Source: Paucimonas lemoignei (GTDB taxonomy: Bacteria > Pseudomonadota > Gammaproteobacteria > Pseudomonadales > Pseudomonadaceae). Taken from it: DNA of 64,000 nucleotides. Location of the stretch: NCBI GenBank assembly GCA_900475325.1, contig LS483371.1, positions 1,674,001 to 1,738,000 on the forward strand, given 5' to 3'. A program made the translations under genes and the position numbers. This document shows, one piece after another, positions 1-64,000 of the stretch. The notes under the pieces are model-generated. The model had not been told where the DNA came from. It saw only the letters and a program-made list of their open reading frames with translations, and did not search any database. Numbering within the stretch: the first letter of the stretch is position 1; the number at the start of each line of letters is the position of its first letter.

Positions 1-2
1 CT

Positions 3-443
3 CAGGTCAGCACGGCCGAGTCCTGCACCGGCGGCGGGATTGCCGAGGCGATTACCCGTATACCGGGTAGCTCCGCCTGGTTCGAAGCGGGATACGTGAC
101 CTATTCCAATCGGCAGAAGACGCTTCAATTGCAGGTTCCGGCAGATCTGTTCGCAAGCGTCGGAGCGGTCAGTGACGAAGTGGTGCGTGCCATGGTTCGC
201 GGCGCGCAGTTGCACAGTGAGGCGCGCTTCGCCGTCGCAGTCAGCGGCGTGGCGGGCCCGGATGGCGGTTCGAAGGACAAACCGGTAGGTACCGTCTGGG
301 TGTGTTGCGGGGCGGGTGAGCATCAGGTTTCGCGTCGATATCAGTTTGCCGGCGACCGTGACGAGGTGCGCCGACAAACGGTAAAAGCCGCGCTAGAGGG
401 GCTTATACAGCTTGTCTGCGCAGAAATACCAACTCAGGGGTAG
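3..443 (+). CDS. pncC: Nicotinamide-nucleotide amidohydrolase PncC (CinA C-terminal domain), 5' end missing
   Basis: The reading frame is open from base 3, so the gene starts before the window. The first visible residues contain the family signature TAESCTGGG, followed by the SNRQK and SGVAGPDGGS segments typical of the CinA C-terminal domain. This domain deamidates nicotinamide mononucleotide to nicotinate mononucleotide, recycling NMN released by the NAD-dependent DNA ligase in the cytosol. About 146 codons remain, close to the whole stand-alone domain (about 165 residues), so little is lost. It lies directly upstream of recA, the usual pncC/cinA-recA-recX order in Pseudomonas and many other bacteria. 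An internal ATG at 96 is not the real start, because the conserved motif lies before it. Confidence 0.9.
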   Translation, partial: QVSTAESCTGGGIAEAITRIPGSSAWFEAGYVTYSNRQKTLQLQVPADLFASVGAVSDEVVRAMVRGAQLHSEARFAVAVSGVAGPDGGSKDKPVGTVWVCCGAGEHQVSRRYQFAGDRDEVRRQTVKAALEGLIQLVCAEIPTQG

Positions 444-470
444 GCGCGCGCGCAACCCTGTGGAATAATA

Positions 471-486
471 CTGTCTACTTATACAG
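471..486 (+). promoter_or_regulatory. LexA box (SOS operator) of recA
   Basis: The 16 bases read CTGTCTACTTATACAG, a match to the gamma-proteobacterial LexA consensus CTGT-N8-ACAG with both half-sites intact. It sits 51 bp upstream of the recA ATG, where it would cover the promoter. An AT-rich TAATAC that could be the -10 overlaps its left edge. It indicates LexA repression of recA and probably recX. Confidence 0.85.
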
Positions 487-536
487 GTGTTGTGGCCGTC
501 AGGCCCCTAATTGAATTTGATTACGTGAGGACTTCA

Positions 537-1601
537 ATGGACGACAACAAGAAGAAAGCCTTGGCTGCGGCCTTGGGTCAGATCGAGCGTCAATTCGGTA
601 AAGGTGCCGTAATGCGCATGGGTGACCATGACCGCCAGGCGATTCCTTCTATTTCCACCGGTTCGCTGGGTCTGGACATTGCGCTGGGTATTGGCGGTCT
701 GCCGAAAGGCCGGATCGTTGAAATCTACGGTCCGGAATCTTCCGGTAAAACCACGCTGACGCTGTCGGTCATCGCCCAGGCCCAGAAAATGGGTGCAACC
801 TGTGCGTTCGTCGATGCCGAGCACGCGCTTGATCCAGAATACGCAGGCAAGCTGGGCGTCAATGTTGACGACCTGCTGGTTTCGCAGCCGGACACCGGCG
901 AGCAGGCACTGGAAATCACCGACATGCTGGTGCGCTCCAACGCCATCGACGTGATCGTGGTCGACTCCGTTGCCGCTCTGGTACCAAAGGCTGAAATCGA
1001 AGGTGAAATGGGCGACATGCACGTCGGCCTGCAGGCTCGTCTGATGTCCCAGGCACTGCGTAAAATCACCGGTAACATCAAGAACGCCAACTGCCTGGTT
1101 ATCTTCATTAACCAGATCCGTATGAAAATCGGTGTGATGTTCGGCAGCCCGGAAACCACCACCGGTGGTAACGCGCTGAAGTTCTACGCCTCGGTACGTC
1201 TGGACATTCGCCGCACAGGTGCAGTGAAAGAAGGCGACGAAGTTGTAGGCAGTGAAACCCGCGTCAAGGTTGTGAAGAACAAGGTGGCTCCGCCGTTCCG
1301 TCAGGCAGAGTTCCAGATTCTTTACGGCAAGGGTATCTACCTCAACGGCGAGATCATCGACTTGGCCGTGTTGCACGGTTTCGTTGAGAAGTCCGGCGCC
1401 TGGTACAGCTATCAGGGCAGCAAGATCGGTCAGGGTAAGGCCAACTCGGCCAAATTCCTGGCGGACAACCCTGAAGTGGGTGCCACCCTCGAGAAGATGA
1501 TTCGCGAGAAGCTGCTGACCCCAGGTGTCGATACCAAGTCAGAAGCCTCCCGTGCACCAGCGCCTGCTGCTGACATGGCCGATGCTGACGTTGATATCTG
1601 A
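537..1601 (+). CDS. recA: Recombinase RecA
   Basis: RecA of 354 residues. It polymerises on single-stranded DNA, catalyses strand exchange and, as a co-protease, triggers LexA self-cleavage. The Walker A motif GPESSGKT is at about residues 65-72, followed by the expected conserved blocks (VDAEHALD, the VVDSVAAL Walker B region, the [13 protein letters not shown] loop and TGGNAL). I place the start at 537 ([10 protein letters not shown]), preceded by GAGG, rather than the in-frame upstream codon at 492, which lies just past the LexA box and would add 15 non-conserved residues. The C-terminus is Ala/Asp-rich and acidic as usual. recX follows after 6 bp. Confidence 0.98.
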
Positions 1602-1607
1602 TAGATC

Positions 1608-2075
1608 ATGTCAGCGGTACTGGATACACCTGTCGCCGTAAGGCGAACCGCAATGGACCTGCTCGCGCGTCGCGAGCATGGTCGTGTCGAGCTGACGCGC
1701 AAGCTGCGTCAGCGTGGCGCGACGCCTGAGCTGATCGAACCCGCCTTGGACCGTCTGGTTGAGGAGGGTCTGCTCTCCGAAGCTCGCTACCTTGAAAGTT
1801 TTGTCTCTTACCGTGCACGTTCGGGTTACGGCCCTGCGCGTATTCGTGAGGAACTGAATCAGCGAGGGTTGCAGCGTGCCGAAGTCGAGCAGGCGATACG
1901 GGACTGCGGTTTCAACTGGCAGGAAAAGATGCACGAAACCTGGCAACGCAAGTTCGATGGGCATTTGCCAGTGGATGCCCGTGAGCGCGCCAAGCAAGGG
2001 CGCTTTCTGAGTTATCGCGGTTATTCGATGGAGATGATCGGCCGCTTGTTCAGCGGCCGTGGTGAAGACGACTGA
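1608..2075 (+). CDS. recX: RecA regulatory protein RecX
   Basis: A 155-residue protein matching RecX in length and in its repeated three-helix units (for example [19 protein letters not shown] near the N-terminus and [15 protein letters not shown] in the middle). RecX binds RecA filaments and limits their extension and ATPase activity. It starts 6 bp after the recA stop, so it is probably co-transcribed from the same SOS promoter by read-through. It converges with the next gene with only 3 bp between the two stop codons. Confidence 0.93.
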
Positions 2076-2078
2076 CGT

Positions 2079-3194
2079 TTAGATCGTCTTCCAATCATCA
2101 TACTCTGTCGCCTGCATTTCTGCTGAGCGGGGAATCTGGTTTTCCGGCACGTTAATGTAGTCCACCAACTCCCGTAACCGACCCTGATTACGCCCACTGA
2201 AGCTGAATGACAAGCGCGTCAGGTGGCTGAACTCCGCTTCATATTCTTCGCCTTGATACGTGTGCTGCTGAAAGCCTTCAGTCAGGCACAGGTCGGCGAA
2301 CGCCTCTTGCAAATGATCGAGTGCCTGATCGGTCAACGGCTGGCGCATCCGAATAATGAACTTGGTTTTCAGCCAGCGGGTTGAATGGAAGTTGCTGTAG
2401 AACTGATGAATCTCCTCTACCGCCGCTTCGGCGCTGTGGACCAGACGCATCAACTTCATGTCGTTGGGAAGAATATAGCGATTGTCTTCCAGCTGATGCT
2501 TGATGAAATCCAGTGCGGTCTGCCAGAAGCTGCCACCGGGTACATCGAGCAACACGATGGGCACCAGCGGGCTTTTTCCGGTCTGAATCAGCGTCAGGAC
2601 TTCCAGCGCTTCGTCCAGCGTGCCGAAACCGCCAGGGCACAGGACCAGCGCATCAGCTTCCTTGACGAAAAACAGTTTGCGGGTAAAGAAGAAGTGGAAC
2701 GGCAGCAGGTTGCCAGTGCCCTCGACGGTGGGATTGGCATGTTGCTCAAAGGGCAGCGTGATATTGAAACCGAGGCTGTGTTCCAGCCCCGCACCCTCAT
2801 GAGCAGCAGCCATGATACCGCCGCCTGCGCCGGTGATGACCATCAGGTCCGCCTGTGCCAGCAAGCCTCCCAGTTCCTTGGCCAGCGCATACAGCGGATG
2901 CTCGGTCGGCGTGCGGGCCGAGCCGAATACCGTCACTTTGCGTCGGCCTCTGAACTGTTCGAGCACACGGAACGCGTTGTCCAGTTCTCGCAGGGCTTGA
3001 AGGGTGATTTTGGCATTCCAGCGATTGCGGTCGTCCTGAGCCATGCGCAGCACGGTCAGAATCATATCGCGGTACAGCGCCAGGTTTGGGCTGTTGGGGG
3101 CGACCAGGTTGATCTGTTCTTCGATCTTGCTGGTGAGGTCTAAACCGCTGCTCTGGAAGTGAGTGGATAAAAGATCATTGGGTACATAAGGCAT
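2079..3194 (-). CDS. LOG-family (TIGR00730/Rossmann) protein
   Basis: A 371-residue protein with the nucleotide-binding signatures of the lysine-decarboxylase-like / LONELY GUY fold: SGxGGG-like TGAGGGIMAAAHEGA at about residues 121-135 and PGGFGTLDE at about 188-196. The PGGxGTxxE motif is the hallmark of cytokinin riboside 5'-monophosphate phosphoribohydrolases (LOG) and of PpnN-like nucleosidases. At 371 residues it is longer than plant-type LOGs (about 200), with extra N-terminal helices and a C-terminal extension, so its true substrate could be a purine or pyrimidine nucleotide, as for PpnN. It is convergent with recX. The family assignment is firm; the substrate is inferred. Confidence 0.85.
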   Translation of the reverse strand: MPYVPNDLLSTHFQSSGLDLTSKIEEQINLVAPNSPNLALYRDMILTVLRMAQDDRNRWNAKITLQALRELDNAFRVLEQFRGRRKVTVFGSARTPTEHPLYALAKELGGLLAQADLMVITGAGGGIMAAAHEGAGLEHSLGFNITLPFEQHANPTVEGTGNLLPFHFFFTRKLFFVKEADALVLCPGGFGTLDEALEVLTLIQTGKSPLVPIVLLDVPGGSFWQTALDFIKHQLEDNRYILPNDMKLMRLVHSAEAAVEEIHQFYSNFHSTRWLKTKFIIRMRQPLTDQALDHLQEAFADLCLTEGFQQHTYQGEEYEAEFSHLTRLSFSFSGRNQGRLRELVDYINVPENQIPRSAEMQATEYDDWKTI

Positions 3195-3369
3195 TCAGGG
3201 CTTCTCCATGCGCGATCGCTTCAGCCCACAGTGTCGTCTGAGGCGTGGCGCTTATTCCGATGCGTTAATGTGCCTAGCCTGATGGGCGCTGGCAATCTTT
3301 GAGTAACGCATCGGTGTTTCGCTGGACAGCTTTGGGGGGATTCTGTATCGGCCTGCAATGCTCATTGCT

Positions 3370-3459
3370 TGTGGGATCGGCTTTAGCCGGGAAGGGGTGG
3401 TACGGCCGCAGGAATGATTCGTCTGCAATGAAGCCTTCCCGGCTAGAGCCGGTCCCACA
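3370..3459. repeat. REP pair, class A (GTGGGA-CCGGCTTTAGCCGGGAAG type)
   Basis: An imperfect palindromic unit at 3371-3394 (GTGGGATCGGCTTTAGCC and GGGAAG) is followed about 40 bp later by its inverted copy at 3435-3458. Each unit is itself a small stem-loop (CGGCTttAGCCGG), and together they form a long hairpin, the arrangement of Pseudomonas REP doublets. It lies between the convergent LOG-family gene's start region and the next minus-strand gene. The same class recurs at 10354 and, as a single unit, at 46488. Confidence 0.75.
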
Positions 3460-3488
3460 AGACCGTGCCCGAGCCAGCGCCTTCGCTT

Positions 3489-3902
3489 TTACTTCTTCTT
3501 GACCGAGCAATCGCCCGCTTTGAACACCTGAACAGCGACCGGGCGGTTGGTTTTGTATTCGGTGAATTGATACTTGAGCACAGCGCCCTTGGTCATCAAT
3601 TGGCGATAGCCGTTGTTATGGCACACGCTGTTGCCCAACTGATTGCGCACCGAGTCAGGGTCGGCACGCATTTGCTGAGCCTGGCCCGCTTGCACGCTCA
3701 GGTGGTTGATCAACTGATTGCCTTCAACCGTGTAGCCCTGATCGAGAATATCTTCGTTGATCGCCCGTGGCGTACCGACGCTGCTTTCCTTCGCAACTTG
3801 TTCAAGCATTTTGCTCAGCTCGAATTCCTGCTTTGACGCCGCCTGGGCGCACAAAGGGGTGACGAGCAGCAGCGTAAGGGTAGGGACGATAAGGCGCAGC
3901 AT
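3489..3902 (-). CDS. Small secreted protein, quorum-sensing-regulated virulence factor-like (PA3611 family)
   Basis: I take the start at 3902, where the ATG is preceded by AGGAGA, giving 137 residues. An upstream in-frame start (4046) would add a non-signal-like leader. The N-terminus MLRLIVPTLTLLLVTPLCAQA is a classical Sec signal peptide with an AxA cleavage site near residue 21. The mature domain is about 115 residues with two cysteines (CHNNGY and GDCSVKKK) that could form a disulfide in the periplasm. Length, signal peptide and location a few genes from recA-recX agree with PA3611 of P. aeruginosa, a family annotated as quorum-sensing-regulated virulence factor of unknown activity. The family call comes from recall of context and shape, not from a search. 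Confidence 0.6.
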   Translation of the reverse strand: MLRLIVPTLTLLLVTPLCAQAASKQEFELSKMLEQVAKESSVGTPRAINEDILDQGYTVEGNQLINHLSVQAGQAQQMRADPDSVRNQLGNSVCHNNGYRQLMTKGAVLKYQFTEYKTNRPVAVQVFKAGDCSVKKK

Positions 3903-4156
3903 TAGTTTCTCCTGATTCAGTGACTGGCCCTTGGACCGGTAACCGCAAAGTATGTTCACAACGCGGCGCGCCGCACGTGGCTCTATGATGGCAAGTGTTT
4001 CGGTAACGCAGAAGTATAAAGACGAGTTCCTGCGAAAGCGATTCATGCTGAACAGCGCAGGCCGTATTCAGTAAGGCTCTGGTAAACTGCGCGAACTTTA
4101 AGCCCATCCCGAGTTATTGCAGTGCTCACGCTTTCTATTCATTGGCGCGCGCTTTC

Positions 4157-4867
4157 ATGAGCCACGCCGTTTCTCGTCTGCGCGATCGGCGTCTGGCGCA
4201 AAGCACCAAGCCCTTTATTGCCCGTGGATCACGCGCCCCGCGCTGCAATCAATGCCGGGTCATTCCCGATTATTGCCTGTGTGCCTGGAAGCCGAGCGTT
4301 GCCGCCAATTCAGCCATGTGCCTGTTGATGTATGACACCGAGCCGCTCAAGCCGACCAATACCGGCTGGCTGATCGCCGATATCATCGATGACACCCATG
4401 CGTTTGGCTGGTCGCGGATCGACGTCGACGAACAATTGCAGGCCCTGCTGGATGATCCTCAGTGGCAGCCTTATATCGTCTTCCCCGGCGAGTTCGTGGC
4501 GCCTGAGCGAGTGGTCAATCAAGTGGAGAGCGTGGAGGGCAAGCGCCCGCTGTTCATTCTGCTGGATGCCACCTGGACCGAAGCCCGCAAGATGTTTCGC
4601 AAGAGCCCGTATCTGGAGCGCTTCCCGGTGCTGAGCCTTGAATCGGAGCAGTTGTCTCGCTATCGCCTGCGGCGCTCCAAGCGTGATGACCACTTCTGCA
4701 CGGCCGAGGTGGCCGCCCTGTGCCTGGAGCTGGCAGGTGACACCCAGGCAAGCGGTGTGCTGGACGCTTATCTGGATGTATTTACCGCGCACTATCTGGG
4801 CGCCAAGTATCAGAATCCGGTTGATGTTGATGATGCTTCGCACACCCATTTGAAGGCTTTTCTCTGA
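4157..4867 (+). CDS. DTW-domain tRNA-uridine aminocarboxypropyltransferase (YfiP/TapT-like)
   Basis: A 236-residue protein carrying the DTW superfamily signature DATWTEARKMF at about residues 138-148, which names the family (D-T-W; here DATW). The N-terminal Cys cluster (RCNQCRVIPDYCLCAW) is a likely metal site also typical of the family. DTW proteins transfer an aminocarboxypropyl group from SAM to uridine (acp3U) in tRNA. I chose the ATG at 4157; a TTG at 4142 is in frame, but neither has a convincing Shine-Dalgarno sequence. It stands alone on the plus strand between a minus-strand gene and erdR. Confidence 0.85.
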   Translation: MSHAVSRLRDRRLAQSTKPFIARGSRAPRCNQCRVIPDYCLCAWKPSVAANSAMCLLMYDTEPLKPTNTGWLIADIIDDTHAFGWSRIDVDEQLQALLDDPQWQPYIVFPGEFVAPERVVNQVESVEGKRPLFILLDATWTEARKMFRKSPYLERFPVLSLESEQLSRYRLRRSKRDDHFCTAEVAALCLELAGDTQASGVLDAYLDVFTAHYLGAKYQNPVDVDDASHTHLKAFL

Positions 4868-5069
4868 ATGTTTTACGGTGCAATAAATAGCCCGCAGATA
4901 AGCGCACAATAGAGCCCGCCCCGGCCTGCGGCGTAATGCTTGACCGCCTCAGGTTCGCTGGGCATGCTGGCGCCGCATAAAAAGGTCACCGACCAGTTTT
5001 ACCGGCATTTGCCGATGCCTTGCTGAGCGTTGAATGGATCGACGCTCACTGATATGAACAGGATCACCC

Positions 5070-5717
5070 ATGACCTACGAAATCCTGATTGCCGATGATC
5101 ACCCGCTGTTTCGCAGCGCGTTGCATCAGGCGGTGAGTCTTGGCCTCGGCCCCGATGTAAGGCTGGTAGAGGTAGAGAGCATCGCCGAGCTGGAAACGCG
5201 TCTGGCGGAAAAAGCTGACTGGGATCTGGTGCTGCTGGATTTGAACATGCCGGGCGCCTATGGGTTTTCCGGGCTGGTGCTGCTGCGCGGGCAATACCCG
5301 CAGATCCCGGTGGTCATGGTGTCGGCTCAGGAAGAAGCGTCGATTGTGGTCAGGTCCCGAGAGTTTGGCGCCAGCGGCTTCATCCCTAAGTCCAGCGGGC
5401 TGGAAACCATTCAAATGGCCGTGCGCAAGGTGCTCGAGGGTGATGTCTGGTGGCCGCCTCAGGCCAGCGAAACGATCAGTGTGTCTGCCGAAGCCAAAGC
5501 CGCCAGTGCCGGGCTCGCAAGCCTGACACCACAGCAGTTCCGGGTTTTGACCATGGTCTGTGAAGGGTTGCTGAACAAGCAGATCGCGTATGAGTTGAGC
5601 GTTTCCGAAGCCACGATCAAAGCTCACGTCACGGCCATCTTCCGTAAACTGGGCGTTCGAACCCGGACGCAAGCGGCCCTGTTGTTGCAACAACTGGAAT
5701 CGATTTCCTCCAACTGA
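5070..5717 (+). CDS. erdR: LuxR-type response regulator ErdR-like
   Basis: A 215-residue NarL/FixJ-type response regulator. The receiver domain spans about residues 1-120, with the acidic pocket DD at 9-10, phospho-acceptor D57 in LLDLNMPG and the conserved lysine in IPKSS. The LuxR helix-turn-helix lies at about 148-205 (LTPQQFRVLTMVCEG, LLNKQIAYELSVSEATIKAHV). Its immediate neighbour dgkA matches the PA3604(erdR)-PA3603(dgkA) order in P. aeruginosa, where ErdR controls ethanol and acetate oxidation genes. No histidine kinase is adjacent, so it is an orphan regulator here. The specific name rests on synteny. Confidence 0.8.
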   Translation: MTYEILIADDHPLFRSALHQAVSLGLGPDVRLVEVESIAELETRLAEKADWDLVLLDLNMPGAYGFSGLVLLRGQYPQIPVVMVSAQEEASIVVRSREFGASGFIPKSSGLETIQMAVRKVLEGDVWWPPQASETISVSAEAKAASAGLASLTPQQFRVLTMVCEGLLNKQIAYELSVSEATIKAHVTAIFRKLGVRTRTQAALLLQQLESISSN

Positions 5718-5801
5718 CCGGCAGTAACGCGCTTGTCATTCACGCTTTTTTGACCTGTCCTCGATTAGCGTCCACTTTCTTTTTTGCGCAGCCGCCTATC
5801 T

Positions 5802-6167
5802 ATGTCACCTTTCAAAGGCCAAACCGGCCTCAAACGCATCCTCAACGCCGCTGGCTACTCCTTCGATGGCCTGTCAGCCGCCTTTAAAGGTGAGGCTGCC
5901 TTTCGCCAGCTGGTGTTACTCAACGTGATCCTGATCCCGTTGTCCTTCGTGATCGATGTCAGCAAGGGCGAACACGCGTTGCTGATTGCCGTGTGTCTGC
6001 TGGCCCTGATTGTTGAGTTGCTCAACTCGGCAGTGGAAGCGGCCATCGACCGTATTTCTCTGGACCTGCATCCGCTGTCGAAAAACGCCAAGGACATGGG
6101 CAGTGCGGCCCAGATGGTTTCACTGACCATGATCGCGGTGGTATGGGCTCTGATCCTGTTTGGTTGA
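5802..6167 (+). CDS. dgkA: Diacylglycerol kinase
   Basis: A 121-residue integral membrane protein with three hydrophobic segments, the size and topology of the trimeric prokaryotic diacylglycerol kinase. The active-site signature ELLNSAVEAAIDR is at about residues 70-82, with NAKDMGSAAQM following. It phosphorylates diacylglycerol to phosphatidate in the inner membrane, recycling lipid released by osmoregulated glucan and LPS modification. Start at ATG 5802 (MSPFKGQTG) rather than the in-frame TTG at 5784. It ends 5 bp before the convergent finR stop. Confidence 0.95.
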   Translation: MSPFKGQTGLKRILNAAGYSFDGLSAAFKGEAAFRQLVLLNVILIPLSFVIDVSKGEHALLIAVCLLALIVELLNSAVEAAIDRISLDLHPLSKNAKDMGSAAQMVSLTMIAVVWALILFG

Positions 6168-6172
6168 GCCTC

Positions 6173-7099
6173 TCAGTACATGCTCGGCAACACGATCTCA
6201 TCGCTGCGCTTAACGTCGGCGGTCAACGAGCGGCACAGGTCGAGGAATTCACGCATGGCAGAGGTCTGGTACTTCTGCTTGTGCCAGATGAAATAGAACT
6301 GCCGGGACAGGTCCAACTCGGGCGTTTCTACCGCCACCAGGCTGCCGCGCCGGATGGCGTCACGCAGCGCCAGGCGCGAAATGCAGCCGATACCCAGCCC
6401 TGACTCCACCGCGCGCTTGATGGCTTCGGTATGTTCCAGCTCCAGCCGCACGTTCAGCGCGTTGCGGTGGTGACGCATGGCCTGGTCGAAGGTCAGCCGC
6501 GTGCCCGAGCCCTGTTCGCGCAGGATCCACGCCTCTTCGGTCAGCTCTTCCAGGCTCGCCCGGCCACGCTTGGCCAGCGGGTGTTGTGGCGCACAGAACA
6601 CCACCAGTTCGTCTTCAACCCAGCGTTGCACCTCGATATCAGGATGGGTGCAATCGCCTTCGATCAGACCCAGGTCAATTTCGTAGTGCGCGACTTGTTG
6701 CACGATGTGCTCGGTGTTCTGCACATGCAGTTTGACCTGGCTTTCCGGGTGGCGCTGCATGAAGCTGCCGATCAGCAAGGTCGCTAGGTAGTTACCGATA
6801 GTCAGGGTCGCGCCCACCGCCAGCGAGCCGAAGCCAGACTTGCCATTGAGCAGGTCTTCGATCTCCTTGGCCTGGTCCAGCAGGGCGACCGCCTGGGGCA
6901 ACAGCTGTCGACCCGTGGCGTTCAGGCTCAGCCGTTTACCTGCCCGGTCAAACAGCTGGCAGCTGGACTGACGTTCGAGTTCGGTGATCGACGTGCTGGC
7001 GGCCGATTGCGACAGCGATAACAGGATCGCAGCCCGGGAAACGCTTTCCTGTTGGGCCACGGCGACAAAAACCTGGAGTTGACGGAGAGTAAATCGCAT
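6173..7099 (-). CDS. finR: LysR-type regulator FinR-like, divergent to fpr
   Basis: A 308-residue LysR-type regulator. The winged helix-turn-helix is at residues 1-60 (LRQLQVFVAVAQQESVSRAA, LSLSQSAASTSITELE) and the effector-binding domain (periplasmic-binding-protein fold) runs from about 90 to the end. It is divergently arranged with fpr, exactly the finR-fpr arrangement in P. putida and P. aeruginosa, where FinR activates fpr under superoxide and sulfite stress and can repress its own gene. The start at 7099 gives the canonical MRFTLRQLQ N-terminus. Identity as FinR rests on this gene pair. Confidence 0.83.
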   Translation of the reverse strand: MRFTLRQLQVFVAVAQQESVSRAAILLSLSQSAASTSITELERQSSCQLFDRAGKRLSLNATGRQLLPQAVALLDQAKEIEDLLNGKSGFGSLAVGATLTIGNYLATLLIGSFMQRHPESQVKLHVQNTEHIVQQVAHYEIDLGLIEGDCTHPDIEVQRWVEDELVVFCAPQHPLAKRGRASLEELTEEAWILREQGSGTRLTFDQAMRHHRNALNVRLELEHTEAIKRAVESGLGIGCISRLALRDAIRRGSLVAVETPELDLSRQFYFIWHKQKYQTSAMREFLDLCRSLTADVKRSDEIVLPSMY

Positions 7100-7220
7100 A
7101 TCTATATAACCGATAACCTATATCTTGATAATCCATTTAACAGATATTGTGCTTGCCACTAGAATACCGCGCAATAGCGCTCCTACCCGGCGCATGCGAA
7201 TCTCAGGAGTTTTCACGTCA
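7100..7220. promoter_or_regulatory. Divergent finR/fpr control region
   Basis: The 121-bp space between the divergent ATGs is AT-rich on the finR side. Two GATAA elements lie 15 bp apart (GATAACC at 7112 and GATAATCC at 7127), inside a stretch flanked by TATA-rich sequence. LysR regulators usually bind such shared regions; I cannot define the exact FinR operator from the sequence. The fpr ribosome-binding site AGGAG is at 7205-7209. Confidence 0.35.
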
Positions 7221-8000
7221 ATGAGCAACATGAACCACGAACGTGTACTTAGTGTCCATCACTGGAACGACACGCTCTTCAGTTTCAAGTGCACCCGCGA
7301 TCCAGGTCTGCGTTTCGAGAACGGTCAGTTCGTCATGATCGGTCTGCAGCAGCCGAACGGGCGCCCGCTCATGCGTGCCTACTCGATCGCCAGCCCGAAT
7401 TGGGAAGAGCATCTCGAATTCTTCAGCATCAAAGTGCCGGATGGTCCCCTGACCTCCCAGCTGCAGCACTTGAAGGAAGGCGACGAGATCATCATCAGCA
7501 AAAAGCCTACGGGCACGCTGGTACTCGATGACCTAAAGCCGGGCAAACACCTTTACCTGCTCAGCACCGGCACCGGTCTGGCGCCGTTCATGAGCGTCAT
7601 CCAGGACCCGGAAACCTACGAGCGTTTCGAAAAAGTCATCCTCTGCCACGGCGTGCGTTACGTGAATGAAGTCGCCTACCGCGAATTCATCACCGAGCAC
7701 CTGCCGCAGAACGAGTTCTTCGGCGAAGCCCTCCGCGACAAGCTGATCTACTACCCAACCGTTACCCGCGAGCCATTCGAAAACGAAGGCCGCCTGACTG
7801 ACCTGATGCGCAGCGGCAAGCTGTTCAGCGACATCGGTCTGCCACCTATCAACCCTCAGGACGACCGCGCCATGCTGTGCGGTAGCCCGAGCATGCTCGA
7901 CGAGACCAGCGAAGTGCTCAACAGCTTCGGCCTGACGGTTTCGCCACGTATGCGTGAGCCGGGCGATTACTTGATCGAGCGTGCATTCGTCGAGAAGTAA
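7221..8000 (+). CDS. fpr: Ferredoxin/flavodoxin--NADP+ reductase
   Basis: A 259-residue FAD-containing reductase. The FAD-binding motif RAYSIASPNWE (RxYS) is at about residues 50-60, the NADP-binding segment LSTGTGLAPFMS at about 113-124, and the C-terminal block reads AMLCGSPSM with a terminal VEK. It exchanges electrons between NADPH and ferredoxins or flavodoxin, supporting the superoxide response and Fe-S or haem metabolism. Start at ATG 7221, preceded by AGGAG; the longer in-frame extension from 7125 would run through the regulatory region. Divergent to the LysR regulator finR, and followed by a strong terminator. Confidence 0.93.
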   Translation: MSNMNHERVLSVHHWNDTLFSFKCTRDPGLRFENGQFVMIGLQQPNGRPLMRAYSIASPNWEEHLEFFSIKVPDGPLTSQLQHLKEGDEIIISKKPTGTLVLDDLKPGKHLYLLSTGTGLAPFMSVIQDPETYERFEKVILCHGVRYVNEVAYREFITEHLPQNEFFGEALRDKLIYYPTVTREPFENEGRLTDLMRSGKLFSDIGLPPINPQDDRAMLCGSPSMLDETSEVLNSFGLTVSPRMREPGDYLIERAFVEK

Positions 8001-8048
8001 GCGCTGATTTACAGGCGGGGTGTGTTCTGCACATCCTGCCCTCGTAAC

Positions 8049-8089
8049 AAAAAAACCGCCTGGGGGTCACGGACCAGGCGGTTTTTTTG
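8049..8089. terminator. Bidirectional rho-independent terminator, fpr/trmO
   Basis: The stem AAAAAACCGCCTGG pairs with CCAGGCGGTTTTTTT around a short loop, with A-tracts and T-tracts on both sides. It can stop transcription from fpr on the plus strand and from trmO on the minus strand. Confidence 0.9.
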
Positions 8090-8111
8090 TGGCGCAAGAT
8101 TCGTCGGCCCT

Positions 8112-8816
8112 TTAGCTATTGGCCGCAACCACTTCCAGTACCCTGATCGTTCCCGGCTGCGGGTAATGCCAGCGCACATCCAGGTCCCAGAATTGCGCGC
8201 CGTAGCGGCGTTCCGGTGTGGGTGTCTGGTAAGCAGGGCGTGGGTCTTGAGCCAGGCATTGTTCAATCAACTGAATCAACGGCTCCTGCAGGCGCAAACC
8301 GTGTTCATGGGCCTGGGTCAATGCACAGGGTTCCCAGTTCACCGGGATCAACTCGGGGGCGGCGCTGGCAATCTGGTTGGTCGCGCCCGCTACGCTGTCT
8401 GCATAAGGCACATAGGGTTTGATATCCAGCACCGGTGTGCCGTCCAGCAGGTCGATGCCTGACAGCCACAGGCGTCCGGCTTCGACCTTGTCGAGCTTGA
8501 CCACTGATTGGCCGATGCCATTGGGGCGGTGGGTGGCGCGAGTGGCGAACACGCCCATCGACTGATTGCCGCCCAGGCGCGGAGGGCGAACCTTGAGGCG
8601 TGGCTTGTCTTCCAATGCCAGATGGAACAGGAACAACAACCAGACATGGCTGACCTGCTCCAGGCCCTGCACGGCATCGCCTTGATCGAACGGCGCCACC
8701 AATTCCAGCACGCCACGAGCCGCAGGTGCCAGTTGCGGCTGACGCGGGATGGCGAACTTCTCCTTGAAGCAGGAGCGCACGAAGCCAATGGGGGAGACGT
8801 TGTAGGTGTCAGGCAT
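8112..8816 (-). CDS. trmO: tRNA (N6-threonylcarbamoyladenosine-37 N6)-methyltransferase TrmO
   Basis: A 234-residue TrmO/TsaA (UPF0066, YaeB) protein. The N-terminus carries PIGFVRSCFKEKFAIPRQP (residues 8-26), the middle has the SAM-site blocks ATRATHRPNGIGQSVV (about 91-106), and LLDGTPVLDIKPYVPYAD is at about 122-139; all are signatures of this beta-barrel methyltransferase. It methylates ct6A/t6A37 in tRNA-Thr. The C-terminal extension after about residue 150 is the usual proteobacterial domain. It is transcribed on its own, ending at the shared terminator with fpr. Confidence 0.93.
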   Translation of the reverse strand: MPDTYNVSPIGFVRSCFKEKFAIPRQPQLAPAARGVLELVAPFDQGDAVQGLEQVSHVWLLFLFHLALEDKPRLKVRPPRLGGNQSMGVFATRATHRPNGIGQSVVKLDKVEAGRLWLSGIDLLDGTPVLDIKPYVPYADSVAGATNQIASAAPELIPVNWEPCALTQAHEHGLRLQEPLIQLIEQCLAQDPRPAYQTPTPERRYGAQFWDLDVRWHYPQPGTIRVLEVVAANS

Positions 8817-8845
8817 GTGGGGTGTCTGGTCTGAGAGGGATACCC

Positions 8846-8938
8846 TGTGGGAGCGAATTCATTCGCGAAGGCGGTTTTCCTGCCGATGGATATGCGGCGG
8901 CTGTACTGGCCTCTTCGCGAATGAATTCGCTCCCACAG
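8846..8938. repeat. REP pair, class B (TGTGGGAGCGAATTC-ATTCGCGAAG type)
   Basis: The unit at 8846-8870 is repeated in inverted orientation at 8913-8938. Each unit contains the inner palindrome GAATTCATTC. It fills the gap between the trmO start and the DUF1456 gene. Related units with GAGCTTGCTC in place of GAATTCATTC occur at 46575 and 49811. Confidence 0.75.
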
Positions 8939-8962
8939 ATCGCGCCCTAGGTTCTGGCTCTT

Positions 8963-9424
8963 CTAACCACGAACCCGCAGGGTCAGGCCTTTGAGGAAAT
9001 TGCGCAGCAACTGATCACCGCAGGTGCGGTAGTTACTGTGGCCGAATTTGCGGAACAGGGCGCTCAGCTCAGGCTTGGAAACCGGGAATTCCACAGACTT
9101 GAGAATCGCGTGCATGTCTTCTTCTTTCAGTTCGAAGGCAACTCGCAGCTTCTTCAGCACAGTGTTGTTGGTGACTGGCAGCTCGACGGGTTGTGGCGCG
9201 CGGCTGTCGTCCTTGCCGCGTTTGAAGATCACCAGGCCATCGAGGAAGTGCGCCATGATTTCATCGCTGCAGTCCAGATAGCCTTCTTCGTCTTCTTTCT
9301 TGGTGAAAGCGATCACGTCAGCTTTGGTGATTTCAAAACCACCCAACTTGGTGATGTCGACAATCTTGCCGTCGCTGATATCGAGCATGTAGCGCACGCT
9401 GCGCAGAACGTCGTTGTTCATCAT
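8963..9424 (-). CDS. DUF1456 (YehS-like) protein
   Basis: A 153-residue cytoplasmic protein made of two similar halves: NNDVLRSVRYMLDISDGKIVDI at the N-terminus, and NNTVLKKLRVAFELKEEDMHAIL from about residue 87. Each half is followed by a helix ending in CSDEIMAHFLDGL or CGDQLLRNFLKGL. This internal duplication is the hallmark of DUF1456 (E. coli YehS). Its function is unknown. Two ATGs occur in tandem at the start; 9424 has the better distance from the upstream AGGA. It is the last of a minus-strand set with the pseudouridine synthase homologue, 65 bp apart. Confidence 0.85.
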   Translation of the reverse strand: MMNNDVLRSVRYMLDISDGKIVDITKLGGFEITKADVIAFTKKEDEEGYLDCSDEIMAHFLDGLVIFKRGKDDSRAPQPVELPVTNNTVLKKLRVAFELKEEDMHAILKSVEFPVSKPELSALFRKFGHSNYRTCGDQLLRNFLKGLTLRVRG

Positions 9425-9489
9425 GATGCAAAAATCCTGGTAAGTCGGGGGTCATGCCGCACGACACATTCGCGCGGCTCTGAACTGAA

Positions 9490-10200
9490 TTAGAACTTCT
9501 CTTTGGAAGTCATGTAGCGCCATTGGCCTTCGGGCATCTTGCCCATGGAAACCCCGCCAATGCGGATACGGCGCACGGCAATGATTTTCAGGCCCACGGC
9601 TTCGCAGAGCTGGGCGATGATCCCGGGCTGCGGGTTTTTCATGGCAAAACGCAGGCGGTTTTCGTTCTGCCAGCTGGCTTTGACTGCAGGCAATTCCTTG
9701 CCCTTGTAGGTCAGGCCGTGGTTCAGGCGATTCAGGCCGTGGGCAACCATGTCGCCGGAAATTTCCACCACGTATTCCTGTTCGATCTTGCTGCGATCGT
9801 CAGTCAGCTTGCGCAGGATCTTCCAGTCCTGGCTGAAAACCATCAGGCCGCTGGCATTGGCCTGCAGAGTCGAGATGGGCTCAAGGCGCAGAAAGTGACC
9901 CTTGAGCGGACGTTTACCGAAGCTGTGCTCCTCGGAGAGGGTCGCAGGGGTAATCAGAGCCAAGGCATCGGCTTCGCTGAGGTCGGCAGGCTTGTGAAAG
10001 ATGATGGTCACAGGCTCCGGCGTATCAGCCTTGGCTTGCGGGTCAAGCACGACGGTTTGCGTGTCGACCTTGAACTGCGGCTCGTCGATGACCTGGCCGT
10101 CTACCGTGACCCAGCCACCTTCAATGAACAGCTCGGCCTCGCGACGGGAGCACCCGGTCAGCTCGATAAGGCGTTTGGAGAGGCGGATGGGTTCTGACAT
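9490..10200 (-). CDS. S4/pseudouridine-synthase-fold protein with degenerate active site (RsuA/RluF-like)
   Basis: A 236-residue protein with an N-terminal S4 RNA-binding domain (IRLSKRLIELTGCSRREAELFIEGGWVTV, about residues 5-33) and the fold of RsuA/RluB/RluF synthases: HKPADL at about 69-74, EYVVEI near 142, and the C-terminal IRIGGVSMGKMPEGQWR. The catalytic motif GRLDxxSxGLLLLT is replaced by STLQANASGLMVFS near residue 113, putting Gln where the nucleophilic Asp should be. The second family motif, RQIRRM, is replaced by PGIIAQL. I read this directly from the codons (CTG CAG GCC AAT GCC AGC). It may therefore bind RNA without isomerising uridine. Intact length and conserved surroundings argue against a decaying pseudogene. 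Confidence 0.85.
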   Translation of the reverse strand: MSEPIRLSKRLIELTGCSRREAELFIEGGWVTVDGQVIDEPQFKVDTQTVVLDPQAKADTPEPVTIIFHKPADLSEADALALITPATLSEEHSFGKRPLKGHFLRLEPISTLQANASGLMVFSQDWKILRKLTDDRSKIEQEYVVEISGDMVAHGLNRLNHGLTYKGKELPAVKASWQNENRLRFAMKNPQPGIIAQLCEAVGLKIIAVRRIRIGGVSMGKMPEGQWRYMTSKEKF

Positions 10201-10353
10201 GACAAACAGCCGTTACTTGAGAGAAAGGCCGACATTGTACCCGTGCCCGCCCGGTTAATGGCGGCAACATTGCAAATGGGTGGTGATCAGTGTGGTTACC
10301 CGCCTCGGCGCCTGTGGGAGGTTTCATGTTTGTACATAAGTGGATGTGACGGC

Positions 10354-10443
10354 GTGGGACCGGCTTTAGCCGGGAAGGCGGCATTTCGGACGATCAATAT
10401 TGGGTGGATGTACCGTCCTCTTCCCGGCTAAAGCCGGTCCCAC
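10354..10443. repeat. REP pair, class A
   Basis: The unit GTGGGACCGGCTTTAGCC continuing to GGGAAG (10354-10377) is followed by its inverted copy at 10420-10443. Same class and spacing as the pair at 3370-3459. Confidence 0.75.
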
Positions 10444-10487
10444 GTCGTCGCGCCGCTATTGGGACCACTCTGTGGGTGCTCCTACAG

Positions 10488-10937
10488 CTATCTACGTCGG
10501 GTTAATCGCATCCGCAACATCGGATAAGGCTGCCCCAGCCCGTCGACTTCCGAGCGGCTGACGACTTCGAAACCCTGCTTGAGGTAGAAACCCAGTGCCT
10601 GCGGGTTTTGTTCGTTGACGTCCAGTACGCTGATATCGAAGTGTTCGATGGCATGCGCCAGCAGCTTTTTGCCCAGCCCCTGGCCACGATGTTGCGGGTC
10701 AATGAACAGCATTTCCAGTTTCGAGCGGCTCACCCCGGCAAACCCGGTGATGTTCAATTGATCGTCGCGGGTGCAGAACAGCGTGACGGTATCCAAGTAG
10801 CTGGACAGCAATAGGCCTTTGAGCATTGTCACGTAGGCATCAGGCAGAAAGTCGTGGGTGGCGCGTACCGAGTTTTCCCACACCTGAGTCAGTTGCGGGT
10901 ATTCGTCCTTGTGAGGCGTTGAAATAGAGGCTTGCAT
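10488..10937 (-). CDS. GNAT-family N-acetyltransferase (YjaB-like)
   Basis: A 149-residue GNAT-fold protein. The acetyl-CoA-binding motif A is visible as MLFIDPQHRGQGLGKKLLAHA (Q/R-x-x-G-x-G/A core RGQGLG at about residues 87-92), followed by the motif B region NEQNPQALGFYLKQGFEVV. Size and sequence layout resemble E. coli YjaB; the substrate is unknown. The start at 10937 is preceded by GGAG at a suitable distance; the longer form from 10967 adds ten residues without support. It lies downstream of rimO on the same strand, separated by a terminator. Confidence 0.85.
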   Translation of the reverse strand: MQASISTPHKDEYPQLTQVWENSVRATHDFLPDAYVTMLKGLLLSSYLDTVTLFCTRDDQLNITGFAGVSRSKLEMLFIDPQHRGQGLGKKLLAHAIEHFDISVLDVNEQNPQALGFYLKQGFEVVSRSEVDGLGQPYPMLRMRLTRRR

Positions 10938-10995
10938 GGGGCGGGGCTCCGTCTGGCCGCTGCACATGGAACAGTCATCCCTGTGTTCGACTCAT

Positions 10996-11030
10996 AAAAA
11001 GCCCCGCCGTTTGAAGGGCAGGGCTGTTTT
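10996..11030 (-). terminator. Rho-independent terminator after rimO
   Basis: On the minus strand the sequence AGCCCTGCC-loop-GGCGGGGCT is followed by TTTTT. The stem has a single mismatch. It ends 23 bp from the rimO stop and separates rimO from the GNAT gene. Confidence 0.75.
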
Positions 11031-11052
11031 GTCGCGCGGCAATCCGAGAGTG

Positions 11053-12396
11053 TCAGATAGTCTCGGCCCACAAGTCGTATTCGTCAGCGTCGGTGACCCG
11101 GCACATGATCTTGTCGCCCGGCTTGACCGTGCTGCCTTCCTCAAGGCCGATGAACACGTTGCCGTCGATTTCCGGTGCATCGAAGAAGCAGCGGCCAACG
11201 GCGCCTTGCTCGTCGACTTCGTCGATCAGCACTTCGATTTCCCGGCCGATGCGCATTTGCAGACGTGCCGCGCTGATCGCCTGCTGGTGAGCCATGAAAC
11301 GATCCCAGCGGTCCTGCTTGATGTCGTCCGGCACGATGGCGGCGTCCAAGAGGTTGGCGGGCGCGCCTTCAACCGGCGAGTACTGGAAGCAGCCCACGCG
11401 GTCGAGTTGTGCTTCGGTGAGCCAGTCCAGCAGGTACTGGAAATCTTCTTCGGTTTCGCCAGGGAAGCCGACGATGAAGGTCGAACGGATGATCAGGTCC
11501 GGGCACTGCTCGCGCCAGTTCTTGATCCGCGCCAGGGTCTTGTCTTCGAAAGCCGGGCGCTTCATCAGCTTGAGGATTTTCGGGCTGGCGTGCTGGAACG
11601 GGATGTCCAGGTACGGCAGGATTTTCCCCGCGGCCATCAGCGGGATCAGCTCGTCCACGTGCGGGTACGGATAAACGTAATGCAGGCGCACCCACACACC
11701 CAGGGAGCTGAGGGCTTCGCACAGTTCGGTCATGCGCGTCTTGACCGGCGCACCATTCCAGAAGCCGGTGCGGTATTTGATGTCGACGCCGTAAGCGCTG
11801 GTGTCCTGGGAAATCACCAGCAGCTCTTTCACGCCAGACTTGACCAGGCGCTGGGCTTCGTCGAGCACGTCACCCACCGGTCGGCTGACCAGCTTGCCGC
11901 GCATGGACGGGATGATGCAGAAGCTGCAGCTGTGGTTGCAGCCTTCGGAAATCTTCAGGTACGCGTAGTGGCGCGGGGTCAGCTTGACACCCTGAGGCGG
12001 CACCAGGTCGATCAGCGGGTTGTGATCAAGATTCGGTGGCGCGGCGTCATGGACGGCGTTGACCACTTGTTCGTACTGCTGCGGGCCCGTCACAGAGAGC
12101 ACGCTCGGGTGAACGTCACGGATCACGCTTTCATCAACGCCCATGCAGCCGGTAACGATGACCTTGCCGTTCTCTTTGATGGCGTCGCCGATCACTTCAA
12201 GCGACTCTGCCTTGGCGGCGTCGATGAAACCACAGGTATTGACCACGACGACGTCCGCGTCCTGATAGGTCGCGACGACTTCATAACCTTCCATGCGCAG
12301 TTGGGTGAGGATGCGTTCGGAATCTACGAGTGCTTTCGGGCAACCCAGACTGACGAATCCAACCTTGGGGGCGGATGGCGTGGTGACGGTGGACAT
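11053..12396 (-). CDS. rimO: Ribosomal protein S12 methylthiotransferase RimO
   Basis: A 447-residue radical-SAM methylthiotransferase. The N-terminal MTTase domain begins [16 protein letters not shown] with the first cluster cysteine. The radical-SAM motif [15 protein letters not shown] (CxxxCxxC) is at about residues 152-166, and the C-terminal TRAM domain covers about 375-440. RimO attaches a methylthio group to Asp89 of ribosomal protein S12. The length is standard and the context is monocistronic with its own terminator. Confidence 0.97.
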
Positions 12397-12667
12397 TGGC
12401 TAACCTCGGCGTGATGGGGTGCATTGGCTATCAGCCGTGGCACCTGTCGGGCGCTTTGGTGCGCCTCTGATCAAAAAGTGCGCAATTCTAGCGATCAGCC
12501 CGGCGATTGACCAGCGTTAAACCGAGAATTACGACGAGTGCTGCGCTATGCTTCGCGCCGTTACAGAATATGTCGGTTTTTACCCCGCTCTGGGGCACGC
12601 ATTACCTATTGGCGACTCAAAGCATCAGCATGTTTTGCAGCGCAAGCCCAGGTCTCAGGAGTGGTAG

Positions 12668-14566
12668 ATGAGTCAAGCAAGCAGTCAGGCTGAAACCGGG
12701 CATCAGGCGGCAAAACCCCTCGCCTTGTTGATGGCGGCAGTGGGCGTCGTGTACGGCGATATCGGCACCAGTCCGTTGTACACCCTCAAAGAGGTGTTTC
12801 AGGGCGGTTATGGCGTGGACGTCAGCCACGATGCCGTGTTGGGCATCCTATCGTTGATCTTCTGGTCGTTGATCTGGGTGGTCTCATTCAAATACATGGC
12901 CTTCATTCTGCGCGCCGATAACCAGGGCGAGGGCGGCATCATGGCGCTCACTGCCTTGGCAAGACGGGCGTCGGCCAAACACCCCAGGTTGCAGATGACC
13001 ATGGTGGTGTTCGGCCTGTTTGGTGCCGCGCTGTTCTACGGCGACAGCATGATCACCCCGGCGATTTCCGTGCTTTCGGCCATGGAGGGTCTGGAACTGG
13101 CCTTCGACGGTATCGAGCATTGGGTGGTGCCCATGGCGCTGGTGGTGCTGGTGGCGCTGTTTCTGATCCAGCGCCATGGAACGGCGCGTATCGGCGTACT
13201 GTTCGGCCCGGTGATGGTGACCTGGTTCGTGGTGCTCGGGCTGCTGGGCATCAATGGCATCGTGCATCAGCCTGAAGTGCTGCATGCCATGAACCCGCTG
13301 TGGGCCGTGCGCTTCTTTATTGTTCACCCGGGCATCGGCGTTGCGATTCTCGGCGCAGTGGTCCTGGCCCTGACCGGTGCCGAGGCGCTGTATGCCGACA
13401 TGGGGCACTTTGGTCGCAAGCCCATCGCGCGCGCCTGGTTTGCGCTGGTGTTGCCCGCGCTGGTGCTCAACTACTTTGGCCAGGGCGCTTTAGTACTGGA
13501 AAACCCGGAAGCGGCACGCAACCCGTTCTACCTGCTGGCCCCCAGTTGGGCATTGCTGCCGCTCATCGGCCTGTCGACACTGGCGACAGTGATTGCCTCG
13601 CAGGCCGTGATTTCCGGCGCGTTCTCCATGACGCTGCAGGCGATCCAGCTTGGCTACATTCCGCGCATGCACATTCAACACACCTCCAGCGATGCGCAGG
13701 GCCAGATCTACATCGGTGCCGTGAACTGGGCATTGATGGTCGGCGTGATTCTGTTGGTGCTGGGCTTCGAATCCTCCGGCGCGCTGGCGTCTGCCTATGG
13801 CGTTGCCGTGACCGGGACCATGTTCTGCACCACGATTCTGGTGTCTTCGGTGATGTTGCTGCTGTGGAAGTGGCCTGCGTTTCTGGCAGTGCCGCTGCTG
13901 CTGTGTCTGTTGCTGGTGGACAGCCTGTTCTTTGCGGCCAACGTTCCCAAGGTCGTGCAGGGCGGGGCCTTCCCGGTGATTGCCGGGGTCGTGCTGTTTA
14001 TCCTGATGACCACCTGGAAGCGCGGCAAGCAGCTTCTGGTAGAACGCATCGACGAGGGCGGGCTACCGTTGCCGATTTTTATCAGCAGCATTAGCGTCCA
14101 GCCGCCGCATCGGGTTCAGGGCACGGCCGTGTTTCTCACCGCGCGCTCGGATGCCGTGCCTCATGCGTTGTTGCATAACATGCTGCACAACCAGGTGCTG
14201 CACGAGCAGGTGGTGTTGCTCACCGTCGTCTACGAAGACACCCCGCGTGTTCCGGCGCAGCAGCGCTTTGAAGTGGAAGTATATGGTGAGGGGTTCTATC
14301 GGGTGATTCTGCACTTTGGCTTCATTGATGAGCCGGACGTACCCGCTGCTCTGGCGCTGTGTCACCTCAAGGAGCTGGACTTCAGCCCGATGCGAACGAC
14401 GTACTTCCTGAGTCGCGAGACGGTGATCCCGTCGAAGATCGTCGGCATGGCGCGTTGGCGTGAAGCGCTGTTTGCGTTCATGTTGAAGAATGCCAATGGC
14501 AACCTGCGATTCTTCAAGCTGCCGTTCAATCGGGTGATTGAGTTGGGGACGCAGGTGGAGATGTAG
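12668..14566 (+). CDS. kup: Low-affinity potassium uptake protein Kup (Trk-independent)
   Basis: A 632-residue K+/H+ symporter. The N-terminal signature [19 protein letters not shown] is at about residues 27-45, followed by about twelve hydrophobic segments to residue 430 and a hydrophilic C-terminal cytoplasmic domain ending near [19 protein letters not shown]. The start ATG at 12668 follows GGAG(T). The last 43 codons are duplicated exactly downstream (14748-14876). Kup imports potassium at the inner membrane, mainly at low pH and under hyperosmotic conditions. Confidence 0.96.
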
Positions 14567-14722
14567 AAGCCCTGTACTCCACCTGTAGGAGCTGCCGAAG
14601 GCTGCGAATGGCGATGTGTCTGGCAAAACCGCCTTCGCAGCCTTCGGCAGCTCCTACAGGACCGAAGCGTAATAAAAAATCCCCGACAGCCTCACAGCTC
14701 ACGGGGGGGGGTGCAGCGGGTT
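14438..14722. repeat. Direct repeat copy 1: kup 3' end plus REP and terminator remnant
   Basis: Bases 14438-14609 are identical over 172 bp to 14748-14919. The homology continues through the second arm of a class C REP hairpin (14583-14659) and a terminator-like AAAAAATCCCCG stem. In this copy the run of Ts after the stem is replaced by a run of nine Gs (14703-14711), so the hairpin lacks a U-tract. Loop lengths of the REP also differ from copy 2. Confidence 0.9.
14583..14659. repeat. REP pair, class C (CTGTAGGAGCTGCCGAAGGCTGCGAA type)
   Basis: The two inverted units at 14583-14609 and 14633-14659 are near-perfect complements. The pair sits just after the kup stop codon and can form a long hairpin in the transcript. 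This class also occurs at 14893, 19557 and 21094. Confidence 0.8.
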
Positions 14723-14747
14723 AACGTCGTTTGCTGTGCTGCCGGAA

Positions 14748-14876
14748 ATCGTCGGCATGGCGCGTTGGCGTGAAGCGCTGTTTGCGTTCATGTTGAAGAA
14801 TGCCAATGGCAACCTGCGATTCTTCAAGCTGCCGTTCAATCGGGTGATTGAGTTGGGGACGCAGGTGGAGATGTAG
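14748..14876 (+). pseudogene. Duplicated kup C-terminal stub (last 43 codons)
   Basis: The stub is identical in DNA to kup 14438-14566, including the TAG stop, with no start codon or ribosome-binding site of its own. It is preceded by a 25-bp non-homologous spacer. It cannot be translated into a functional protein and marks a recent tandem duplication. Confidence 0.85.
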
Positions 14877-14892
14877 AAGCCCTGTACTCCAC

Positions 14893-14952
14893 CTGTAGGA
14901 GCTGCCGAAGGCTGCGAATAACGCCATTCGCAGCCTTCGGCAGCTCCTACAG
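14893..14952. repeat. REP pair, class C, in duplicated segment
   Basis: Same inverted units as at 14583-14659 but with a loop shortened to a few bases, so this copy folds into an almost perfect hairpin. Confidence 0.8.
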
Positions 14953-14966
14953 GACCGAAGCGTAAT

Positions 14967-15007
14967 AAAAAATCCCCGCCAGCCTTACAGCTCACGGGGA
15001 TTTTTTT
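14967..15007. terminator. Bidirectional terminator between kup duplication and virJ-like gene
   Basis: AAAAAATCCCCG and CGGGGATTTTTTT pair around a loop, with A and T tracts on the two flanks. It serves as the terminator of the minus-strand mprF-virJ operon and is the intact counterpart of the damaged hairpin at 14667-14711. Confidence 0.88.
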
Positions 15008-15025
15008 GCAGCGGGCTAAAGTGTC

Positions 15026-16357
15026 TTACTGCGCCACAGCCTTATTGCGCTTATCGATGAAGGCGATCAAACGCTTGGCCAGTGCCGGGTAGTTTTCGTC
15101 GAAGTGGTGGCCGCCCGGCAGCTGCAGCTTCTCGCCGACGGCGGTGGTATCGGTGCAGCCGCTTTCCTTGACCTCTTCCACGCCGTAGACACACAGCACT
15201 TTCTCGGGCGGCAGCTTGGCCATTTCCGGGCCGGTCTGCAGGTCTTTGCCTGCTGCACCCAGCCAGCCGTCGACGCGGATTTCGAAGCTGCCCGTGCGGG
15301 CGAAGGCCAGCAGGATCATGCCGTCGACCTTGTCTTGATCCTCGGTCGACATGCGGTTGTAGACGGCTGGCAGCACGTCCGCGCCAAACGAGTAACCGGC
15401 GAGGATGAAACGCTTGGTGCCCCATTTCTGACGGTAGTGCTGCATCAGTTCTGACAGGTCGGTGGCAGTCTGCTCCGGGGATTTGTGTTCCCAGTAATAG
15501 CGCAGCACGTCGATGCCCACGACCGGGTAGCCCATGCCCGCCATGTCACCGGCAACGACTTTGTCCAGGTCGCGCCAGCCGCCGTCACCGGACAGGAACA
15601 GGGTCACGGTGTCCTTGGGTTGTGCGCTTGGTACTTCCACGACCGGGATACCAAGACCGCCGCCTTTATCGTCTTCGCCCACCAGCTTGCGGCGCAGTTC
15701 GCTGTTCAAGACTTGAGGCAGCTTGATGTCGTAGTCGCTGATGCTGGTGTCGGCGTTGGCCTGGTTGCGCACAAAGGTCGCGGGCTCATCGTCAGGGAAA
15801 TCGTTCCACGCCACAGTCCAGTGCCCGTGCGGGGCACTTTGTGGCAGCGCCACGTCGCAGATGACCGGAGGTGTGTCATCCGGGTCAACCGGCTTGACGG
15901 GCTGTGAAGGCTGCTCCACATAGAAACCGACTGAAATGGCTTCGGCCTTGTCGTTCTGCTGTCCGGCGAGCCAGCGCCAGGCCAGCGTTGCACCTGGGCC
16001 GATACCGGCAACGACGGTAGGAGCGGCGTCGAGCTTGCTCAGCGCATCCTTGAAGGTCTGCTGTTGCAGGACGCAGTTGTCCTTTGGCAGTACCACCTGA
16101 ATGATCCGCGCCGATGCGTCTTGGCTCAGTGCCAGCAGTTGTTTGTCGGACAGCAGGTCCTCAGCGGTCACTGCGAGGGCAACCTGCACTTTGGTCCTGC
16201 TGCCCGGTGTTACGTCGATCAACGCCGAGCCATCGGCCAGTGACGAGCGCTCAAGGGTGGCGGGGGGAGCGGGGCGGCTCCACAGCCAGACCCCGAGAAT
16301 CAAAGCCAGAACAACAAGCAAAGCTGCGAGCAAAATGCGCCGGTAGCGTTGAATCAT
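15026..16357 (-). CDS. AcvB/VirJ-family serine hydrolase (probable alanyl-phosphatidylglycerol hydrolase)
   Basis: A 443-residue protein with an N-terminal membrane anchor or signal segment (IQRYRRILLAALLVVLALILGVWLW) and two alpha/beta-hydrolase-like lobes. The C-terminal lobe has VTLFLSGDGGWRDLD and the nucleophile elbow GYSFGADVLP (GxSxG), with a late His in GGHHFDE. This is the AcvB/VirJ family. It overlaps the mprF stop by one base (TGATG), so the two are translationally coupled. In P. aeruginosa the matching pair PA0920/PA0919 makes and hydrolyses alanyl-phosphatidylglycerol, and in Agrobacterium AcvB hydrolyses lysyl-phosphatidylglycerol, so a periplasmic aminoacyl-lipid hydrolase is the likely role. 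Confidence 0.85.
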   Translation of the reverse strand: MIQRYRRILLAALLVVLALILGVWLWSRPAPPATLERSSLADGSALIDVTPGSRTKVQVALAVTAEDLLSDKQLLALSQDASARIIQVVLPKDNCVLQQQTFKDALSKLDAAPTVVAGIGPGATLAWRWLAGQQNDKAEAISVGFYVEQPSQPVKPVDPDDTPPVICDVALPQSAPHGHWTVAWNDFPDDEPATFVRNQANADTSISDYDIKLPQVLNSELRRKLVGEDDKGGGLGIPVVEVPSAQPKDTVTLFLSGDGGWRDLDKVVAGDMAGMGYPVVGIDVLRYYWEHKSPEQTATDLSELMQHYRQKWGTKRFILAGYSFGADVLPAVYNRMSTEDQDKVDGMILLAFARTGSFEIRVDGWLGAAGKDLQTGPEMAKLPPEKVLCVYGVEEVKESGCTDTTAVGEKLQLPGGHHFDENYPALAKRLIAFIDKRNKAVAQ

Positions 16358-18999
16358 CAGCGTTTCACCAATCCAGTCAGGCCGCCCGCAATCAGGGCAG
16401 CGGTGTCAGCCAGTGCCACGAGCGGATCCAGTCCGGCAGGCACGGCCATATAACGAGGTTCCCAGTCAGGCTGGAATTTGTCTTTGAAGCGACGCAGGCC
16501 CTGGAAGTTATAGAGCTGTTCGCCGCGGCGGAAGACCATCGAGCCAAGACGCTGAGTCAATGGCGCGCCCCGACGTGGTTGCAGCCCGGAAAGCGGCACC
16601 ATGCCAAGGCTGAAGCGTTCGTAGCCGTGCTGTTTGTAATACAGAATCAGCCCGACCATCATGAATTCCATGGTCAACTTCGGCGCATCGGGATGGGCGC
16701 GCATCAGATCCAGGCTTGCCAGATCATGGCGCGAGGTCTCCAGCAGGTTGGCAAACGCCACCGGCTTGCCTTCGAAGTGGATGATGGCAATGCGGAAATG
16801 CTTGAGGTATTCGGGGCTGAAGCGGCCCAGAGAGAAGCCTTTTTCCCGCACATTCTTGCCCGTCAGCCAGGCGTCGGAGATGACTTTCAGCTCATCCAGC
16901 GGCGCTTGCCCGACTTCATAAATCTCCAGCGAAAGTCCATCACGCCCACCTCGGTTCCAGGTGTAACGCAGGTCTTTCATCTCCTTGCCTTTGGCGTCGA
17001 TATCGAAGCGCCGCAGATCCACCCGGGCTTCTTCGCCCAGCTTGATCGCGGTCAGACCGATGTCCATATAGAACGGCAGGTTCTCGGCGCGCACCTGATA
17101 GAACACGGGGCGGGCGTGGTGCACGTCGCACAGGTCACGGAACTGCCAGATCAGCTCGGCGCGCTGTTGAGTCGGGCCGATGGGGTCATAGAGCGCAACC
17201 AGGCTGCGGCCGCGATGGGCGTACATCAGAAACGCGTTGCCGCTGGGGTGCAGCAGCACCGCTTTATCGCCGGTGAGCACCAGGCCGCCGTCGGGCTGAG
17301 ACGATGCATTGACGATTTCAGCGGCCTTGGCCAGTTCAGCGGCATCCGGCAGCTTGATGACGGGACGAGCGGTGCGCAGCAGCCAGGTCAGCGATACGAT
17401 CACCAGCAGTACGGCGCTGCCCAGGGCCGAACGCAAGCCACGTGGAGCATCGGCGTCCAGCGTGAACTGCCACCACAGTTGGTGGCTGTAGGGGACGTCC
17501 TGGTAGGCAAATAGCAACAGCCAGAAAGATGCGCCCAATACGCACAGACTCGCCACCAGGTACAGCGGCGAGAACGGCAGTTCCAGCAGGCGGCTAGGGC
17601 GGTAGAACGAACGACGGAAGACCGCCAGCAGCGCCGCCGTCAAAATCAGCAGCGTGGCCTCTTCATAGTCAAAGCCTTTGAGCATCGACAGTGCCGCGCC
17701 CGCAAGCAGCAGAATCACCGTCAGCATCCACGCCGCAGACAGGCGTCGACGCAACCCCTGCGCCAGCAGCAGGCACAGCACGCCAATGAGGCTGGCGCCG
17801 AAGTGCGACAGGTCGATCAGGCGGTGGGGGATCAAAAACCCAAGGTCTTCGATGCGCGTGTCGATTTCCGGGGTGGCGCCGGAGAACAACAGCACCACGC
17901 CCGACAGGAACACCAGCAGCGCCAGGATCGGTGCGGCCAGACCCGATGCAACGCGCATGGCCTGTTTGGTGGGCAGCAAGCGCTGGCCTTCGGTGAACAG
18001 CAGGGTCAGGCATGCAAGCAGTAGCGGCAGTACCACGTAAATCATGCGGTAGAGCAGCAGGGCCGCGGCCAGCGGCGCAGCGCCCAGTTCGTTGGCGAAC
18101 GCAGCGAGCAGGATCGCTTCGAAAACGCCGACACCGCCCGGCACATGGCTGAGCACGCCCGCCGCGAGGGCAAGCAGGTAAACCAGCAGGAAGGCACCGA
18201 AGGGCGGCGACTGCGGCAGCAACAGATAAAGCACGGTCGCGGCGGCGGCTACGTCCAGTGCAGTGATCACCAGTTGCATGAGTGTCAGGCGCAGATCGGG
18301 AAGGCGCAGCGTACGGCGCCCTGCACGAACCAGCAGGTTATGGGGGATTGTCTGTTCCGGCAGGCGACGACGGTACACGGCAACGGCCAGCAAGCCGCTC
18401 AAGAGCAACACGGCAATGGCAATGATCGCCAGCATGTCCACTGGCAAGTGCAGCGCCAGAGAGGCGCCGGACAAATTACTCAGGGTCGCCAGCGCCGCGA
18501 GGGGGGGCAGGGCGCAGCCCAGTGACAGGCTGGCGAACAGGGTCATCCGCGCGACTTCAACCGCGCCGATACCTTTGCGCGAATAGAGCCGGTAGCGCAC
18601 CGAACCGCCGGAAAGCATCGACAGCCCCACCGCGTTGCCAATGGCGAAGGCGGTAAAACCACCCATCGCCAGGGTTTTGTTCGGCAGGTTTACGTTGGCG
18701 TAGCGGCTCGCGGACCATTCATAGCCCAGCAGAATCACGAAGCCGATGGCCGTAGCCAGCACGGCACCAGCCAGGGAGGGGACCGGTACGCTGAGCAATG
18801 AGTCGTGCAACGCATACAGATCCAGCTCGCTCAACATATGTCGGCAAGCGATCAGTGCGATCGCGAATAACAGCAGCGTCACGCCGAGCCCGATGGGTTG
18901 GCGGTATTTGCTCAGCAGCTCCAGCCACTGGAGACGGGCAGGTTGAATGGGTTGAGTCGCCGTAACTGCTTCATTGGTGTCTGACGAGTTGTCGCGCAT
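16357..18999 (-). CDS. mprF: Aminoacyl-phosphatidylglycerol synthase/flippase MprF
   Basis: An 880-residue protein. The N-terminal two-thirds hold about 13-14 hydrophobic segments (flippase), and the C-terminal soluble DUF2156 domain (from about residue 540) carries the transferase region, for example DAWLTGKNVREKGFSLGRFS and MVPLSGLQPRRGAPLTQRLG. It transfers alanine or lysine from aminoacyl-tRNA to phosphatidylglycerol and moves the product across the inner membrane, lowering surface charge and sensitivity to cationic peptides. The ATG at 18999 has AGGAG 6 bp upstream; an in-frame TTG immediately before it is not used. First gene of the mprF-virJ operon. Confidence 0.94.
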   Translation of the reverse strand: MRDNSSDTNEAVTATQPIQPARLQWLELLSKYRQPIGLGVTLLLFAIALIACRHMLSELDLYALHDSLLSVPVPSLAGAVLATAIGFVILLGYEWSASRYANVNLPNKTLAMGGFTAFAIGNAVGLSMLSGGSVRYRLYSRKGIGAVEVARMTLFASLSLGCALPPLAALATLSNLSGASLALHLPVDMLAIIAIAVLLLSGLLAVAVYRRRLPEQTIPHNLLVRAGRRTLRLPDLRLTLMQLVITALDVAAAATVLYLLLPQSPPFGAFLLVYLLALAAGVLSHVPGGVGVFEAILLAAFANELGAAPLAAALLLYRMIYVVLPLLLACLTLLFTEGQRLLPTKQAMRVASGLAAPILALLVFLSGVVLLFSGATPEIDTRIEDLGFLIPHRLIDLSHFGASLIGVLCLLLAQGLRRRLSAAWMLTVILLLAGAALSMLKGFDYEEATLLILTAALLAVFRRSFYRPSRLLELPFSPLYLVASLCVLGASFWLLLFAYQDVPYSHQLWWQFTLDADAPRGLRSALGSAVLLVIVSLTWLLRTARPVIKLPDAAELAKAAEIVNASSQPDGGLVLTGDKAVLLHPSGNAFLMYAHRGRSLVALYDPIGPTQQRAELIWQFRDLCDVHHARPVFYQVRAENLPFYMDIGLTAIKLGEEARVDLRRFDIDAKGKEMKDLRYTWNRGGRDGLSLEIYEVGQAPLDELKVISDAWLTGKNVREKGFSLGRFSPEYLKHFRIAIIHFEGKPVAFANLLETSRHDLASLDLMRAHPDAPKLTMEFMMVGLILYYKQHGYERFSLGMVPLSGLQPRRGAPLTQRLGSMVFRRGEQLYNFQGLRRFKDKFQPDWEPRYMAVPAGLDPLVALADTAALIAGGLTGLVKR

Positions 19000-19132
19000 C
19001 AATCACTCCTTGGATCGTGCGGGACAGAATGGAGGTATACAGCCAAGTTACCAATCCCTACGCAGAAAATATTTCGAGATGTTAGCGCGTCAACGTCTAA
19101 CGAGCGAATGAAGCAGGTTCGTTTGTGTAACG

Positions 19133-19149
19133 GTTCAGGAACAGTTCAG
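19133..19149. promoter_or_regulatory. Direct repeat GTTCAG-N5-GTTCAG upstream of mprF
   Basis: Two exact hexamers 11 bp apart (19133-19138 and 19144-19149) lie about 135 bp upstream of the mprF start. A hexamer-N5-hexamer direct repeat is the usual operator layout of OmpR/PhoP-type response regulators, which often control mprF-like genes. A second feature nearby is the inverted TTGTAA/TTACAA at about 19193-19210. The regulator is not identifiable from the sequence. Confidence 0.3.
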
Positions 19150-19298
19150 CTATCCGATAGTATCGGCAGGCTGTAACAAAACTGTCGGTCTTTGTAATAT
19201 TACGTTACAAGGCGTGACGGTTGGACGTCAGACGCCAAGAAAAATTGCGTGTGGGGACAATGACTTGAAGGCGCTGAAGCTATTTTTCTTACGCGCAC

Positions 19299-19330
19299 AA
19301 AAAAGGCCACTCTTTCGAGTAGCCTTTTTT
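19299..19330 (-). terminator. Terminator of first tRNA-fMet unit
   Basis: GGCTACTC-TTTCGA loop-AGTGGCC-type stem read on the minus strand, followed by a T-run (AAAAAA on the plus strand). It lies 7 bp past the CCA end of the tRNA. Confidence 0.85.
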
Positions 19331-19336
19331 GATGTT

Positions 19337-19413
<77 letters not shown>

Positions 19414-19426
19414 TCTGTGTGGCGGC

Positions 19427-19454
19427 ATTCTACAGCGCAACGGCGGGGTGTCAA
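19427..19454 (-). promoter_or_regulatory. Sigma-70 promoter of tRNA-fMet copy 1
   Basis: A perfect -35 TTGACA is followed after 16 bp by -10 TAGAAT, read on the minus strand, ending 14 bp before the tRNA 5' end. Confidence 0.75.
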
Positions 19455-19556
19455 CCTTTAATCCAGAAACTCGACAAATAAGCGGGAATTGAGGGTTTGG
19501 AGATCTAAGTGACGGGTCTGCTTACTATTTAGCCCGATACGATCAGCGCGCCTTCT

Positions 19557-19629
19557 TGTAGGAGCTGCCGAAGGCTGCGAATCAGTTGTGTCAGGCATGC
19601 CGCTATCGCAGCCTTCGGTAGCTCCTACA
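19557..19629. repeat. REP pair, class C, between the two initiator tRNAs
   Basis: TGTAGGAGCTGCCGAAGGCT at 19557 is matched by the inverted copy ending GCTCCTACA at 19629. It lies between the promoter of copy 1 and the terminator of copy 2. Confidence 0.78.
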
Positions 19630-19643
19630 AAATCAACGCGCAC

Positions 19644-19675
19644 AAAAAAGGCCACTCTTTCGAGTAGCCTTCTTT
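19644..19675 (-). terminator. Terminator of second tRNA-fMet unit
   Basis: Same stem-loop as at 19299-19330, with one base change on the outer flank (TTCTTT for TTTTTT). The functional T-run on the minus strand is kept. Confidence 0.83.
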
Positions 19676-19681
19676 GATGTT

Positions 19682-19758
<77 letters not shown>

Positions 19759-19771
19759 TCTGTGTGTCGGC

Positions 19772-19799
19772 ATTCTACAGCGCATCGCCGTGCTGTCAA
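19772..19799 (-). promoter_or_regulatory. Sigma-70 promoter of tRNA-fMet copy 2
   Basis: -35 TTGACA and -10 TAGAAT with a 16-bp spacer, identical in layout to copy 1; the spacer sequence has diverged at a few positions. Confidence 0.75.
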
Positions 19800-20018
19800 T
19801 TGCTAATTTAGGAAAAAGGCTTTTCCTTCAAGTGCTTAGCTCTCCAACGGCAGGCCTTCATAACCGCCCAGGCCCTGTAGGGCGGGGCTATGCGGCCATG
19901 TTCAGACGATTCTGCCAGGCCAATTCTTATTTGCCGTGCATCGATTTCGTACATCCGGGATGCCACTTGCTGACACGAATGAGATACTGGCCCACCCTTT
20001 CTATCGCCAAACACCTCC

Positions 20019-21080
20019 ATGACGCAGCGCAAAATCATTCATGTCGACTGTGACTGCTTCTATGCAGCCATCGAAATGCGCGATGACCCACGCTTAGCCG
20101 GCAAGCCGCTGGCGGTCGGTGGTTCTGCGGATAGGCGCGGCGTGATCGCGACCTGCAACTATGAAGCGCGGGCTTATGGGGTGCGCTCGGCCATGTCATC
20201 GCGACATGCATTGAAGCTGTGTCCGGACCTGACCATCGTCAAGCCCCGCATGGATGCTTATAAAGAAGCGTCTCGGGAAATACAGACCATCTTCCGCGAT
20301 TACACGGATCTGATTGAGCCGTTGTCACTGGACGAAGCCTTTCTCGACGTCTCCGATGCCAGCCACTTTGACGGCAGCGCCACGCGTATCGCCCAGGACA
20401 TCCGGCGTCGGGTGTCTAACCAATTGCACATCACGGTCTCCGCTGGCGTAGCGCCCAACAAGTTTCTGGCGAAAATCGCCAGCGACTGGAAAAAGCCCAA
20501 CGGGCTTTTCGTGATCACGCCCAATCAGGTCGAAGACTTTGTCGCGCAGCTACCGGTCAGCAAACTGCATGGCGTCGGCAAGGTGACGGCAGACAAGTTG
20601 GGTAAGCTGGGGATTATCAGTTGCACTGATTTACTGGGCTGGAAGAAGCTGGCGTTGGTGCGCGAGTTCGGCTCGTTTGGCGAGCGGCTTTGGGGCTTGG
20701 CTCGAGGTATTGATGATCGGCCCGTGCAGAATGACAGTCGCCGCCAGTCCGTGAGTGTGGAAAACACCTACGACACGGATTTGCCGGATTTGGCCAGTTG
20801 CCTGGAAAAACTCCCCGAATTGCTGGAGACCCTGGCAGGGCGGGTGGCTCGGATGGACGGGCAATATCGCCCTGGCAAGCCGTTCGTCAAAGTGAAGTTT
20901 CACGACTTCACCCAAACCACGCTTGAGCAGTCAGGCGCTGGCCGGGATCTGGAGAGTTTCGAGCAACTGCTGACCCAGGCATTTGCCCGTGGAGGGAAGC
21001 CGGTGCGGTTGTTGGGGATTGGTGTGCGTTTGCAGGATTTGCGTGGGGCGCATGAACAGCTGGAGCTGTTTTCGCTTTGA
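20019..21080 (+). CDS. dinB: DNA polymerase IV (Y family)
   Basis: A 353-residue Y-family polymerase. The catalytic carboxylates are in HVDCDCFYAAIE (residues 8-19) and in SLDEAFLDVS (about 102-111). The helix-hairpin-helix VSKLHGVGKVTADKLGKLG and the C-terminal little-finger domain follow. It copies past lesions and slipped or mismatched ends without proofreading. I looked for a CTGT-N8-ACAG LexA box in the 260 bp upstream and saw none, although dinB is SOS-regulated in relatives. Confidence 0.96.
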   Translation: MTQRKIIHVDCDCFYAAIEMRDDPRLAGKPLAVGGSADRRGVIATCNYEARAYGVRSAMSSRHALKLCPDLTIVKPRMDAYKEASREIQTIFRDYTDLIEPLSLDEAFLDVSDASHFDGSATRIAQDIRRRVSNQLHITVSAGVAPNKFLAKIASDWKKPNGLFVITPNQVEDFVAQLPVSKLHGVGKVTADKLGKLGIISCTDLLGWKKLALVREFGSFGERLWGLARGIDDRPVQNDSRRQSVSVENTYDTDLPDLASCLEKLPELLETLAGRVARMDGQYRPGKPFVKVKFHDFTQTTLEQSGAGRDLESFEQLLTQAFARGGKPVRLLGIGVRLQDLRGAHEQLELFSL

Positions 21081-21093
21081 GGTGATCCATGTT

Positions 21094-21169
21094 CTGTAGG
21101 AGCTGCCGAAGGCTGCGAAAGCAATAGCCAGTTGCGCAGTGATTCGCAGCCTTCGGCAGCTCCTACAGG
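21094..21169. repeat. REP pair, class C, downstream of dinB
   Basis: CTGTAGGAGCTGCCGAAGGC at 21094 and its inverted copy ending CTCCTACAG at 21169 lie between the convergent stops of dinB and the lipoprotein gene, and are the only visible hairpin there. Confidence 0.78.
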
Positions 21170-21176
21170 TTTAGCG

Positions 21177-22130
21177 TCACTTCTTCACACCCGGATCAGC
21201 CACCAAACGCCCGGCATCCTTGGCCAGTGACTTGAGAAACTCGCGTTGCAGCTGTGGATCGTCGCGGGTCATTTCAATCAGGCTTTGTTCCAGGTCGCTG
21301 GCTTCTTCTTCCAGGCCCAGTTCCGAGAGGCGTTTGACGCGGTAGACCCACTGACTGACTTCGTCATCTTCAAGGTCGTCGTAAATCAGGCCGTGAGCCT
21401 CAAGGAGCTTGCCCCGCAGTGACTTGCTGATCGGCAGATCGACGTTGGCGTGGGCATTGTCCTGATCATCTTCGACGCTTATATAGAGGCGCGTGACATG
21501 GCTCAGGTCCTGCTCGGCGAACGGACTGTCCAGCAGGCTCAGCCGCAATACGCCGTTGCGGTCGGTGGTCAGGTCGTGAGTCTGACTGCCTGCCTTGACC
21601 ATCACCGGGCGTTCATTCCAGGGCAGGGTCGAGTTCTCGATCTTCTTGTCGCGCTGGACTTCATCGATGGCCGCCAGATTCTGCTGCGAGCGACCGTGGG
21701 ACGGAGCGTTCATGAATGGGTTAAGGCCGGCAACACCGTAACTGATCCAGTCTTTGGTGACGCTGTCCGGCAAGCGGCCCAGGGCAATCACGTTAACCAC
21801 ATTGGCGCCCACGCCCGCCACGACAGCGACGGCCCCCAAGGGGATTTCGTAGATTTCTCGCCAGGGTTGGTAAGGGGTATAGCGATCGTAGTGACGAGTG
21901 ACTTCAAACTCGGTCACTTCGAAGGATTTATGTTCGTGGATGCGCACGCGTCGTTGGGGCAGCTCAAGGGTCTTGGGCTCACCGATATCGATCTGGACGC
22001 TATGCTCGAGCAATTTGCGCTCGATACGCTCTTCGTGCTCGCTGCGTTGTGACAAGTGATTGGCACAGCCGCTGACCAGGGTGATGCACAGCAGTGTGCA
22101 GCCTAGGCGTAGGGGATTTGCGTTGAACAT
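21177..22130 (-). CDS. Predicted outer-membrane lipoprotein of unknown function (PA0957-like)
   Basis: A 317-residue protein starting at 22130 (AAGAGAT ribosome-binding site). The N-terminus has a hydrophobic stretch ending in the lipobox LVSG-C22, so it should be processed by signal peptidase II. The residue after the cysteine is Ala, consistent with outer-membrane sorting. The rest is soluble, with no motif I recognise; an internal hydrophobic stretch (IPLGAVAVVAGVGANVVNVIALG) may be a glycine-rich loop or membrane-associating helix. It occupies the same place between dinB/proS neighbours and oprD as PA0957 in P. aeruginosa. No function is proposed. Confidence 0.75.
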   Translation of the reverse strand: MFNANPLRLGCTLLCITLVSGCANHLSQRSEHEERIERKLLEHSVQIDIGEPKTLELPQRRVRIHEHKSFEVTEFEVTRHYDRYTPYQPWREIYEIPLGAVAVVAGVGANVVNVIALGRLPDSVTKDWISYGVAGLNPFMNAPSHGRSQQNLAAIDEVQRDKKIENSTLPWNERPVMVKAGSQTHDLTTDRNGVLRLSLLDSPFAEQDLSHVTRLYISVEDDQDNAHANVDLPISKSLRGKLLEAHGLIYDDLEDDEVSQWVYRVKRLSELGLEEEASDLEQSLIEMTRDDPQLQREFLKSLAKDAGRLVADPGVKK

Positions 22131-22219
22131 GAGATCTCTTGCAAATGAAGGCGCGTGGCGTAGCTCGCGCGTCATGGCTGATGCGACAGCGCCCATTGTT
22201 CAATGGGCGCTGTCGAGGC

Positions 22220-23935
22220 TCAGCGGCGAATGCGTCCCTGAATGAAGGACAGCACATCGGCAACCGGCAGGGCCTGGGCTTCTGGTTCGATGCGGCTCTT
22301 GTATTCAAGATTGCCTTCGGCCAGACCGCGGTCACTGACCACGATGCGATGGGGGATGCCAATCAGCTCCATGTCAGCGAACTTGTTGCCCGGGCTGGTT
22401 TTCTTGTCGCGGTCATCCAGCAGCACTTCAAAGCCGGCAGCGGTCAGTTCGGCGTAAAGCTTGTCAGTGGCTTCGCGCACGGCGTCGGTTTCATAGCGCA
22501 GCGGAACCAGCGCGATCTGGAACGGCGCCAGGGTGTCGTTCCAGATAATGCCGTTGGCGTCGCTGTTTTGCTCGATGGCCGCAGCCACCACGCGGGAAAC
22601 GCCAATGCCGTAGCAACCCATGGACAGGTTGACCGGCTTGCCGTTTTCGCCCAGCACCTGGCATTTCATGGCTTCGCTGTACTTGGTGCCCAGCTGGAAG
22701 ATATGACCGACTTCGATGCCTCGCTTGATTTCCAGCGTGCCTTTGCCGTCCGGGCTTGGATCGCCGGCCACAACATTACGCAGGTCGGCAACGGTCGGAA
22801 CCGGCAGGTCGCGTTCCCAGTTGACGCCAAAGTAGTGCTTGTCGTCGATGTTCGCGCCAATACCGAAGTCGCTCATCATTTCAACCGAACGGTCGATGAT
22901 GCACGGTAGCGGCAGGTTCAATGGGCCCAGGGAGCCTGCGCCTGCGCCAATGGCGTCACGCAGTTCCGCTTCGCTGGCCATGACCAGCGGGCTGGCAACC
23001 AGTTCGAGCTTGGCAGCCTTGATTTCGTTGAGTTCGTGATCACCACGGATGATCAGCGCAACCAGCTTGCCTTCTTCGGCGCCGTGCACGACCAGGGTCT
23101 TGATGGTCTTCTCGATAGGCAGGTTGAAGCCTTCGACCAGTTGCGCGATGGTCTTGGCGTTCGGCGTGTCTACCAGGCGCAGCTCTTCAGTCGGTGCCGC
23201 GCGGGAGGTTTCCCGCGGGATGGCTTCGGCTTTCTCGATGTTGGCGGCGTAGTCGGAGGCATCGCTGAATACGATGTCGTCTTCGCCGGACTCGGCCAGT
23301 ACGTGGAACTCGTGGGAACCCGCGCCGCCGATCGAGCCGTTGTCGGCCTCTACTGGGCGGAACTTCAGGCCCAGACGGGTGAATACATTGCAATACGCCA
23401 GGTGCATGCGGTCGTACGTCTGCTGCAGCGAGGCATGATCGGCGTGGAAGGAGTAAGCGTCCTTCATGACGAATTCGCGGCCACGCATCAAGCCGAAGCG
23501 TGGACGAATCTCATCGCGGAATTTGGTCTGGATCTGGTACAGGTTGATTGGCAGCTGTTTATAGCTATTAAGCTCATTGCGGGCCAGATCGGTGATGACT
23601 TCTTCGTGGGTCGGGCCCAGGCAGAATTCACGATTGTGCCGATCAGTCAGGCGCATCAGTTCAGGGCCGTACTGTTCCCAGCGGCCGGACTCCTGCCAGA
23701 GCTCTGCAGGCTGAATGCCAGGCATCAACACTTCGTGAGCGCCAGCAGCGTCCATTTCTTCGCGAACAATGGTTTCGACCTTGCGCAATACGCGCAGGCC
23801 CATGGGCAGCCAAGTGTAGAGGCCCGAAGCGAGTTTGCGAATCATGCCGGCACGCAGCATCAGCTGGTGGCTGACCACGACCGCATCGGAAGGGGTTTCT
23901 TTCTGTGTGGCGAGCAAATATTGACTGGTGCGCAT
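22220..23935 (-). CDS. proS: Prolyl-tRNA synthetase (bacterial type, with editing domain)
   Basis: A 571-residue class II synthetase. Motif 1 and 2 regions are visible ([48 protein letters not shown] at about 143-163), motif 3 is [13 protein letters not shown] at about 443-455, and the central insertion domain (about 230-390) that hydrolyses Ala-tRNA-Pro is present, as in the bacterial type. The ATG at 23935 ([10 protein letters not shown]) is the conserved start; upstream in-frame codons run into the oprD terminator region. Confidence 0.97.
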
Positions 23936-24054
23936 GGTAGGCCGTTGTCGGTTGCTGAGACTGGAAATGACTGGGCATTGTACGGGCAGCGTCTGGCCCC
24001 GTACAGGCCAAGACCGCCATGGGAGGGCGGCAAGAATACTTTTTGGCACGTATG

Positions 24055-24083
24055 AAAAAGCCCGGCAAGAGCCGGGCTTTTTC
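24055..24083 (-). terminator. Terminator of oprD
   Basis: AAAAAGCCCGGC-loop-GCCGGGCTTTTT; symmetrical A and T tracts. On the minus strand it follows the oprD stop by 24 bp and stops read-through into proS. Confidence 0.9.
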
Positions 24084-24106
24084 CATTACGAGTGGCGAAA
24101 TTGCGA

Positions 24107-25429
24107 TTACAGGACCGAGATCGGGTAGTCGACAATCAGGCGGAACTCGTTGATATCACCTTCGCCCTGGTCAGCATTGGCGCGGTGCCATGCTTGACGG
24201 ATACGGAACGACAGATCTTTGGCCGGGCCAGTCTGCAGTACGTATTTGGCTTCCAGGTTAGTTTCGTGGTGCTTGCCATCTGCACCGTACAGGCCAGCGT
24301 AAGCGCTGTTAGTCGGGGTGTTGGTGCCGTCGATGTCATAACCTTTGATGTAACGGGTCATGAAGCTCAGGCCTGGCACGCCATACGGAGACATGTTCAG
24401 GTCGTAGCGAGCTTGCCAGGACTTCTCACCAGGACCGTTGAAGTCAGAGTACTGGATGGAGTTGTTCAGGAAGATCGAGTCGCCGCCCTTGTTGTTGTCG
24501 CCAATACCGATGTAGTCGAAAGGCGTATCACCGTTAACCTTCTGGAAAGCCAGGGTCAGGGTGTGTGCAGCTGCGAACGAGTAAGCAACGGAACCGGAGA
24601 ACGCGGTGTTGCTGATGTCGCCTGCTTTAGCGCTGCCTTCATCAACAGTGCGATACAGGTTGGCGTCGAATGCCAGAGACTGAGAGTCAGTCAGCGGCAG
24701 TGCGTAGTTCATGTTGGCGTAGTACTGATCCCAGATGTCTTCCAGCTTCGCGCCGTAGAACGCAACGCCCAGGTTGTCAGTGATAGCGTATTTGCCGCCA
24801 ATGAAGTCAGCAGATTTTGCTGATTGACCTGCATAGGTCGCCCAGATGTTGCCGCTATGGCTGGTGTCATCCTGGCTTGTGCCGGAAGTGAAGTGACCAC
24901 CTTCCAGATCCAGGCCTTTGATCTCGCTGCTCTGCAGGCTGATACCGGTCGCGGTTTGTGGCAACAGACGGGAGCCGCCCACTGCGAATACCGGGCTGGT
25001 AGGCTGCATGTCACCGATTTTCAATTCGGTTTTCGAAACGCGGAACTTAACAGCGCCACCGGCCTTGCCGAAGCTGTCTTCGTTCTGGCCCTGGCTGTTG
25101 GTGACCAGGTTGCCCGAGCCGGAGTACTTGTCCTGGCCGTCAAGTTTCAGGCCGAAGTAGCCGAATGCTTCAACGCCGACACCAATGGTGCCCTGGGTGT
25201 AACCGGTGCTGAAATTGCCCCAGAAACCTTGAGTCCAGTCTTTGTCGTCAACAGCGCCGTCTTTCTTGTCGCGGTTGAAATAGTAGTTACGAGCTTTCAC
25301 GTCCAGTGTGCTGCCTTCGATGAAACCCTTGGCTTCAGACTGGTCGCTGACGAACGCTGCTGCCGTTGCCAGTTGGGTGCTGGCTGCAGTAACGGCCAGT
25401 GCAATTGCGCTCCACTTCATCACTCTCAT
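24107..25429 (-). CDS. oprD: OprD-family basic amino acid/carbapenem-type outer membrane porin
   Basis: A 440-residue porin. The signal peptide MRVMKWSAIALAVTAASTQL ends near AxA at about residue 24. The mature N-terminus FVSDQSEAKGFIEGSTL and the RNYYFNRD and WTQGFWGNF blocks are the classical start of the 18-strand OprD/Occ barrel, and the C-terminus ends in an aromatic-poor strand (FRLIVDYPISVL). OprD takes up arginine, lysine and small peptides across the outer membrane. The start is preceded by AAGGAG. Adjacency to proS and the lipoprotein matches oprD (PA0958) itself rather than a paralogue. A candidate ArgR operator lies upstream (25586-25613). Confidence 0.9.
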   Translation of the reverse strand: MRVMKWSAIALAVTAASTQLATAAAFVSDQSEAKGFIEGSTLDVKARNYYFNRDKKDGAVDDKDWTQGFWGNFSTGYTQGTIGVGVEAFGYFGLKLDGQDKYSGSGNLVTNSQGQNEDSFGKAGGAVKFRVSKTELKIGDMQPTSPVFAVGGSRLLPQTATGISLQSSEIKGLDLEGGHFTSGTSQDDTSHSGNIWATYAGQSAKSADFIGGKYAITDNLGVAFYGAKLEDIWDQYYANMNYALPLTDSQSLAFDANLYRTVDEGSAKAGDISNTAFSGSVAYSFAAAHTLTLAFQKVNGDTPFDYIGIGDNNKGGDSIFLNNSIQYSDFNGPGEKSWQARYDLNMSPYGVPGLSFMTRYIKGYDIDGTNTPTNSAYAGLYGADGKHHETNLEAKYVLQTGPAKDLSFRIRQAWHRANADQGEGDINEFRLIVDYPISVL

Positions 25430-25585
25430 CGTGACTTGCTCCTTTGGTTTTTAAGAGAAGAGTACTGCCGCCCACCTGTTTTTTTATCTGGACGGCTCTT
25501 TCTTTTTTTGTGTCGGCGAAACTTATAGCACGCTGACAATGGTGGCGATAGTTACGGATCAGTCCTTGCAAAATCTTTACGGCCA

Positions 25586-25613
25586 TGTCGCAAACGTACG
25601 GTGTGCATGTCGC
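25586..25613. promoter_or_regulatory. Tandem TGTCGC half-sites upstream of oprD (candidate ArgR operator)
   Basis: The 11-mer CATGTCGCAAA occurs twice in direct orientation, 22 bp apart, with TGTCGC at 25586-25591 and 25608-25613. Pseudomonas ArgR is an AraC/XylS-type regulator that binds two direct half-sites with a TGTCGC core about 21 bp apart, and it is known to induce oprD with arginine in P. aeruginosa. The site is about 157-184 bp upstream of the oprD start. The downstream AA of the full half-site consensus is not matched, so the assignment is tentative. Confidence 0.5.
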
Positions 25614-25994
25614 AAAAAAGCGGCCGGTTTTATTGGCTCTGCAACTTTTGCGGCACTTCAAATGGCTTGAGGATAGATGTAAAAAATCTATGCTCGGCTC
25701 ATTCTCTTCCATCCCTGTTGCATTGCTTGTGACCTTCCTCTGGCTTCGGGTTGCTGTTTTCCGCCAGCAGCACCGATCAGCCTTGATGGAGATATAGCAA
25801 CAACCGTGCACAAAATTCGCTGTGATGAGAAAAAAATGTGAAAAGGCTAGCATTGACCTTATCTCAGAACGATAAGCTGTTGTTTTTTATGGCATTTGGT
25901 CATGTCTGTTTTTTCCGGGTTGTCGGGGCGGTTGGGTCGTTTTGACCGGATTTTTGAGGCTGGCGTTACCGCTGTGCGGGGCGGGTGGGTAATT

Positions 25995-26016
25995 CCCGGA
26001 TCAATCGGGTTTTTTT
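25995..26016 (+). terminator. Orphan terminator-like hairpin
   Basis: CCCG-GATCAAT-CGGG followed by seven Ts. The stem is short (4 bp), but the U-tract is good. No protein gene ends before it, so it could mark the 3' end of a small RNA transcribed from about 25850. Confidence 0.35.
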
Positions 26017-26462
26017 GCTCGTGCAGTGGGTCGTTTTGGTGCGCTGCCCGCTTTGCGTGCCTCAAGGTGGAACTTAGTACATCGCCGTTAATTAGCTGTA
26101 GCGCGCTGATGCTTCATTTGTATTACGCGGCGCGGTTCCATGCGGAAAAAACAGGTCCGGCAAATGCTTCAAGAGTAGCGATTGGTAACAGCTGTCTCAC
26201 GAATGAGAGAAAAGGAATCCGTCCGAAAACAGGGCGCTCAGGCGTTTTGATGTGCGCTACTGGTGCAGAGGCCAGGCCAGGTCGAGATGCTCGGGTGCTG
26301 GCCCGTTGTCATCGGGGTGGGCGGGTGTGAACACTCAAAAGCGCATTAACTGCCTCGCGGCAGTGAAGTCATGTTTATTCCCGAGTATCCTGCTGGGTAT
26401 TGTGCGGCAGTGTTAGATGGGCAGGTCGCACGGACATTAACCTGTAGATCGGGAGTTACACC

Positions 26463-26894
26463 GTGTTCGTTCTGGATCCACGTTTGCAACAAGACACCTT
26501 GCTGATTGGCGACTTCCCGCTGTGCCACTTGCTTTTGTCCAACGATTCGAATTACCCCTGGTTTATCCTTGTGCCGCGCCGGGCCCTTATCACTGAGATA
26601 TTCGAGTTGGATGCTGCGGATCAATTGCAGTTGTGGCGGGAGACGACAGCGTTGTCGCAAGTGCTTGGCACGCTGTTCAATGCCGACAAGTTGAATGTGG
26701 CGGCGCTGGGTAATGTGGTGAGTCAGCTGCACATGCATGTCATTGTGCGCAAACGTGACGACGCCGCCTGGCCCGCGCCGGTCTGGGGCAAGCTGCCCGC
26801 GCAGCCTTACACAGCGCAGCAGTTTGCGCTGATCATCGAGCAGTTGAGGGGCGCCGCCCTTGAAGACTTCCACTTTGCGGAGCAACCGTCATGA
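26463..26894 (+). CDS. HIT-family protein
   Basis: A 143-residue histidine-triad protein with the active-site segment [14 protein letters not shown] at about residues 86-99. The first triad position is Gln instead of His, which is normal for the bacterial subfamily with the QLHxHV motif. These proteins hydrolyse or transfer nucleotide phosphoramidates and related substrates. The start is GTG at 26463, with GGGAG upstream. Its stop overlaps the slyX ATG by 4 bp, so the two are coupled; the same pair occurs as PA0959-PA0960. Confidence 0.88.
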
Positions 26895-27097
26895 GCCTTC
26901 AAGACCGCGTGACCGAGCTGGAAAGCCGATTGGCCTTTCAGGATGACACCATCCAGGCCTTGAACGACGTGCTGGTGGTACAGCAGCGCGCGCTGGACCG
27001 CTTGCAGCAACAGATGGCTGCAACGCTCAAGCGTCAGGAGGAACTGGGGAACCAGTTCGAGATTTTTGGAGAGGACGCACCGCCGCCGCATTACTGA
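26891..27097 (+). CDS. slyX: SlyX protein
   Basis: A 68-residue protein that is almost entirely a heptad-repeat coiled coil ([21 protein letters not shown], then [19 protein letters not shown]), ending in the conserved PPPHY. This is the SlyX family, whose function is unknown. It overlaps the HIT gene by 4 bp and is followed by a very strong terminator. Confidence 0.92.
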
Positions 27098-27108
27098 TTC
27101 TGCGGCAT

Positions 27109-27150
27109 AAAAAAAGCGGCGCTTCTATTAATAGAAGCGCCGCTTTTTTA
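27109..27150. terminator. Bidirectional terminator after slyX
   Basis: A perfect 15-bp stem (AGCGGCGCTTCTATT and AATAGAAGCGCCGCT) flanked by A7 and T6. It also closes the convergent cold-shock-domain gene. Confidence 0.95.
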
Positions 27151-27174
27151 CGAGCAGTTTTTGCAGCGTGTGAA

Positions 27175-27777
27175 TCAGCGGCGTGGCAGGGCTGCAATCA
27201 CATCTTCAGCCTGCAAACCCTTGTCGCGGTTCATGACGGAAAACTCGACCCGCTGGCCTTCGACCAGCACCCGGTGACCTTCGCCGCGGATGGCGCGGAA
27301 ATGTACGAAGATATCGTCGCCGGAATCGCGGGAAATGAACCCGAATCCCTTGGAGGTGTTGAACCACTTCACGGTGCCCGTATCCCGGTTCGTCATGTCA
27401 TGGCTTTGGGTCGCCGGCGAAGGGGAGGAGCGGTAGAAGCTCACGGCCAGATGGAGTGCGACTGCAAGCACGGCAGCCACCAGGCCCATCATGACAGCGG
27501 GCTGGCCCGCGATGGTTTCCAGAGGAACGAGCAGGGTCAGGGTTTGCAGAACGACGGCAAGGATGAGCAGGGCACTGACCAGATTTTGCAGCTGATGACG
27601 TGCTCCCCTGTTCCAGTAAGGGATCACAGGTGCCAGTAACAGATTGAGCAGGCCGAACAAGGCCAGGTACAACGCTTCAGGCTGCAGGTATGAAGACAAG
27701 GCTTCATCACGCAGGGCGGGGATAAAGGAGAGCAGCAGGGCTGCGGCTCCCGTTAGCAGGTGGACTATTTTCAACAT
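27175..27777 (-). CDS. Membrane-anchored cold-shock-domain protein
   Basis: A 200-residue fusion. The N-terminal 120 residues form four hydrophobic helices (starting [71 protein letters not shown]), and residues about 133-198 are a cold-shock OB fold with RNP1 (KGFGFISRD) and RNP2 (DIFVHFRAI). The nucleic-acid-binding aromatic residues (W, F, F, F) are present, so it should bind single-stranded RNA or DNA while tethered to the inner membrane. It lies where PA0961 does in P. aeruginosa, also annotated as a cold-shock protein. I see no regulatory cold-box leader. Confidence 0.88.
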
Positions 27778-28144
27778 GTCGAAAACTCACATTAAGATGG
27801 ATCACAAAGGAAATAGCTAATGCCACCCGGTACGCTTCTTGGAAAAGTGGAGGCGTGAGGCACGGGTGAACATTGAGCCTATGCGCAGTCACCAGGACAG
27901 GCCGCTGCGGCACGCGGTGTATTTAACAGCAAAGCCTGTGGCTACTCAAATCAACAGCTTGCGTTGCGCCGGTTGTCGACGGCCCTGTATCAGACTAAGC
28001 GACGGGCGGTGTCGGTCTCTGGCTCATCAAGGGTGGTCTGGCCTTGCCTGAACGATTTGCAGCCCAGGGCTGCGCGAGGGCGGTTCCCTTGGTACAGTGT
28101 CCGCCGCAACAGCAGGATTCAAGCCATTTACCAAGGGGAAAAAC
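27778..28144. other. Divergent intergenic region between cold-shock gene and dps-like gene
   Basis: A 367-bp space with two outward-facing genes. I see no open frame with a ribosome-binding site. A TACAGT at about 28096 could be the -10 of the dps-like promoter, but it has no matching -35, as in stationary-phase promoters. Nothing else is identifiable. Confidence 0.4.
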
Positions 28145-28618
28145 ATGGCAATCGATATCGGTATCAGCGAAGAGAATCGCAAGTCAATCGTCGATGGTCT
28201 TTCTCATTTGCTCGCGGATACTTACGTTCTGTATCTGAAGACTCATAACTTTCACTGGAATGTCAGTGGGCCTATGTTTCGTACGCTGCATCTGATGTTC
28301 GAAGAGCAGTACAACGAATTGGCACTGGCCGTTGATTCCATCGCCGAGCGTATTCGTGCGTTGGGTTTCCCGGCTCCAGGTACTTACACAACCTATGCTC
28401 GTCTTTCTACGATCAAGGAAGAAGAGGGTGTGCCAGGCGCCGAAGATATGATCAGAAGTCTTGTTCAAGGGCAAGAGGCTGTAGTCCGCACTGCGCGTAG
28501 TCTTTTTCCTCTTTTGGATAAAGTCAGTGACGAGCCGACGGCTGATCTGTTGACGCAAAGAATGCAGGTACACGAAAAAACTGCATGGATGCTTCGTTCG
28601 ATGCTTGAAACAAAGTAA
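28145..28618 (+). CDS. Dps/ferritin-like DNA-protection protein
   Basis: A 157-residue four-helix-bundle protein of the Dps family. The ferroxidase-site helix [18 protein letters not shown] is followed by [20 protein letters not shown], the DPSs signature. It oxidises and stores iron inside a dodecamer and shields DNA from peroxide. I chose ATG 28145 (GGGG(A) ribosome-binding site); the frame extends upstream without support. Codon usage has slightly more A/T than its neighbours. It corresponds to PA0962. Confidence 0.93.
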
Positions 28619-28625
28619 GTCAAGT

Positions 28626-28652
28626 GGCGAGCGATGCCCGGCATCGCTCGCC
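28626..28652. repeat. Perfect hairpin after dps-like gene
   Basis: GGCGAGCGATGC-CCG-GCATCGCTCGCC forms a 12-bp perfect stem 8 bp after the stop. There is no T-run, so it is probably a transcript-stabilising 3' hairpin or a weak terminator. Confidence 0.65.
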
Positions 28653-28680
28653 TGCTTCATCTCTCGCGTTTCGCTGCCTG

Positions 28681-28710
28681 CCTCCAGTCCTCCAGTCCTC
28701 CAGTCCTCCT
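28681..28710. repeat. Short tandem repeat (CCTCCAGT)x3
   Basis: The 8-mer CCTCCAGT occurs three times in a row and is followed by CCTCCT. It is intergenic. Such short tandem arrays can change copy number by slippage. Confidence 0.8.
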
Positions 28711-28992
28711 GCACCCAACGCTGCGCTACCTGCGCGCGCCTGTCTTGCAACTGCGCCGATTTTTGCTCATGAAAAGTAAAGCTATACATATGTATTACCC
28801 ATCCATTGGACTGTTTTGCTAGTGATGCACGAAAGTTCGATATTCCGCATTAGTTTGTAGTGATGTCCTACAAACATTAAGTCTTGATCCTGCTAGTTAT
28901 AAACTCGTAATTCGGGCCTGATAGGGGCGGGATTTATTTATATTTAAATGTTTCTCAAAGGACCCGAATTTACTGTTTTAGAGGAAGCCACT

Positions 28993-29334
28993 ATGGTTCA
29001 AGAGGTTGAAGGCGACGCAAGAGACCCCAATCGTCAGGCGAAAATCTGCAATGATCCTTTTGTCGAGGATTTCAACATGACCCTTGCCCAGCCGCACTCC
29101 AAGTCGGTGCGGCTGAACGGTCTGGCAACTTGCCTGCGTCTGGAAAACGTTTACTGGAACATCCTTTCTACAATAGCGAGATCGAACAACTGCTCGGTCA
29201 ATGCAGTACTTTCCTACATCGACAGGGAAGTGCACCTGCGCTACGGGGGCGTGAAAAACTTCAGCGGCCTCATCAGAGTCGTCTGCGTTGCTCATCTGTT
29301 GAAAGGTGAAAGCCTGGACCTCTCCCAGGCCTGA
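28993..29334 (+). CDS. Ribbon-helix-helix (RHH_4) domain protein
   Basis: A 113-residue protein. From about residue 37 the segment SKSVRLNGLATCLRLENVYWNILSTIA, then NAVLSYIDREV, fits the RHH_4 ribbon-helix-helix fold found in small DNA-binding regulators, with an N-terminal strand (SVRLNG) and two helices. The start at 28993 follows GAGGAAG with good spacing; the in-frame ATG at 28948 has no ribosome-binding site. The 200 bp upstream are clearly AT-rich compared with the surroundings. The target is unknown; it sits alone between the dps-like gene and aspS. Confidence 0.72.
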   Translation: MVQEVEGDARDPNRQAKICNDPFVEDFNMTLAQPHSKSVRLNGLATCLRLENVYWNILSTIARSNNCSVNAVLSYIDREVHLRYGGVKNFSGLIRVVCVAHLLKGESLDLSQA

Positions 29335-29651
29335 GGTTGCATCTGCACCCCAATTTCTGCGGGCTCGCCTTTGCGGCGGGCCTGTACTTCGTTGCGCAGC
29401 GTGCCGGGTGATGACGTTTCATCCGGCGAGCTGCGACAGCCTTATCTGGCCCGGATCAAAGCGCACGGCTGCGCGGCCACGATTAACCCTATATAATCCC
29501 CCGCCTTGCTGAAACGGGCGCGTTTGCGCTTACAGCGCGCAGGCCAGCGCAGTCATGGCTTGTACGCATGCCCGGGCTCTTGCACTATTGAGCGCAAGCC
29601 AAGAGCGAAAGCTCCACCGAATTTCGAATTACGAGAAGTGAACAGACCATC
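29335..29651. other. Intergenic region upstream of aspS
   Basis: A 317-bp region containing a GC-rich imperfect hairpin just after the RHH gene (around 29366-29385) and a consensus -10 TATAAT at 29492-29497, 155 bp before the aspS ATG. The corresponding -35 position reads CTGCGC, so the promoter would rely on the -10. Nothing else is apparent. Confidence 0.45.
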
Positions 29652-31427
29652 ATGATGCGCAGCCATTATTGCGGCCAATTGAACGAGAGCCTGGAAGGTC
29701 AGGAAATTACCCTTTGCGGATGGGTCCACCGCCGACGCGACCACGGGGGCGTTATCTTCCTCGATATCCGTGATCGTGAAGGTATGGCTCAGGTCGTGTT
29801 CGACCCGGATCGTGCTGACTCCTTCGCCGCCGCCGACCGCGTGCGCAGCGAGTACGTCGTCAAGGTCACCGGCAAGGTGCGTGCCCGTCCGGCAGGTGCA
29901 GTGAATGCCAACATGGCGTCCGGCGCCATCGAAGTACTGGGTTACGAGCTTGAAGTGCTGAACGAGTCGGAAACCCCGCCGTTCCCGCTCAACGAATACT
30001 CCGATGTGGGTGAAGAAACGCGTCTGCGTTATCGCTTCATCGATCTGCGTCGCCCTGAAATGGCCGAGAAGCTGCGTCTGCGTTCGCGCATCACCACCAG
30101 CATCCGTCGTTACCTGGACGAAAACGGTTTCCTTGACGTTGAAACCCCGATCCTGACTCGCGCCACGCCGGAAGGCGCTCGTGACTATCTGGTACCAAGC
30201 CGCACACACCCGGGCAGCTTCTTTGCCTTGCCGCAATCGCCTCAGCTGTTCAAACAACTGTTGATGGTTGCTGGCTTCGACCGTTACTACCAGATCGCCA
30301 AGTGCTTCCGCGATGAAGACCTGCGTGCTGACCGCCAGCCGGAATTCACCCAGATCGACATCGAAACCAGCTTCCTGAACGAAGAAGAAATCATCGGTCT
30401 GACCGAGAAGATGGTTCGTCAGTTGTTCAAGGAAGTCCTGGACCTGGACTTCGGCGACTTCCCGCACATGACGTTCGCAGAAGCCATGCGCCGTTATGGT
30501 TCGGACAAGCCGGACCTGCGTAACCCGCTGGAACTGGTTGATGTTGAAGACCAGCTCAAGGAAGTCGACTTCAAGGTGTTCAGCGGCCCGGCCAATGACC
30601 CTAAATGCCGTATTGCTGCACTGCGCGTACCAGGCGGGGCGAGCATGCCGCGCAAGCAGATCGACGACTACACCAAGTTCGTCGGCATCTACGGTGCCAA
30701 GGGCCTGGCGTACATCAAGGTCAACGAGCGCGCCAATGGCGTGGATGGCCTGCAGTCGCCAATCGTCAAGAATATCCCTGAAGCCAACCTCAACGTGATC
30801 CTCGATCGTGTTGGCGCGGTAGATGGCGACATCGTGTTCTTCGGCGCGGACAAAGCCAAGATCGTCAGCGAAGCCCTGGGCGCACTGCGGATCAAGGTCG
30901 GCAACGACCTGAAACTGCACACCTGCGAGTGGGCGCCGATGTGGGTCGTCGACTTCCCGATGTTCGAAGAAAACGAAGACGGCAGCTTCTCTGCGCTGCA
31001 CCACCCGTTCACTGCACCGAAATGCACGCCAGAAGAGCTGGAAGCCAACCCAGGCACCGCTTTGTCCCGTGCGTACGACATGGTTCTGAACGGCACCGAG
31101 TTGGGTGGCGGTTCGATCCGTATTCACCGCAAAGAGATGCAGCAAGCCGTTTTCCGTCTGCTGGGTATCGCCGAAGACGAACAGCAAGAGAAGTTTGGCT
31201 TCCTGCTGGACGCCTTGAAGTACGGCGCTCCACCCCATGGCGGTCTGGCATTCGGCCTTGATCGTCTGGTCATGCTGATGACAGGCGCTCAGTCGATTCG
31301 TGAAGTCATTGCCTTCCCGAAAACCCAGAGTGCTGCTGACGTCATGACCCAGGCGCCTGGCGTCGTGGATGCCAAGGCCCTGCGTGAACTGCACATCCGT
31401 TTGCGCGAGCAGCCAAAGGCTGAGTGA
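29652..31427 (+). CDS. aspS: Aspartyl-tRNA synthetase
   Basis: A 591-residue class IIb synthetase. The N-terminal OB fold ([23 protein letters not shown]) is at about residues 19-41, motif 2 is [18 protein letters not shown] at about 217-234, the bacterial GAD insertion is at about 290-410, and motif 3 [12 protein letters not shown] is at about 529-540. Pseudomonads of this group usually use a non-discriminating AspRS together with GatCAB to make Asn-tRNA; this cannot be decided here without comparing the anticodon-recognition residues. Two ATGs occur in tandem (29652 and 29655). Confidence 0.97.
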
Positions 31428-31435
31428 TGCGTGCT

Positions 31436-31470
31436 CAGGCGCGCCACGTCCCGTGACGTGGCTGCGCCTG
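31436..31470. repeat. GC-rich hairpin between aspS and yebC
   Basis: CAGGCGCGCCACGT-CCCGTG-ACGTGGCTGCGCCTG forms a long stem with one mismatch region and no T-run. A second hairpin (TTCGCC...GGCGAA) follows at about 31500-31525. They may be processing or attenuation structures in an aspS-yebC transcript. Confidence 0.6.
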
Positions 31471-31554
31471 ATGTTGCACCCTACTGAATTGAAGAAAGCT
31501 TTCGCCTGCACTTGTGCGGGCGAAGGTGTTTGAAGAAAGAATCTGGAGCGAGAT

Positions 31555-32301
31555 ATGGCAGGTCATTCTAAGTGGGCGAACATCAAGCACCGCAAAGAGC
31601 GTCAGGATGCCAAGAAAGGCAAGATTTTCACCAAGTGGATCCGCGAGCTGACCGTCGCTGCTCGTCAGGGTGGTGGTGATCCGGGCTCCAACCCTCGTCT
31701 GCGCCTGGCGCTGGACAAGGCTCTTGGTGCGAACATGACCCGTGACACCATCGACCGCGCCGTCGCTCGCGGTACCGGTGCTGCCGACGGTGATGATGTC
31801 GAAGAGCTGGGTTACGAAGGTTACGGCCCTGGCGGCGTGGCGATCATGGTTGAAACCATGACCGACAATCGCAACCGAACCGCTGCTGCAGTGCGCCATG
31901 CGTTCACCAAATGTGGCGGTAACCTGGGCACAGATGGCTCAGTCGCCTACCTGTTCGATCGCAAGGGGCAGATTTCCTTTGCGGCCGGTGTTGATGAAAA
32001 TTCGTTGATCGAAGCCGCCATGGAAGCCGATGCCGACGATGTCGTGACCAACGAAGACGGCAGCATCGACGTATTTACCTCGTTTGCCGGTTTCTACGCG
32101 GTTCGCAATGCGCTTGAAGCGGCCGGATTTACGGCAAGCGATGCTGAAATCGTCATGCTGCCCACCACCAGTGCCGTGCTGGATCTGGAAACTGCTGAAA
32201 AAGTCCTCAAGCTGATCGACATGCTTGAAGACCTGGATGACGTGCAGAACGTCTATTCCAACGCAGAAATCCCGGACGAAGTCATGGAGCAGTTGGGCTG
32301 A
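31555..32301 (+). CDS. yebC: YebC/PmpR-family transcriptional or translational regulator
   Basis: A 248-residue YebC protein. The N-terminus [24 protein letters not shown] is the family signature, followed by the three-domain layout (helical, then two alpha/beta domains; [19 protein letters not shown] at about 84-102). In P. aeruginosa the equivalent (PA0964, PmpR) represses pqsR; YebC proteins have also been linked to relief of ribosome stalling. It precedes ruvCAB, as in most gamma-proteobacteria. Confidence 0.95.
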
Positions 32302-32424
32302 TAAAACGTTGTCTGCTTTATTATTCGAGGCCGGAGCTACGAAGCGATCTATCGCTATCGGCCTCCGGCTTCTGCCTTTATGCTGCGATCTTCGCGATGT
32401 GTCACTTCTCAAGCTGCAGGCGTT

Positions 32425-32949
32425 ATGACTCTTATTCTTGGTATCGACCCCGGTTCGCGAATCACCGGCTATGGCGTGGTGCGTGACACCGGGCGTGGCT
32501 GTGTATATGTCGCCTCGGGCTGCATACGCACCGGCAGTGGCGAACTGCATGAGCGTTTGCAGATTGTGTATCGCGGCGTTCGTGAGGTGATCCAGACGTA
32601 CGGCCCGGTGACCATGGGCATTGAAAAAGTCTTCATGGCGCGCAACGCCGACTCGGCGCTCAAGCTGGGGCAGGCGAGGGGGGCGGCGATTGTCGCCGGT
32701 GCCGAAGAAAGCCTGGAAATCGCCGAGTACACCGCTACTCAAGTCAAGCAAGCCGTGGCGGGAACCGGTGGGGCCAATAAAGAGCAGGTGATGATGATGG
32801 TCATGCATCTGCTCAAACTCACTCAGAAACCGCAGATCGACGCCTCGGACGCGCTGGCGATTGCTTTGTGCCATGCGCATACCCGCTCAAGTCTGATACC
32901 CCATGGCCTGAACACGGCGCGCAGTCGCGGCGGTCGGTTGCGTCTCTAA
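32425..32949 (+). CDS. ruvC: Holliday junction resolvase RuvC
   Basis: A 174-residue resolvase with all four catalytic acidic residues: D8 (GIDPGSR), E67 (GIEKVF), D139 and D142 (DASDALAIA). It cleaves Holliday junctions with RuvAB. The start at 32425 ([10 protein letters not shown]) is the conserved one; the frame is open further upstream, but that would add 15 unrelated residues. Confidence 0.97.
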
Positions 32950-33092
32950 AGCGTGGGATAGAGATGCTGCGTGTCTGTTAGCATCATCTTCTTTAACTTT
33001 TCCGCTTGCAGACGTCGTGACGCCTGCAATGATTGCAAACACTATTTCGCGCCGGTCACCCTGATGGTCGGCAATACGAAAGGATTTGATAC

Positions 33093-33701
33093 GTGATTGG
33101 ACGTTTGCGCGGCTTTCTGGCTGAAAAACAGCCGCCGCATCTGGTGCTGGATGTCAATGGTGTCGGCTACGAGATCGAGGTCCCCATGACCACGCTCTAT
33201 CGCCTGCCCCATGTCGGCGAGCCCGTGACCCTGCATACCCATCTGGTGGTGCGCGAAGACGCCCATCTGCTCTACGGCTTTTATGAAAAGCGTGAGCGTG
33301 AGCTGTTTCGTGAGCTGATTCGCCTCAATGGCGTCGGGCCCAAGCTGGCGCTGGCCTTGATGTCCGGTCTTGAAGTCGACGAGCTGGTGCGTTGCGTTCA
33401 GGCCCAGGATACGTCGGCCCTGACCCGTATCCCCGGTGTCGGCAAGAAGACCGCTGAGCGTCTGCTGGTCGAGCTCAAGGATCGTTTCAAGGCCTGGGAA
33501 AGCCTGCCGGGTACGTTCACCCTGGTCTCTAGTGGACCTGGTATGCCGGAGCCGGTTGTCACAGCGGAGTCCGATGCCGTGAGCGCGCTGATTTCCCTGG
33601 GTTACAAGCCACAGGAGGCGAGCAAAGCTGTTTCCGCTATCAAGGAAAAAGATTTGAGCAGTGCTGATTTGATTCGACGTGCCTTGAAGGGAATGGCTTA
33701 A
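33093..33701 (+). CDS. ruvA: Holliday junction DNA helicase subunit RuvA
   Basis: A 202-residue protein: an OB domain ([22 protein letters not shown]), two helix-hairpin-helix motifs ([38 protein letters not shown]) and a flexible linker to domain III, which contacts RuvB. GTG start at 33093 with AAGGA upstream. Its stop is directly followed by the GTG of ruvB. Confidence 0.97.
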
Positions 33702-34760
33702 GTGATTGATGCCGACCGCCTGATAACCGCCACCGGTGGCCGGGATCGTGATGAACAGATCGATCGCGCCATCCGCCCCCTCAGCCTTGCCGACTACATT
33801 GGTCAGCCCACCGTGCGCGAGCAGATGGAGTTGTTCATCCAGGCTGCGCGGGGGCGTAATGAAGCGCTGGACCACACGCTGATCTTTGGGCCGCCGGGGC
33901 TGGGCAAGACCACCTTGGCCAATATCATTGCCCAGGAAATGTCAGTCTCGATCAAGAGCACCTCCGGCCCGGTGCTGGAGCGGCCCGGCGACCTTGCCGC
34001 CATTCTGACCAACCTCGAACCCAACGACGTGCTGTTCATTGATGAAATCCATCGGCTTTCGCCCATCGTCGAGGAAGTGTTGTACCCGGCGATGGAGGAT
34101 TTCCAGCTCGACATCATGATTGGTGAAGGCCCCGCTGCGCGCTCCATCAAGCTGGACTTGCCACCTTTCACGCTGGTCGGCGCAACGACCCGTGCGGGCA
34201 TGCTTACCAACCCGTTGCGCGACCGCTTCGGTATTGTGCAGCGTCTGGAGTTCTACAATATTGCCGACCTGGCCACCATCGTGACCCGTTCTGCCGGCAT
34301 TCTCGGTCTGCCGATCGAGCCGGAAGGGGCCTTCGAGATCGCACGTCGCGCCCGTGGTACGCCGCGTATCGCCAACCGTCTGCTGCGAAGGGTTCGGGAT
34401 TTCGCCGAAGTGCGGGGCAAAGGGCATATCACCAAGCCCATCGCCGACTTGGCCTTGAACCTGCTGGACGTGGATGAGCGTGGCTTCGACCATCAGGACA
34501 GACGCCTGCTTCTGACCATGATCGAGAAGTTCGACGGCGGCCCCGTCGGGGTCGACAGCCTTGCAGCGGCCATCAGCGAAGAACGCCACACCATCGAAGA
34601 CGTGCTCGAACCCTATTTGATCCAGCAAGGCTATATCATGCGCACACCGCGTGGACGGGTCGTGACCCGCCATGCGTATTTGCACTTTGGCCTGAATATT
34701 CCGTCGCGAATGGGTGAAATGCCGACCGCTGAACAATTTGTTGCAGACGAAGACAATTAA
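33702..34760 (+). CDS. ruvB: Holliday junction DNA helicase motor RuvB
   Basis: A 352-residue AAA+ ATPase: Walker A GPPGLGKT at 63-70, Walker B FIDEIHRL at about 111-118, sensor 1 in LVGATTRAG, an arginine finger region near RDRFG, and a C-terminal winged helix. The GTG start abuts the ruvA stop with no gap, indicating translational coupling. It drives branch migration with RuvA. Confidence 0.98.
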
Positions 34761-34897
34761 AACCCGCAAATCACTGATTTATTCAGGCTTTGCGCGGTCA
34801 GACTGGCAGTTGCCTCAAGCAGACCGGTAATAACCTGCAAAACCATGAAAAACAGTTGTCGTGGCGGATTGGCAACCTGAGGAGTAAGCACTAGAGT

Positions 34898-35365
34898 ATG
34901 CGCGCGCAAAACGGGGTTCAGTCGTTCGCACATCGCTGTCGCGTTTATTACGAGGACACCGATGCTGGCGGCATCGTCTACTACGTCAATTATCTGAAAT
35001 TCATGGAGCGGGCTCGTACCGAGCGGCTGCGGGAGTTGGGCTTTGCCCAATCCTCAATGGCGCAAGAAAACCTGCTGTTCGTCGTCCACTCCAGCGAGGC
35101 CCGCTACCACAAGCCGGCGCGACTGGACGATGAACTGCTGGTCAGCGCCGAAGTAATCGAATTGAACCGTGTCAGCCTGCGCTTCAAGCAAGAAGTCAGG
35201 CGGGCTGCGGATGAAACGCTGCTCTGCGAAGGGCAGTTCTTGGTGGCGTGTGTGCGCGCCGATAGTTTGAAACCCCGGGCCATTCCCGAAGCTTTGCGTG
35301 CGGCCTTTGCCGTCCAGAGCGGCGCGGGTACACATTCAGAGCAGGAGATAAAGCGTGGAAGCTAA
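34898..35365 (+). CDS. ybgC: Tol-Pal-associated acyl-CoA thioesterase YbgC
   Basis: A 155-residue hot-dog thioesterase. [24 protein letters not shown] at about 17-40 is the 4HBT motif with the catalytic Asp. It hydrolyses acyl-CoA or acyl-ACP and is the first gene of the tol-pal operon. Its 3' end overlaps tolQ by 11 bp, and AGGAGAT for tolQ is inside it. Confidence 0.95.
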
Positions 35366-36050
35366 CGTCGTCGACCATTCCTCCATGTGGAGTTTGGTCA
35401 GCAATGCCAGTGTTGTGGTTCAGTTGGTTATGCTGATCCTGGTGGCTGCTTCAGTCACTTCATGGATCATGATTTTTCAGCGCAGCAATATGCTGCGTGC
35501 TGGGCGCCGGGCTCTGGACAGCTTCGAGGAGCGTTTCTGGTCGGGTATCGATCTGTCCAAGCTGTATCGCCAGGCCGGCAGCAATCCGGACCCTGATTCA
35601 GGCGTTGAACAGATCTTCCGCGCAGGCTTCAAGGAATTCTCGCGTCTGCGTCAGCAGGCCGGAGTTGATCCTGAGGCCGTGATGGAAGGCGTGGCCCGTG
35701 CCATGCGTGTTGCCATCTCCCGCGAGGAAGAAAAACTCGAAGCAGGTCTGCCTTACCTCGCCACTGTTGGCTCCGTCAGCCCGTACATCGGCCTGTTCGG
35801 TACCGTCTGGGGGATCATGAACTCCTTCCGCGGTCTGGCCACGGCGCAACAGGCGACACTCGCCACCGTTGCTCCTGGTATCGCCGAAGCCTTGATCGCA
35901 ACAGCCATTGGCCTGTTTGCGGCGATCCCTGCAGTAATCGCTTACAACCGTTTCGCCGCTCGCAGCGAGACCTTGATCAGCCGTTACTACACCTTCGCCG
36001 ACGAATTCCAGGCCATCCTGCACCGTAAAGTGCACACCAGCGAAGAGTGA
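35355..36050 (+). CDS. tolQ: Tol-Pal system proton channel subunit TolQ
   Basis: A 231-residue inner-membrane protein (GTG start, AGGAGAT upstream). Transmembrane helices are at about 18-38, 135-155 and 170-190 ([21 protein letters not shown] and [20 protein letters not shown]), the conserved ExbB/TolQ pattern. With TolR it forms the proton-driven motor that energises TolA. Confidence 0.97.
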
Positions 36051-36064
36051 GCAGGTAATTCCCA

Positions 36065-36529
36065 ATGGCTTTAATCGCTCGAGATCGCCGCAGAAAACGC
36101 AAGCCGGTTGCCGAAATGAACGTGGTTCCGTACATCGACGTCATGTTGGTGTTGCTGGTCATCTTCATGGTCACCGCTCCCATGATCAATCAGGGCGTGA
36201 AAGTCGATTTGCCCAAAGTCTCAAGCGAGGCTTTGCCGCAAGACAACAACAATCAGGTCCTGACCATTTCGATCAAGGCTGACAAGACCTACTACTGGAA
36301 CCTTGGCAGCGAAGTCGACACCGACAAGCAGATGGACAAGGCAATGACCTTGCCGCAGCTGACCAACGCCGTGACCAAGATCGTTGCAGCAGGTCGCGAG
36401 GCCGGCAAGCAGACTCAAGTCTTCATCCGTGGCGACAAAACTGTCGACTACGGCTCTGTGATGGGCACGATGGGTGGGCTGCAGAAAGCCGGGGTCGGGA
36501 ATGTTGGCTTGATTACTGAGGCCCCCTGA
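36065..36529 (+). CDS. tolR: Tol-Pal system protein TolR
   Basis: A 154-residue ExbD/TolR protein with a cytosolic Lys/Arg-rich tail, one transmembrane helix bearing the essential proton-carrying Asp (NVVPYIDVMLVLLVIFMV, D26), and a periplasmic domain. Its stop overlaps the tolA start by one base. Confidence 0.97.
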   Translation: MALIARDRRRKRKPVAEMNVVPYIDVMLVLLVIFMVTAPMINQGVKVDLPKVSSEALPQDNNNQVLTISIKADKTYYWNLGSEVDTDKQMDKAMTLPQLTNAVTKIVAAGREAGKQTQVFIRGDKTVDYGSVMGTMGGLQKAGVGNVGLITEAP

Positions 36530-37623
36530 TGCAGCCGATTCGAGAGCCATCCGCCTCGGAGAATTACTTCTGGCCTAGTGTCTGGGCCGTGGCGCTGCAC
36601 ATCCTGATTTTTGGCATGCTGTTCGTCAGTTTTGCCATGACCCCGGATCTGCCGGAAGCCAAGCCTATTGTTCAGGCGACCCTTTACCAGCTCAAGTCCA
36701 AGAGCCAGGCGACGACCCAGACTAATCAGAAAATCGCTGGCGAGGCGAAAAAGACCGCTGCACGACAGACTGAAGTCGAACAGCTGGAACAGAAGAAAGT
36801 CGAGCAGGAAAAGCAGGAAGCTGTAAAAGCTGCGGAACAAAAGAAAGAAGAGGCTGCTCAAAAAGCCGAAGAACAGAAAGCCGAAGCGGCGGCAGAGAAG
36901 GCAGAAGCAGCCAAGGCGGAAGCGGCGAAGAAAGCCGACGAAGCTAAAAAAGCTGACGAAGCCAAGAAAGCCGACGCTAAAAAGGCCGAAGAGAAACAAT
37001 TGGCTGATATAGCCAAGAAGAAAGCCGAAGACGACGCCAAGAAAAAGGCCGAGGAAGACGCCAAGAAAGCTGCTGCCGAGGAAGCCAAGAAACAGGCTGC
37101 CGACGACGCGAAGAAGAAAGCCGCCGAGGATGCCAAGAAAAAGGCCGCCGAGGACGCTAAAAAGAAAGCTGCTGACGACGCCAAGAAAAAAGCCACTGCC
37201 GACTCTGCCAAAAAGGCGCAGGAAGCGGCTCGTAAATCTGCCGAAGACAAAAAGGCTCAGGCCTTGGCTGACCTGCTATCCGATAAACCGGAACGGCAAC
37301 AGGCGCTGGCGGATGAACAAGGCGACGAAACAGCGGGTAGCTTCGATGATTTGATCCGTGTTCGTGCCTCCGAAGGCTGGAGTCGACCACCGTCGGCGCG
37401 TAACAACATGTCCGTTACGCTGCAGATCGGCATGTTGCCGGACGGTACAATCGCTTCGGTGTCCATTTCGAAGTCCAGCGGAGACGGGCCGTTTGACAGT
37501 TCCGCAGTAGCGGCGGTCAAGAATATTGGACGTTTGACGGAAATGCAGGGTATGAAACCAGCTGACTTCGCTCAATATCGTTCATTCAAGATGACATTCA
37601 CACCTGGAGATCTAGCCTTGTGA
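36529..37623 (+). CDS. tolA: Tol-Pal system protein TolA
   Basis: A 364-residue protein with three parts: one N-terminal transmembrane helix ([20 protein letters not shown]); a long Ala/Lys/Glu-rich periplasmic helix at about residues 60-245, built of imperfect [18 protein letters not shown] units; and a C-terminal TonB-like domain ([17 protein letters not shown] to the end). TolA spans the periplasm and contacts TolB, Pal and CpoB. The repetitive middle is low-complexity DNA and a likely place for length variation between strains. Confidence 0.95.
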
Positions 37624-38924
37624 TCAAGCTTTTTCGAGGACTGCTAGTAGTCGTTCTCTGTTGTGCGGCCGGGATGGTTGCGGCAGAAGAGAAGAACATT
37701 CTGGTCACCAGCGGCAGTGACCGCGCCACGCCGATTGCTGTCGTGCCGTTTGGCTGGCAGGGCGGTAACGTCCTGCCTGAAGACATGGGCGAAATCATCG
37801 GCAATGACCTGCGCAACTCGGGTTACTACTCGCCGATCCCCAAGCAGAACATGATCAGCCTGCCGACCCAGGCAAGCGAAGTCATCTTCCGTGACTGGAA
37901 GGCGCTGGGTGCCCAGTACGTGATGGTCGGCAACATCGTGCCTGCGGGCGGTCGTCTGCAGATTCAGTACGCGTTGTTCAACGTCGCGACCGAACAGCAG
38001 GTGTTGACCGGTAACGTTTCCGGTACCAATGACCAGCTGCGTGACATGTCGCACTACATTGCTGACCAGTCGTTTGAAAAACTGACCGGCATCAAGGGCG
38101 CGTTCTCCACCCGCATGCTGTACGTGACGGCTGAACGCTTCTCGGAAAACAACACGCGCTTCACGCTGCAACGGTCGGATTACGACGGCGCACGTGCAGT
38201 GACCCTGTTGCAATCGCGCGAGCCGATCCTGTCGCCGCGTTTTGCACCGGATGGCAAGCGCATTGCGTACGTGTCGTTCGAACAGAAGCGTCCACGCATT
38301 TTCGTTCAGCACATCGACACCGGTCGTCGGGAACAGATCACCAACTTCGAAGGCCTCAATGGCGCGCCTGCATGGTCGCCCGATGGCAGCAAGCTGGCAT
38401 TCGTGCTGTCTAAGGACGGCAACCCTGAAATCTACGTCATGAATCTGGCTTCGCGCGCTTTGAACCGCGTGACCAATGATTCTTCGATCGATACCGAACC
38501 GTTCTTCGGCAAGGATGGCTCGACGCTGTACTTCACGTCGGACCGTGGCGGCAAGCCGCAGATCTACAAGACCAACATCAATGGTGGTGGTGCCGAGCGA
38601 GTGACTTTCGTCGGTAACTACAACGCCAACCCGAAATTGTCAGCCGATGAAAAGACGCTGGTAATGATTCACCGGCAGGATGGCTTCACAAACTTCAAGG
38701 TAGCCGTGCAGGATTTGGCTCGCGGTAGTGTAAAAATCCTCACAGATAGCAACCTTGATGAGTCGCCTACTGTTGCGCCCAACGGCACCATGGTAATCTA
38801 CGCCACCCGCCAGCAGGGCCGGGGAGTCTTGATGCTCGTGTCCATTAACGGACGCGTAAGGCTCCCGCTTCCTACCGCTCAAGGCGAAGTCAGAGAACCG
38901 TCCTGGTCCCCTTACCTGAACTGA
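37620..38924 (+). CDS. tolB: Tol-Pal system beta-propeller protein TolB
   Basis: A 434-residue periplasmic protein with a signal peptide ([19 protein letters not shown], residues 4-22), an N-terminal domain and a C-terminal six-bladed propeller whose blades show the [27 protein letters not shown] and [11 protein letters not shown] pattern. GTG start overlapping the tolA stop by 4 bp (GTGA). It binds Pal and TolA. Confidence 0.97.
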
Positions 38925-38979
38925 CGCGGCGCTACAAAAAGATTTGCTTAACACACTGGGGTTCATTAGGAGTTTCACG

Positions 38980-39480
38980 ATGGAAATGCTGAAGTTTGGT
39001 AAATTTGCTGCGCTGGCTCTGGCCATGGCTGTAGCTGTAGGTTGCTCGTCCAAAGGCGGCGACAACGCCGGTGCAGGCGCTGCTGTTGATCCAAATGCTG
39101 GTTACGGCGCCAACTCTGGTGCTGTTGATGGCTCCCTGAGCGAAGAAGCTGCTCTGCGCGCTATCACCACTTTCTACTTCGAATACGACAGTTCGGACCT
39201 GAAACCAGAAGCCATGCGCGCTCTGGACGTTCACGCCAAAGACCTGAAAGGCAACGGCGCACGCGTAGTTCTGGAAGGCAACACCGACGAACGTGGTACT
39301 CGCGAGTACAACATGGCACTGGGCGAGCGTCGTGCGAAAGCCGTTCAACGCTACCTGGTTCTGCAAGGTGTTTCCCCAGCTCAGCTGGAACTGGTTTCCT
39401 ACGGCGAAGAGCGTCCAGTTGCTACCGGCAACGACGAGCAGTCCTGGGCTCAAAACCGTCGCGTCGAACTGCGTAAGTAA
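38980..39480 (+). CDS. pal: Peptidoglycan-associated lipoprotein Pal/OprL
   Basis: A 166-residue outer-membrane lipoprotein. The signal peptide ends with the lipobox VAVG-C21, followed by a Gly/Ala-rich linker and the OmpA-C peptidoglycan-binding domain ([20 protein letters not shown] at about 104-123). TAGGAG ribosome-binding site at a good distance from 38980. In Pseudomonas it is the oprL marker gene. Confidence 0.97.
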
Positions 39481-39486
39481 TTTGAC

Positions 39487-40305
39487 ATGCGAACGTGCCG
39501 ACGTGCTGTAACCGTATTGGCCCTCACCCTGCCGCTTTTTGCCTGGGGTGCGGCTCCTGTGGTCGATAACAATTCTGGCTCTGGCAGCAGCAGTTATCCG
39601 CCAGCGGGTTATGGCACGTCTGGCGCCTATGCCGGGGGAGGGGTTTCGGCCCCGCCCTCGGCACAAGGTCAGCTGTTCATGCAGTTGCAACAGATGCAAG
39701 ACGAAATCGCGCGTTTGCGCGGTATGGTCGAGGTCCAGCAGAACGATATCCAGCGCATGAAGCAGGAAGCGCTTGAGCGGTATCAGGATCTGGATTCACG
39801 CATAGGAGCAGGCGGCGCAGCCGCAGCGGCTTCCAATAATTCTCCAGCCCCTGGCGGCGACATCAACGCCAGTGGCACACCTGCTGCACCGGCCGCGCAA
39901 GCGCCGATGGCAGGGACTGAACCACCTGATCCGGCCAAAGAGAAGCTTTATTACGAAGCTGCCTTTGACCTGATCAAAGCCAAGGATTTCGATAAGGCCA
40001 GCCAGGCTTTTACCGCTTTCCTGCGCAAGTACCCAAACAGCTCCTACGCGGGCAATGCCCAGTACTGGCTGGGTGAAGTGAATCTGGCCAAAGGCGATCT
40101 GCAAGGTGCAGGTCAGGCGTTTGCCAAGGTAAGTCAGAATTACCCAAAGCATGCCAAGGTGCCGGATTCCCTCTACAAGCTGGCTGATGTCGAGCGCCGC
40201 CTGGGTCATAACGACAAGGTAAAAGGCATTTTGCAGCAGGTCGTCGCGCAATATCCGGGCACTTCCGCTGCCCAATTGGCGCAACGAGACCTCCAGCGTT
40301 TGTAA
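39487..40305 (+). CDS. cpoB: Cell division coordinator CpoB (YbgF)
   Basis: A 272-residue periplasmic protein with a signal peptide (VTVLALTLPLFAWGA), a trimerising coiled coil at about 55-105 (QLFMQLQQMQDEIARLRGMV), a Gly/Ala/Pro linker, and three C-terminal tetratricopeptide repeats (EKLYYEAAFDLIKAKDFDKA; YWLGEVNLAKGDLQGA; YKLADVERRLGHNDKV). It couples Tol-Pal constriction to PBP1B activity. Starts 6 bp after pal and closes the operon. Confidence 0.95.
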   Translation: MRTCRRAVTVLALTLPLFAWGAAPVVDNNSGSGSSSYPPAGYGTSGAYAGGGVSAPPSAQGQLFMQLQQMQDEIARLRGMVEVQQNDIQRMKQEALERYQDLDSRIGAGGAAAAASNNSPAPGGDINASGTPAAPAAQAPMAGTEPPDPAKEKLYYEAAFDLIKAKDFDKASQAFTAFLRKYPNSSYAGNAQYWLGEVNLAKGDLQGAGQAFAKVSQNYPKHAKVPDSLYKLADVERRLGHNDKVKGILQQVVAQYPGTSAAQLAQRDLQRL

Positions 40306-40326
40306 AAGTCTGACCCGTCATTCAAG

Positions 40327-40352
40327 AAAGCCGCGCCTGTCGCGGCTTTTTT
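40327..40352 (+). terminator. Terminator of the tol-pal operon
   Basis: AAAGCCGCG-CCTGT-CGCGGCTTTTTT, 21 bp after the cpoB stop. Confidence 0.92.
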
Positions 40353-40476
40353 CGTTAGAATTCGCCACCCGAAATTCCGGTATTTATTACGCTTCTCTGG
40401 ATTCTGCGTGTGCAGGGTGTTTTGAAGTGCCTGACGGAGGCGGACGGCCTGTCTTGCTGTTACGCCCGTGGCCCCT

Positions 40477-41124
40477 ATGCAAGAAACATTACGTATTACC
40501 GAAGTCTTTTACTCGTTGCAGGGTGAGACGCGTACAGCAGGCTTGCCCACTGTATTTGTCCGCCTCACGGGTTGCCCGCTGCGTTGCCAATATTGCGACA
40601 GCGCCTACGCATTCACGGGTGGCACCATCCAGACGCTGGACGACATTCTCGGCCAGGTCGCCGAATACCGTCCGCGCTATGTCTGCGTGACGGGTGGCGA
40701 GCCGCTGGCCCAGCCCAACGCAATCCCGTTGCTCAAGCGCCTGTGTGACGCAGGTTACGAAGTCTCGCTGGAAACCAGTGGTGCACTGGATATTTCAGCC
40801 GTCGACACCCGCGTCAGCCGCATTCTGGACCTGAAAACCCCGGGCTCCAAAGAAGTGGCGCGCAATCGCTACGAGAACATCGACCTGCTGACGCCCAACG
40901 ATCAGGTCAAGTTCGTGATCTGTTCGCGCGAAGACTACGACTGGGCAGTGTCCAAGCTGATCCAGTATGGTCTTGAGCGTCGCGCCGATGAGGTGCTGTT
41001 TTCTCCCAGTCACCACGAGCTCAACGCGCGGGACCTGGCGGACTGGATCGTTGCTGACAACCTGCCAGTGCGCCTGCAGATGCAGTTGCATAAATTTCTC
41101 TGGAACGATGAGCCGGGGCGCTGA
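40477..41124 (+). CDS. queE: 7-carboxy-7-deazaguanine synthase QueE
   Basis: A 215-residue radical-SAM enzyme of queuosine biosynthesis. The cluster motif is CPLRCQYC, with the family's [21 protein letters not shown] just before it and [10 protein letters not shown] after it. It converts 6-carboxy-tetrahydropterin to carboxy-deazaguanine. I chose ATG 40477 over the in-frame GTG three codons upstream, because the protein should begin MQETLRITE. No preQ1 riboswitch-like leader is visible. queC follows after 2 bp. Confidence 0.94.
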
Positions 41125-41126
41125 AC

Positions 41127-41816
41127 ATGAGTGAATCAACCATGACTGAAAAAAAAGCGGTAATCCTGCTGTCCGGCGGCCTTGACTCGGCCACTGTGGT
41201 TGCCATGGCGCGTGAGCAGGGCTACGCCTGCTACACCATGAGTTTCGACTACGGTCAGCGCCATCGCGCTGAGCTGGAAGCCGCCGCCCGTGTTGCTCGC
41301 GACCTGGGCGCCGTGGAGCACAAGGTCATTGGCCTGGATCTCAACGGCATCGGTGGGTCGGCTTTGACAGACAGTTCCATTGATGTGCCGGAAACCCCAG
41401 GCGAAGGCATCCCGGTGACCTACGTGCCCGCACGCAACACTGTGTTCCTGTCACTGGCGCTGGGCTGGGCGGAGGTGCTGGGGGCGCGTGACATCTTCAT
41501 CGGTGTCAATGCGGTGGATTATTCCGGCTATCCGGATTGCCGTCCCGAATTCATCGAGTCTTTCGAGCGCATGGCCAATCTGGCGACCAAGGCTGGAGTG
41601 GAGGGTAACGGCTTCACGATCCAGGCTCCGCTGCAGAACCTGAGCAAGGCCGATATCGTTAAAGCAGGCGTGCGTCTGGGCGTTGATTACAGCCTCACTG
41701 TTTCCTGCTATCAGGCCGATGACCAGGGCCGCGCATGCGCCAAATGCGACAGCTGCCGACTGCGCGCAGAAGGCTTCGCAGCAGCCGGTATCAGCGACCC
41801 AACCAGGTATTTTTAA
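41127..41816 (+). CDS. queC: 7-cyano-7-deazaguanine synthase QueC
   Basis: A 229-residue ATP-dependent enzyme that makes preQ0 from the QueE product. The PP-loop [11 protein letters not shown] is near residue 14, and four zinc-ligand cysteines lie near the C-terminus ([17 protein letters not shown]). The ATG at 41127 gives an extra SEST before the MTEKKAV start that some relatives use (41142); either is possible. Confidence 0.95.
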
Positions 41817-41834
41817 AATAATTCAGATTAGGTG

Positions 41835-41862
41835 TTGAATTACTCATAGAAATCAGTAATAT
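41835..41862 (+). promoter_or_regulatory. Promoter of tRNA-Lys
   Basis: -35 TTGAAT (41835-41840) and -10 TAATAT (41857-41862) with a 16-bp spacer, ending 17 bp before the tRNA 5' end. Confidence 0.6.
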
Positions 41863-41879
41863 ACGCGCCACGCAACAGA

Positions 41880-41955
41880 GGGTCGTTAGCTCAGTTGGTA
41901 GAGCAGTTGGCTTTTAACCAATTGGTCGTAGGTTCGAATCCCACACGACCCACCA
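41880..41955 (+). tRNA. tRNA-Lys (UUU)
   Basis: A 76-nt cloverleaf: acceptor GGGTCGT pairs with ACGACCC, the anticodon loop CTTTTAA gives UUU, the T-arm is GGTTCGAATCC, and CCA is encoded. It lies downstream of queC, as in P. aeruginosa. Confidence 0.97.
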
Positions 41956-41975
41956 TTTTCAGATGTAAAAGTTGT

Positions 41976-42020
41976 AAAGCTGTAAGGCCCGTGAAAATGT
42001 GGCCTTACAGCTTTTTTTTT
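41976..42020 (+). terminator. Terminator of tRNA-Lys
   Basis: AAAGCTGTAAGGCC-loop-GGCCTTACAGCTTTTTTTTTT: a 14-bp stem and a long T-run, 20 bp after the tRNA. Confidence 0.94.
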
Positions 42021-42143
42021 GCCCGCGATTTTCTCCCGCCTCTATCTTCATCTATTCGCGCCCGCGAATCACGACTGTAATATCACTTTAATATCAATGC
42101 CGTAGAGTCGTGCTTTTAACTCATCCCGAGGTTTGGCACGCTC

Positions 42144-43382
42144 ATGGCTTTGCTTGCGTTCAATCGCCCGGACTTGCCGCGCCATCACCGCTGTGCGGCG
42201 GACTTATGCCACCCAATGCCGACTATTGAGTCCGATGGCACTAACTCGTTGGTCATGGACATGTTCACGGCTCAGCGGGACATGGTCTGCCTGGCGGTCG
42301 TTGAAGGACCGCGCCCGATCGGGCTGATCAATCGCAATATCTTCATGTCGCAGATGAGTAAGCCGTTTCATCGCGAACTTTACGACCGCAAGAGCTGCAT
42401 CGCCTTCATGGACAAGGACCCGCTGATTGTCGATGCCGCCATGAGCATCGAAGCGTTGACCTTCAAGACCCTGGAGTTTGGCGAGAAGGCGATGGCGGAC
42501 GGCTTCATTGTGACCCGTGACGGCGCGTTCATCGGCCTGGGCAGTGGCCTGGAGTTGATGGGCGTTGTGGCCGCCATGCAGGCGGAGAAGAATCGCCAGA
42601 CGATGCAGAGCATCGAATACGCCAGCGTCATTCAGCGCGCCATGCTGCGCGCGTCCCGCGAGACCCTGACGGCTACGCTGCCTGACGCGGTATTGCAGTG
42701 GGAGCCGCGGGATGTTGTCGGTGGCGACTTTTACCACTTTGTCACCCATGAGGATGGCTGGTTCGGCGCCGTGGCCGACTGCACCGGTCATGGCGTGCCT
42801 GGCGCGTTCATGACCTTGATCGCCTCGTCTTCGCTGACTCAGGCCTTGGCGCAGATTGGCCCGCGAGACCCTGCGGCCTTGTTATCAGCAGTCAACCGCA
42901 GCGTGAAGAACTTGCTTGGCCAGGTCAAAGGCGTGGATGAAACCCCGGAATCCGACGACGGCCTGGACGCTGCGTTTTTCTGGTACGACGCCGCACGCGC
43001 CGAACTGGTCTATGCAGGCGCGCGAGTGGCGCTGCACGTGCTGCAACCCGATGATCAGCAATTTACCAGCCTGGCCGGGCAGCGCATGGGGGTGGGCTAT
43101 GTCGACAGCGATGAAGACTACGAATGGACGCAAAGCACGCTGGTTCTCCAGTCCGGCAGCCTACTGTTCATTACCACGGACGGCTTGACCGACCAGATCG
43201 GTGGCCCGAGAAACATCGCTTTCGGCAAGCGCCGTGCCTGCGAGCTCATCCTCGAACACCGCCATCAGCCCACCGCCCGGATCTGCGAGGCGCTGCTCGG
43301 TGCCCTTGCCAATTGGCAGGGTGAGCAGCCGCGCCGCGATGACTTAACGTTCTTTTGTGCCCGCCTTCAGGAAAAGCCATGA
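42144..43382 (+). CDS. SpoIIE/PP2C-type phosphatase with CBS-like N-terminus (SiaA-like)
   Basis: A 412-residue cytosolic protein. The N-terminal about 135 residues resemble a CBS-domain module (VCLAVVEGPRPIGLINRNIF; FIVTRDGAFIGLGSG). A short helix (AEKNRQTMQSIEYASVIQRAML) leads into a SpoIIE/PP2C phosphatase domain with metal-binding motifs VVGGDFYHF and VADCTGHGVPGAFM and the late DGLTDQIGG. It heads a tightly packed operon with SiaB-, SiaC- and SiaD-like genes. In P. aeruginosa, SiaA is a membrane protein with a HAMP domain that dephosphorylates SiaC; here no transmembrane segment is visible, so the input signal must be intracellular. Its stop overlaps the next ATG by 4 bp. ATG 42144 has only a weak, distant AGG. 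Confidence 0.85.
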   Translation: MALLAFNRPDLPRHHRCAADLCHPMPTIESDGTNSLVMDMFTAQRDMVCLAVVEGPRPIGLINRNIFMSQMSKPFHRELYDRKSCIAFMDKDPLIVDAAMSIEALTFKTLEFGEKAMADGFIVTRDGAFIGLGSGLELMGVVAAMQAEKNRQTMQSIEYASVIQRAMLRASRETLTATLPDAVLQWEPRDVVGGDFYHFVTHEDGWFGAVADCTGHGVPGAFMTLIASSSLTQALAQIGPRDPAALLSAVNRSVKNLLGQVKGVDETPESDDGLDAAFFWYDAARAELVYAGARVALHVLQPDDQQFTSLAGQRMGVGYVDSDEDYEWTQSTLVLQSGSLLFITTDGLTDQIGGPRNIAFGKRRACELILEHRHQPTARICEALLGALANWQGEQPRRDDLTFFCARLQEKP

Positions 43383-43945
43383 ACAACCCGTCGACCTCCA
43401 GCCAGGATTACGCTTTCTTCGACCTGGCCCAGCAGCGCAACGTGATTTTCTACCACATGGGGTATTTCTCCCACAGTATCGTCGCGGCCATGGCCGAGAT
43501 CGTGAAATTGCAGCTGGAAGTGTCGGGCGTCGACAGTTCCCGACGTCGCAAATTGTTCTCTTCGTTTATAGAGCTGTCGCAAAACATCATCCACTACTCG
43601 TCGGATTCCCTGGACCCGGCCGTAGAAGAACCCGCCGTACGTCAGGGCGCGGTTTGCATCAGTGCTGACGGCGAGCGGCACCTTATGCTGTGCGCCAACC
43701 CGATTGCCACTCGGGACGCCCAGCGTCTGCGGGACAAGCTCGAGCCCTTGGCGAGCATGTCCCTGGATGAAATCAAGCAAGCCTACAAAGTCTCCCTGCG
43801 GGCAGAAACACCGGAGGGTAGCAAAGGCGCGGGGCTGGGTTTTCTGACCATGGCCAGGGATGCAAGTGCGCCACTGGAGTTCGCCTTCCACCCCCGCGCG
43901 GACGATCCGGATACCACCCTGTTTTGCCTCAAAGCCACTATCTGA
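43379..43945 (+). CDS. siaB: SiaB-family protein kinase (DUF6272)
   Basis: A 188-residue protein with features of a degenerate GHKL kinase or anti-sigma-factor-like fold: the N-box-like helix KLFSSFIELSQNIIHYSSD at about residues 56-74, and a glycine-rich GSKGAGLGFLTMAR near 149-162 that would bind ATP. This matches SiaB/DUF6272. In the Sia pathway it phosphorylates SiaC, opposing the PP2C phosphatase encoded just upstream. The ATGA overlap with the phosphatase gene indicates coupling. Confidence 0.82.
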   Translation: MNNPSTSSQDYAFFDLAQQRNVIFYHMGYFSHSIVAAMAEIVKLQLEVSGVDSSRRRKLFSSFIELSQNIIHYSSDSLDPAVEEPAVRQGAVCISADGERHLMLCANPIATRDAQRLRDKLEPLASMSLDEIKQAYKVSLRAETPEGSKGAGLGFLTMARDASAPLEFAFHPRADDPDTTLFCLKATI

Positions 43946-43965
43946 CCCAGAGCGACGATTTCAAG

Positions 43966-44352
43966 ATGGATAATTTCTATATCGCGGCAACACCTACTTC
44001 GCCTGAAGTGGATTTCCGTTTCAGTGAGCATCTGCTGGTCATCAAAGGTGAGTCTTACCCGGAAAATGCCGCCGCCTTTTATGCGCCGGTGGTTCAGCAT
44101 TTGCGTGACTACCTGGCAACCACCGACGCATCACTGATCACCGCTGACATCGCCCTCGCGTATTTCAACAGCTCGAGCACCAAGATGCTGTTCAGCCTGT
44201 TCGATGCACTGGATGAGGCGGCGCAGTCCGGAGTGACCGTGCAGATGAATTGGTATCACGACGAAGAAGACGAGACGATTTTTGAATTCGGTGAAGAGTT
44301 GCAGGCTGACTTCAAGGCCATCACGTTCACCGACCATCCGGTTTCTGCCTGA
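43966..44352 (+). CDS. siaC: SiaC-family regulatory phosphoprotein (DUF1987)
   Basis: A 128-residue protein with the STAS-like DUF1987 fold. The family blocks are IAATPTSPEVDF (6-17), VIKGESYPENAAAFYAPV (25-42) and LAYFNSSSTKMLFSLFDAL (64-82). The NSSS segment aligns with the NTSS site whose Thr is phosphorylated in P. aeruginosa SiaC, so Ser69 is the likely phospho-acceptor. Unphosphorylated SiaC binds and activates the diguanylate cyclase SiaD, encoded next. The ATG at 43966 is the family start, although its ribosome-binding site is weak; translation may be coupled to siaB 20 bp upstream. Confidence 0.86.
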   Translation: MDNFYIAATPTSPEVDFRFSEHLLVIKGESYPENAAAFYAPVVQHLRDYLATTDASLITADIALAYFNSSSTKMLFSLFDALDEAAQSGVTVQMNWYHDEEDETIFEFGEELQADFKAITFTDHPVSA

Positions 44353-44366
44353 CCTGGAGGAAGACC

Positions 44367-45131
44367 ATGCGCATTGCGGCTGTTTCATCGGGAGTCACTT
44401 CGGGTTTTGCTGCAGACAGCGTCCCGGACCTGTTCAAGAGCGAAAACGATGCGCTTGAGCGTGCCCGGGAAACACTCGCGCTGGCGGGTGCCGATGCGGG
44501 CGTTTATCAGCAGTCGCTGGGCGAGCTGATCACTCATTTTGAACGCCTGATGCGCGAAACACGCCGCCTGATCGGCCGCAGTGATCGTGCCGAGCGGGAG
44601 ATGAACGCGCTCAACACTCAGCTGCAGACCCTGGCGCAGCAGCTCGAATACCGCGCCACTCACGACCCGTTGACCGGCGCTCTGAATCGCGGCGCGGTGA
44701 TTGATTGCTCGGTCAAGGCGTTGCGCGAGTCAGGCGCGGTGATGATCGTGCTGGACATCGACCATTTCAAGCGCGTCAACGACCAGTACGGCCACCCGGT
44801 AGGCGACGCGGTGATCAAGGGCATCGTGACGTGCCTGCGGCGTATCGTGGGCGACGCCGGGACCATCGGGCGGGTAGGCGGGGAAGAGTTCACTGTGTTG
44901 ATCCCGGCAGGCGAGTTGCAAGCAGGGTTGGCGCTTGCCGAAGCGATGCGTGCGGCCATCGCTGAGTATGTTTTCGCGGCACCTGTCGAGCGCTCGATCA
45001 CCGCAAGCTTCGGCGTCAGCATCAGCGCGCCGGGCACCGATTTCGATACGGCCTATGGTCTGGCCGACGCTGCGCTGTATTGCGCGAAGCGCGCAGGCCG
45101 AAACCGGGTGGAATTGGCTCAAAGCCTGTAA
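44367..45131 (+). CDS. siaD: Diguanylate cyclase SiaD
   Basis: A 254-residue protein: an N-terminal helical region and coiled coil (about 25-95) that in SiaD is the docking stalk for SiaC, then a GGDEF domain (about 96-250) starting ATHDPLTGALNRG, with the active-site loop GGEEF at 171-175 and DIDHFKRVNDQYGH at 130-143. The stretch before the loop lacks the RxxD inhibitory I-site. It makes c-di-GMP when activated by SiaC, promoting aggregation or biofilm formation. Good GGAGG upstream (44356). Last gene of the operon. Confidence 0.88.
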   Translation: MRIAAVSSGVTSGFAADSVPDLFKSENDALERARETLALAGADAGVYQQSLGELITHFERLMRETRRLIGRSDRAEREMNALNTQLQTLAQQLEYRATHDPLTGALNRGAVIDCSVKALRESGAVMIVLDIDHFKRVNDQYGHPVGDAVIKGIVTCLRRIVGDAGTIGRVGGEEFTVLIPAGELQAGLALAEAMRAAIAEYVFAAPVERSITASFGVSISAPGTDFDTAYGLADAALYCAKRAGRNRVELAQSL

Positions 45132-45266
45132 ACGCAGGTCGCTGGTCGTGAAACTGATGGTAAAACCCCGAGGGGCTGGCTAGAATCCCGGCGCCTTCAG
45201 CGGCTTGAGCAGGCGGGCTGACCGACTGCATCAAGACCGAACACGACCCCAGGTCGACATACTTAT

Positions 45267-45310
45267 AAAGCTGGAAGGCCCGTGATGAATGAGGATTTCC
45301 AGCTTTTTTT
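45267..45310 (+). terminator. Terminator after siaD
   Basis: AAAGCTGGAA...TTCCAGCTTTTTTT with a 20-base loop, located 135 bp after siaD and 64 bp before nadA. The loop starts with GGCCCGTGA, as does that of the tRNA-Lys terminator. Confidence 0.85.
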
Positions 45311-45373
45311 GTGTCCGCTTTTCGGGTGTAAACTCGCCTTGTGCGCGATCGAGCGCTTTCAGGTCCAGCGAAC

Positions 45374-46432
45374 ATGACGCAAATTTCAGAACGCCTGTTG
45401 GTCCAGGCCCACCTTGATGCAAAGCAGCCCAAAGAGCTGAGTGTCGAGGAGCAGATGCACTACCGCGCTGCCATCGCCGCCGAGTTGAAGGCGCAGGATG
45501 CGGTGCTGGTTGCGCATTACTACTGCGACCCGGTCATTCAGGCCCTCGCCGAAGAGACCGGTGGTTGTGTGTCCGACTCCCTGGAGATGGCGCGTTTCAG
45601 CAACAACCATTCAGCCCGAACCGTGTTGGTGGCGGGCGTGCGCTTCATGGGCGAAACCGCCAAGATCCTCAATCCTGAAAAACGCGTGCTGATGCCGACG
45701 CTGGAAGCGACCTGTTCGCTGGATCTGGGCTGCCCGGTGGATGAGTTTTCAGCATTTTGCGATCAGCATCCCGAGCGCACCGTGGTCGTCTACGCCAACA
45801 CTTCGGCAGCGGTCAAAGCTCGGGCTGACTGGGTGGTGACCTCCGGCTGCGCCCTGGAAATCGTCGAGAGCCTGATGGACAACGGCGAGAAAATCATCTG
45901 GGCGCCGGACAAGCACTTGGGCCGCTACATCCAGCGCGCCACCGGTGCGGACATGCTGCTCTGGGATGGCGCTTGCATCGTCCATGAAGAGTTCAAGTCA
46001 AAGCAGCTTGAAGACATGAAGGCGCTGTATCCGGAAGCCGCCATTCTGGTGCACCCGGAATCGCCGGAGTCGGTGATTGATCTGGCGGACGCTGTGGGCT
46101 CGACGAGCCAGCTAATCGCAGCAGCACAGAGAATGCCGAACAAGATGTTTATCGTGGCCACCGACCGGGGCATCTTCTACAAGATGCAGCAGCTGTGTCC
46201 GGACAAGATCTTCATCGAGGCGCCAACGGCGGGTAACGGCGCAGCATGTCGCAGTTGCGCACATTGCCCGTGGATGGCGATGAACACCCTTGAGCGCACC
46301 CTGCAGTGCCTGCGAGAGGGCAGTAACGAGATCTTCGTCGACCCGGCGGTCATCCCGCATGCGGTCAGGCCTTTGCAGCGCATGCTGGACTTCACCCAGG
46401 CAGCGCGTTTGAAGCAGGCGGGCAATGCTTGA
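45374..46432 (+). CDS. nadA: Quinolinate synthase NadA
   Basis: A 352-residue Fe-S enzyme that condenses iminoaspartate with dihydroxyacetone phosphate in NAD biosynthesis. The substrate motifs [11 protein letters not shown] (about 47-57) and [12 protein letters not shown] are clear. Candidate cluster cysteines lie in [11 protein letters not shown], the CALEI region and [12 protein letters not shown]. The start at 45374 gives the conserved MTQISERLL. It is the first of the nadA-bepA neighbourhood seen as PA1004-PA1005. Confidence 0.96.
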
Positions 46433-46829
46433 TTTGAAACGTACTTAAATCCGTAGGATCTGGTTTCCTGAGAGTTGATGTGACGACGTGGGACCGGCTT
46501 TAGCCGGGAAGAGGCCGATACATCCACTGGATATTTGTCGGCTGAAATGTTGCGTTCCCGCAGCAAACACAGAACCTGTGGGAGCGAGCTTGCTCGCGAA
46601 GGCAATGTTCCTGCTCTCAAAAATGGATGCCAATGTCCCGGCCTCTTCGCGAGCAAGGTGGAGCGCCACCCCGGTCGTCCCACAAAAAATCATTGAATTC
46701 AGATATTTATCTTATGTTTGATGAGAGCGGCTTTAGCCGCGAGCGGCAGTGCCGTCGATGAAGGTCCAGCGCATAGGCCGACATCTTCGCGGCTAAAGCC
46801 GCTCCTACGGAGCCTGTGTTTTGCGGGAT
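46433..46829. repeat. REP cluster of three classes between nadA and the M48 protease gene
   Basis: A 397-bp gap with no gene. It holds a single class A unit (46488-46511), a class B pair (46575-46600 and 46643-46685) and a class D pair (GAGCGGCTTTAGCCGC at 46725-46740 with its inverted copy at 46786-46807). The second class B unit has an extra palindromic insert (GGTGGAGCGCCACC), also present at 49822-49841. Confidence 0.75.
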
Positions 46830-48260
46830 TTACATCATCCCCTTGACCATTCGCTCCTGCTCGATCAAATCCTTCTGTCGTGCATCGATCCGGGAGGCCA
46901 GCTGGAAGTTGTTGTTCGCCCGGCGCTTGGCAAAGTCCAGCTGCTGAATCGCCTGCCTGAAATCACCTACCAACGCGAAATACTCGGCGCGGGCCTGATG
47001 CAGGCCGATGGTGTTGCCATTCAGGCCACGGGTTTCGGCGACGAGGTACCAGATGTCCGGATCATCAGGGCGACGCTTGAGCAAGCCATCGAGGGCTTTT
47101 TCCGCTTCGGCGTTGCGGTTCTGCTTGAGCAGCACGTCGACGCGTACCTGGTTCAGCGGATAGTTGTCCTGAAACTGGCTCAGCATGCGATCAACCCGCT
47201 GCTGTGCGTCAGCCAGGCGGTTGTTGGTGATATCCAGGTCGATCTGCGTCAGGTTGTAAGTGATGTCGTTGGGTGAGCCGTCCAGCAGAGGCTTGAGGGT
47301 CTCCCGAGCTTCATTGAGCTGGCCCGCCTTGATCTGGGCGATGGCCAGGCCATAGCGGGCTGGCGCCGACTTGGGGTTCTCGACCAATTGCGCGCGGAAG
47401 CGTTTGGCAGCGATGCCGGGTGTTTCTTCGTAAATCAGCGCCACGCGGGCACGCATCAGCTGATAACGCAGGCTGTCTTCCTTGCCCCCCGGTTTGGCCT
47501 GTTCGGCGCGGTTGCGGGTGTCAGCGATTCGCGACTCGGTCACCGGGTGCGTCAGCAGAAATTCGGGTGGTTTGGCGTCAAAGCGATACTGGCGCATCAG
47601 GCGTTCAAACATCGTCGGCATGTTGCGCGGGTCGTAGCCGGCCTTTTCCAGATTGAGAATGCCGATGCGGTCTGCCTCTTGCTCGTTCTGGCGCGAAAAG
47701 CGTCGCTGCTCCTGGATGGCGGCAGCCTGAGAACCGGCAATCGCCGCGATACCTGCATCACCGGCACCGGCTGCGGCCATGACAATCCCGGCCAGCATGG
47801 CGGCCAGTACAGGGACTTGCATGCGCTGCTGTGCTTCCACGCCACGTGCAAAGTGACGTTGCGACAAGTGAGCGAGTTCGTGCGCCAGTACCGAGGCGTA
47901 TTCGCCTTCAGTCTGGGCATTGAGGAACAAGCCACCGTTGACCCCGATGATCCCACCCGGCGCCGCGAAGGCGTTGAGCTGTGGGCTGTTGATCAGGATG
48001 AACTCCAGGCGTCGGTCGTTCACCTGACTGGTTTCGGCCAGGCTATACACCGACGTCTCGACGTAATCCTTGAGTTGCGGATCGGACAGCTGAGGTACTT
48101 GGCTACGCAGCAGGCCCAGCCAGGCGCGGCCGAGCTGGTATTCCTGCTCCGGAGATACGATGGACGAGCTGGCATCGCCAAGCGAAGGCAGGTCGTCGGC
48201 ATGGCCTGGAACCGCGAGCAGGCAGGCGAGCGTCAGCAGGGTGGGGCGCAGAAAATTCAT
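46830..48260 (-). CDS. M48 metalloprotease with TPR domain (BepA/YfgC-like)
   Basis: A 476-residue periplasmic protein with a signal peptide (LLTLACLLAVPGHA). The zinc motif is H127-E-L-A-H131 with the third-ligand region QNEQEADRIGI near residue 190, and a C-terminal half of tetratricopeptide-like helices from about 270. BepA degrades or promotes correct assembly of outer-membrane proteins such as LptD. The length matches the family (about 480). It is divergent to the tusA-like gene; both promoters should lie in the 149-bp gap. Confidence 0.92.
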   Translation of the reverse strand: MNFLRPTLLTLACLLAVPGHADDLPSLGDASSSIVSPEQEYQLGRAWLGLLRSQVPQLSDPQLKDYVETSVYSLAETSQVNDRRLEFILINSPQLNAFAAPGGIIGVNGGLFLNAQTEGEYASVLAHELAHLSQRHFARGVEAQQRMQVPVLAAMLAGIVMAAAGAGDAGIAAIAGSQAAAIQEQRRFSRQNEQEADRIGILNLEKAGYDPRNMPTMFERLMRQYRFDAKPPEFLLTHPVTESRIADTRNRAEQAKPGGKEDSLRYQLMRARVALIYEETPGIAAKRFRAQLVENPKSAPARYGLAIAQIKAGQLNEARETLKPLLDGSPNDITYNLTQIDLDITNNRLADAQQRVDRMLSQFQDNYPLNQVRVDVLLKQNRNAEAEKALDGLLKRRPDDPDIWYLVAETRGLNGNTIGLHQARAEYFALVGDFRQAIQQLDFAKRRANNNFQLASRIDARQKDLIEQERMVKGMM

Positions 48261-48409
48261 CCATGGAGCTCTGAGTTGGAGAACCGGTACTGTAGCTGGC
48301 TCAATGGCTTGCTGACCAGAGTGGGGTATTCTTTAAGGCCTTCCTGAAATATCGTGACGAACATTTTGCCATCAGGTTGCAATTGGATGTGCCTGCCCGG
48401 AGAGAAACG

Positions 48410-48661
48410 ATGTCTGACGCTGTAACGCGCCCCGAAACCTGTGACGCCCTGGTCGATGCCAGCGGGCTGAACTGTCCGCTGCCGTTGCTCAAGGCCAAGC
48501 TGGAGCTCAATCGCCTGACCAGCGGCATGGTACTCAAGGTCATCGCGACGGATGCCGGTTCCCAGCGCGACTTCCGCAGTTTCGCCAGGCTTGCAGGCCA
48601 TGAGCTGCTTCATGAACAGGCTGAAGCCGGGGTTTATACCTACTGGCTGCGCAAAGCTTGA
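48410..48661 (+). CDS. TusA-like sulfur carrier (PA1006-like)
   Basis: An 83-residue protein with the single active cysteine in the CPxP motif DASGLNCPLPLLKAK (Cys at about residue 22) and the SirA/TusA two-layer fold pattern. TusA proteins carry persulfide sulfur; the P. aeruginosa gene in this position (PA1006) is needed for molybdenum cofactor-dependent nitrate respiration. ATG 48410 with an upstream GAGA. The permease gene starts 28 bp after its stop. Confidence 0.9.
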   Translation: MSDAVTRPETCDALVDASGLNCPLPLLKAKLELNRLTSGMVLKVIATDAGSQRDFRSFARLAGHELLHEQAEAGVYTYWLRKA

Positions 48662-48689
48662 AGTCTCTTTATTCGCAAAAGGATTTTTG

Positions 48690-49760
48690 ATGTTCAACGT
48701 GCTTCGCAACTGGGTGCAGCGCTACTTCTCGGATGAAGAAGCGGTGGTACTCGCCGTGTTGCTGTTCCTGGCATTCACCCTTGTTTTGACCCTTGGAGGC
48801 ATGCTGGCGCCGGTGCTGGCCGGGATGGTGCTGGCATTTCTGCTGCACGGGCTGGTGACCCTGCTCGAACGTTTGCGCGTTCCGGAAGGTGGCGCGGTCG
48901 GTCTGGTCTTCATGCTGTTCATGGGCGCGTTGCTGGTGTTTCTGCTGGTACTGGTGCCGCTGCTCTGGCATCAGTTGATCACGCTGTTCAACGAACTGCC
49001 GGGGATGCTTGCCAAGTGGCAGTCCTTGCTATTGCTGCTGCCGGAGCGCTACCCGCACCTGGTGTCGGATGAGCAGGTGTTGCACGCCATCGACGCCGCG
49101 CGAGGCGAGATCGGCAAGTTCGGTCAGTGGGCCCTGACGTTCTCGCTGTCGAGCCTGCCGCTGCTGGCCAACCTGATGATCTACCTGGTGCTGGTGCCGA
49201 TCCTGGTGTTCTTCTTCCTCAAGGACCGCCGCATGATCGGCCGCTGGGTCAGCGGTTACCTGCCTCGCGAGCGTGCGTTGCTGACCCGCGTGGCTGAGGA
49301 CATGAACCTGCAGATCGCCAATTACATCCGTGGCAAGGTCATCGAGATTTTCATTTGCGGGGGCGTGACCTACATAGGCTTCGTGGCGCTGGGTCTCAAC
49401 TACGCCGCCTTGCTGGCAATGCTGGTGGGGATTTCGGTGGTGGTGCCTTACGTCGGCGCTGTTGTGGTCACTGTGCCGGTGGCGTTGATCGCTTTGTTCC
49501 AGTGGGGCTGGAGCGATCAGTTTATCTACCTGATGGTGGTCTACGGCGTGATCCAGGCGCTGGACGGTAACGTGCTGGTGCCGCTGCTGTTCTCGGAGGC
49601 GGTCAATCTGCACCCGGTGGCGATCATCTGCGCCGTGCTGCTGTTTGGCGGGCTGTGGGGCTTCTGGGGGATCTTCTTCGCGATTCCGCTGGCAACCCTG
49701 TTCAAGGCCGTCCTGGATGCCTGGCCGAGACAGGAGCCGACGGTGGCGCCGTTGCTTTAA
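48690..49760 (+). CDS. AI-2E/PerM-family membrane permease
   Basis: A 356-residue protein with about eight hydrophobic segments and the AI-2E transporter layout: an N-terminal pair (VVLAVLLFLAFTLVLTLGG; LAGMVLAFLLHGLV), a central amphipathic part, and a C-terminal set with VPYVGAVVVTVPVALIALFQWG and LDGNVLVPLLFSEAVNLHP. Family members export or import varied solutes, and substrate cannot be predicted. It is transcribed with the tusA-like gene. Confidence 0.88.
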   Translation: MFNVLRNWVQRYFSDEEAVVLAVLLFLAFTLVLTLGGMLAPVLAGMVLAFLLHGLVTLLERLRVPEGGAVGLVFMLFMGALLVFLLVLVPLLWHQLITLFNELPGMLAKWQSLLLLLPERYPHLVSDEQVLHAIDAARGEIGKFGQWALTFSLSSLPLLANLMIYLVLVPILVFFFLKDRRMIGRWVSGYLPRERALLTRVAEDMNLQIANYIRGKVIEIFICGGVTYIGFVALGLNYAALLAMLVGISVVVPYVGAVVVTVPVALIALFQWGWSDQFIYLMVVYGVIQALDGNVLVPLLFSEAVNLHPVAIICAVLLFGGLWGFWGIFFAIPLATLFKAVLDAWPRQEPTVAPLL

Positions 49761-49810
49761 AGCTCTAGTGCCGCCGAAGCGTGTGGGCGGCATTCCGATT
49801 TACCCGCGAT

Positions 49811-49921
49811 CCTGTGGGAGCGACCGGGGTGGCGCTCCACCTTGCTCGCGAAGGCTTTGGTACTGCCGCTGGAGCTACTGTGACTTGCTGGCCTCTTCGC
49901 GAGCAAGCTCGCTCCCACAGG
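49811..49921. repeat. REP pair, class B with palindromic insert
   Basis: The left unit (49811-49854) carries an extra GACCGGGGTGGCGCTCCACC inside the usual GTGGGAGCG...TTGCTCGCGAAGG unit. The right unit (49893-49921) is the plain inverted form. The insert itself is a small hairpin and occurs again at 46655-46675. Confidence 0.75.
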
Positions 49922-50019
49922 ATCAGTTAAAGCTGATCCTGTGGGTGTCATACAGAGAATCCCCAACGAATTGCCATTGCATGTGAAAGCAGTACTTCCC
50001 CGCGAGGGAGTTGAATCAA

Positions 50020-50493
50020 TCAGGCTTTATTCAACGCCTGAGCTTTCTCCAGCACCGCAACCACATGCCCCGGCACTTTCAGGCCGCGCCATTCGTGACG
50101 CAGCACGCCTTCCTTGTCGATCAGGAAGGTGCTGCGATCAACGCCCAGGTATTCCTTGCCGTACAGCTTCTTGAGCTTGATCACGTCAAACAGCTGGCAA
50201 AGCGCTTCGTCCTTGTCGGAAATCAGCTCGAACGGGAACGACTGCTTGGCCTTGAAGTTCTCGTGGGATTTCAGGCTGTCCCGGGACACACCAAACACCA
50301 GCGTGTTGGCGGCCTGGAACTGCGCGTAATGATCGCGGAAATCCTGACCCTCGGTGGTGCAGCCAGGGGTGCTGTCCTTGGGGTAGAAATAAATCACCAC
50401 CTGCTGGCCTTTCAACTCGGACAGGCTGATTGCCTGGCCGCTGGTAGCCTGGACCTGAAAGTCGCCTACCGGTTGGTCTACTGCTACAGCCAT
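50020..50493 (-). CDS. bcp: Thioredoxin-dependent peroxiredoxin Bcp
   Basis: A 157-residue peroxiredoxin. The peroxidatic Cys45 is in DSTPGCTTEGQDF, with the usual TxxC pattern. The resolving cysteine five residues on, found in the E. coli-type atypical 2-Cys form, is absent (position 50 is Gln). It reduces hydroperoxides in the cytosol. It is 10 bp downstream of gcvR, on the same strand. Confidence 0.95.
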   Translation of the reverse strand: MAVAVDQPVGDFQVQATSGQAISLSELKGQQVVIYFYPKDSTPGCTTEGQDFRDHYAQFQAANTLVFGVSRDSLKSHENFKAKQSFPFELISDKDEALCQLFDVIKLKKLYGKEYLGVDRSTFLIDKEGVLRHEWRGLKVPGHVVAVLEKAQALNKA

Positions 50494-50503
50494 GACGACT
50501 TCC

Positions 50504-51067
50504 TTACATAGGGGCTTGTGGGCGCCACGGTTCGATCAGTGCATCGAGGTTCAGCGCGTCGGCGAAATCCAGGAACTGATCGCGCAGCCAGCTGATCTGG
50601 ATGCCCGCTGGCAGCGTAACGGTGAAGGTGGCGTTGAGCATGGTGCCGCCGGTTTGCGGCGCCTGATACGTGTCGCAGATCAGGTTTTCCAGCTCGACGT
50701 TGTGGTCCATGAAGAACTGGCACAACTCATTGATGATGTCCGGGCGGTACGCGGAGCTGACGTAAGCCACGTAAGGCAGAGCCTCGGGACGGCTTTCCAG
50801 CGTAGCGCTACGCACCACGCTGATGGTGAAGTCGTGCTTCTTGGACAGGCCCGGCAAGCCGGTTTCCAGACGCGCCAGGGCGTCCCAGCTGCCTGAGACC
50901 TGCAGGATCAGCGCGCTGTATTCGCCATGACGCGTCAACCGTGAGCTGACGACGGCACAGCGGCTTTCGTGACTGGCGCGGCACAGGACGTTGGTCAGCT
51001 CCATTGGGTTGGCGCCAAGGGCACTGATGACAAGGAATTGTTCGCGAACTGTGGGGGTGGACGACAT
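50504..51067 (-). CDS. gcvR: Glycine cleavage system transcriptional repressor GcvR (ACT domains)
   Basis: A 187-residue protein composed of two ACT domains (QFLVISALGANPMELTNVL at the N-terminus; YVAYVSSAYRPDIINELCQFF near residue 98). GcvR binds glycine and holds the activator GcvA inactive. It is divergent from dapA and precedes bcp, the PA1008-PA1010 arrangement. Confidence 0.88.
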   Translation of the reverse strand: MSSTPTVREQFLVISALGANPMELTNVLCRASHESRCAVVSSRLTRHGEYSALILQVSGSWDALARLETGLPGLSKKHDFTISVVRSATLESRPEALPYVAYVSSAYRPDIINELCQFFMDHNVELENLICDTYQAPQTGGTMLNATFTVTLPAGIQISWLRDQFLDFADALNLDALIEPWRPQAPM

Positions 51068-51392
51068 GCAGCATTCCTAAACGATGAGCGGTCGGTAGAT
51101 TTATTGGCTTGCACGGCCGGATCGGCAATCGACAGCATCAGGCCACAACCGCAACCTTGGCGCTATACAGCTGCCAGATCAAGCAAAGGCAGGCTGCAAT
51201 GGCGTTGGAGCAGGGGTTCTGATGAAAAAAACGACCGATTGAAAGTGGCGCGCAGATGACCAGTACCGATCAAAGAACGAAGGGTAGCGAAAACCATCGC
51301 TCAGGGGAATGCTCAGAGCGTGGTACTTCGCTTGTACAAGGCTGATGGCGCCAGTACCATTACCGCTCTCTTTTTCCGGCAGGAGCGGTTGC
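51068..51392. other. Divergent gcvR/dapA intergenic region
   Basis: A 325-bp space between divergent starts. The only recognisable element is the dapA ribosome-binding site AGGAG at about 51381. I see no riboswitch-like structure (no lysine-riboswitch pattern) and no REP. Confidence 0.4.
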
Positions 51393-52271
51393 ATGATTGC
51401 GGGCAGTATGGTGGCACTGGTCACACCCATGGATGCACAGGGACGTCTTGACTGGGACAGCCTGAGCAAACTGGTGGACTTCCACTTGCAAGAGGGCACC
51501 AACGCCATTGTTGCCGTTGGCACCACAGGTGAATCGGCCACGCTTGATGTGAATGAACACATCGAGGTGATTCGTCGTGTCGTCAAGCAGGTCGCAGGTC
51601 GTATTCCTGTCATTGCAGGTACAGGCGCCAACTCCACGCGTGAAGCGATCGAGTTGACCAACAACGCCAAGAGCGCCGGGGCAGACGCGTGTCTGCTGGT
51701 GACGCCGTATTACAACAAGCCGACTCAGGAAGGTCTCTACCAGCACTTCAAGGCAATTGCCGAAGCGGTAGACATTCCTCAGATCCTCTACAACGTACCG
51801 GGTCGTACGGCCTGCGACATGCTGGCGGACACCGTCGTGCGCTTGTCCACGGTGCCGAACATCATCGGCATCAAGGAAGCCACGGGCGACATCCAGCGCG
51901 CCAGGGACATCCTTGCCAAAGTCAGCAGCGACTTTCTGGTGTACTCCGGTGATGACGCAACCGCGATCGAACTGATCCTGGCAGGCGGCAAGGGCAATAT
52001 CTCGGTCACCGCCAACGTCGCACCTCGTGACATGAGCGAGATGTGCGCGGCTGCCATGCGCGGCGATGCAACCACTGCCCGGGCGATCCATGAAAAACTC
52101 ATGCCGCTCAACAAGACCCTGTTTATCGAATCCAACCCTATCCCCGTGAAATGGGCTTTGCATGAAATGGGTTTGATGCCGGACGGTATCCGTCTGCCGC
52201 TCACCTGGCTCAGCCAAGCCTGTCACGAACCGCTGCGTCAGGCCCTGCGCCAGTCCGGCGTCCTGGTTTAA
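51393..52271 (+). CDS. dapA: 4-hydroxy-tetrahydrodipicolinate synthase
   Basis: A 292-residue TIM-barrel enzyme of lysine/diaminopimelate synthesis. It has the active-site segment VGTTGESATL (about 41-50), the Tyr in YYNKPTQEGL, and the Schiff-base lysine in IIGIKEATGD (about 158-167). The start at 51393 (MIAGSMVALVTPM) is preceded by AGGAG; the longer frame is not conserved in shape. The next gene, bamC, starts 18 bp after it, the frequent dapA-bamC pair. Confidence 0.97.
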   Translation: MIAGSMVALVTPMDAQGRLDWDSLSKLVDFHLQEGTNAIVAVGTTGESATLDVNEHIEVIRRVVKQVAGRIPVIAGTGANSTREAIELTNNAKSAGADACLLVTPYYNKPTQEGLYQHFKAIAEAVDIPQILYNVPGRTACDMLADTVVRLSTVPNIIGIKEATGDIQRARDILAKVSSDFLVYSGDDATAIELILAGGKGNISVTANVAPRDMSEMCAAAMRGDATTARAIHEKLMPLNKTLFIESNPIPVKWALHEMGLMPDGIRLPLTWLSQACHEPLRQALRQSGVLV

Positions 52272-52289
52272 TTGAGGAAGCATTACGCA

Positions 52290-53405
52290 ATGAAGCGATT
52301 GGCCGGACTTTCCGCACTTGCCTTGATTATCTCCAGCACCAGCGGTTGCGGTTGGCTCTGGGGTGAAGATGGTTACTTCCGTGACCGTGGCAGTGATTAC
52401 CTCGAAGCACAGCAAACCGCACCGATGCAGATCCCTGCCGGTGTATCCGAGACAAAACGCCTTGATCCGCTGCTGCCGATCCCGCGCAACGTGGCTGACA
52501 ACACCGTGAAAGGCGAGTACACCGTACCGCGCCCGCAGCCGTTGGCAACCACCGCTGACGCCAGTGATTTCAGCTTGCAGAAGACCGGCGAGACTCGCTC
52601 GGTTCTGGCACAGCGCGCACCGGCCGAAGTCTGGCCATTGGCGCATCAGTATTTCGAAGACAACGGTTTCCGTATCGCCGAAGATCGCCCGCAAGTCGGT
52701 GAGTTCAGCACCACTTGGCAGCGTCTGGATGAGCTATCGGCTTCTGTTGCCAAGCGCCTGAGCGCCAGCGGCACTGCAGCTGATGCCGAAACCCGCGTTC
52801 GCGTGCGCATCGAGCCCGGCGTGCAGCGCAACACGAGTGAAATCTACGTGGTAAGCGTTGCGCGTCCGGCTGGCAGCACGGCTGAAGTCGACTTCCCGTC
52901 GCGTACCACCAATATCGCGCTGGACGCAGCCTTGACTGACGACATGCTCGCTGCGCTGAGCCGCAGCGCAGAGCAGGGCGGTTCGGTCTCCTTGCTGGCA
53001 GCTCGCGATTACGACACCCCGAACCGCGTCGCCCTGAGCGAAGACGGCAGCGGCAACCCGGTTCTGAACGTCGGTTCCGATCTGGATCGCGCGTGGTCCA
53101 GCGTCGGTCGTGCACTCAACCAGGGTGAATGGCGCGTTGAAGACATCAACCGCAGCCTGGGTCTGTACTACATCAACCTCGCTGAGCGGGCCGACACCCC
53201 TGAAAACCAGCCTGGTTTCTTCGGCCGTATGTTCGGCAGCAAAGAAACCAAGGAAGAGATCGATGCTCGTGCCGACCGTTATCAGGTTCGCCTGAGCAAG
53301 GTGGGTGACAACGTTCAGGTAACGGTCGAGAAGAACATCAACACCGTGGCGCCAGCCGATGTTGCACGCCGTGTACTGGGCATCATCCAGGACAACCTGG
53401 GTTAA
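52290..53405 (+). CDS. bamC: Outer membrane assembly lipoprotein BamC (NlpB)
   Basis: A 371-residue lipoprotein. Lipobox STSG-C20 follows a hydrophobic signal, then come the unstructured N-terminal segment that contacts BamD and two helix-grip domains (about 100-220 and 230-350). It is part of the beta-barrel assembly machine. ATG 52290 with GAGGAA upstream. Confidence 0.92.
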
Positions 53406-54164
53406 GTGCGTTTCGCAGTATTAGGCAGCGGCAGCCGAGGGAACGGCACGCTGGTTGCCAGCAACGACACGTATGTGCTGGTGGATTGTGGTTTCTCCTT
53501 GCGGGAAACCGAGCGGCGGCTGGCACGGCTTGGCGTCAGCGCGCATCAGCTGAGCGCCATTCTGGTGACCCACGAACATGCCGATCATGTGCATGGCGTG
53601 GGTTTGCTGTCTCGGCGCTACAATCTGCCGGTGTACCTGAGCAGTGGCACGTCGCGCGGGATGCGCAAACCTGTCGAAGCCGCCGGTTATCTGGTGGGTG
53701 GGCAGGCGTTGCAGGTAGGGGCTTTGAACATCGATGTGGTGTCCGTCGCCCACGATGCGCTGGAACCTACGCAATTCGTGTTCAACAACGGCCAGCGTCG
53801 TTTCGGTCTGCTGACCGATCTCGGTTCATACTGCCCCACGGTGCTGCAGAGCTACCACGGGCTGGACGCCTTGATGATCGAGTCCAATCACTGCCGCGAC
53901 ATGCTCGCCCGAGGTCATTACCCGTACTTTCTCAAGCAGCGGGTCGGTGGTAACGAAGGGCATTTGAACAACCATCAGGCCGCAAGCCTGGTAAACGAGT
54001 TGGGCTGGCAGGACCTGCAACACCTTGTCCTGGCCCACCTCAGCAGCAAGAACAACCTGCCGCATCTGGCCCGGCAATGTTTCGTGGACACCCTCGGGTG
54101 CGACCCGGACTGGCTACAATTGGCCGACCAAGATTCAGGGCTCGACTGGCGACATATCGCCTAG
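53406..54164 (+). CDS. Metallo-beta-lactamase-fold hydrolase (YycJ-like)
   Basis: A 252-residue protein with the MBL-fold motif THEHADHVHG (HxHxDH) at about 57-66, N-terminal VLGSGSRGNGTLV, and a later ESNHC metal-site region. It belongs to the YycJ/WalJ-like group of nuclease-type MBL proteins; the substrate is not known. The GTG start follows immediately after the bamC stop, so it is part of a dapA-bamC-MBL-purC unit as in PA1010-PA1013. Confidence 0.88.
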   Translation: MRFAVLGSGSRGNGTLVASNDTYVLVDCGFSLRETERRLARLGVSAHQLSAILVTHEHADHVHGVGLLSRRYNLPVYLSSGTSRGMRKPVEAAGYLVGGQALQVGALNIDVVSVAHDALEPTQFVFNNGQRRFGLLTDLGSYCPTVLQSYHGLDALMIESNHCRDMLARGHYPYFLKQRVGGNEGHLNNHQAASLVNELGWQDLQHLVLAHLSSKNNLPHLARQCFVDTLGCDPDWLQLADQDSGLDWRHIA

Positions 54165-54192
54165 CCCAACTACTTAGCAAGCGGAGCCCATC

Positions 54193-54906
54193 ATGGAAAA
54201 ACGTGAAGAACTCTACCGCGGCAAAGCCAAGTCGGTTTACAAGACCGACGACGCTGACCGCTTGATCCTGCTGTTCCGTAACGACACTTCGGCGTTCGAC
54301 GGCAAGCGCATCGAACAGCTGGACCGTAAAGGCATGGTGAACAACAAGTTCAACGCCTTCATCATGCAGAAACTCGAAGCGGCGGGCATTCCCACCCAGT
54401 TCGACAAGCTGCTTGCCGACAACGAAGTGCTGGTCAAAAAGCTCGACATGATCCCGGTGGAATGCGTTGTGCGTAACTACGCCGCCGGCAGTCTGGTCAA
54501 GCGCCTGGGCGTCGAAGAGGGCCTCAAGCTCAACCCGTACACCTTCGAGCTGTTCCTGAAGGATGACGCCAAGGGCGACCCGTTCATCAACGAATCCCAC
54601 GTCGTGGCGTTCGGTTGGGGCACCGCCGAGCAGCTGGTTCGGATGAAAGAACTGTCGCTCAAGGTCAACGAAGTCCTGACCAAGCTGTTCGATGACGCAG
54701 GCCTGCTGCTGGTCGACTTCAAACTGGAATTCGGTGTGTTCAGCGACGGCTCCATCGTCCTAGGCGACGAATTCAGCCCGGACGGCTGCCGCCTGTGGGA
54801 CAAGGACACCAAGAAGAAAATGGACAAAGACCGCTTCCGCCAGGGCCTCGGTGACGTCATCGAAGCCTACGAAGAAGTCGCAAACCGTCTGGGCGTACCG
54901 CTCTAA
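54193..54906 (+). CDS. purC: SAICAR synthase
   Basis: A 237-residue ATP-dependent ligase of purine biosynthesis. [18 protein letters not shown] at the N-terminus, the [18 protein letters not shown] substrate loop (about 89-106) and DFKLEFG (about 175-181) are the PurC signatures. ATG 54193 follows GCGGAG. It ends the housekeeping block just before tRNA-Ser. Confidence 0.97.
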
Positions 54907-54999
54907 GACGGCAAAAAGAGTCGCAAGCGCTTGATAGCACGAAAAAAATCAGCAAAAAGGTTCGCCTTCTGCGATTGAACTGTTATGATGCGCGCCGTT

Positions 55000-55089
55000 G
55001 GAGAGATGCCAGAGTGGCCGAATGGGACGGATTCGAAATCCGTTGTACTGGCGACAGTACCTAGGGTTCGAATCCCTATCTCTCCGCCA
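55000..55089 (+). tRNA. tRNA-Ser (CGA)
   Basis: A 90-nt class II tRNA: acceptor GGAGAGA/TCTCTCC, anticodon stem ACGGA/TCCGT with loop TTCGAAA (anticodon CGA), a long variable arm (GTACTGGCGACAGTAC), T-arm GGGTTCGAATCCC and encoded CCA. Bases 55029-55054 are repeated exactly at 56033-56058, suggesting use as an integration site. Confidence 0.96.
55029..55054 (+). other. Candidate attL: 26-bp segment of tRNA-Ser repeated at 56033
   Basis: This segment covers the 3' part of the anticodon stem-loop and half of the variable arm (core ATTCGAAATCCGTTGTACTG) and recurs without mismatch 1,004 bp downstream in the same orientation. tRNA genes are the usual targets of tyrosine-type integrases, and some cross over in the anticodon loop. 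Confidence 0.6.
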
Positions 55090-55097
55090 TACAAATG

Positions 55098-55131
55098 AAA
55101 GCCCCAGAAGTTATGCTTCTGGGGCTTTTTT
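55098..55131 (+). terminator. Terminator of tRNA-Ser
   Basis: AAAGCCCCAGAAG-TTATG-CTTCTGGGGCTTTTTT, 9 bp after the tRNA. Confidence 0.94.
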
Positions 55132-55208
55132 GTTTTAGCGCGTTTGTAAAATGTATTCTGATGTAGGGTTCTGTTACGGTCCGCCCAAAAATGCCCGAGT
55201 AGCCACAG

Positions 55209-55604
55209 ATGAATATTCAGTATGTTTTGACACATCTACAAGCCCGGTTACCTGATCTACTGGCTGTTTATCTGTTTGGGAGTCAGGCAAGCGGCCATGC
55301 CAATGCTGAAAGCGATCTGGATATCGCCGTGCTCGTGTCGAGCGTCATGGACCCTGTCGAGATATGGAGGCTAGCAGGTGAGATCGCGGACATCGTCGAT
55401 CTGCCGGTTGACTTGGTTGATCTGCGAGCAGCCTCTACGGTCATGCAATATCAGATTATTACCACGGGCCGTCGCCTCTGGGCTAAAAATGAAGCGGTAG
55501 GGGTCTTTGAAGCCTTTGTGCTCAGTGAGAAAACATCACTCGATACCGCCAGGTCGGGCCTGTTAGCGGATATTGAAATTGAAGGGATTGTTCATGGCCG
55601 ATGA
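55209..55604 (+). CDS. mntA: MntA-type nucleotidyltransferase antitoxin
   Basis: A 131-residue minimal nucleotidyltransferase. The active-site pattern G24-S25...D36-x-D38 (FGSQASGHANAESDLDIAV) and the downstream third-carboxylate region LPVDLVDLR (VDLVD) are intact. In the HEPN/MNT systems this protein adds AMP to the HEPN toxin's Tyr and neutralises it. Its last 11 bp overlap the hepT start. It lies inside the 1-kb segment bracketed by the tRNA-Ser repeats. Confidence 0.9.
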   Translation: MNIQYVLTHLQARLPDLLAVYLFGSQASGHANAESDLDIAVLVSSVMDPVEIWRLAGEIADIVDLPVDLVDLRAASTVMQYQIITTGRRLWAKNEAVGVFEAFVLSEKTSLDTARSGLLADIEIEGIVHGR

Positions 55605-56013
55605 CGTGCTAATAAATAAAGCAGCCTCTATCGAGCGGTGCGTTGCGAGGGTGAGGGAAGAGTACGACAAGGATCCCGTTACTTTTGAGCACGACTTCAC
55701 ACGACAAGATGCCGCGATTCTCAATATCCAGCGTGCTTGTGAGGCCGCGCTTGATATGGGACAGCATCTAATCCGGCGCGAACGACTGGGTGTCCCCCAA
55801 AGTGCTCGTGATGTCTTCGAACTGCTTCATCGCGGCGGATGGCTGGAGTCTTCATTGTTGCCGGTCATGAAAAATATGGTGGGGTTCAGGAATATCGCCG
55901 TGCATGAGTATCAGACGCTGCAGTTACCCATAACGGTGGCGATTATCACGCAGCACCTTGGTGATTTTGTTCTGTTCAGCTCGGCTATCTTGCGTAAGGA
56001 TGCTGCCACTTAA
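55594..56013 (+). CDS. hepT: HepT-type HEPN RNase toxin
   Basis: A 139-residue all-helical HEPN protein (DUF86). The catalytic RNase motif R-x4-H-x-Y is intact as R99-NIAV-H104-E-Y106 (FRNIAVHEYQ), in the expected place near the C-terminal third. Family members cleave RNA (tRNA 3' ends or mRNA) until AMPylated on the motif Tyr by MntA. Start at ATG 55594, within the mntA 3' end; a longer in-frame start (55573) is less likely. Confidence 0.9.
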   Translation: MADDVLINKAASIERCVARVREEYDKDPVTFEHDFTRQDAAILNIQRACEAALDMGQHLIRRERLGVPQSARDVFELLHRGGWLESSLLPVMKNMVGFRNIAVHEYQTLQLPITVAIITQHLGDFVLFSSAILRKDAAT

Positions 56014-56032
56014 GTTGGGATCTAACGCAGTT

Positions 56033-56058
56033 GGATTCGAAATCCGTTGTACTGGCGA
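56033..56058 (+). other. Candidate attR: exact 26-bp copy of tRNA-Ser segment
   Basis: Identical to 55029-55054 and in the same orientation; flanking bases on both sides are unrelated to the tRNA. It lies 20 bp after the hepT stop. The enclosed segment contains only the tRNA remainder, its terminator and mntA-hepT, with no integrase. Confidence 0.6.
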
Positions 56059-56208
56059 GGTGGAGTTGCGGCGCGAGAAATCGCAGGCAAAAGAAAAGCC
56101 CGCGATGGGGAGTCAACGGGCTTAAAGCATTAGGAGCTGTGGTTACCATACGGTGCGTCGCGTGAAAAAAACGTGAAGGATGTGCTGGATATAGAGATGT
56201 GACCTGCA

Positions 56209-56478
56209 TTATTTGTCCTGAATCGGGAAAACAAGAACGCGGTAATACGCCACGAGCCATCCGACAACAGTCCAGCCGAGTAGGAGATTCAGCTTGAAGA
56301 TCGAATTGCGAATCTCGACAGCATGGCCAGCGGCGCAAAGGGTAGGGTAGAGATACAGGCTTACTGCGCTGGAAATCAGCAGCACATTGGCCACTGTTGC
56401 CACGGGGCCTTCGCCGCTTTTGCAGAGGTAGCTGAGCGTGAGCAAAAGTATCAGCAGGACCAATCCGAAAATATGCAT
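56209..56478 (-). CDS. Superinfection-immunity-like small membrane protein (Imm_superinfect family)
   Basis: An 89-residue protein with three hydrophobic helices (about 3-20, 26-48 and 63-84). The C-terminal helix FKLNLLLGWTVVGWLVAYYRV fits the N-x-L-L-G-W-T-x-x-G-W signature of the PF14373 superinfection immunity proteins, named after phage T4 Imm, which blocks DNA entry of a second phage. A role in phage exclusion is only suggested. The 195 bp between hepT and this gene hold no frame. Confidence 0.65.
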   Translation of the reverse strand: MHIFGLVLLILLLTLSYLCKSGEGPVATVANVLLISSAVSLYLYPTLCAAGHAVEIRNSIFKLNLLLGWTVVGWLVAYYRVLVFPIQDK

Positions 56479-56759
56479 CGACAGCGCCTTCTAGAATTAT
56501 CTTCGCGCCATGAAGGCGTTCTGATATCACTATGGGCGTGCGCAACAAGAAACCCTGCCTCTAAAGAAACTATCGGGTCGATAGACGTAATGGTAAAGCT
56601 TGGACTTGACTAAGGCGCACTATGATCGACATCGAATCGCCTTAAGACTGCCTACTCTGGTAGAGCAGATACAAAAAGCCCGGCGCTTGGCCGGGCTTGG
56701 ATTCATGCCGCCATCATCCAGGCATGAGAATGGCGAGAGCCCGTAAGGCTAGGCCAAAG

Positions 56760-57323
56760 CTACTTGCTCTTGGCGCTTTTGATGTCGGAGATGATTTGCT
56801 TCGCAATCGCTTGCACCTGCTTCTGAGTCATTGCCGACATGACGCCTTCCCAGGCGGACGACGAAGTGTCATAAGTGCGGCTGCCGATCAGTTTTCCGGT
56901 ACTCAGGTCTGAGAAATTTGCAGTGGAATTCACCCACGCGTTACCCACCATCACGCCAGCGCCGTAACGAGCGCCTGGGGTCAGGTAGCGGAAGTTGGAC
57001 ACATTGACTGTGATGCCCACGCCTTGCGAATTGCCCTGATTCATACTTTGAGCCTCTTTCAGGCTGTAACCCGCATTCACCGCTTCGGCCTTTAAAGCTT
57101 CACTCCAGTCGCTCTTCAGGAGTGGCCAGTCGTCGTTGTGTAAGACCTTTTCGTTGCCCGTGAAACTGACCACAAGGTTCTGTTTTGCAGACTCTTGAAT
57201 GACGAGTGACGCACCGCCTCCTGATTTCACAGACGCGGCGCAACCGCTTAGCATTGCGACGCCAATGGCGCATGAAAGAGCGAAGGGTAGGCCAGATTTT
57301 TTCACGTGAATTTCCGTATCCAT
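56760..57323 (-). CDS. DUF4410-like lipoprotein
   Basis: A 187-residue protein with a signal peptide ending at the lipobox MLSG-C28, followed by a soluble domain of the DUF4410 type (VSFTGNEKVLHNDDW; GVGITVNVSNFRYLTPGARYGAG; DLSTGKLIGSRTYDTS). These are outer-membrane lipoproteins of unknown role, often found near variable regions. The ATG at 57323 lacks a strong ribosome-binding site, but later starts would remove the signal sequence. Confidence 0.7.
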   Translation of the reverse strand: MDTEIHVKKSGLPFALSCAIGVAMLSGCAASVKSGGGASLVIQESAKQNLVVSFTGNEKVLHNDDWPLLKSDWSEALKAEAVNAGYSLKEAQSMNQGNSQGVGITVNVSNFRYLTPGARYGAGVMVGNAWVNSTANFSDLSTGKLIGSRTYDTSSSAWEGVMSAMTQKQVQAIAKQIISDIKSAKSK

Positions 57324-57365
57324 TAAGGTTGATCGGTAACTGTAGGTTGCCCTGGCGCGAGTTTT

Positions 57366-57500
57366 TCACTCGCTCGACACCAGAGCCTCTTCGTATTCAT
57401 TGATGAACTGCGGCAATCCGTAGCCCAATACCGCGCACAGGTCTCGAAGCTGAATCAGGTCCAGCCGACGTTGGGATTGATGGCTGATCCTGGAGCGATT
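57366..57500 (-). pseudogene. Remnant of an XRE-type helix-turn-helix regulator (C-terminal 44 codons)
   Basis: A minus-strand frame without a start codon encodes about 44 residues, including SQRRLDLIQLRDLCAVLG and PQFINEYEEAL. This matches the end of small Cro/C1-type HTH proteins (typically ...ERRLDxIxLxxLCxxLG...). A stop codon lies immediately upstream and there is no N-terminal half, so only a stump remains. It is consistent with decayed mobile or toxin-antitoxin material. Confidence 0.55.
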
Positions 57501-57589
57501 TCATATTGACGGAGGCCAGGTTGCCAAAGCCCGAATTGTTGAGCATTGTGCCAACGCAGAGGCGTACGCCATCCATCAAAGGACACTCA

Positions 57590-58096
57590 ATGCTAATCGT
57601 TTTCAGCGGCCTGCCTGGCACCGGGAAAACCACTATCGCCAAACACCTCGCCGCTCAGACAGGTGCCGTTTATCTACGAATCGACACGATTGAGCAAGCA
57701 ATTCGAAACTCCGGCGCGCTTGCAGGAGACGTTGGGCGCAGTGGCTATCGGGTCGCTAATGAGCTTGCCCGGGATAATCTTCTTCCAGGTCGAAAGGTCA
57801 TCGTTGACTGCGTCAATCCGGTCATGGAAAGCCGGGTCGCGTGGAACGATATCGCCTCAGACTCTGGCTGTCGATTAGTTGATATTCAGGTGATTTGCTC
57901 TGATGTACATGAACACCGGCGCCGCGTAGAAACAAGGACGGCTGATATTCCCGGGCTGACACCGCCTACCTGGGAATCTGTACTGAACCATGAGTATGAG
58001 CCGTGGGTGGGCGCTCCCTTTTGCATCGACACAGCTTTGACGTCTCCTTCGCAGGCAGTGGTGATGATTACCGAACGATTCCTGGCTCATGAGTAA
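57590..58096 (+). CDS. Small P-loop kinase (AAA_33/zeta-toxin-like)
   Basis: A 168-residue protein with Walker A GLPGTGKTT at 7-15, an AVYLRIDTIEQAIR block (kinase lid or substrate-binding region), VIVDCVNPV as a Walker-B-like strand, and RRRVETR as a lid with arginines. This is the layout of small-molecule kinases of the AAA_33 family, which also covers zeta toxins; there is no antitoxin next to it. AAAGGA upstream of the ATG at 57590. The substrate is unknown. Confidence 0.78.
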   Translation: MLIVFSGLPGTGKTTIAKHLAAQTGAVYLRIDTIEQAIRNSGALAGDVGRSGYRVANELARDNLLPGRKVIVDCVNPVMESRVAWNDIASDSGCRLVDIQVICSDVHEHRRRVETRTADIPGLTPPTWESVLNHEYEPWVGAPFCIDTALTSPSQAVVMITERFLAHE

Positions 58097-58127
58097 TGGC
58101 AGCTAGCAGTCCAGGATCACCGCCCAT

Positions 58128-58154
58128 AAAAAAGCCCCGCATCTACGGGGCTTT
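58128..58154. terminator. Bidirectional terminator between kinase and MFS genes
   Basis: AAAAAAGCCCCG-CATCTA-CGGGGCTTTCT; A6 on the left serves the minus-strand MFS gene, and the right side has only a short T-run. Confidence 0.8.
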
Positions 58155-58172
58155 CTCATTTCTAAAACCAGA

Positions 58173-59399
58173 TCAGGCCGGCTGCGCCTCCAGGCTGTTG
58201 CTGATGTTGCGCCCCAGCACCAGCACCGTCACAAACCCGCAGCCCACCAACGCTGTGGCGAGGCTGAGCAGCATGGCGTTGCCCAGTTGGTCGACGATCA
58301 TCCCGCCGAAGAACGAGCCCAGAGCGATGATCACCTGGAACAGGGCGACGAATAGCGGCATGCCGCGTTCGACGTCCTTGGGGGCCACGACGAACATCCA
58401 GATGCTGGCGCAGGCCGGGAAGGCGCCGAAGGCGAAGCCCCAGAGGCCGATCAGCATTACGGCGCCGGTCATGTGGGTGGCGAAGTAGGGGAACAGGGCG
58501 GTGCTGGTGCCGATCATCAGCGCCACCAGCATCAGGGTGTAACGCACACTGCGGTTGGCGGCGAAACCGGCAAAAATGTTACCCGCCACGCCAGCGATAC
58601 CGAAGAGCAACAGCAGCGAGCCAATGGTTGGGCCGTCGAAGCCAGAGCTGTATTTGAAGAAAGGTGCGACATAGGTGTACGCGGCGAAGTGCGCCAGACC
58701 GATGAGCAATACCGCGATCAAGCCGACCCGAGCCCGTGGGTTGTAAAACAGTGCAGGCAGATCCTTGATACGAATGGCCTTTTCCGGCTTGAGCTCCGGG
58801 AGCAGGAAAATCTGCGCCAGTAGCACCGGGATGCCCATCAGGGCGGTGGCCAGGAAGGTCATGCGCCAGCCCATCAAACCACTCAGCCAAGTGCCAACAG
58901 GCACGCCCAGCACGGTGGCCAGCGTGACGCCGACCATGATGATCGAGGTGGCCTGGGCCACGCCCACGCCCTTGGGTGCCAGCCTGCCGCTCAGGGCGAT
59001 GGCCGTGGCCCAGAAGCCGCCGATGCTGATGCCCAGCAGTACGCGACCCACCAGCAGCAGGTTGAAGTCGCTGGCGAAAGCGACGACAGAGTTGGCGATG
59101 ATCATGATCAGCGTCAGGCCGATCAGCAGAAAACGGCGGTCCATGCCGCGAATGCCGACCGACAGCAACGGGGCGGCGAGGGCAGCCATGATGCCGGGCA
59201 GGGTCACCATCAGGCCGGCACGGCCAGCACTGATGCCCAGGTCGCTGGCGACATCGTTGAGTACGCCTACCGGGAGGAATTCACTGGTCACCAGAGCGAA
59301 GGCGCCCACGGCGACCGAAAGAATCGCCAGCCATTGCTGTTTGACGCTTCGCTGATTAGGTTCGGGTAGGCCGCTAGGGGCCTGGCTTGCGCTTGGCAT
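58173..59399 (-). CDS. MFS transporter (DHA1 family, sugar/nucleoside-efflux type)
   Basis: A 408-residue, 12-helix major facilitator. VLLGISIGGFWATAIALSGRL at about 106-126 and FGIAGVAGNIFAGFAANR in the second half are typical of the AraJ/SotB/NepI-like DHA1 exporters. Start at 59399 (MPSASQAPSG); the extra upstream frame has no support. The substrate is not predictable. Confidence 0.88.
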   Translation of the reverse strand: MPSASQAPSGLPEPNQRSVKQQWLAILSVAVGAFALVTSEFLPVGVLNDVASDLGISAGRAGLMVTLPGIMAALAAPLLSVGIRGMDRRFLLIGLTLIMIIANSVVAFASDFNLLLVGRVLLGISIGGFWATAIALSGRLAPKGVGVAQATSIIMVGVTLATVLGVPVGTWLSGLMGWRMTFLATALMGIPVLLAQIFLLPELKPEKAIRIKDLPALFYNPRARVGLIAVLLIGLAHFAAYTYVAPFFKYSSGFDGPTIGSLLLLFGIAGVAGNIFAGFAANRSVRYTLMLVALMIGTSTALFPYFATHMTGAVMLIGLWGFAFGAFPACASIWMFVVAPKDVERGMPLFVALFQVIIALGSFFGGMIVDQLGNAMLLSLATALVGCGFVTVLVLGRNISNSLEAQPA

Positions 59400-59941
59400 A
59401 TCTGGAGTTCCGGGGTGAAGGTCGCCTGAAACCAGGCGAAGGGGAAATTTGAGGGCGATTATAGGAACCGGTGCCGACAATCGGGCAGGCGGTCGTTTCG
59501 ATAGTAATCATCAGTGCAATCGATGCGTTGCTGTCTGACTTGATCATGTTGGTCTTCGTTCGTTCTCAGGTGCCTGGAAAACAGCCTCTTTCGTGTTGTA
59601 AGTCTCATGAATGAGGTGAGCCATTGGTTTGCGTGCGCATGAAAATACCACGGACCTGATCCACTGCCTTGGCGACTGTCGTAACTTCAGATTGCTCCTA
59701 CAGATGAGTGGGATTCCCTGTAGGAATTGTCCAGATTTACGTTGGCGCTGCCCGAATTGCCATCGTCGTGACCGAGTTCGAACATCGCTTTAGCGAGGAT
59801 TGACAGCCAAAAGTGTGAGCAGTAACTATCTACCGCAGCGGCCAAATGGAATTGGCGGAAAATGAGCGTTCAGCCCCGCAGATACTGTCCAGGGCACGTT
59901 CAGAGCGACGAATAATTCGGTGCTCATTTCAGGAAAAGTCC
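59400..59941. other. 542-bp intergenic region, mostly featureless
   Basis: A divergent region between the MFS gene and a small membrane protein gene. Around 59695-59740 there is a degenerate class C REP-like inverted pair (GCTCCTACAGATG ... CCCTGTAGGAATTG). I see nothing else. Confidence 0.5.
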
Positions 59942-60202
59942 ATGCAGGAAAACGCTATGAGTGATGTCGAGATCGAAAAAACCCAAGCTGAGATCAACAA
60001 GATGGTACTTGAAGCGATCAAGCTATCTCTTGAGGCTGACAAGCTTGGTAGTGAGAAGCATAAGCTCATTGCCGAGGCGGAAAAGCTCAAAGCTGAAGCT
60101 GGCAAAATGAGTCTCGAAATATTCTGGTACCCCGTTGTCATTGCTATCGGCATGTTTGGCGCGGCGGCCACTGTAACCGCGCTGATCATCAAATTTCTGT
60201 GA
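59942..60202 (+). CDS. Small coiled-coil protein with C-terminal membrane anchor
   Basis: An 86-residue protein. Residues 7-56 are a continuous charged helix with a heptad-like pattern (EKTQAEINKMVLEAIKLSLE, then EKHKLIAEAEKLKAEAGKMS). A single transmembrane helix follows (FWYPVVIAIGMFGAAATVTALIIKFL, shown in two parts: FWYPVVIAIG and MFGAAATVTALIIKFL). Start at 59942 with AGGAA upstream. Proteins of this build occur in plasmids, phages and enterobacterial accessory regions, without known function. The topology suggests a tail-anchored cytosolic coiled coil. Confidence 0.7.
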   Translation: MQENAMSDVEIEKTQAEINKMVLEAIKLSLEADKLGSEKHKLIAEAEKLKAEAGKMSLEIFWYPVVIAIGMFGAAATVTALIIKFL

Positions 60203-60340
60203 GCCCCGGCCGCGCCGATGCTCGGCTCCCCGGATTAAAGCGTTCATCAAGCCGGAACACCTCATAAAGGATGTTGACCTGCGAGCCAGACGCGCCTGTA
60301 GAATGCGACGCGTTTTCATTTGTAAGGATTAAAGGGATTT

Positions 60341-62203
60341 ATGCGCTCTCAAAAGGTTTTATCCAGTCGCTGGTTGTTTGGCGTCCTGGGGTTTTTCTGC
60401 TTAATGGGCAATGCTTATGCCAACGCTGACGGCAACGATCTGTCGGTGACCCTCGAGAAGCTGATTCAGCGCACTGTCGTCAATGACGATGGCAGTTTCA
60501 TCATGACCGCCGAGACGGTGATGCTGATCAATGAAGAGCGCGGCATTCAGGCTCAGGCCCAGCGTTCGTTGAGCTATAACCGCACCCTGGAAACTCTGGA
60601 GGTCACCGAGGCCTACACCCAGAAGCCGGACGGTCGCAAGGTGCTGGTCAAGGCCGCCGACATCAAGGAGCAGCAAGAGCCGGCGTCAGCCAATGCGCCG
60701 ATGTTCATGGACACGCTGGTCAAGGTCGTGGTCTTTCCCGAGGTGGCGGTGGGTGACAGGCTGGTGCTTGGCTACAAAAAACATCGCACTACGCCCCTGC
60801 TTCCAGGCCAGTTTGAAGATATTTCCAGTGCCTGGTTCTATCCCGCCAAGCAGTTCACGCTGATTTACGACTTGCCGGAAGGGAAGCCGTTGTACGCCGA
60901 TGCCCGTGGCTTCAAGTTGGTCGAGGAGCCTGCGAGCGCAGGCCGCAAAGTCTATCGGTGGGACTATGTGCAGAGTGACAAGGCGCGTTTAGAGCGAGGC
61001 GCGGTTTCGTATCTGGATTACGGTCAATTCCTGGCGGTTTCGACTTTTTCGGACTTCGTCGAGTTTGGCAAAGCCTACGACCAGAGAGCGCGTGCCAGCG
61101 TGACGCCTGAGGTCGCTCAGTTGGCGAAGAGCCTGACCGCCAAACTCGATACGCCGCGTGCGAAGGCCATCGCGCTTAACGACTGGGTTCGCAAGAACAT
61201 CCGCTACGTTGCCGTGTTCGTAGGGGCAGGCTCGGTGGTGCCCCACCCAGTGGATGCGATCCTGGCCAATCGTTATGGGGATTGCAAAGACCACGTCGCC
61301 TTGCTGGAGGCATTGCTTGCGTCGGTAGGGCTTGAAAGCAGCCCCGCGCTGATCAACCTGGGTAACGCCTACACCCTGCCGAAGGTGCCGACCCTGGGTG
61401 TCATCAATCATGTCATCACCTATATACTCAGCCTGGATCTGTATCTGGATTCGACCGTTCCCGCTATCGCCGGTGGCTACTTGCCGGTTCCGGATCTGGA
61501 TAAACCGGTGGTTCTGACCCGGCTGGGCAAGCTCGCCCGTACGCCTGCTACGCAGAGTGGGGGGCTTAAAAACCTGATTACCTACACGATCGACGCATCA
61601 GGCGGGGCTGATTTTGTTCAGTTGTCGAGCATCTCAGGGTGGGCCGCAGAGTTGAATCGCTACGTCCTGAAGTCGATGAAGGCGTCGGATCGCAATCAAC
61701 TGATTCAACGAGCCTTTGCCGCGTATGGTCAGTCGGCTAGCGGAGTGCTGGACACTAAAGAGCTTGATGGAACGGGCGATGAGTATTCGATGGCAGTGAC
61801 CGGTCGCACCCAGAATCTGGTCAACTTGCCAGGCCCGATCGGCGTACCAACCATCAGCAGCTTCTCCGGAGGTATTGCCGACAACGTTTTTGCCTTTGTA
61901 TCGGAAAGCGTGCGCAACCAGGGCTTCACCTGCATCTCGGGCAAAAGCGAAGAAGAGGCGCGTTTCGAATTTCCCGCCAGCGTTCAAGTGCTGGCTACGC
62001 CCAAACCGATGTCGCTCAAGCAGGGCAACTTTGACTACAGCTCAACGTATGAGCAGCAAGGGAACGTTGTCGTTCTCAAACGAAGCTATGCCTTCACTCA
62101 TCCTGCGGCGGTCTGCACCCCGGAGGACTTCGAGACCATGAAGCCGTCCATCGATGCCATGGTCAACGACCTGAAAGGTCAGATCATCGTCCGCACGATC
62201 TAA
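60341..62203 (+). CDS. DUF3857/transglutaminase-like periplasmic protein
   Basis: A 620-residue secreted protein: signal peptide (residues about 12-28, ending AYA), an N-terminal DUF3857 domain (about 35-240), a transglutaminase-core domain with the Cys-His-Asp triad (C315 in RYGDCKDHVALLEALL; H357 in VINHVITYI; Asp in LDLYLDS), and a C-terminal DUF2569-like or beta domain. In most bacteria this architecture is a protease or peptidoglycan-linked amidase of unknown substrate. GGATTAAAGG lies upstream of the ATG. Confidence 0.85.
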   Translation: MRSQKVLSSRWLFGVLGFFCLMGNAYANADGNDLSVTLEKLIQRTVVNDDGSFIMTAETVMLINEERGIQAQAQRSLSYNRTLETLEVTEAYTQKPDGRKVLVKAADIKEQQEPASANAPMFMDTLVKVVVFPEVAVGDRLVLGYKKHRTTPLLPGQFEDISSAWFYPAKQFTLIYDLPEGKPLYADARGFKLVEEPASAGRKVYRWDYVQSDKARLERGAVSYLDYGQFLAVSTFSDFVEFGKAYDQRARASVTPEVAQLAKSLTAKLDTPRAKAIALNDWVRKNIRYVAVFVGAGSVVPHPVDAILANRYGDCKDHVALLEALLASVGLESSPALINLGNAYTLPKVPTLGVINHVITYILSLDLYLDSTVPAIAGGYLPVPDLDKPVVLTRLGKLARTPATQSGGLKNLITYTIDASGGADFVQLSSISGWAAELNRYVLKSMKASDRNQLIQRAFAAYGQSASGVLDTKELDGTGDEYSMAVTGRTQNLVNLPGPIGVPTISSFSGGIADNVFAFVSESVRNQGFTCISGKSEEEARFEFPASVQVLATPKPMSLKQGNFDYSSTYEQQGNVVVLKRSYAFTHPAAVCTPEDFETMKPSIDAMVNDLKGQIIVRTI

Positions 62204-62218
62204 CCGCCGCTCCCCACT

Positions 62219-62245
62219 TTGATGCGGGTTTCAAACCCGCATCAA
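62219..62245. terminator. Convergent hairpin at the end of the transglutaminase and HAD genes
   Basis: TTGATGCGGGTTT-C-AAACCCGCATCAA, a perfect 13-bp palindrome that overlaps the stop codon of the HAD gene. It has no clear T-run. Confidence 0.65.
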
Positions 62246-62881
62246 TCCCAACCCCTCTGCATCCACGACCACCGTCACCCCTTCATAGTTCGCCAACGTC
62301 CCATGCGGCGTGTCCAGCTCATGCCCGTGGGTCGCAGTAATCACCATCACGCTGGCGCCTGCTGCTTCTGCGGCGGCGATGCCGGCGGGTGCGTCTTCGA
62401 ACACCAGGCAGTCTTTGGGGACGACGCCCAGGCGTTTGGCCGCGAGCAGGAAGCAGTCAGGCGAGGGTTTGCCCTGGCTGACGTCTTCGGACGTGACGAT
62501 GTTGATCGGCAGTTCCAGACCCGCGGCTTTAAGACGGGCTTCGGCCAAGGCGAGCGGCGCGGAGGTGACGATGGCCCAGCGTTCCGGGGGCAATGAAGCG
62601 AGGAGGCGGGCGGCGCCAGGGACTTCAAACACGCCTTGCACGTCGTCTATTTCGGCCTGTGAAATAGCGGCTGCTTCCCGCTCAGGGTCGACGCCCGCCA
62701 GGTTCAGGTTGCGAATAGTGTCGATGCAACGCACGCCGTGGATGGTTGGCAGAAAAGTCATGACATCCAGCCCATGCTTCTGCGCCCAATGACTCCAGAC
62801 TCTTTCGGCGGCGACGATGGAATTGAGCAGCGTGCCGTCCATGTCGAACAGAAATGCAGAGAAGCGTCGGTTGGTGAGCAT
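62231..62881 (-). CDS. HAD-family phosphatase (sugar phosphatase YfbT/GS1-like)
   Basis: A 216-residue HAD hydrolase of subclass IA. Motif I FLFDMDGTLLNS (nucleophile D12, acid D14), motif II IVTSAP, motif III K in GKPSPDCFLLAAKRLG, motif IV VFEDAPAGIAAA. This pattern is shared by YfbT/DOG-type sugar phosphatases and beta-phosphoglucomutases. The exact sugar phosphate is unknown. Confidence 0.88.
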   Translation of the reverse strand: MLTNRRFSAFLFDMDGTLLNSIVAAERVWSHWAQKHGLDVMTFLPTIHGVRCIDTIRNLNLAGVDPEREAAAISQAEIDDVQGVFEVPGAARLLASLPPERWAIVTSAPLALAEARLKAAGLELPINIVTSEDVSQGKPSPDCFLLAAKRLGVVPKDCLVFEDAPAGIAAAEAAGASVMVITATHGHELDTPHGTLANYEGVTVVVDAEGLGLMRV

Positions 62882-63312
62882 GGGTTACCTCGGTTGGAAG
62901 TGGTTTTCTTGAATCATATGACATATGGGGGAAGGGCTTGCTTGCGCTGAACCACGTCGCGTTACTCCTGGAAGATCCGGATCTCTCCGGGTGCCCGCAA
63001 CGCATCTGGATAAACGTTAACGCCTGCCTGGGCGCCCACAGGAAGGCATTTCAGTTTGATTAACATATTCAGTCACAAATCTGCGTGTACCCAATAGCAA
63101 CAGGCGCCGCGACTTCCTTTTTTTGCCATCCATTCGCCATGTAGTAGCGGCAAATTGTCGCAACACGATTTTGCGCGAGTAAGATGTGCACCTTGATTTC
63201 ACGACCCCGATTTTTCGGGGCTGGCCCTGATGCGCTCTGCAAGGAGATTCCGGATGCCGGCCTCGGTTGTACGGACTGAATACGAGTAGACGAGAAAAGG
63301 CGATAACTGAAA
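62882..63312. other. 431-bp divergent region upstream of malic enzyme
   Basis: A space between divergent HAD and malic-enzyme starts. A small hairpin CCCCGA-TTTT-TCGGGG (63205-63220) lies about 100 bp upstream of the malic enzyme gene. No other element or frame is evident. Confidence 0.4.
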
Positions 63313-64000
63313 ATGACCAAGACTTCGCGACCTTTATATATTTCCTATGCCGGCCCTTCGTTGCTGGAGATGCCCCTGCTGAACAAAGGCAGTGCTTTTA
63401 CCCCGCAAGAGCGGGTTGAATTCAATCTGATCGGGCTGCTGCCGCAAAACGTAGAGACGATCGAAGAGCAAGTGACGCGGGTGTACAGCCAGTACCAGCA
63501 GTGCGCCAGCGATCTGGACAAGCACATTTACCTGCGTTCGATTCAGGACAACAACGAGACGTTGTTCTTCCGCCTGCTGGATTCGCATCTGGACGAGATG
63601 CTGCCGATCATCTACACCCCGACCGTGGGCCAGGCGTGTCAGGAATTCTCCAAGATCTATCGCACGCACCGTGGTCTGTTCATTTCCTACCCGGATCGCG
63701 ACCGCATCGACGATATTCTGCGCAGCGCCACTAAAGATCGCATCAAGATCATCGTGGTCACTGACAGCGAGCGCATTCTGGGTCTCGGCGACCAGGGCAT
63801 CGGTGGCATGGGCATTCCCATTGGCAAATTGTCGCTGTACACCGCGTGCGGCGGGATCAGCCCGGCTTACACGTTGCCGATCGTGCTGGACGTCGGCACC
63901 AACAATCAGGAATTGCTCGACGACCCGATGTACATGGGCTGGCGCAACAAGCGGGTGACGGGCAAGGAATACGACGACTTCATCGCGTTGTTCATCGAAG
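63313..64000 (+). CDS. NAD-dependent malic enzyme, 3' end beyond window
   Basis: The frame is open from ATG 63313 to the window edge (229 codons of about 565). The malic-enzyme N-terminal domain is clear: [41 protein letters not shown] (about 97-116), and the catalytic Tyr/Lys region [26 protein letters not shown]. It oxidatively decarboxylates malate to pyruvate; long forms with this N-terminus are the NAD-type (MaeA/SfcA). No regulatory site is identifiable. Confidence 0.93.

Follow-up and report, generated by a model that had tools for sequence, protein, structure and literature searches.

A mntA-hepT toxin-antitoxin pair between direct repeats of tRNA-Ser(CGA) in Paucimonas lemoignei, a probable residue of an anticodon-targeting element

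Introduction

Genomic islands are often found at tRNA genes, and in the Islander collection 2083 attachment (att) sites are reported as centred on the anticodon, against 1836 in the T-stem region (PMC4383910). The locus described here shares with these tRNA-targeted islands an intact tRNA at one end, a same-strand tRNA fragment at the other and an anticodon-centred site. It differs from the islands as described there in being only about 1 kb long, in carrying no integrase and in having a fragment that stops short of the tRNA 3' end. A sequence-only reading of this DNA had placed the crossover in the anticodon region rather than at the 3' end of the tRNA; larger elements do use the same arm, and the position is no oddity, belonging as it does to a populous class (PMC4383910).

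Integration at tRNA genes by prophages is also described for Pseudomonas fluorescens Pf-5, in which the tRNA-Ser attB of prophage 06 includes the anticodon, V and T loops, and of prophage 05 a remnant of 2.6 kb is left at tRNA-Cys, with 84-bp flanking repeats (PMC2647930). Those prophages keep a whole or damaged integrase together with other phage genes, whereas the present locus holds just a toxin pair. Phage PAJU2 and its relatives share with the locus the tRNA-Ser sequence from the anticodon to the terminator (78% identity in PAJU2); in the phages an integrase gene follows, in PAJU2 193 bp on (PF00589). PAJU2 is a full phage, and its integrase gene lies approximately where our locus has mntA. 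The pair itself resembles the MntA/HepT proteins SO_3165/SO_3166 of Shewanella oneidensis in its Pfam families and in the motifs GSX10DXD and RX4HXY (PMC7641770); for SO_3165/SO_3166 no att-bracketed location at a tRNA is given in the main text, where the words tRNA and genomic island are absent. Among the matches listed in a search of the open-licence literature, judged by titles and the starts of abstracts, no description was found of an mntA-hepT pair bracketed by a tRNA-Ser repeat.

Results

The repeat and the genes that it encloses

The window, the whole 64,000-nt stretch of P. lemoignei DNA that was analysed, contains an intact tRNA-Ser(CGA) gene at 55000-55089 on the plus strand, as identified by ARAGORN. 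A repeat search of the window showed that 26 nt of this gene, from the anticodon stem to the variable arm (55029-55054), are repeated with 100% identity and in the same direction at 56033-56058, a spacing of 1004 bp. The genome (one contig of 5,924,472 bases) has no further copy of the 26-mer, and a reversed control pattern had no match in it. An exact match of this length is far too improbable to have arisen by chance, and the duplication proposed earlier was thus confirmed at its exact coordinates. The second copy begins at GGATT, as does the corresponding sequence in a 12-kb element of another genome (G298), and it ends in the variable arm, with the remaining 3' half of the tRNA absent. The locus therefore has the intact tRNA and the tRNA fragment in the same orientation that Islander looks for; the displaced fragment extends to the tRNA 3' end in larger elements and not in copy 2, which is probably the remnant of a right attachment site.

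The copies enclose the 3' part of the tRNA, a terminator-like hairpin (55097-55129, plus strand), mntA and hepT, and nothing else. ORF and Pfam analysis of the interval found mntA and hepT only and no integrase gene, which bears out the earlier description of an integrase-free segment of about 1 kb. mntA (55209-55604, plus strand; PF18765/PF01909, the Polbeta/NTP_transf_2 families) is predicted to encode an antitoxin nucleotidyltransferase with the motif GSX10DXD, and hepT (55594-56013, plus strand; PF01934) a HEPN RNase toxin with RX4HXY in the form RNIAVHEY. The most natural start of hepT is the ATG at 55594, giving an 11-nt overlap with mntA; the ORF listing puts a TTG start at 55573. The adjacency of the two genes, their Pfam matches and the presence of both motifs would place the pair in class I of MntA/HepT systems. 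The best sequence matches among solved structures were the HepT/MntA entries 6m6u and 5yep of the PDB. Separately, MntA (55209-55601) matched the PADLOC candidate defence models PDC-S09 (best E 2.2e-9) and HepT matched none of them, and a small minus-strand ORF to the right of the locus (56209-56478) matched Imm_superinfect (PF14373).

Copy 2 was also considered as a functional RNA. Within 54800-57600 only the tRNA scored above its gathering score and no known RNA family was found at copy 2; a functional RNA structure there was rejected, the sequence folding no better than its shuffles (z 0.82).

Other elements in the same tRNA arm

An exact 20-mer taken from the repeat was found in 328 of the 398 Pseudomonas genomes sampled, 10 of which have it at least twice, namely that of the window and G117, G298, G058, G070, G248, G311, G050, G405 and G349. 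In six of these the same duplication of the anticodon arm frames a larger element, with spacings of 11.6 (G117), 12.0 (G298), 37.3 (G058), 40.1 (G070), 48.4 (G248) and 53.3 kb (G311). In G050, G405 and G349 the copies were on separate contigs, and in G349, where both lie in the same intact start of the tRNA, this looks like an assembly overlap. The far copy in the six larger elements extends to the tRNA 3' end; it starts with GGATT or 2 nt upstream of that sequence. Pfam searches of two of these elements found a 333-aa Phage_integrase protein near the tRNA in G298 and a Phage_integrase ORF at the same place in G117, and two stretches with the same att structure were found in one IMG/VR contig. 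The repeat sequence is thus found near integrase genes in G298 and G117. tRNA-Ser(CGA) is a busy integration site.

Short segments between tRNA-Ser(CGA) and a displaced 3' end of the same tRNA were found as well: 1.7 kb with an AlgX-like protein (L276), 2.7 kb with an acyltransferase (L245), 3.0 kb with PAAR and HNH proteins (L267) and 3.5 kb with a PIN protein (L251). No integrase was found by Pfam among the ORFs of at least 80 aa in these four segments (12 of 12 ORFs searched), and the absence of an integrase is therefore not unusual at this site. A 6.4-kb segment (L268; 2 of 8 ORFs searched) has a Phage_integrase gene, and a sixth displaced 3' end (L271) was found with 4 mismatches; the controls gave no hits in the 126 loci, a set that contains some genomes fetched twice. 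By eye, the terminator region 3' of the tRNA in G168 (L160) resembles that of IMG/VR contigs at tRNA-Ser, which hints at a past prophage in that genome.

Carriers of the pair at tRNA-Ser and tRNA remnants behind hepT

From 337 GTDB genomes encoding a relative, 80 hepT-bearing loci were kept, and in 13 of the 80 a tRNA-Ser(CGA) gene lies on the same strand no more than 2.5 kb upstream. A hepT match at E <= 1e-40 was obtained in 42 of the 398 genomes of the genus sample, and of the 30 whose loci were returned, 15 (the window included) have the tRNA in the locus. mntA-hepT is thus a frequent neighbour of tRNA-Ser(CGA). Among 100 further tRNA-Ser loci drawn from those listed, 96 matched the tRNA pattern, none had the full pair and one (L200) had a hepT fragment; this set left out genomes already taken, known carriers among them, and is not an estimate of prevalence.

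The pairs at tRNA-Ser share a conserved box that precedes mntA. In the window the box, CTGTTACGGTC (55171-55181, plus strand), starts 38 bp before mntA and is possibly a promoter; no match to a sigma-70 consensus was found in 54990-56200. With at most one mismatch, the pattern CTGYTACGGTC starts 38-41 bp before mntA in 15 of 78 pairs (control 1 of 78). Of the 14 tRNA-Ser carriers examined 13 have it, the other two pairs with it being L045 and L046, and the remaining 62 all lack it. Because the box is common to them, the tRNA-Ser pairs may form one element lineage, as this upstream signal suggests, and a single clade for all of them was not rejected in the tree comparison (p-AU 0.44 with L048, 0.12 without it). 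A separate mntA-hepT clade (L051, L053, L056, L058, L062-L064 and L066) has neither the box nor a tRNA within 2.5 kb of hepT.

In two species the carriers retain a piece of tRNA behind hepT. In P. maioricensis (one genome, loci L043 and L132) a decayed tRNA fragment running from the anticodon arm to the 3' end lies 27 bases past the aligned end of hepT. Its score is 22, the maxima of 200 shuffles for each of the two retrievals of this genome being 14 and 15. The DNA past the fragment is 81% identical to the sequence that follows the tRNA terminator in G128, a close relative of the window genome that lacks the pair; the orthology of this flank rests on its position, because a second P. maioricensis stretch aligns equally well (82%) to the same G128 region.

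In Pseudomonas sp. ANT_J12 (L060) mntA-hepT lies between an intact tRNA and a displaced 25-nt tRNA 3' end, which is followed by a terminator. Taken by itself the 25-nt match is weak, scoring 15 where the best of 200 shuffles reached 14, and the case is carried by the terminator behind it. This distal terminator matches (77.8-97.1%) the DNA directly 3' of the intact tRNA in 21 of the 126 loci, and the flank past it adjoins the tRNA in L288. The terminator between the tRNA and mntA is of another type, and its nearest matches in the set are all from carriers. The arrangement would be as expected if the incoming element provides a tRNA 3' half of its own and pushes the resident one aside, and ANT_J12 against L288 provides a clearer comparison of a filled with an empty site than the window against G128. 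The ANT_J12 remnant lies in the T arm rather than the anticodon arm, so either the carriers may differ in crossover site or the upstream part of this remnant may have been lost.

No significant tRNA remnant 3' of hepT was found in 24 of the 28 carrier rows, which include genomes fetched twice. Together with the folding result, this makes a conserved regulatory tRNA mimic at copy 2 unlikely. In P. caricapapayae a 94-aa ORF between the tRNA and mntA resembles, by eye, the start of the G117 integrase region and has no Pfam match; if real, the resemblance would fit the decay of a larger element. In P. salomonii a 17-bp tRNA-Ser 3' end precedes mntA (L046:5474-5490), as if a later island had split the tRNA from the pair. 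Two further loci (L061 and L068) have hepT without a recognisable mntA, 3' of a displaced 17-bp tRNA-Ser end, and are possible orphan toxins.

The carriers bear on an alternative in which the window holds a 1-kb non-autonomous cassette, consisting of the tRNA 3' half, terminator, box and mntA-hepT, that was moved in trans by the integrases of resident prophages. The compact integrase-free layout of about 1.0 kb common to the window, P. maioricensis and ANT_J12 speaks for it, as do the box shared by tRNA-Ser carriers of two host groups, the terminator type of the P. fluorescens-group carriers with its nearest matches in other carriers, and the existence of integrase-bearing elements at the same arm. 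Against it, the window genome has just one bracketed unit, and the remnant in the window differs in type from that in ANT_J12. Nor does the genome now contain a known tRNA-Ser integrase. Two of its three PF00589 proteins are XerD and XerC, assigned by NCBIfam equivalogs; the third, a tyrosine recombinase of 345 aa next to ahpC (L299:1015-2052; G000:C1 near 2882263), passes no NCBIfam cut-off, is unassigned and may or may not act on this tRNA. A phage-borne copy was not found in the phage records or in IMG/VR, where none of 11 candidate stretches encodes a HepT relative. Finally, the tree of the pair broadly tracks host groups (below). We consider a cassette moved in trans to be quite unlikely as the origin of this locus.

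Relatives without the pair and the right-hand junction

Two genomes without mntA-hepT, G128 and G168, are the nearest rows to the window in a 22-row tree of two core genes. The sequence-only reading had predicted an empty site in which one copy of the 26 bp joins 55028 directly to 56059. Pair-less near relatives do exist, but the join is inexact: G128 has a full tRNA and terminator and then 396 further bp before homology to the window sets in at 56082. A family-wide search of 298 genomes for further close relatives gave G648, which has a dispersed relative of this flank with homology extending to 56078; no tRNA was present in the 12 kb retrieved with its match. The approximately 100 bp beside copy 2 (56078-56180) are a dispersed repeat, found also at G000:C1:2726676-2726773 (83%) and in G063, G648, G128 and G168.

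What should follow copy 2 is thus missing at the junction (56059-56077): the remainder of the displaced tRNA half with its terminator, and the region that lies beside the tRNA in G128. A later deletion at the right end must be assumed, because copy 2 is without the rest of the tRNA half that a fresh insertion should leave behind. The terminator 3' of the tRNA in the window has the same sequence as that of pair-less G128 and for this reason, unlike that of the P. fluorescens group, is not demonstrably borne by the element. The earlier interpretation of the repeat as the footprint of a tyrosine-type integrase is backed in part, by the other elements at the same arm, the tRNA remnants in two species and the pair-less relatives, and lacks the exact empty site.

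The position of copy 2 at the presumed deletion junction, together with its end in the middle of the tRNA, would also be accounted for if it were templated filler, put in when the ends of the downstream deletion were joined with a stretch of tRNA-Ser as the template. This we regard as very improbable, given that P. maioricensis has a decayed fragment of the same arm at the same place 3' of hepT and that the att copies of the larger elements start at the same bases. Another route would be import of the whole bracketed locus from an unsampled relative, with homologous recombination in purC and in the core genes farther downstream and no site-specific event in this lineage. Exchange through conserved flanks has been proposed for core defence hotspots of P. 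aeruginosa (PMC10250203), and import would account for a right att site that arrived already truncated. No donor was identified among the relatives sampled, however, and the proposal merely shifts the integration event to another lineage; we hold it to be rather unlikely.

History of the pair

A tree of mntA-hepT with 34 rows places P. maioricensis as the sister of the window (93/92). In the core tree the window pairs weakly with G128 (66/59), and P. maioricensis likewise pairs weakly with G168 (89/92). Two gains of the pair, or one gain and two losses, would both fit these trees. Divergence at four-fold sites between the window and P. maioricensis was 64/104 for the pair and 204/649 for five core genes, and the ratio of path lengths read off the toxin-antitoxin (TA) and core trees was about 2.9. 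The higher divergence of the pair is no proof of separate arrival, because ratios of 2.4-3.3 were obtained for three other pairs of hosts (caricapapayae-G397, californiensis-caricapapayae and yamanorum-PTA122608), and it was dropped as a sign of independent acquisition.

These results would also fit an old insertion inherited vertically, in which the pair predates the split of the window from P. maioricensis and later disappeared from G128 and from G168, with the tRNA remnant decayed in P. maioricensis and intact in the window by chance. The sister relationship and the TA/core ratio both agree with such descent, and faster decay in P. maioricensis would be unsurprising, its core branch being about three times longer. 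The scenario requires two losses, however, and 26 neutral bases are unlikely to have stayed unchanged over the span (7-10% by a rough estimate). The pair also moves sideways elsewhere, as seen from the lactis-khavaziana ratio of about 0.6 and from edaphica, which is placed differently in the two trees. We regard old insertion as a serious possibility that falls somewhat short of even; it is compatible with the locus being a residue. The degrees of confidence given to the different explanations overlap, since the timing of the insertion and a route through flanking homology are questions separate from that of residue or cassette.

Discussion

Since mntA-hepT is found at this tRNA in related bacteria too, the case is real and not exotic. 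Of the two origins offered by the sequence-only reading, we regard decay as the probable one: the locus would be an integrase-less residue of an element that targeted the anticodon arm, rather than a cassette mobilised in trans.

Under the favoured explanation, mntA-hepT would have reached this locus aboard an element that entered the anticodon arm of tRNA-Ser(CGA) through recombination of the tyrosine-integrase type. The tRNA would stay whole at the left end because the element carries its own tRNA 3' half and terminator, and the old 3' half would be displaced past hepT to the right end. The integrase and any other genes of the element would then have been lost, either here or in the lineage of a donor, and a module of about 1 kb would have remained, flanked on both sides by an att copy. 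A later deletion would have removed all but 26 bp of the displaced tRNA half together with several hundred bp past it. The pair was probably retained since its loss would be costly; we propose that this is because HepT is an RNase held off by adenylylation by MntA. Several results weigh against this account. No parent element combining the pair with an intact integrase was found in IMG/VR or among the phage and plasmid records at the sensitivities used, and in none of the phage or plasmid records did one place cover 80% of the locus. Copy 2 is shorter than a fresh insertion should make it, most carrier rows show no significant tRNA remnant behind hepT, the remnant in ANT_J12 belongs to the T arm, and the tRNA terminator of the window is that of pair-less G128. 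The broad agreement of the mntA-hepT tree with host groups also leaves room for an old insertion followed by losses.

A broader form of the alternative, in which the cassette enters tRNA-Ser(CGA) of Pseudomonas repeatedly through borrowed prophage integrases and its toxin makes its own loss costly, seems doubtful to us. If it were true, borrowed integrases could be enough for a toxin pair to spread by itself as a non-autonomous unit, and the wide occurrence of HEPN/MNT pairs would be tied to the movement of prophages at tRNA genes. If it is a residue, the locus still illustrates an island reduced to its toxin pair, and tRNA-Ser(CGA) offers a defined site at which such decay can be followed across Pseudomonas, with other short integrase-free cargoes for comparison.
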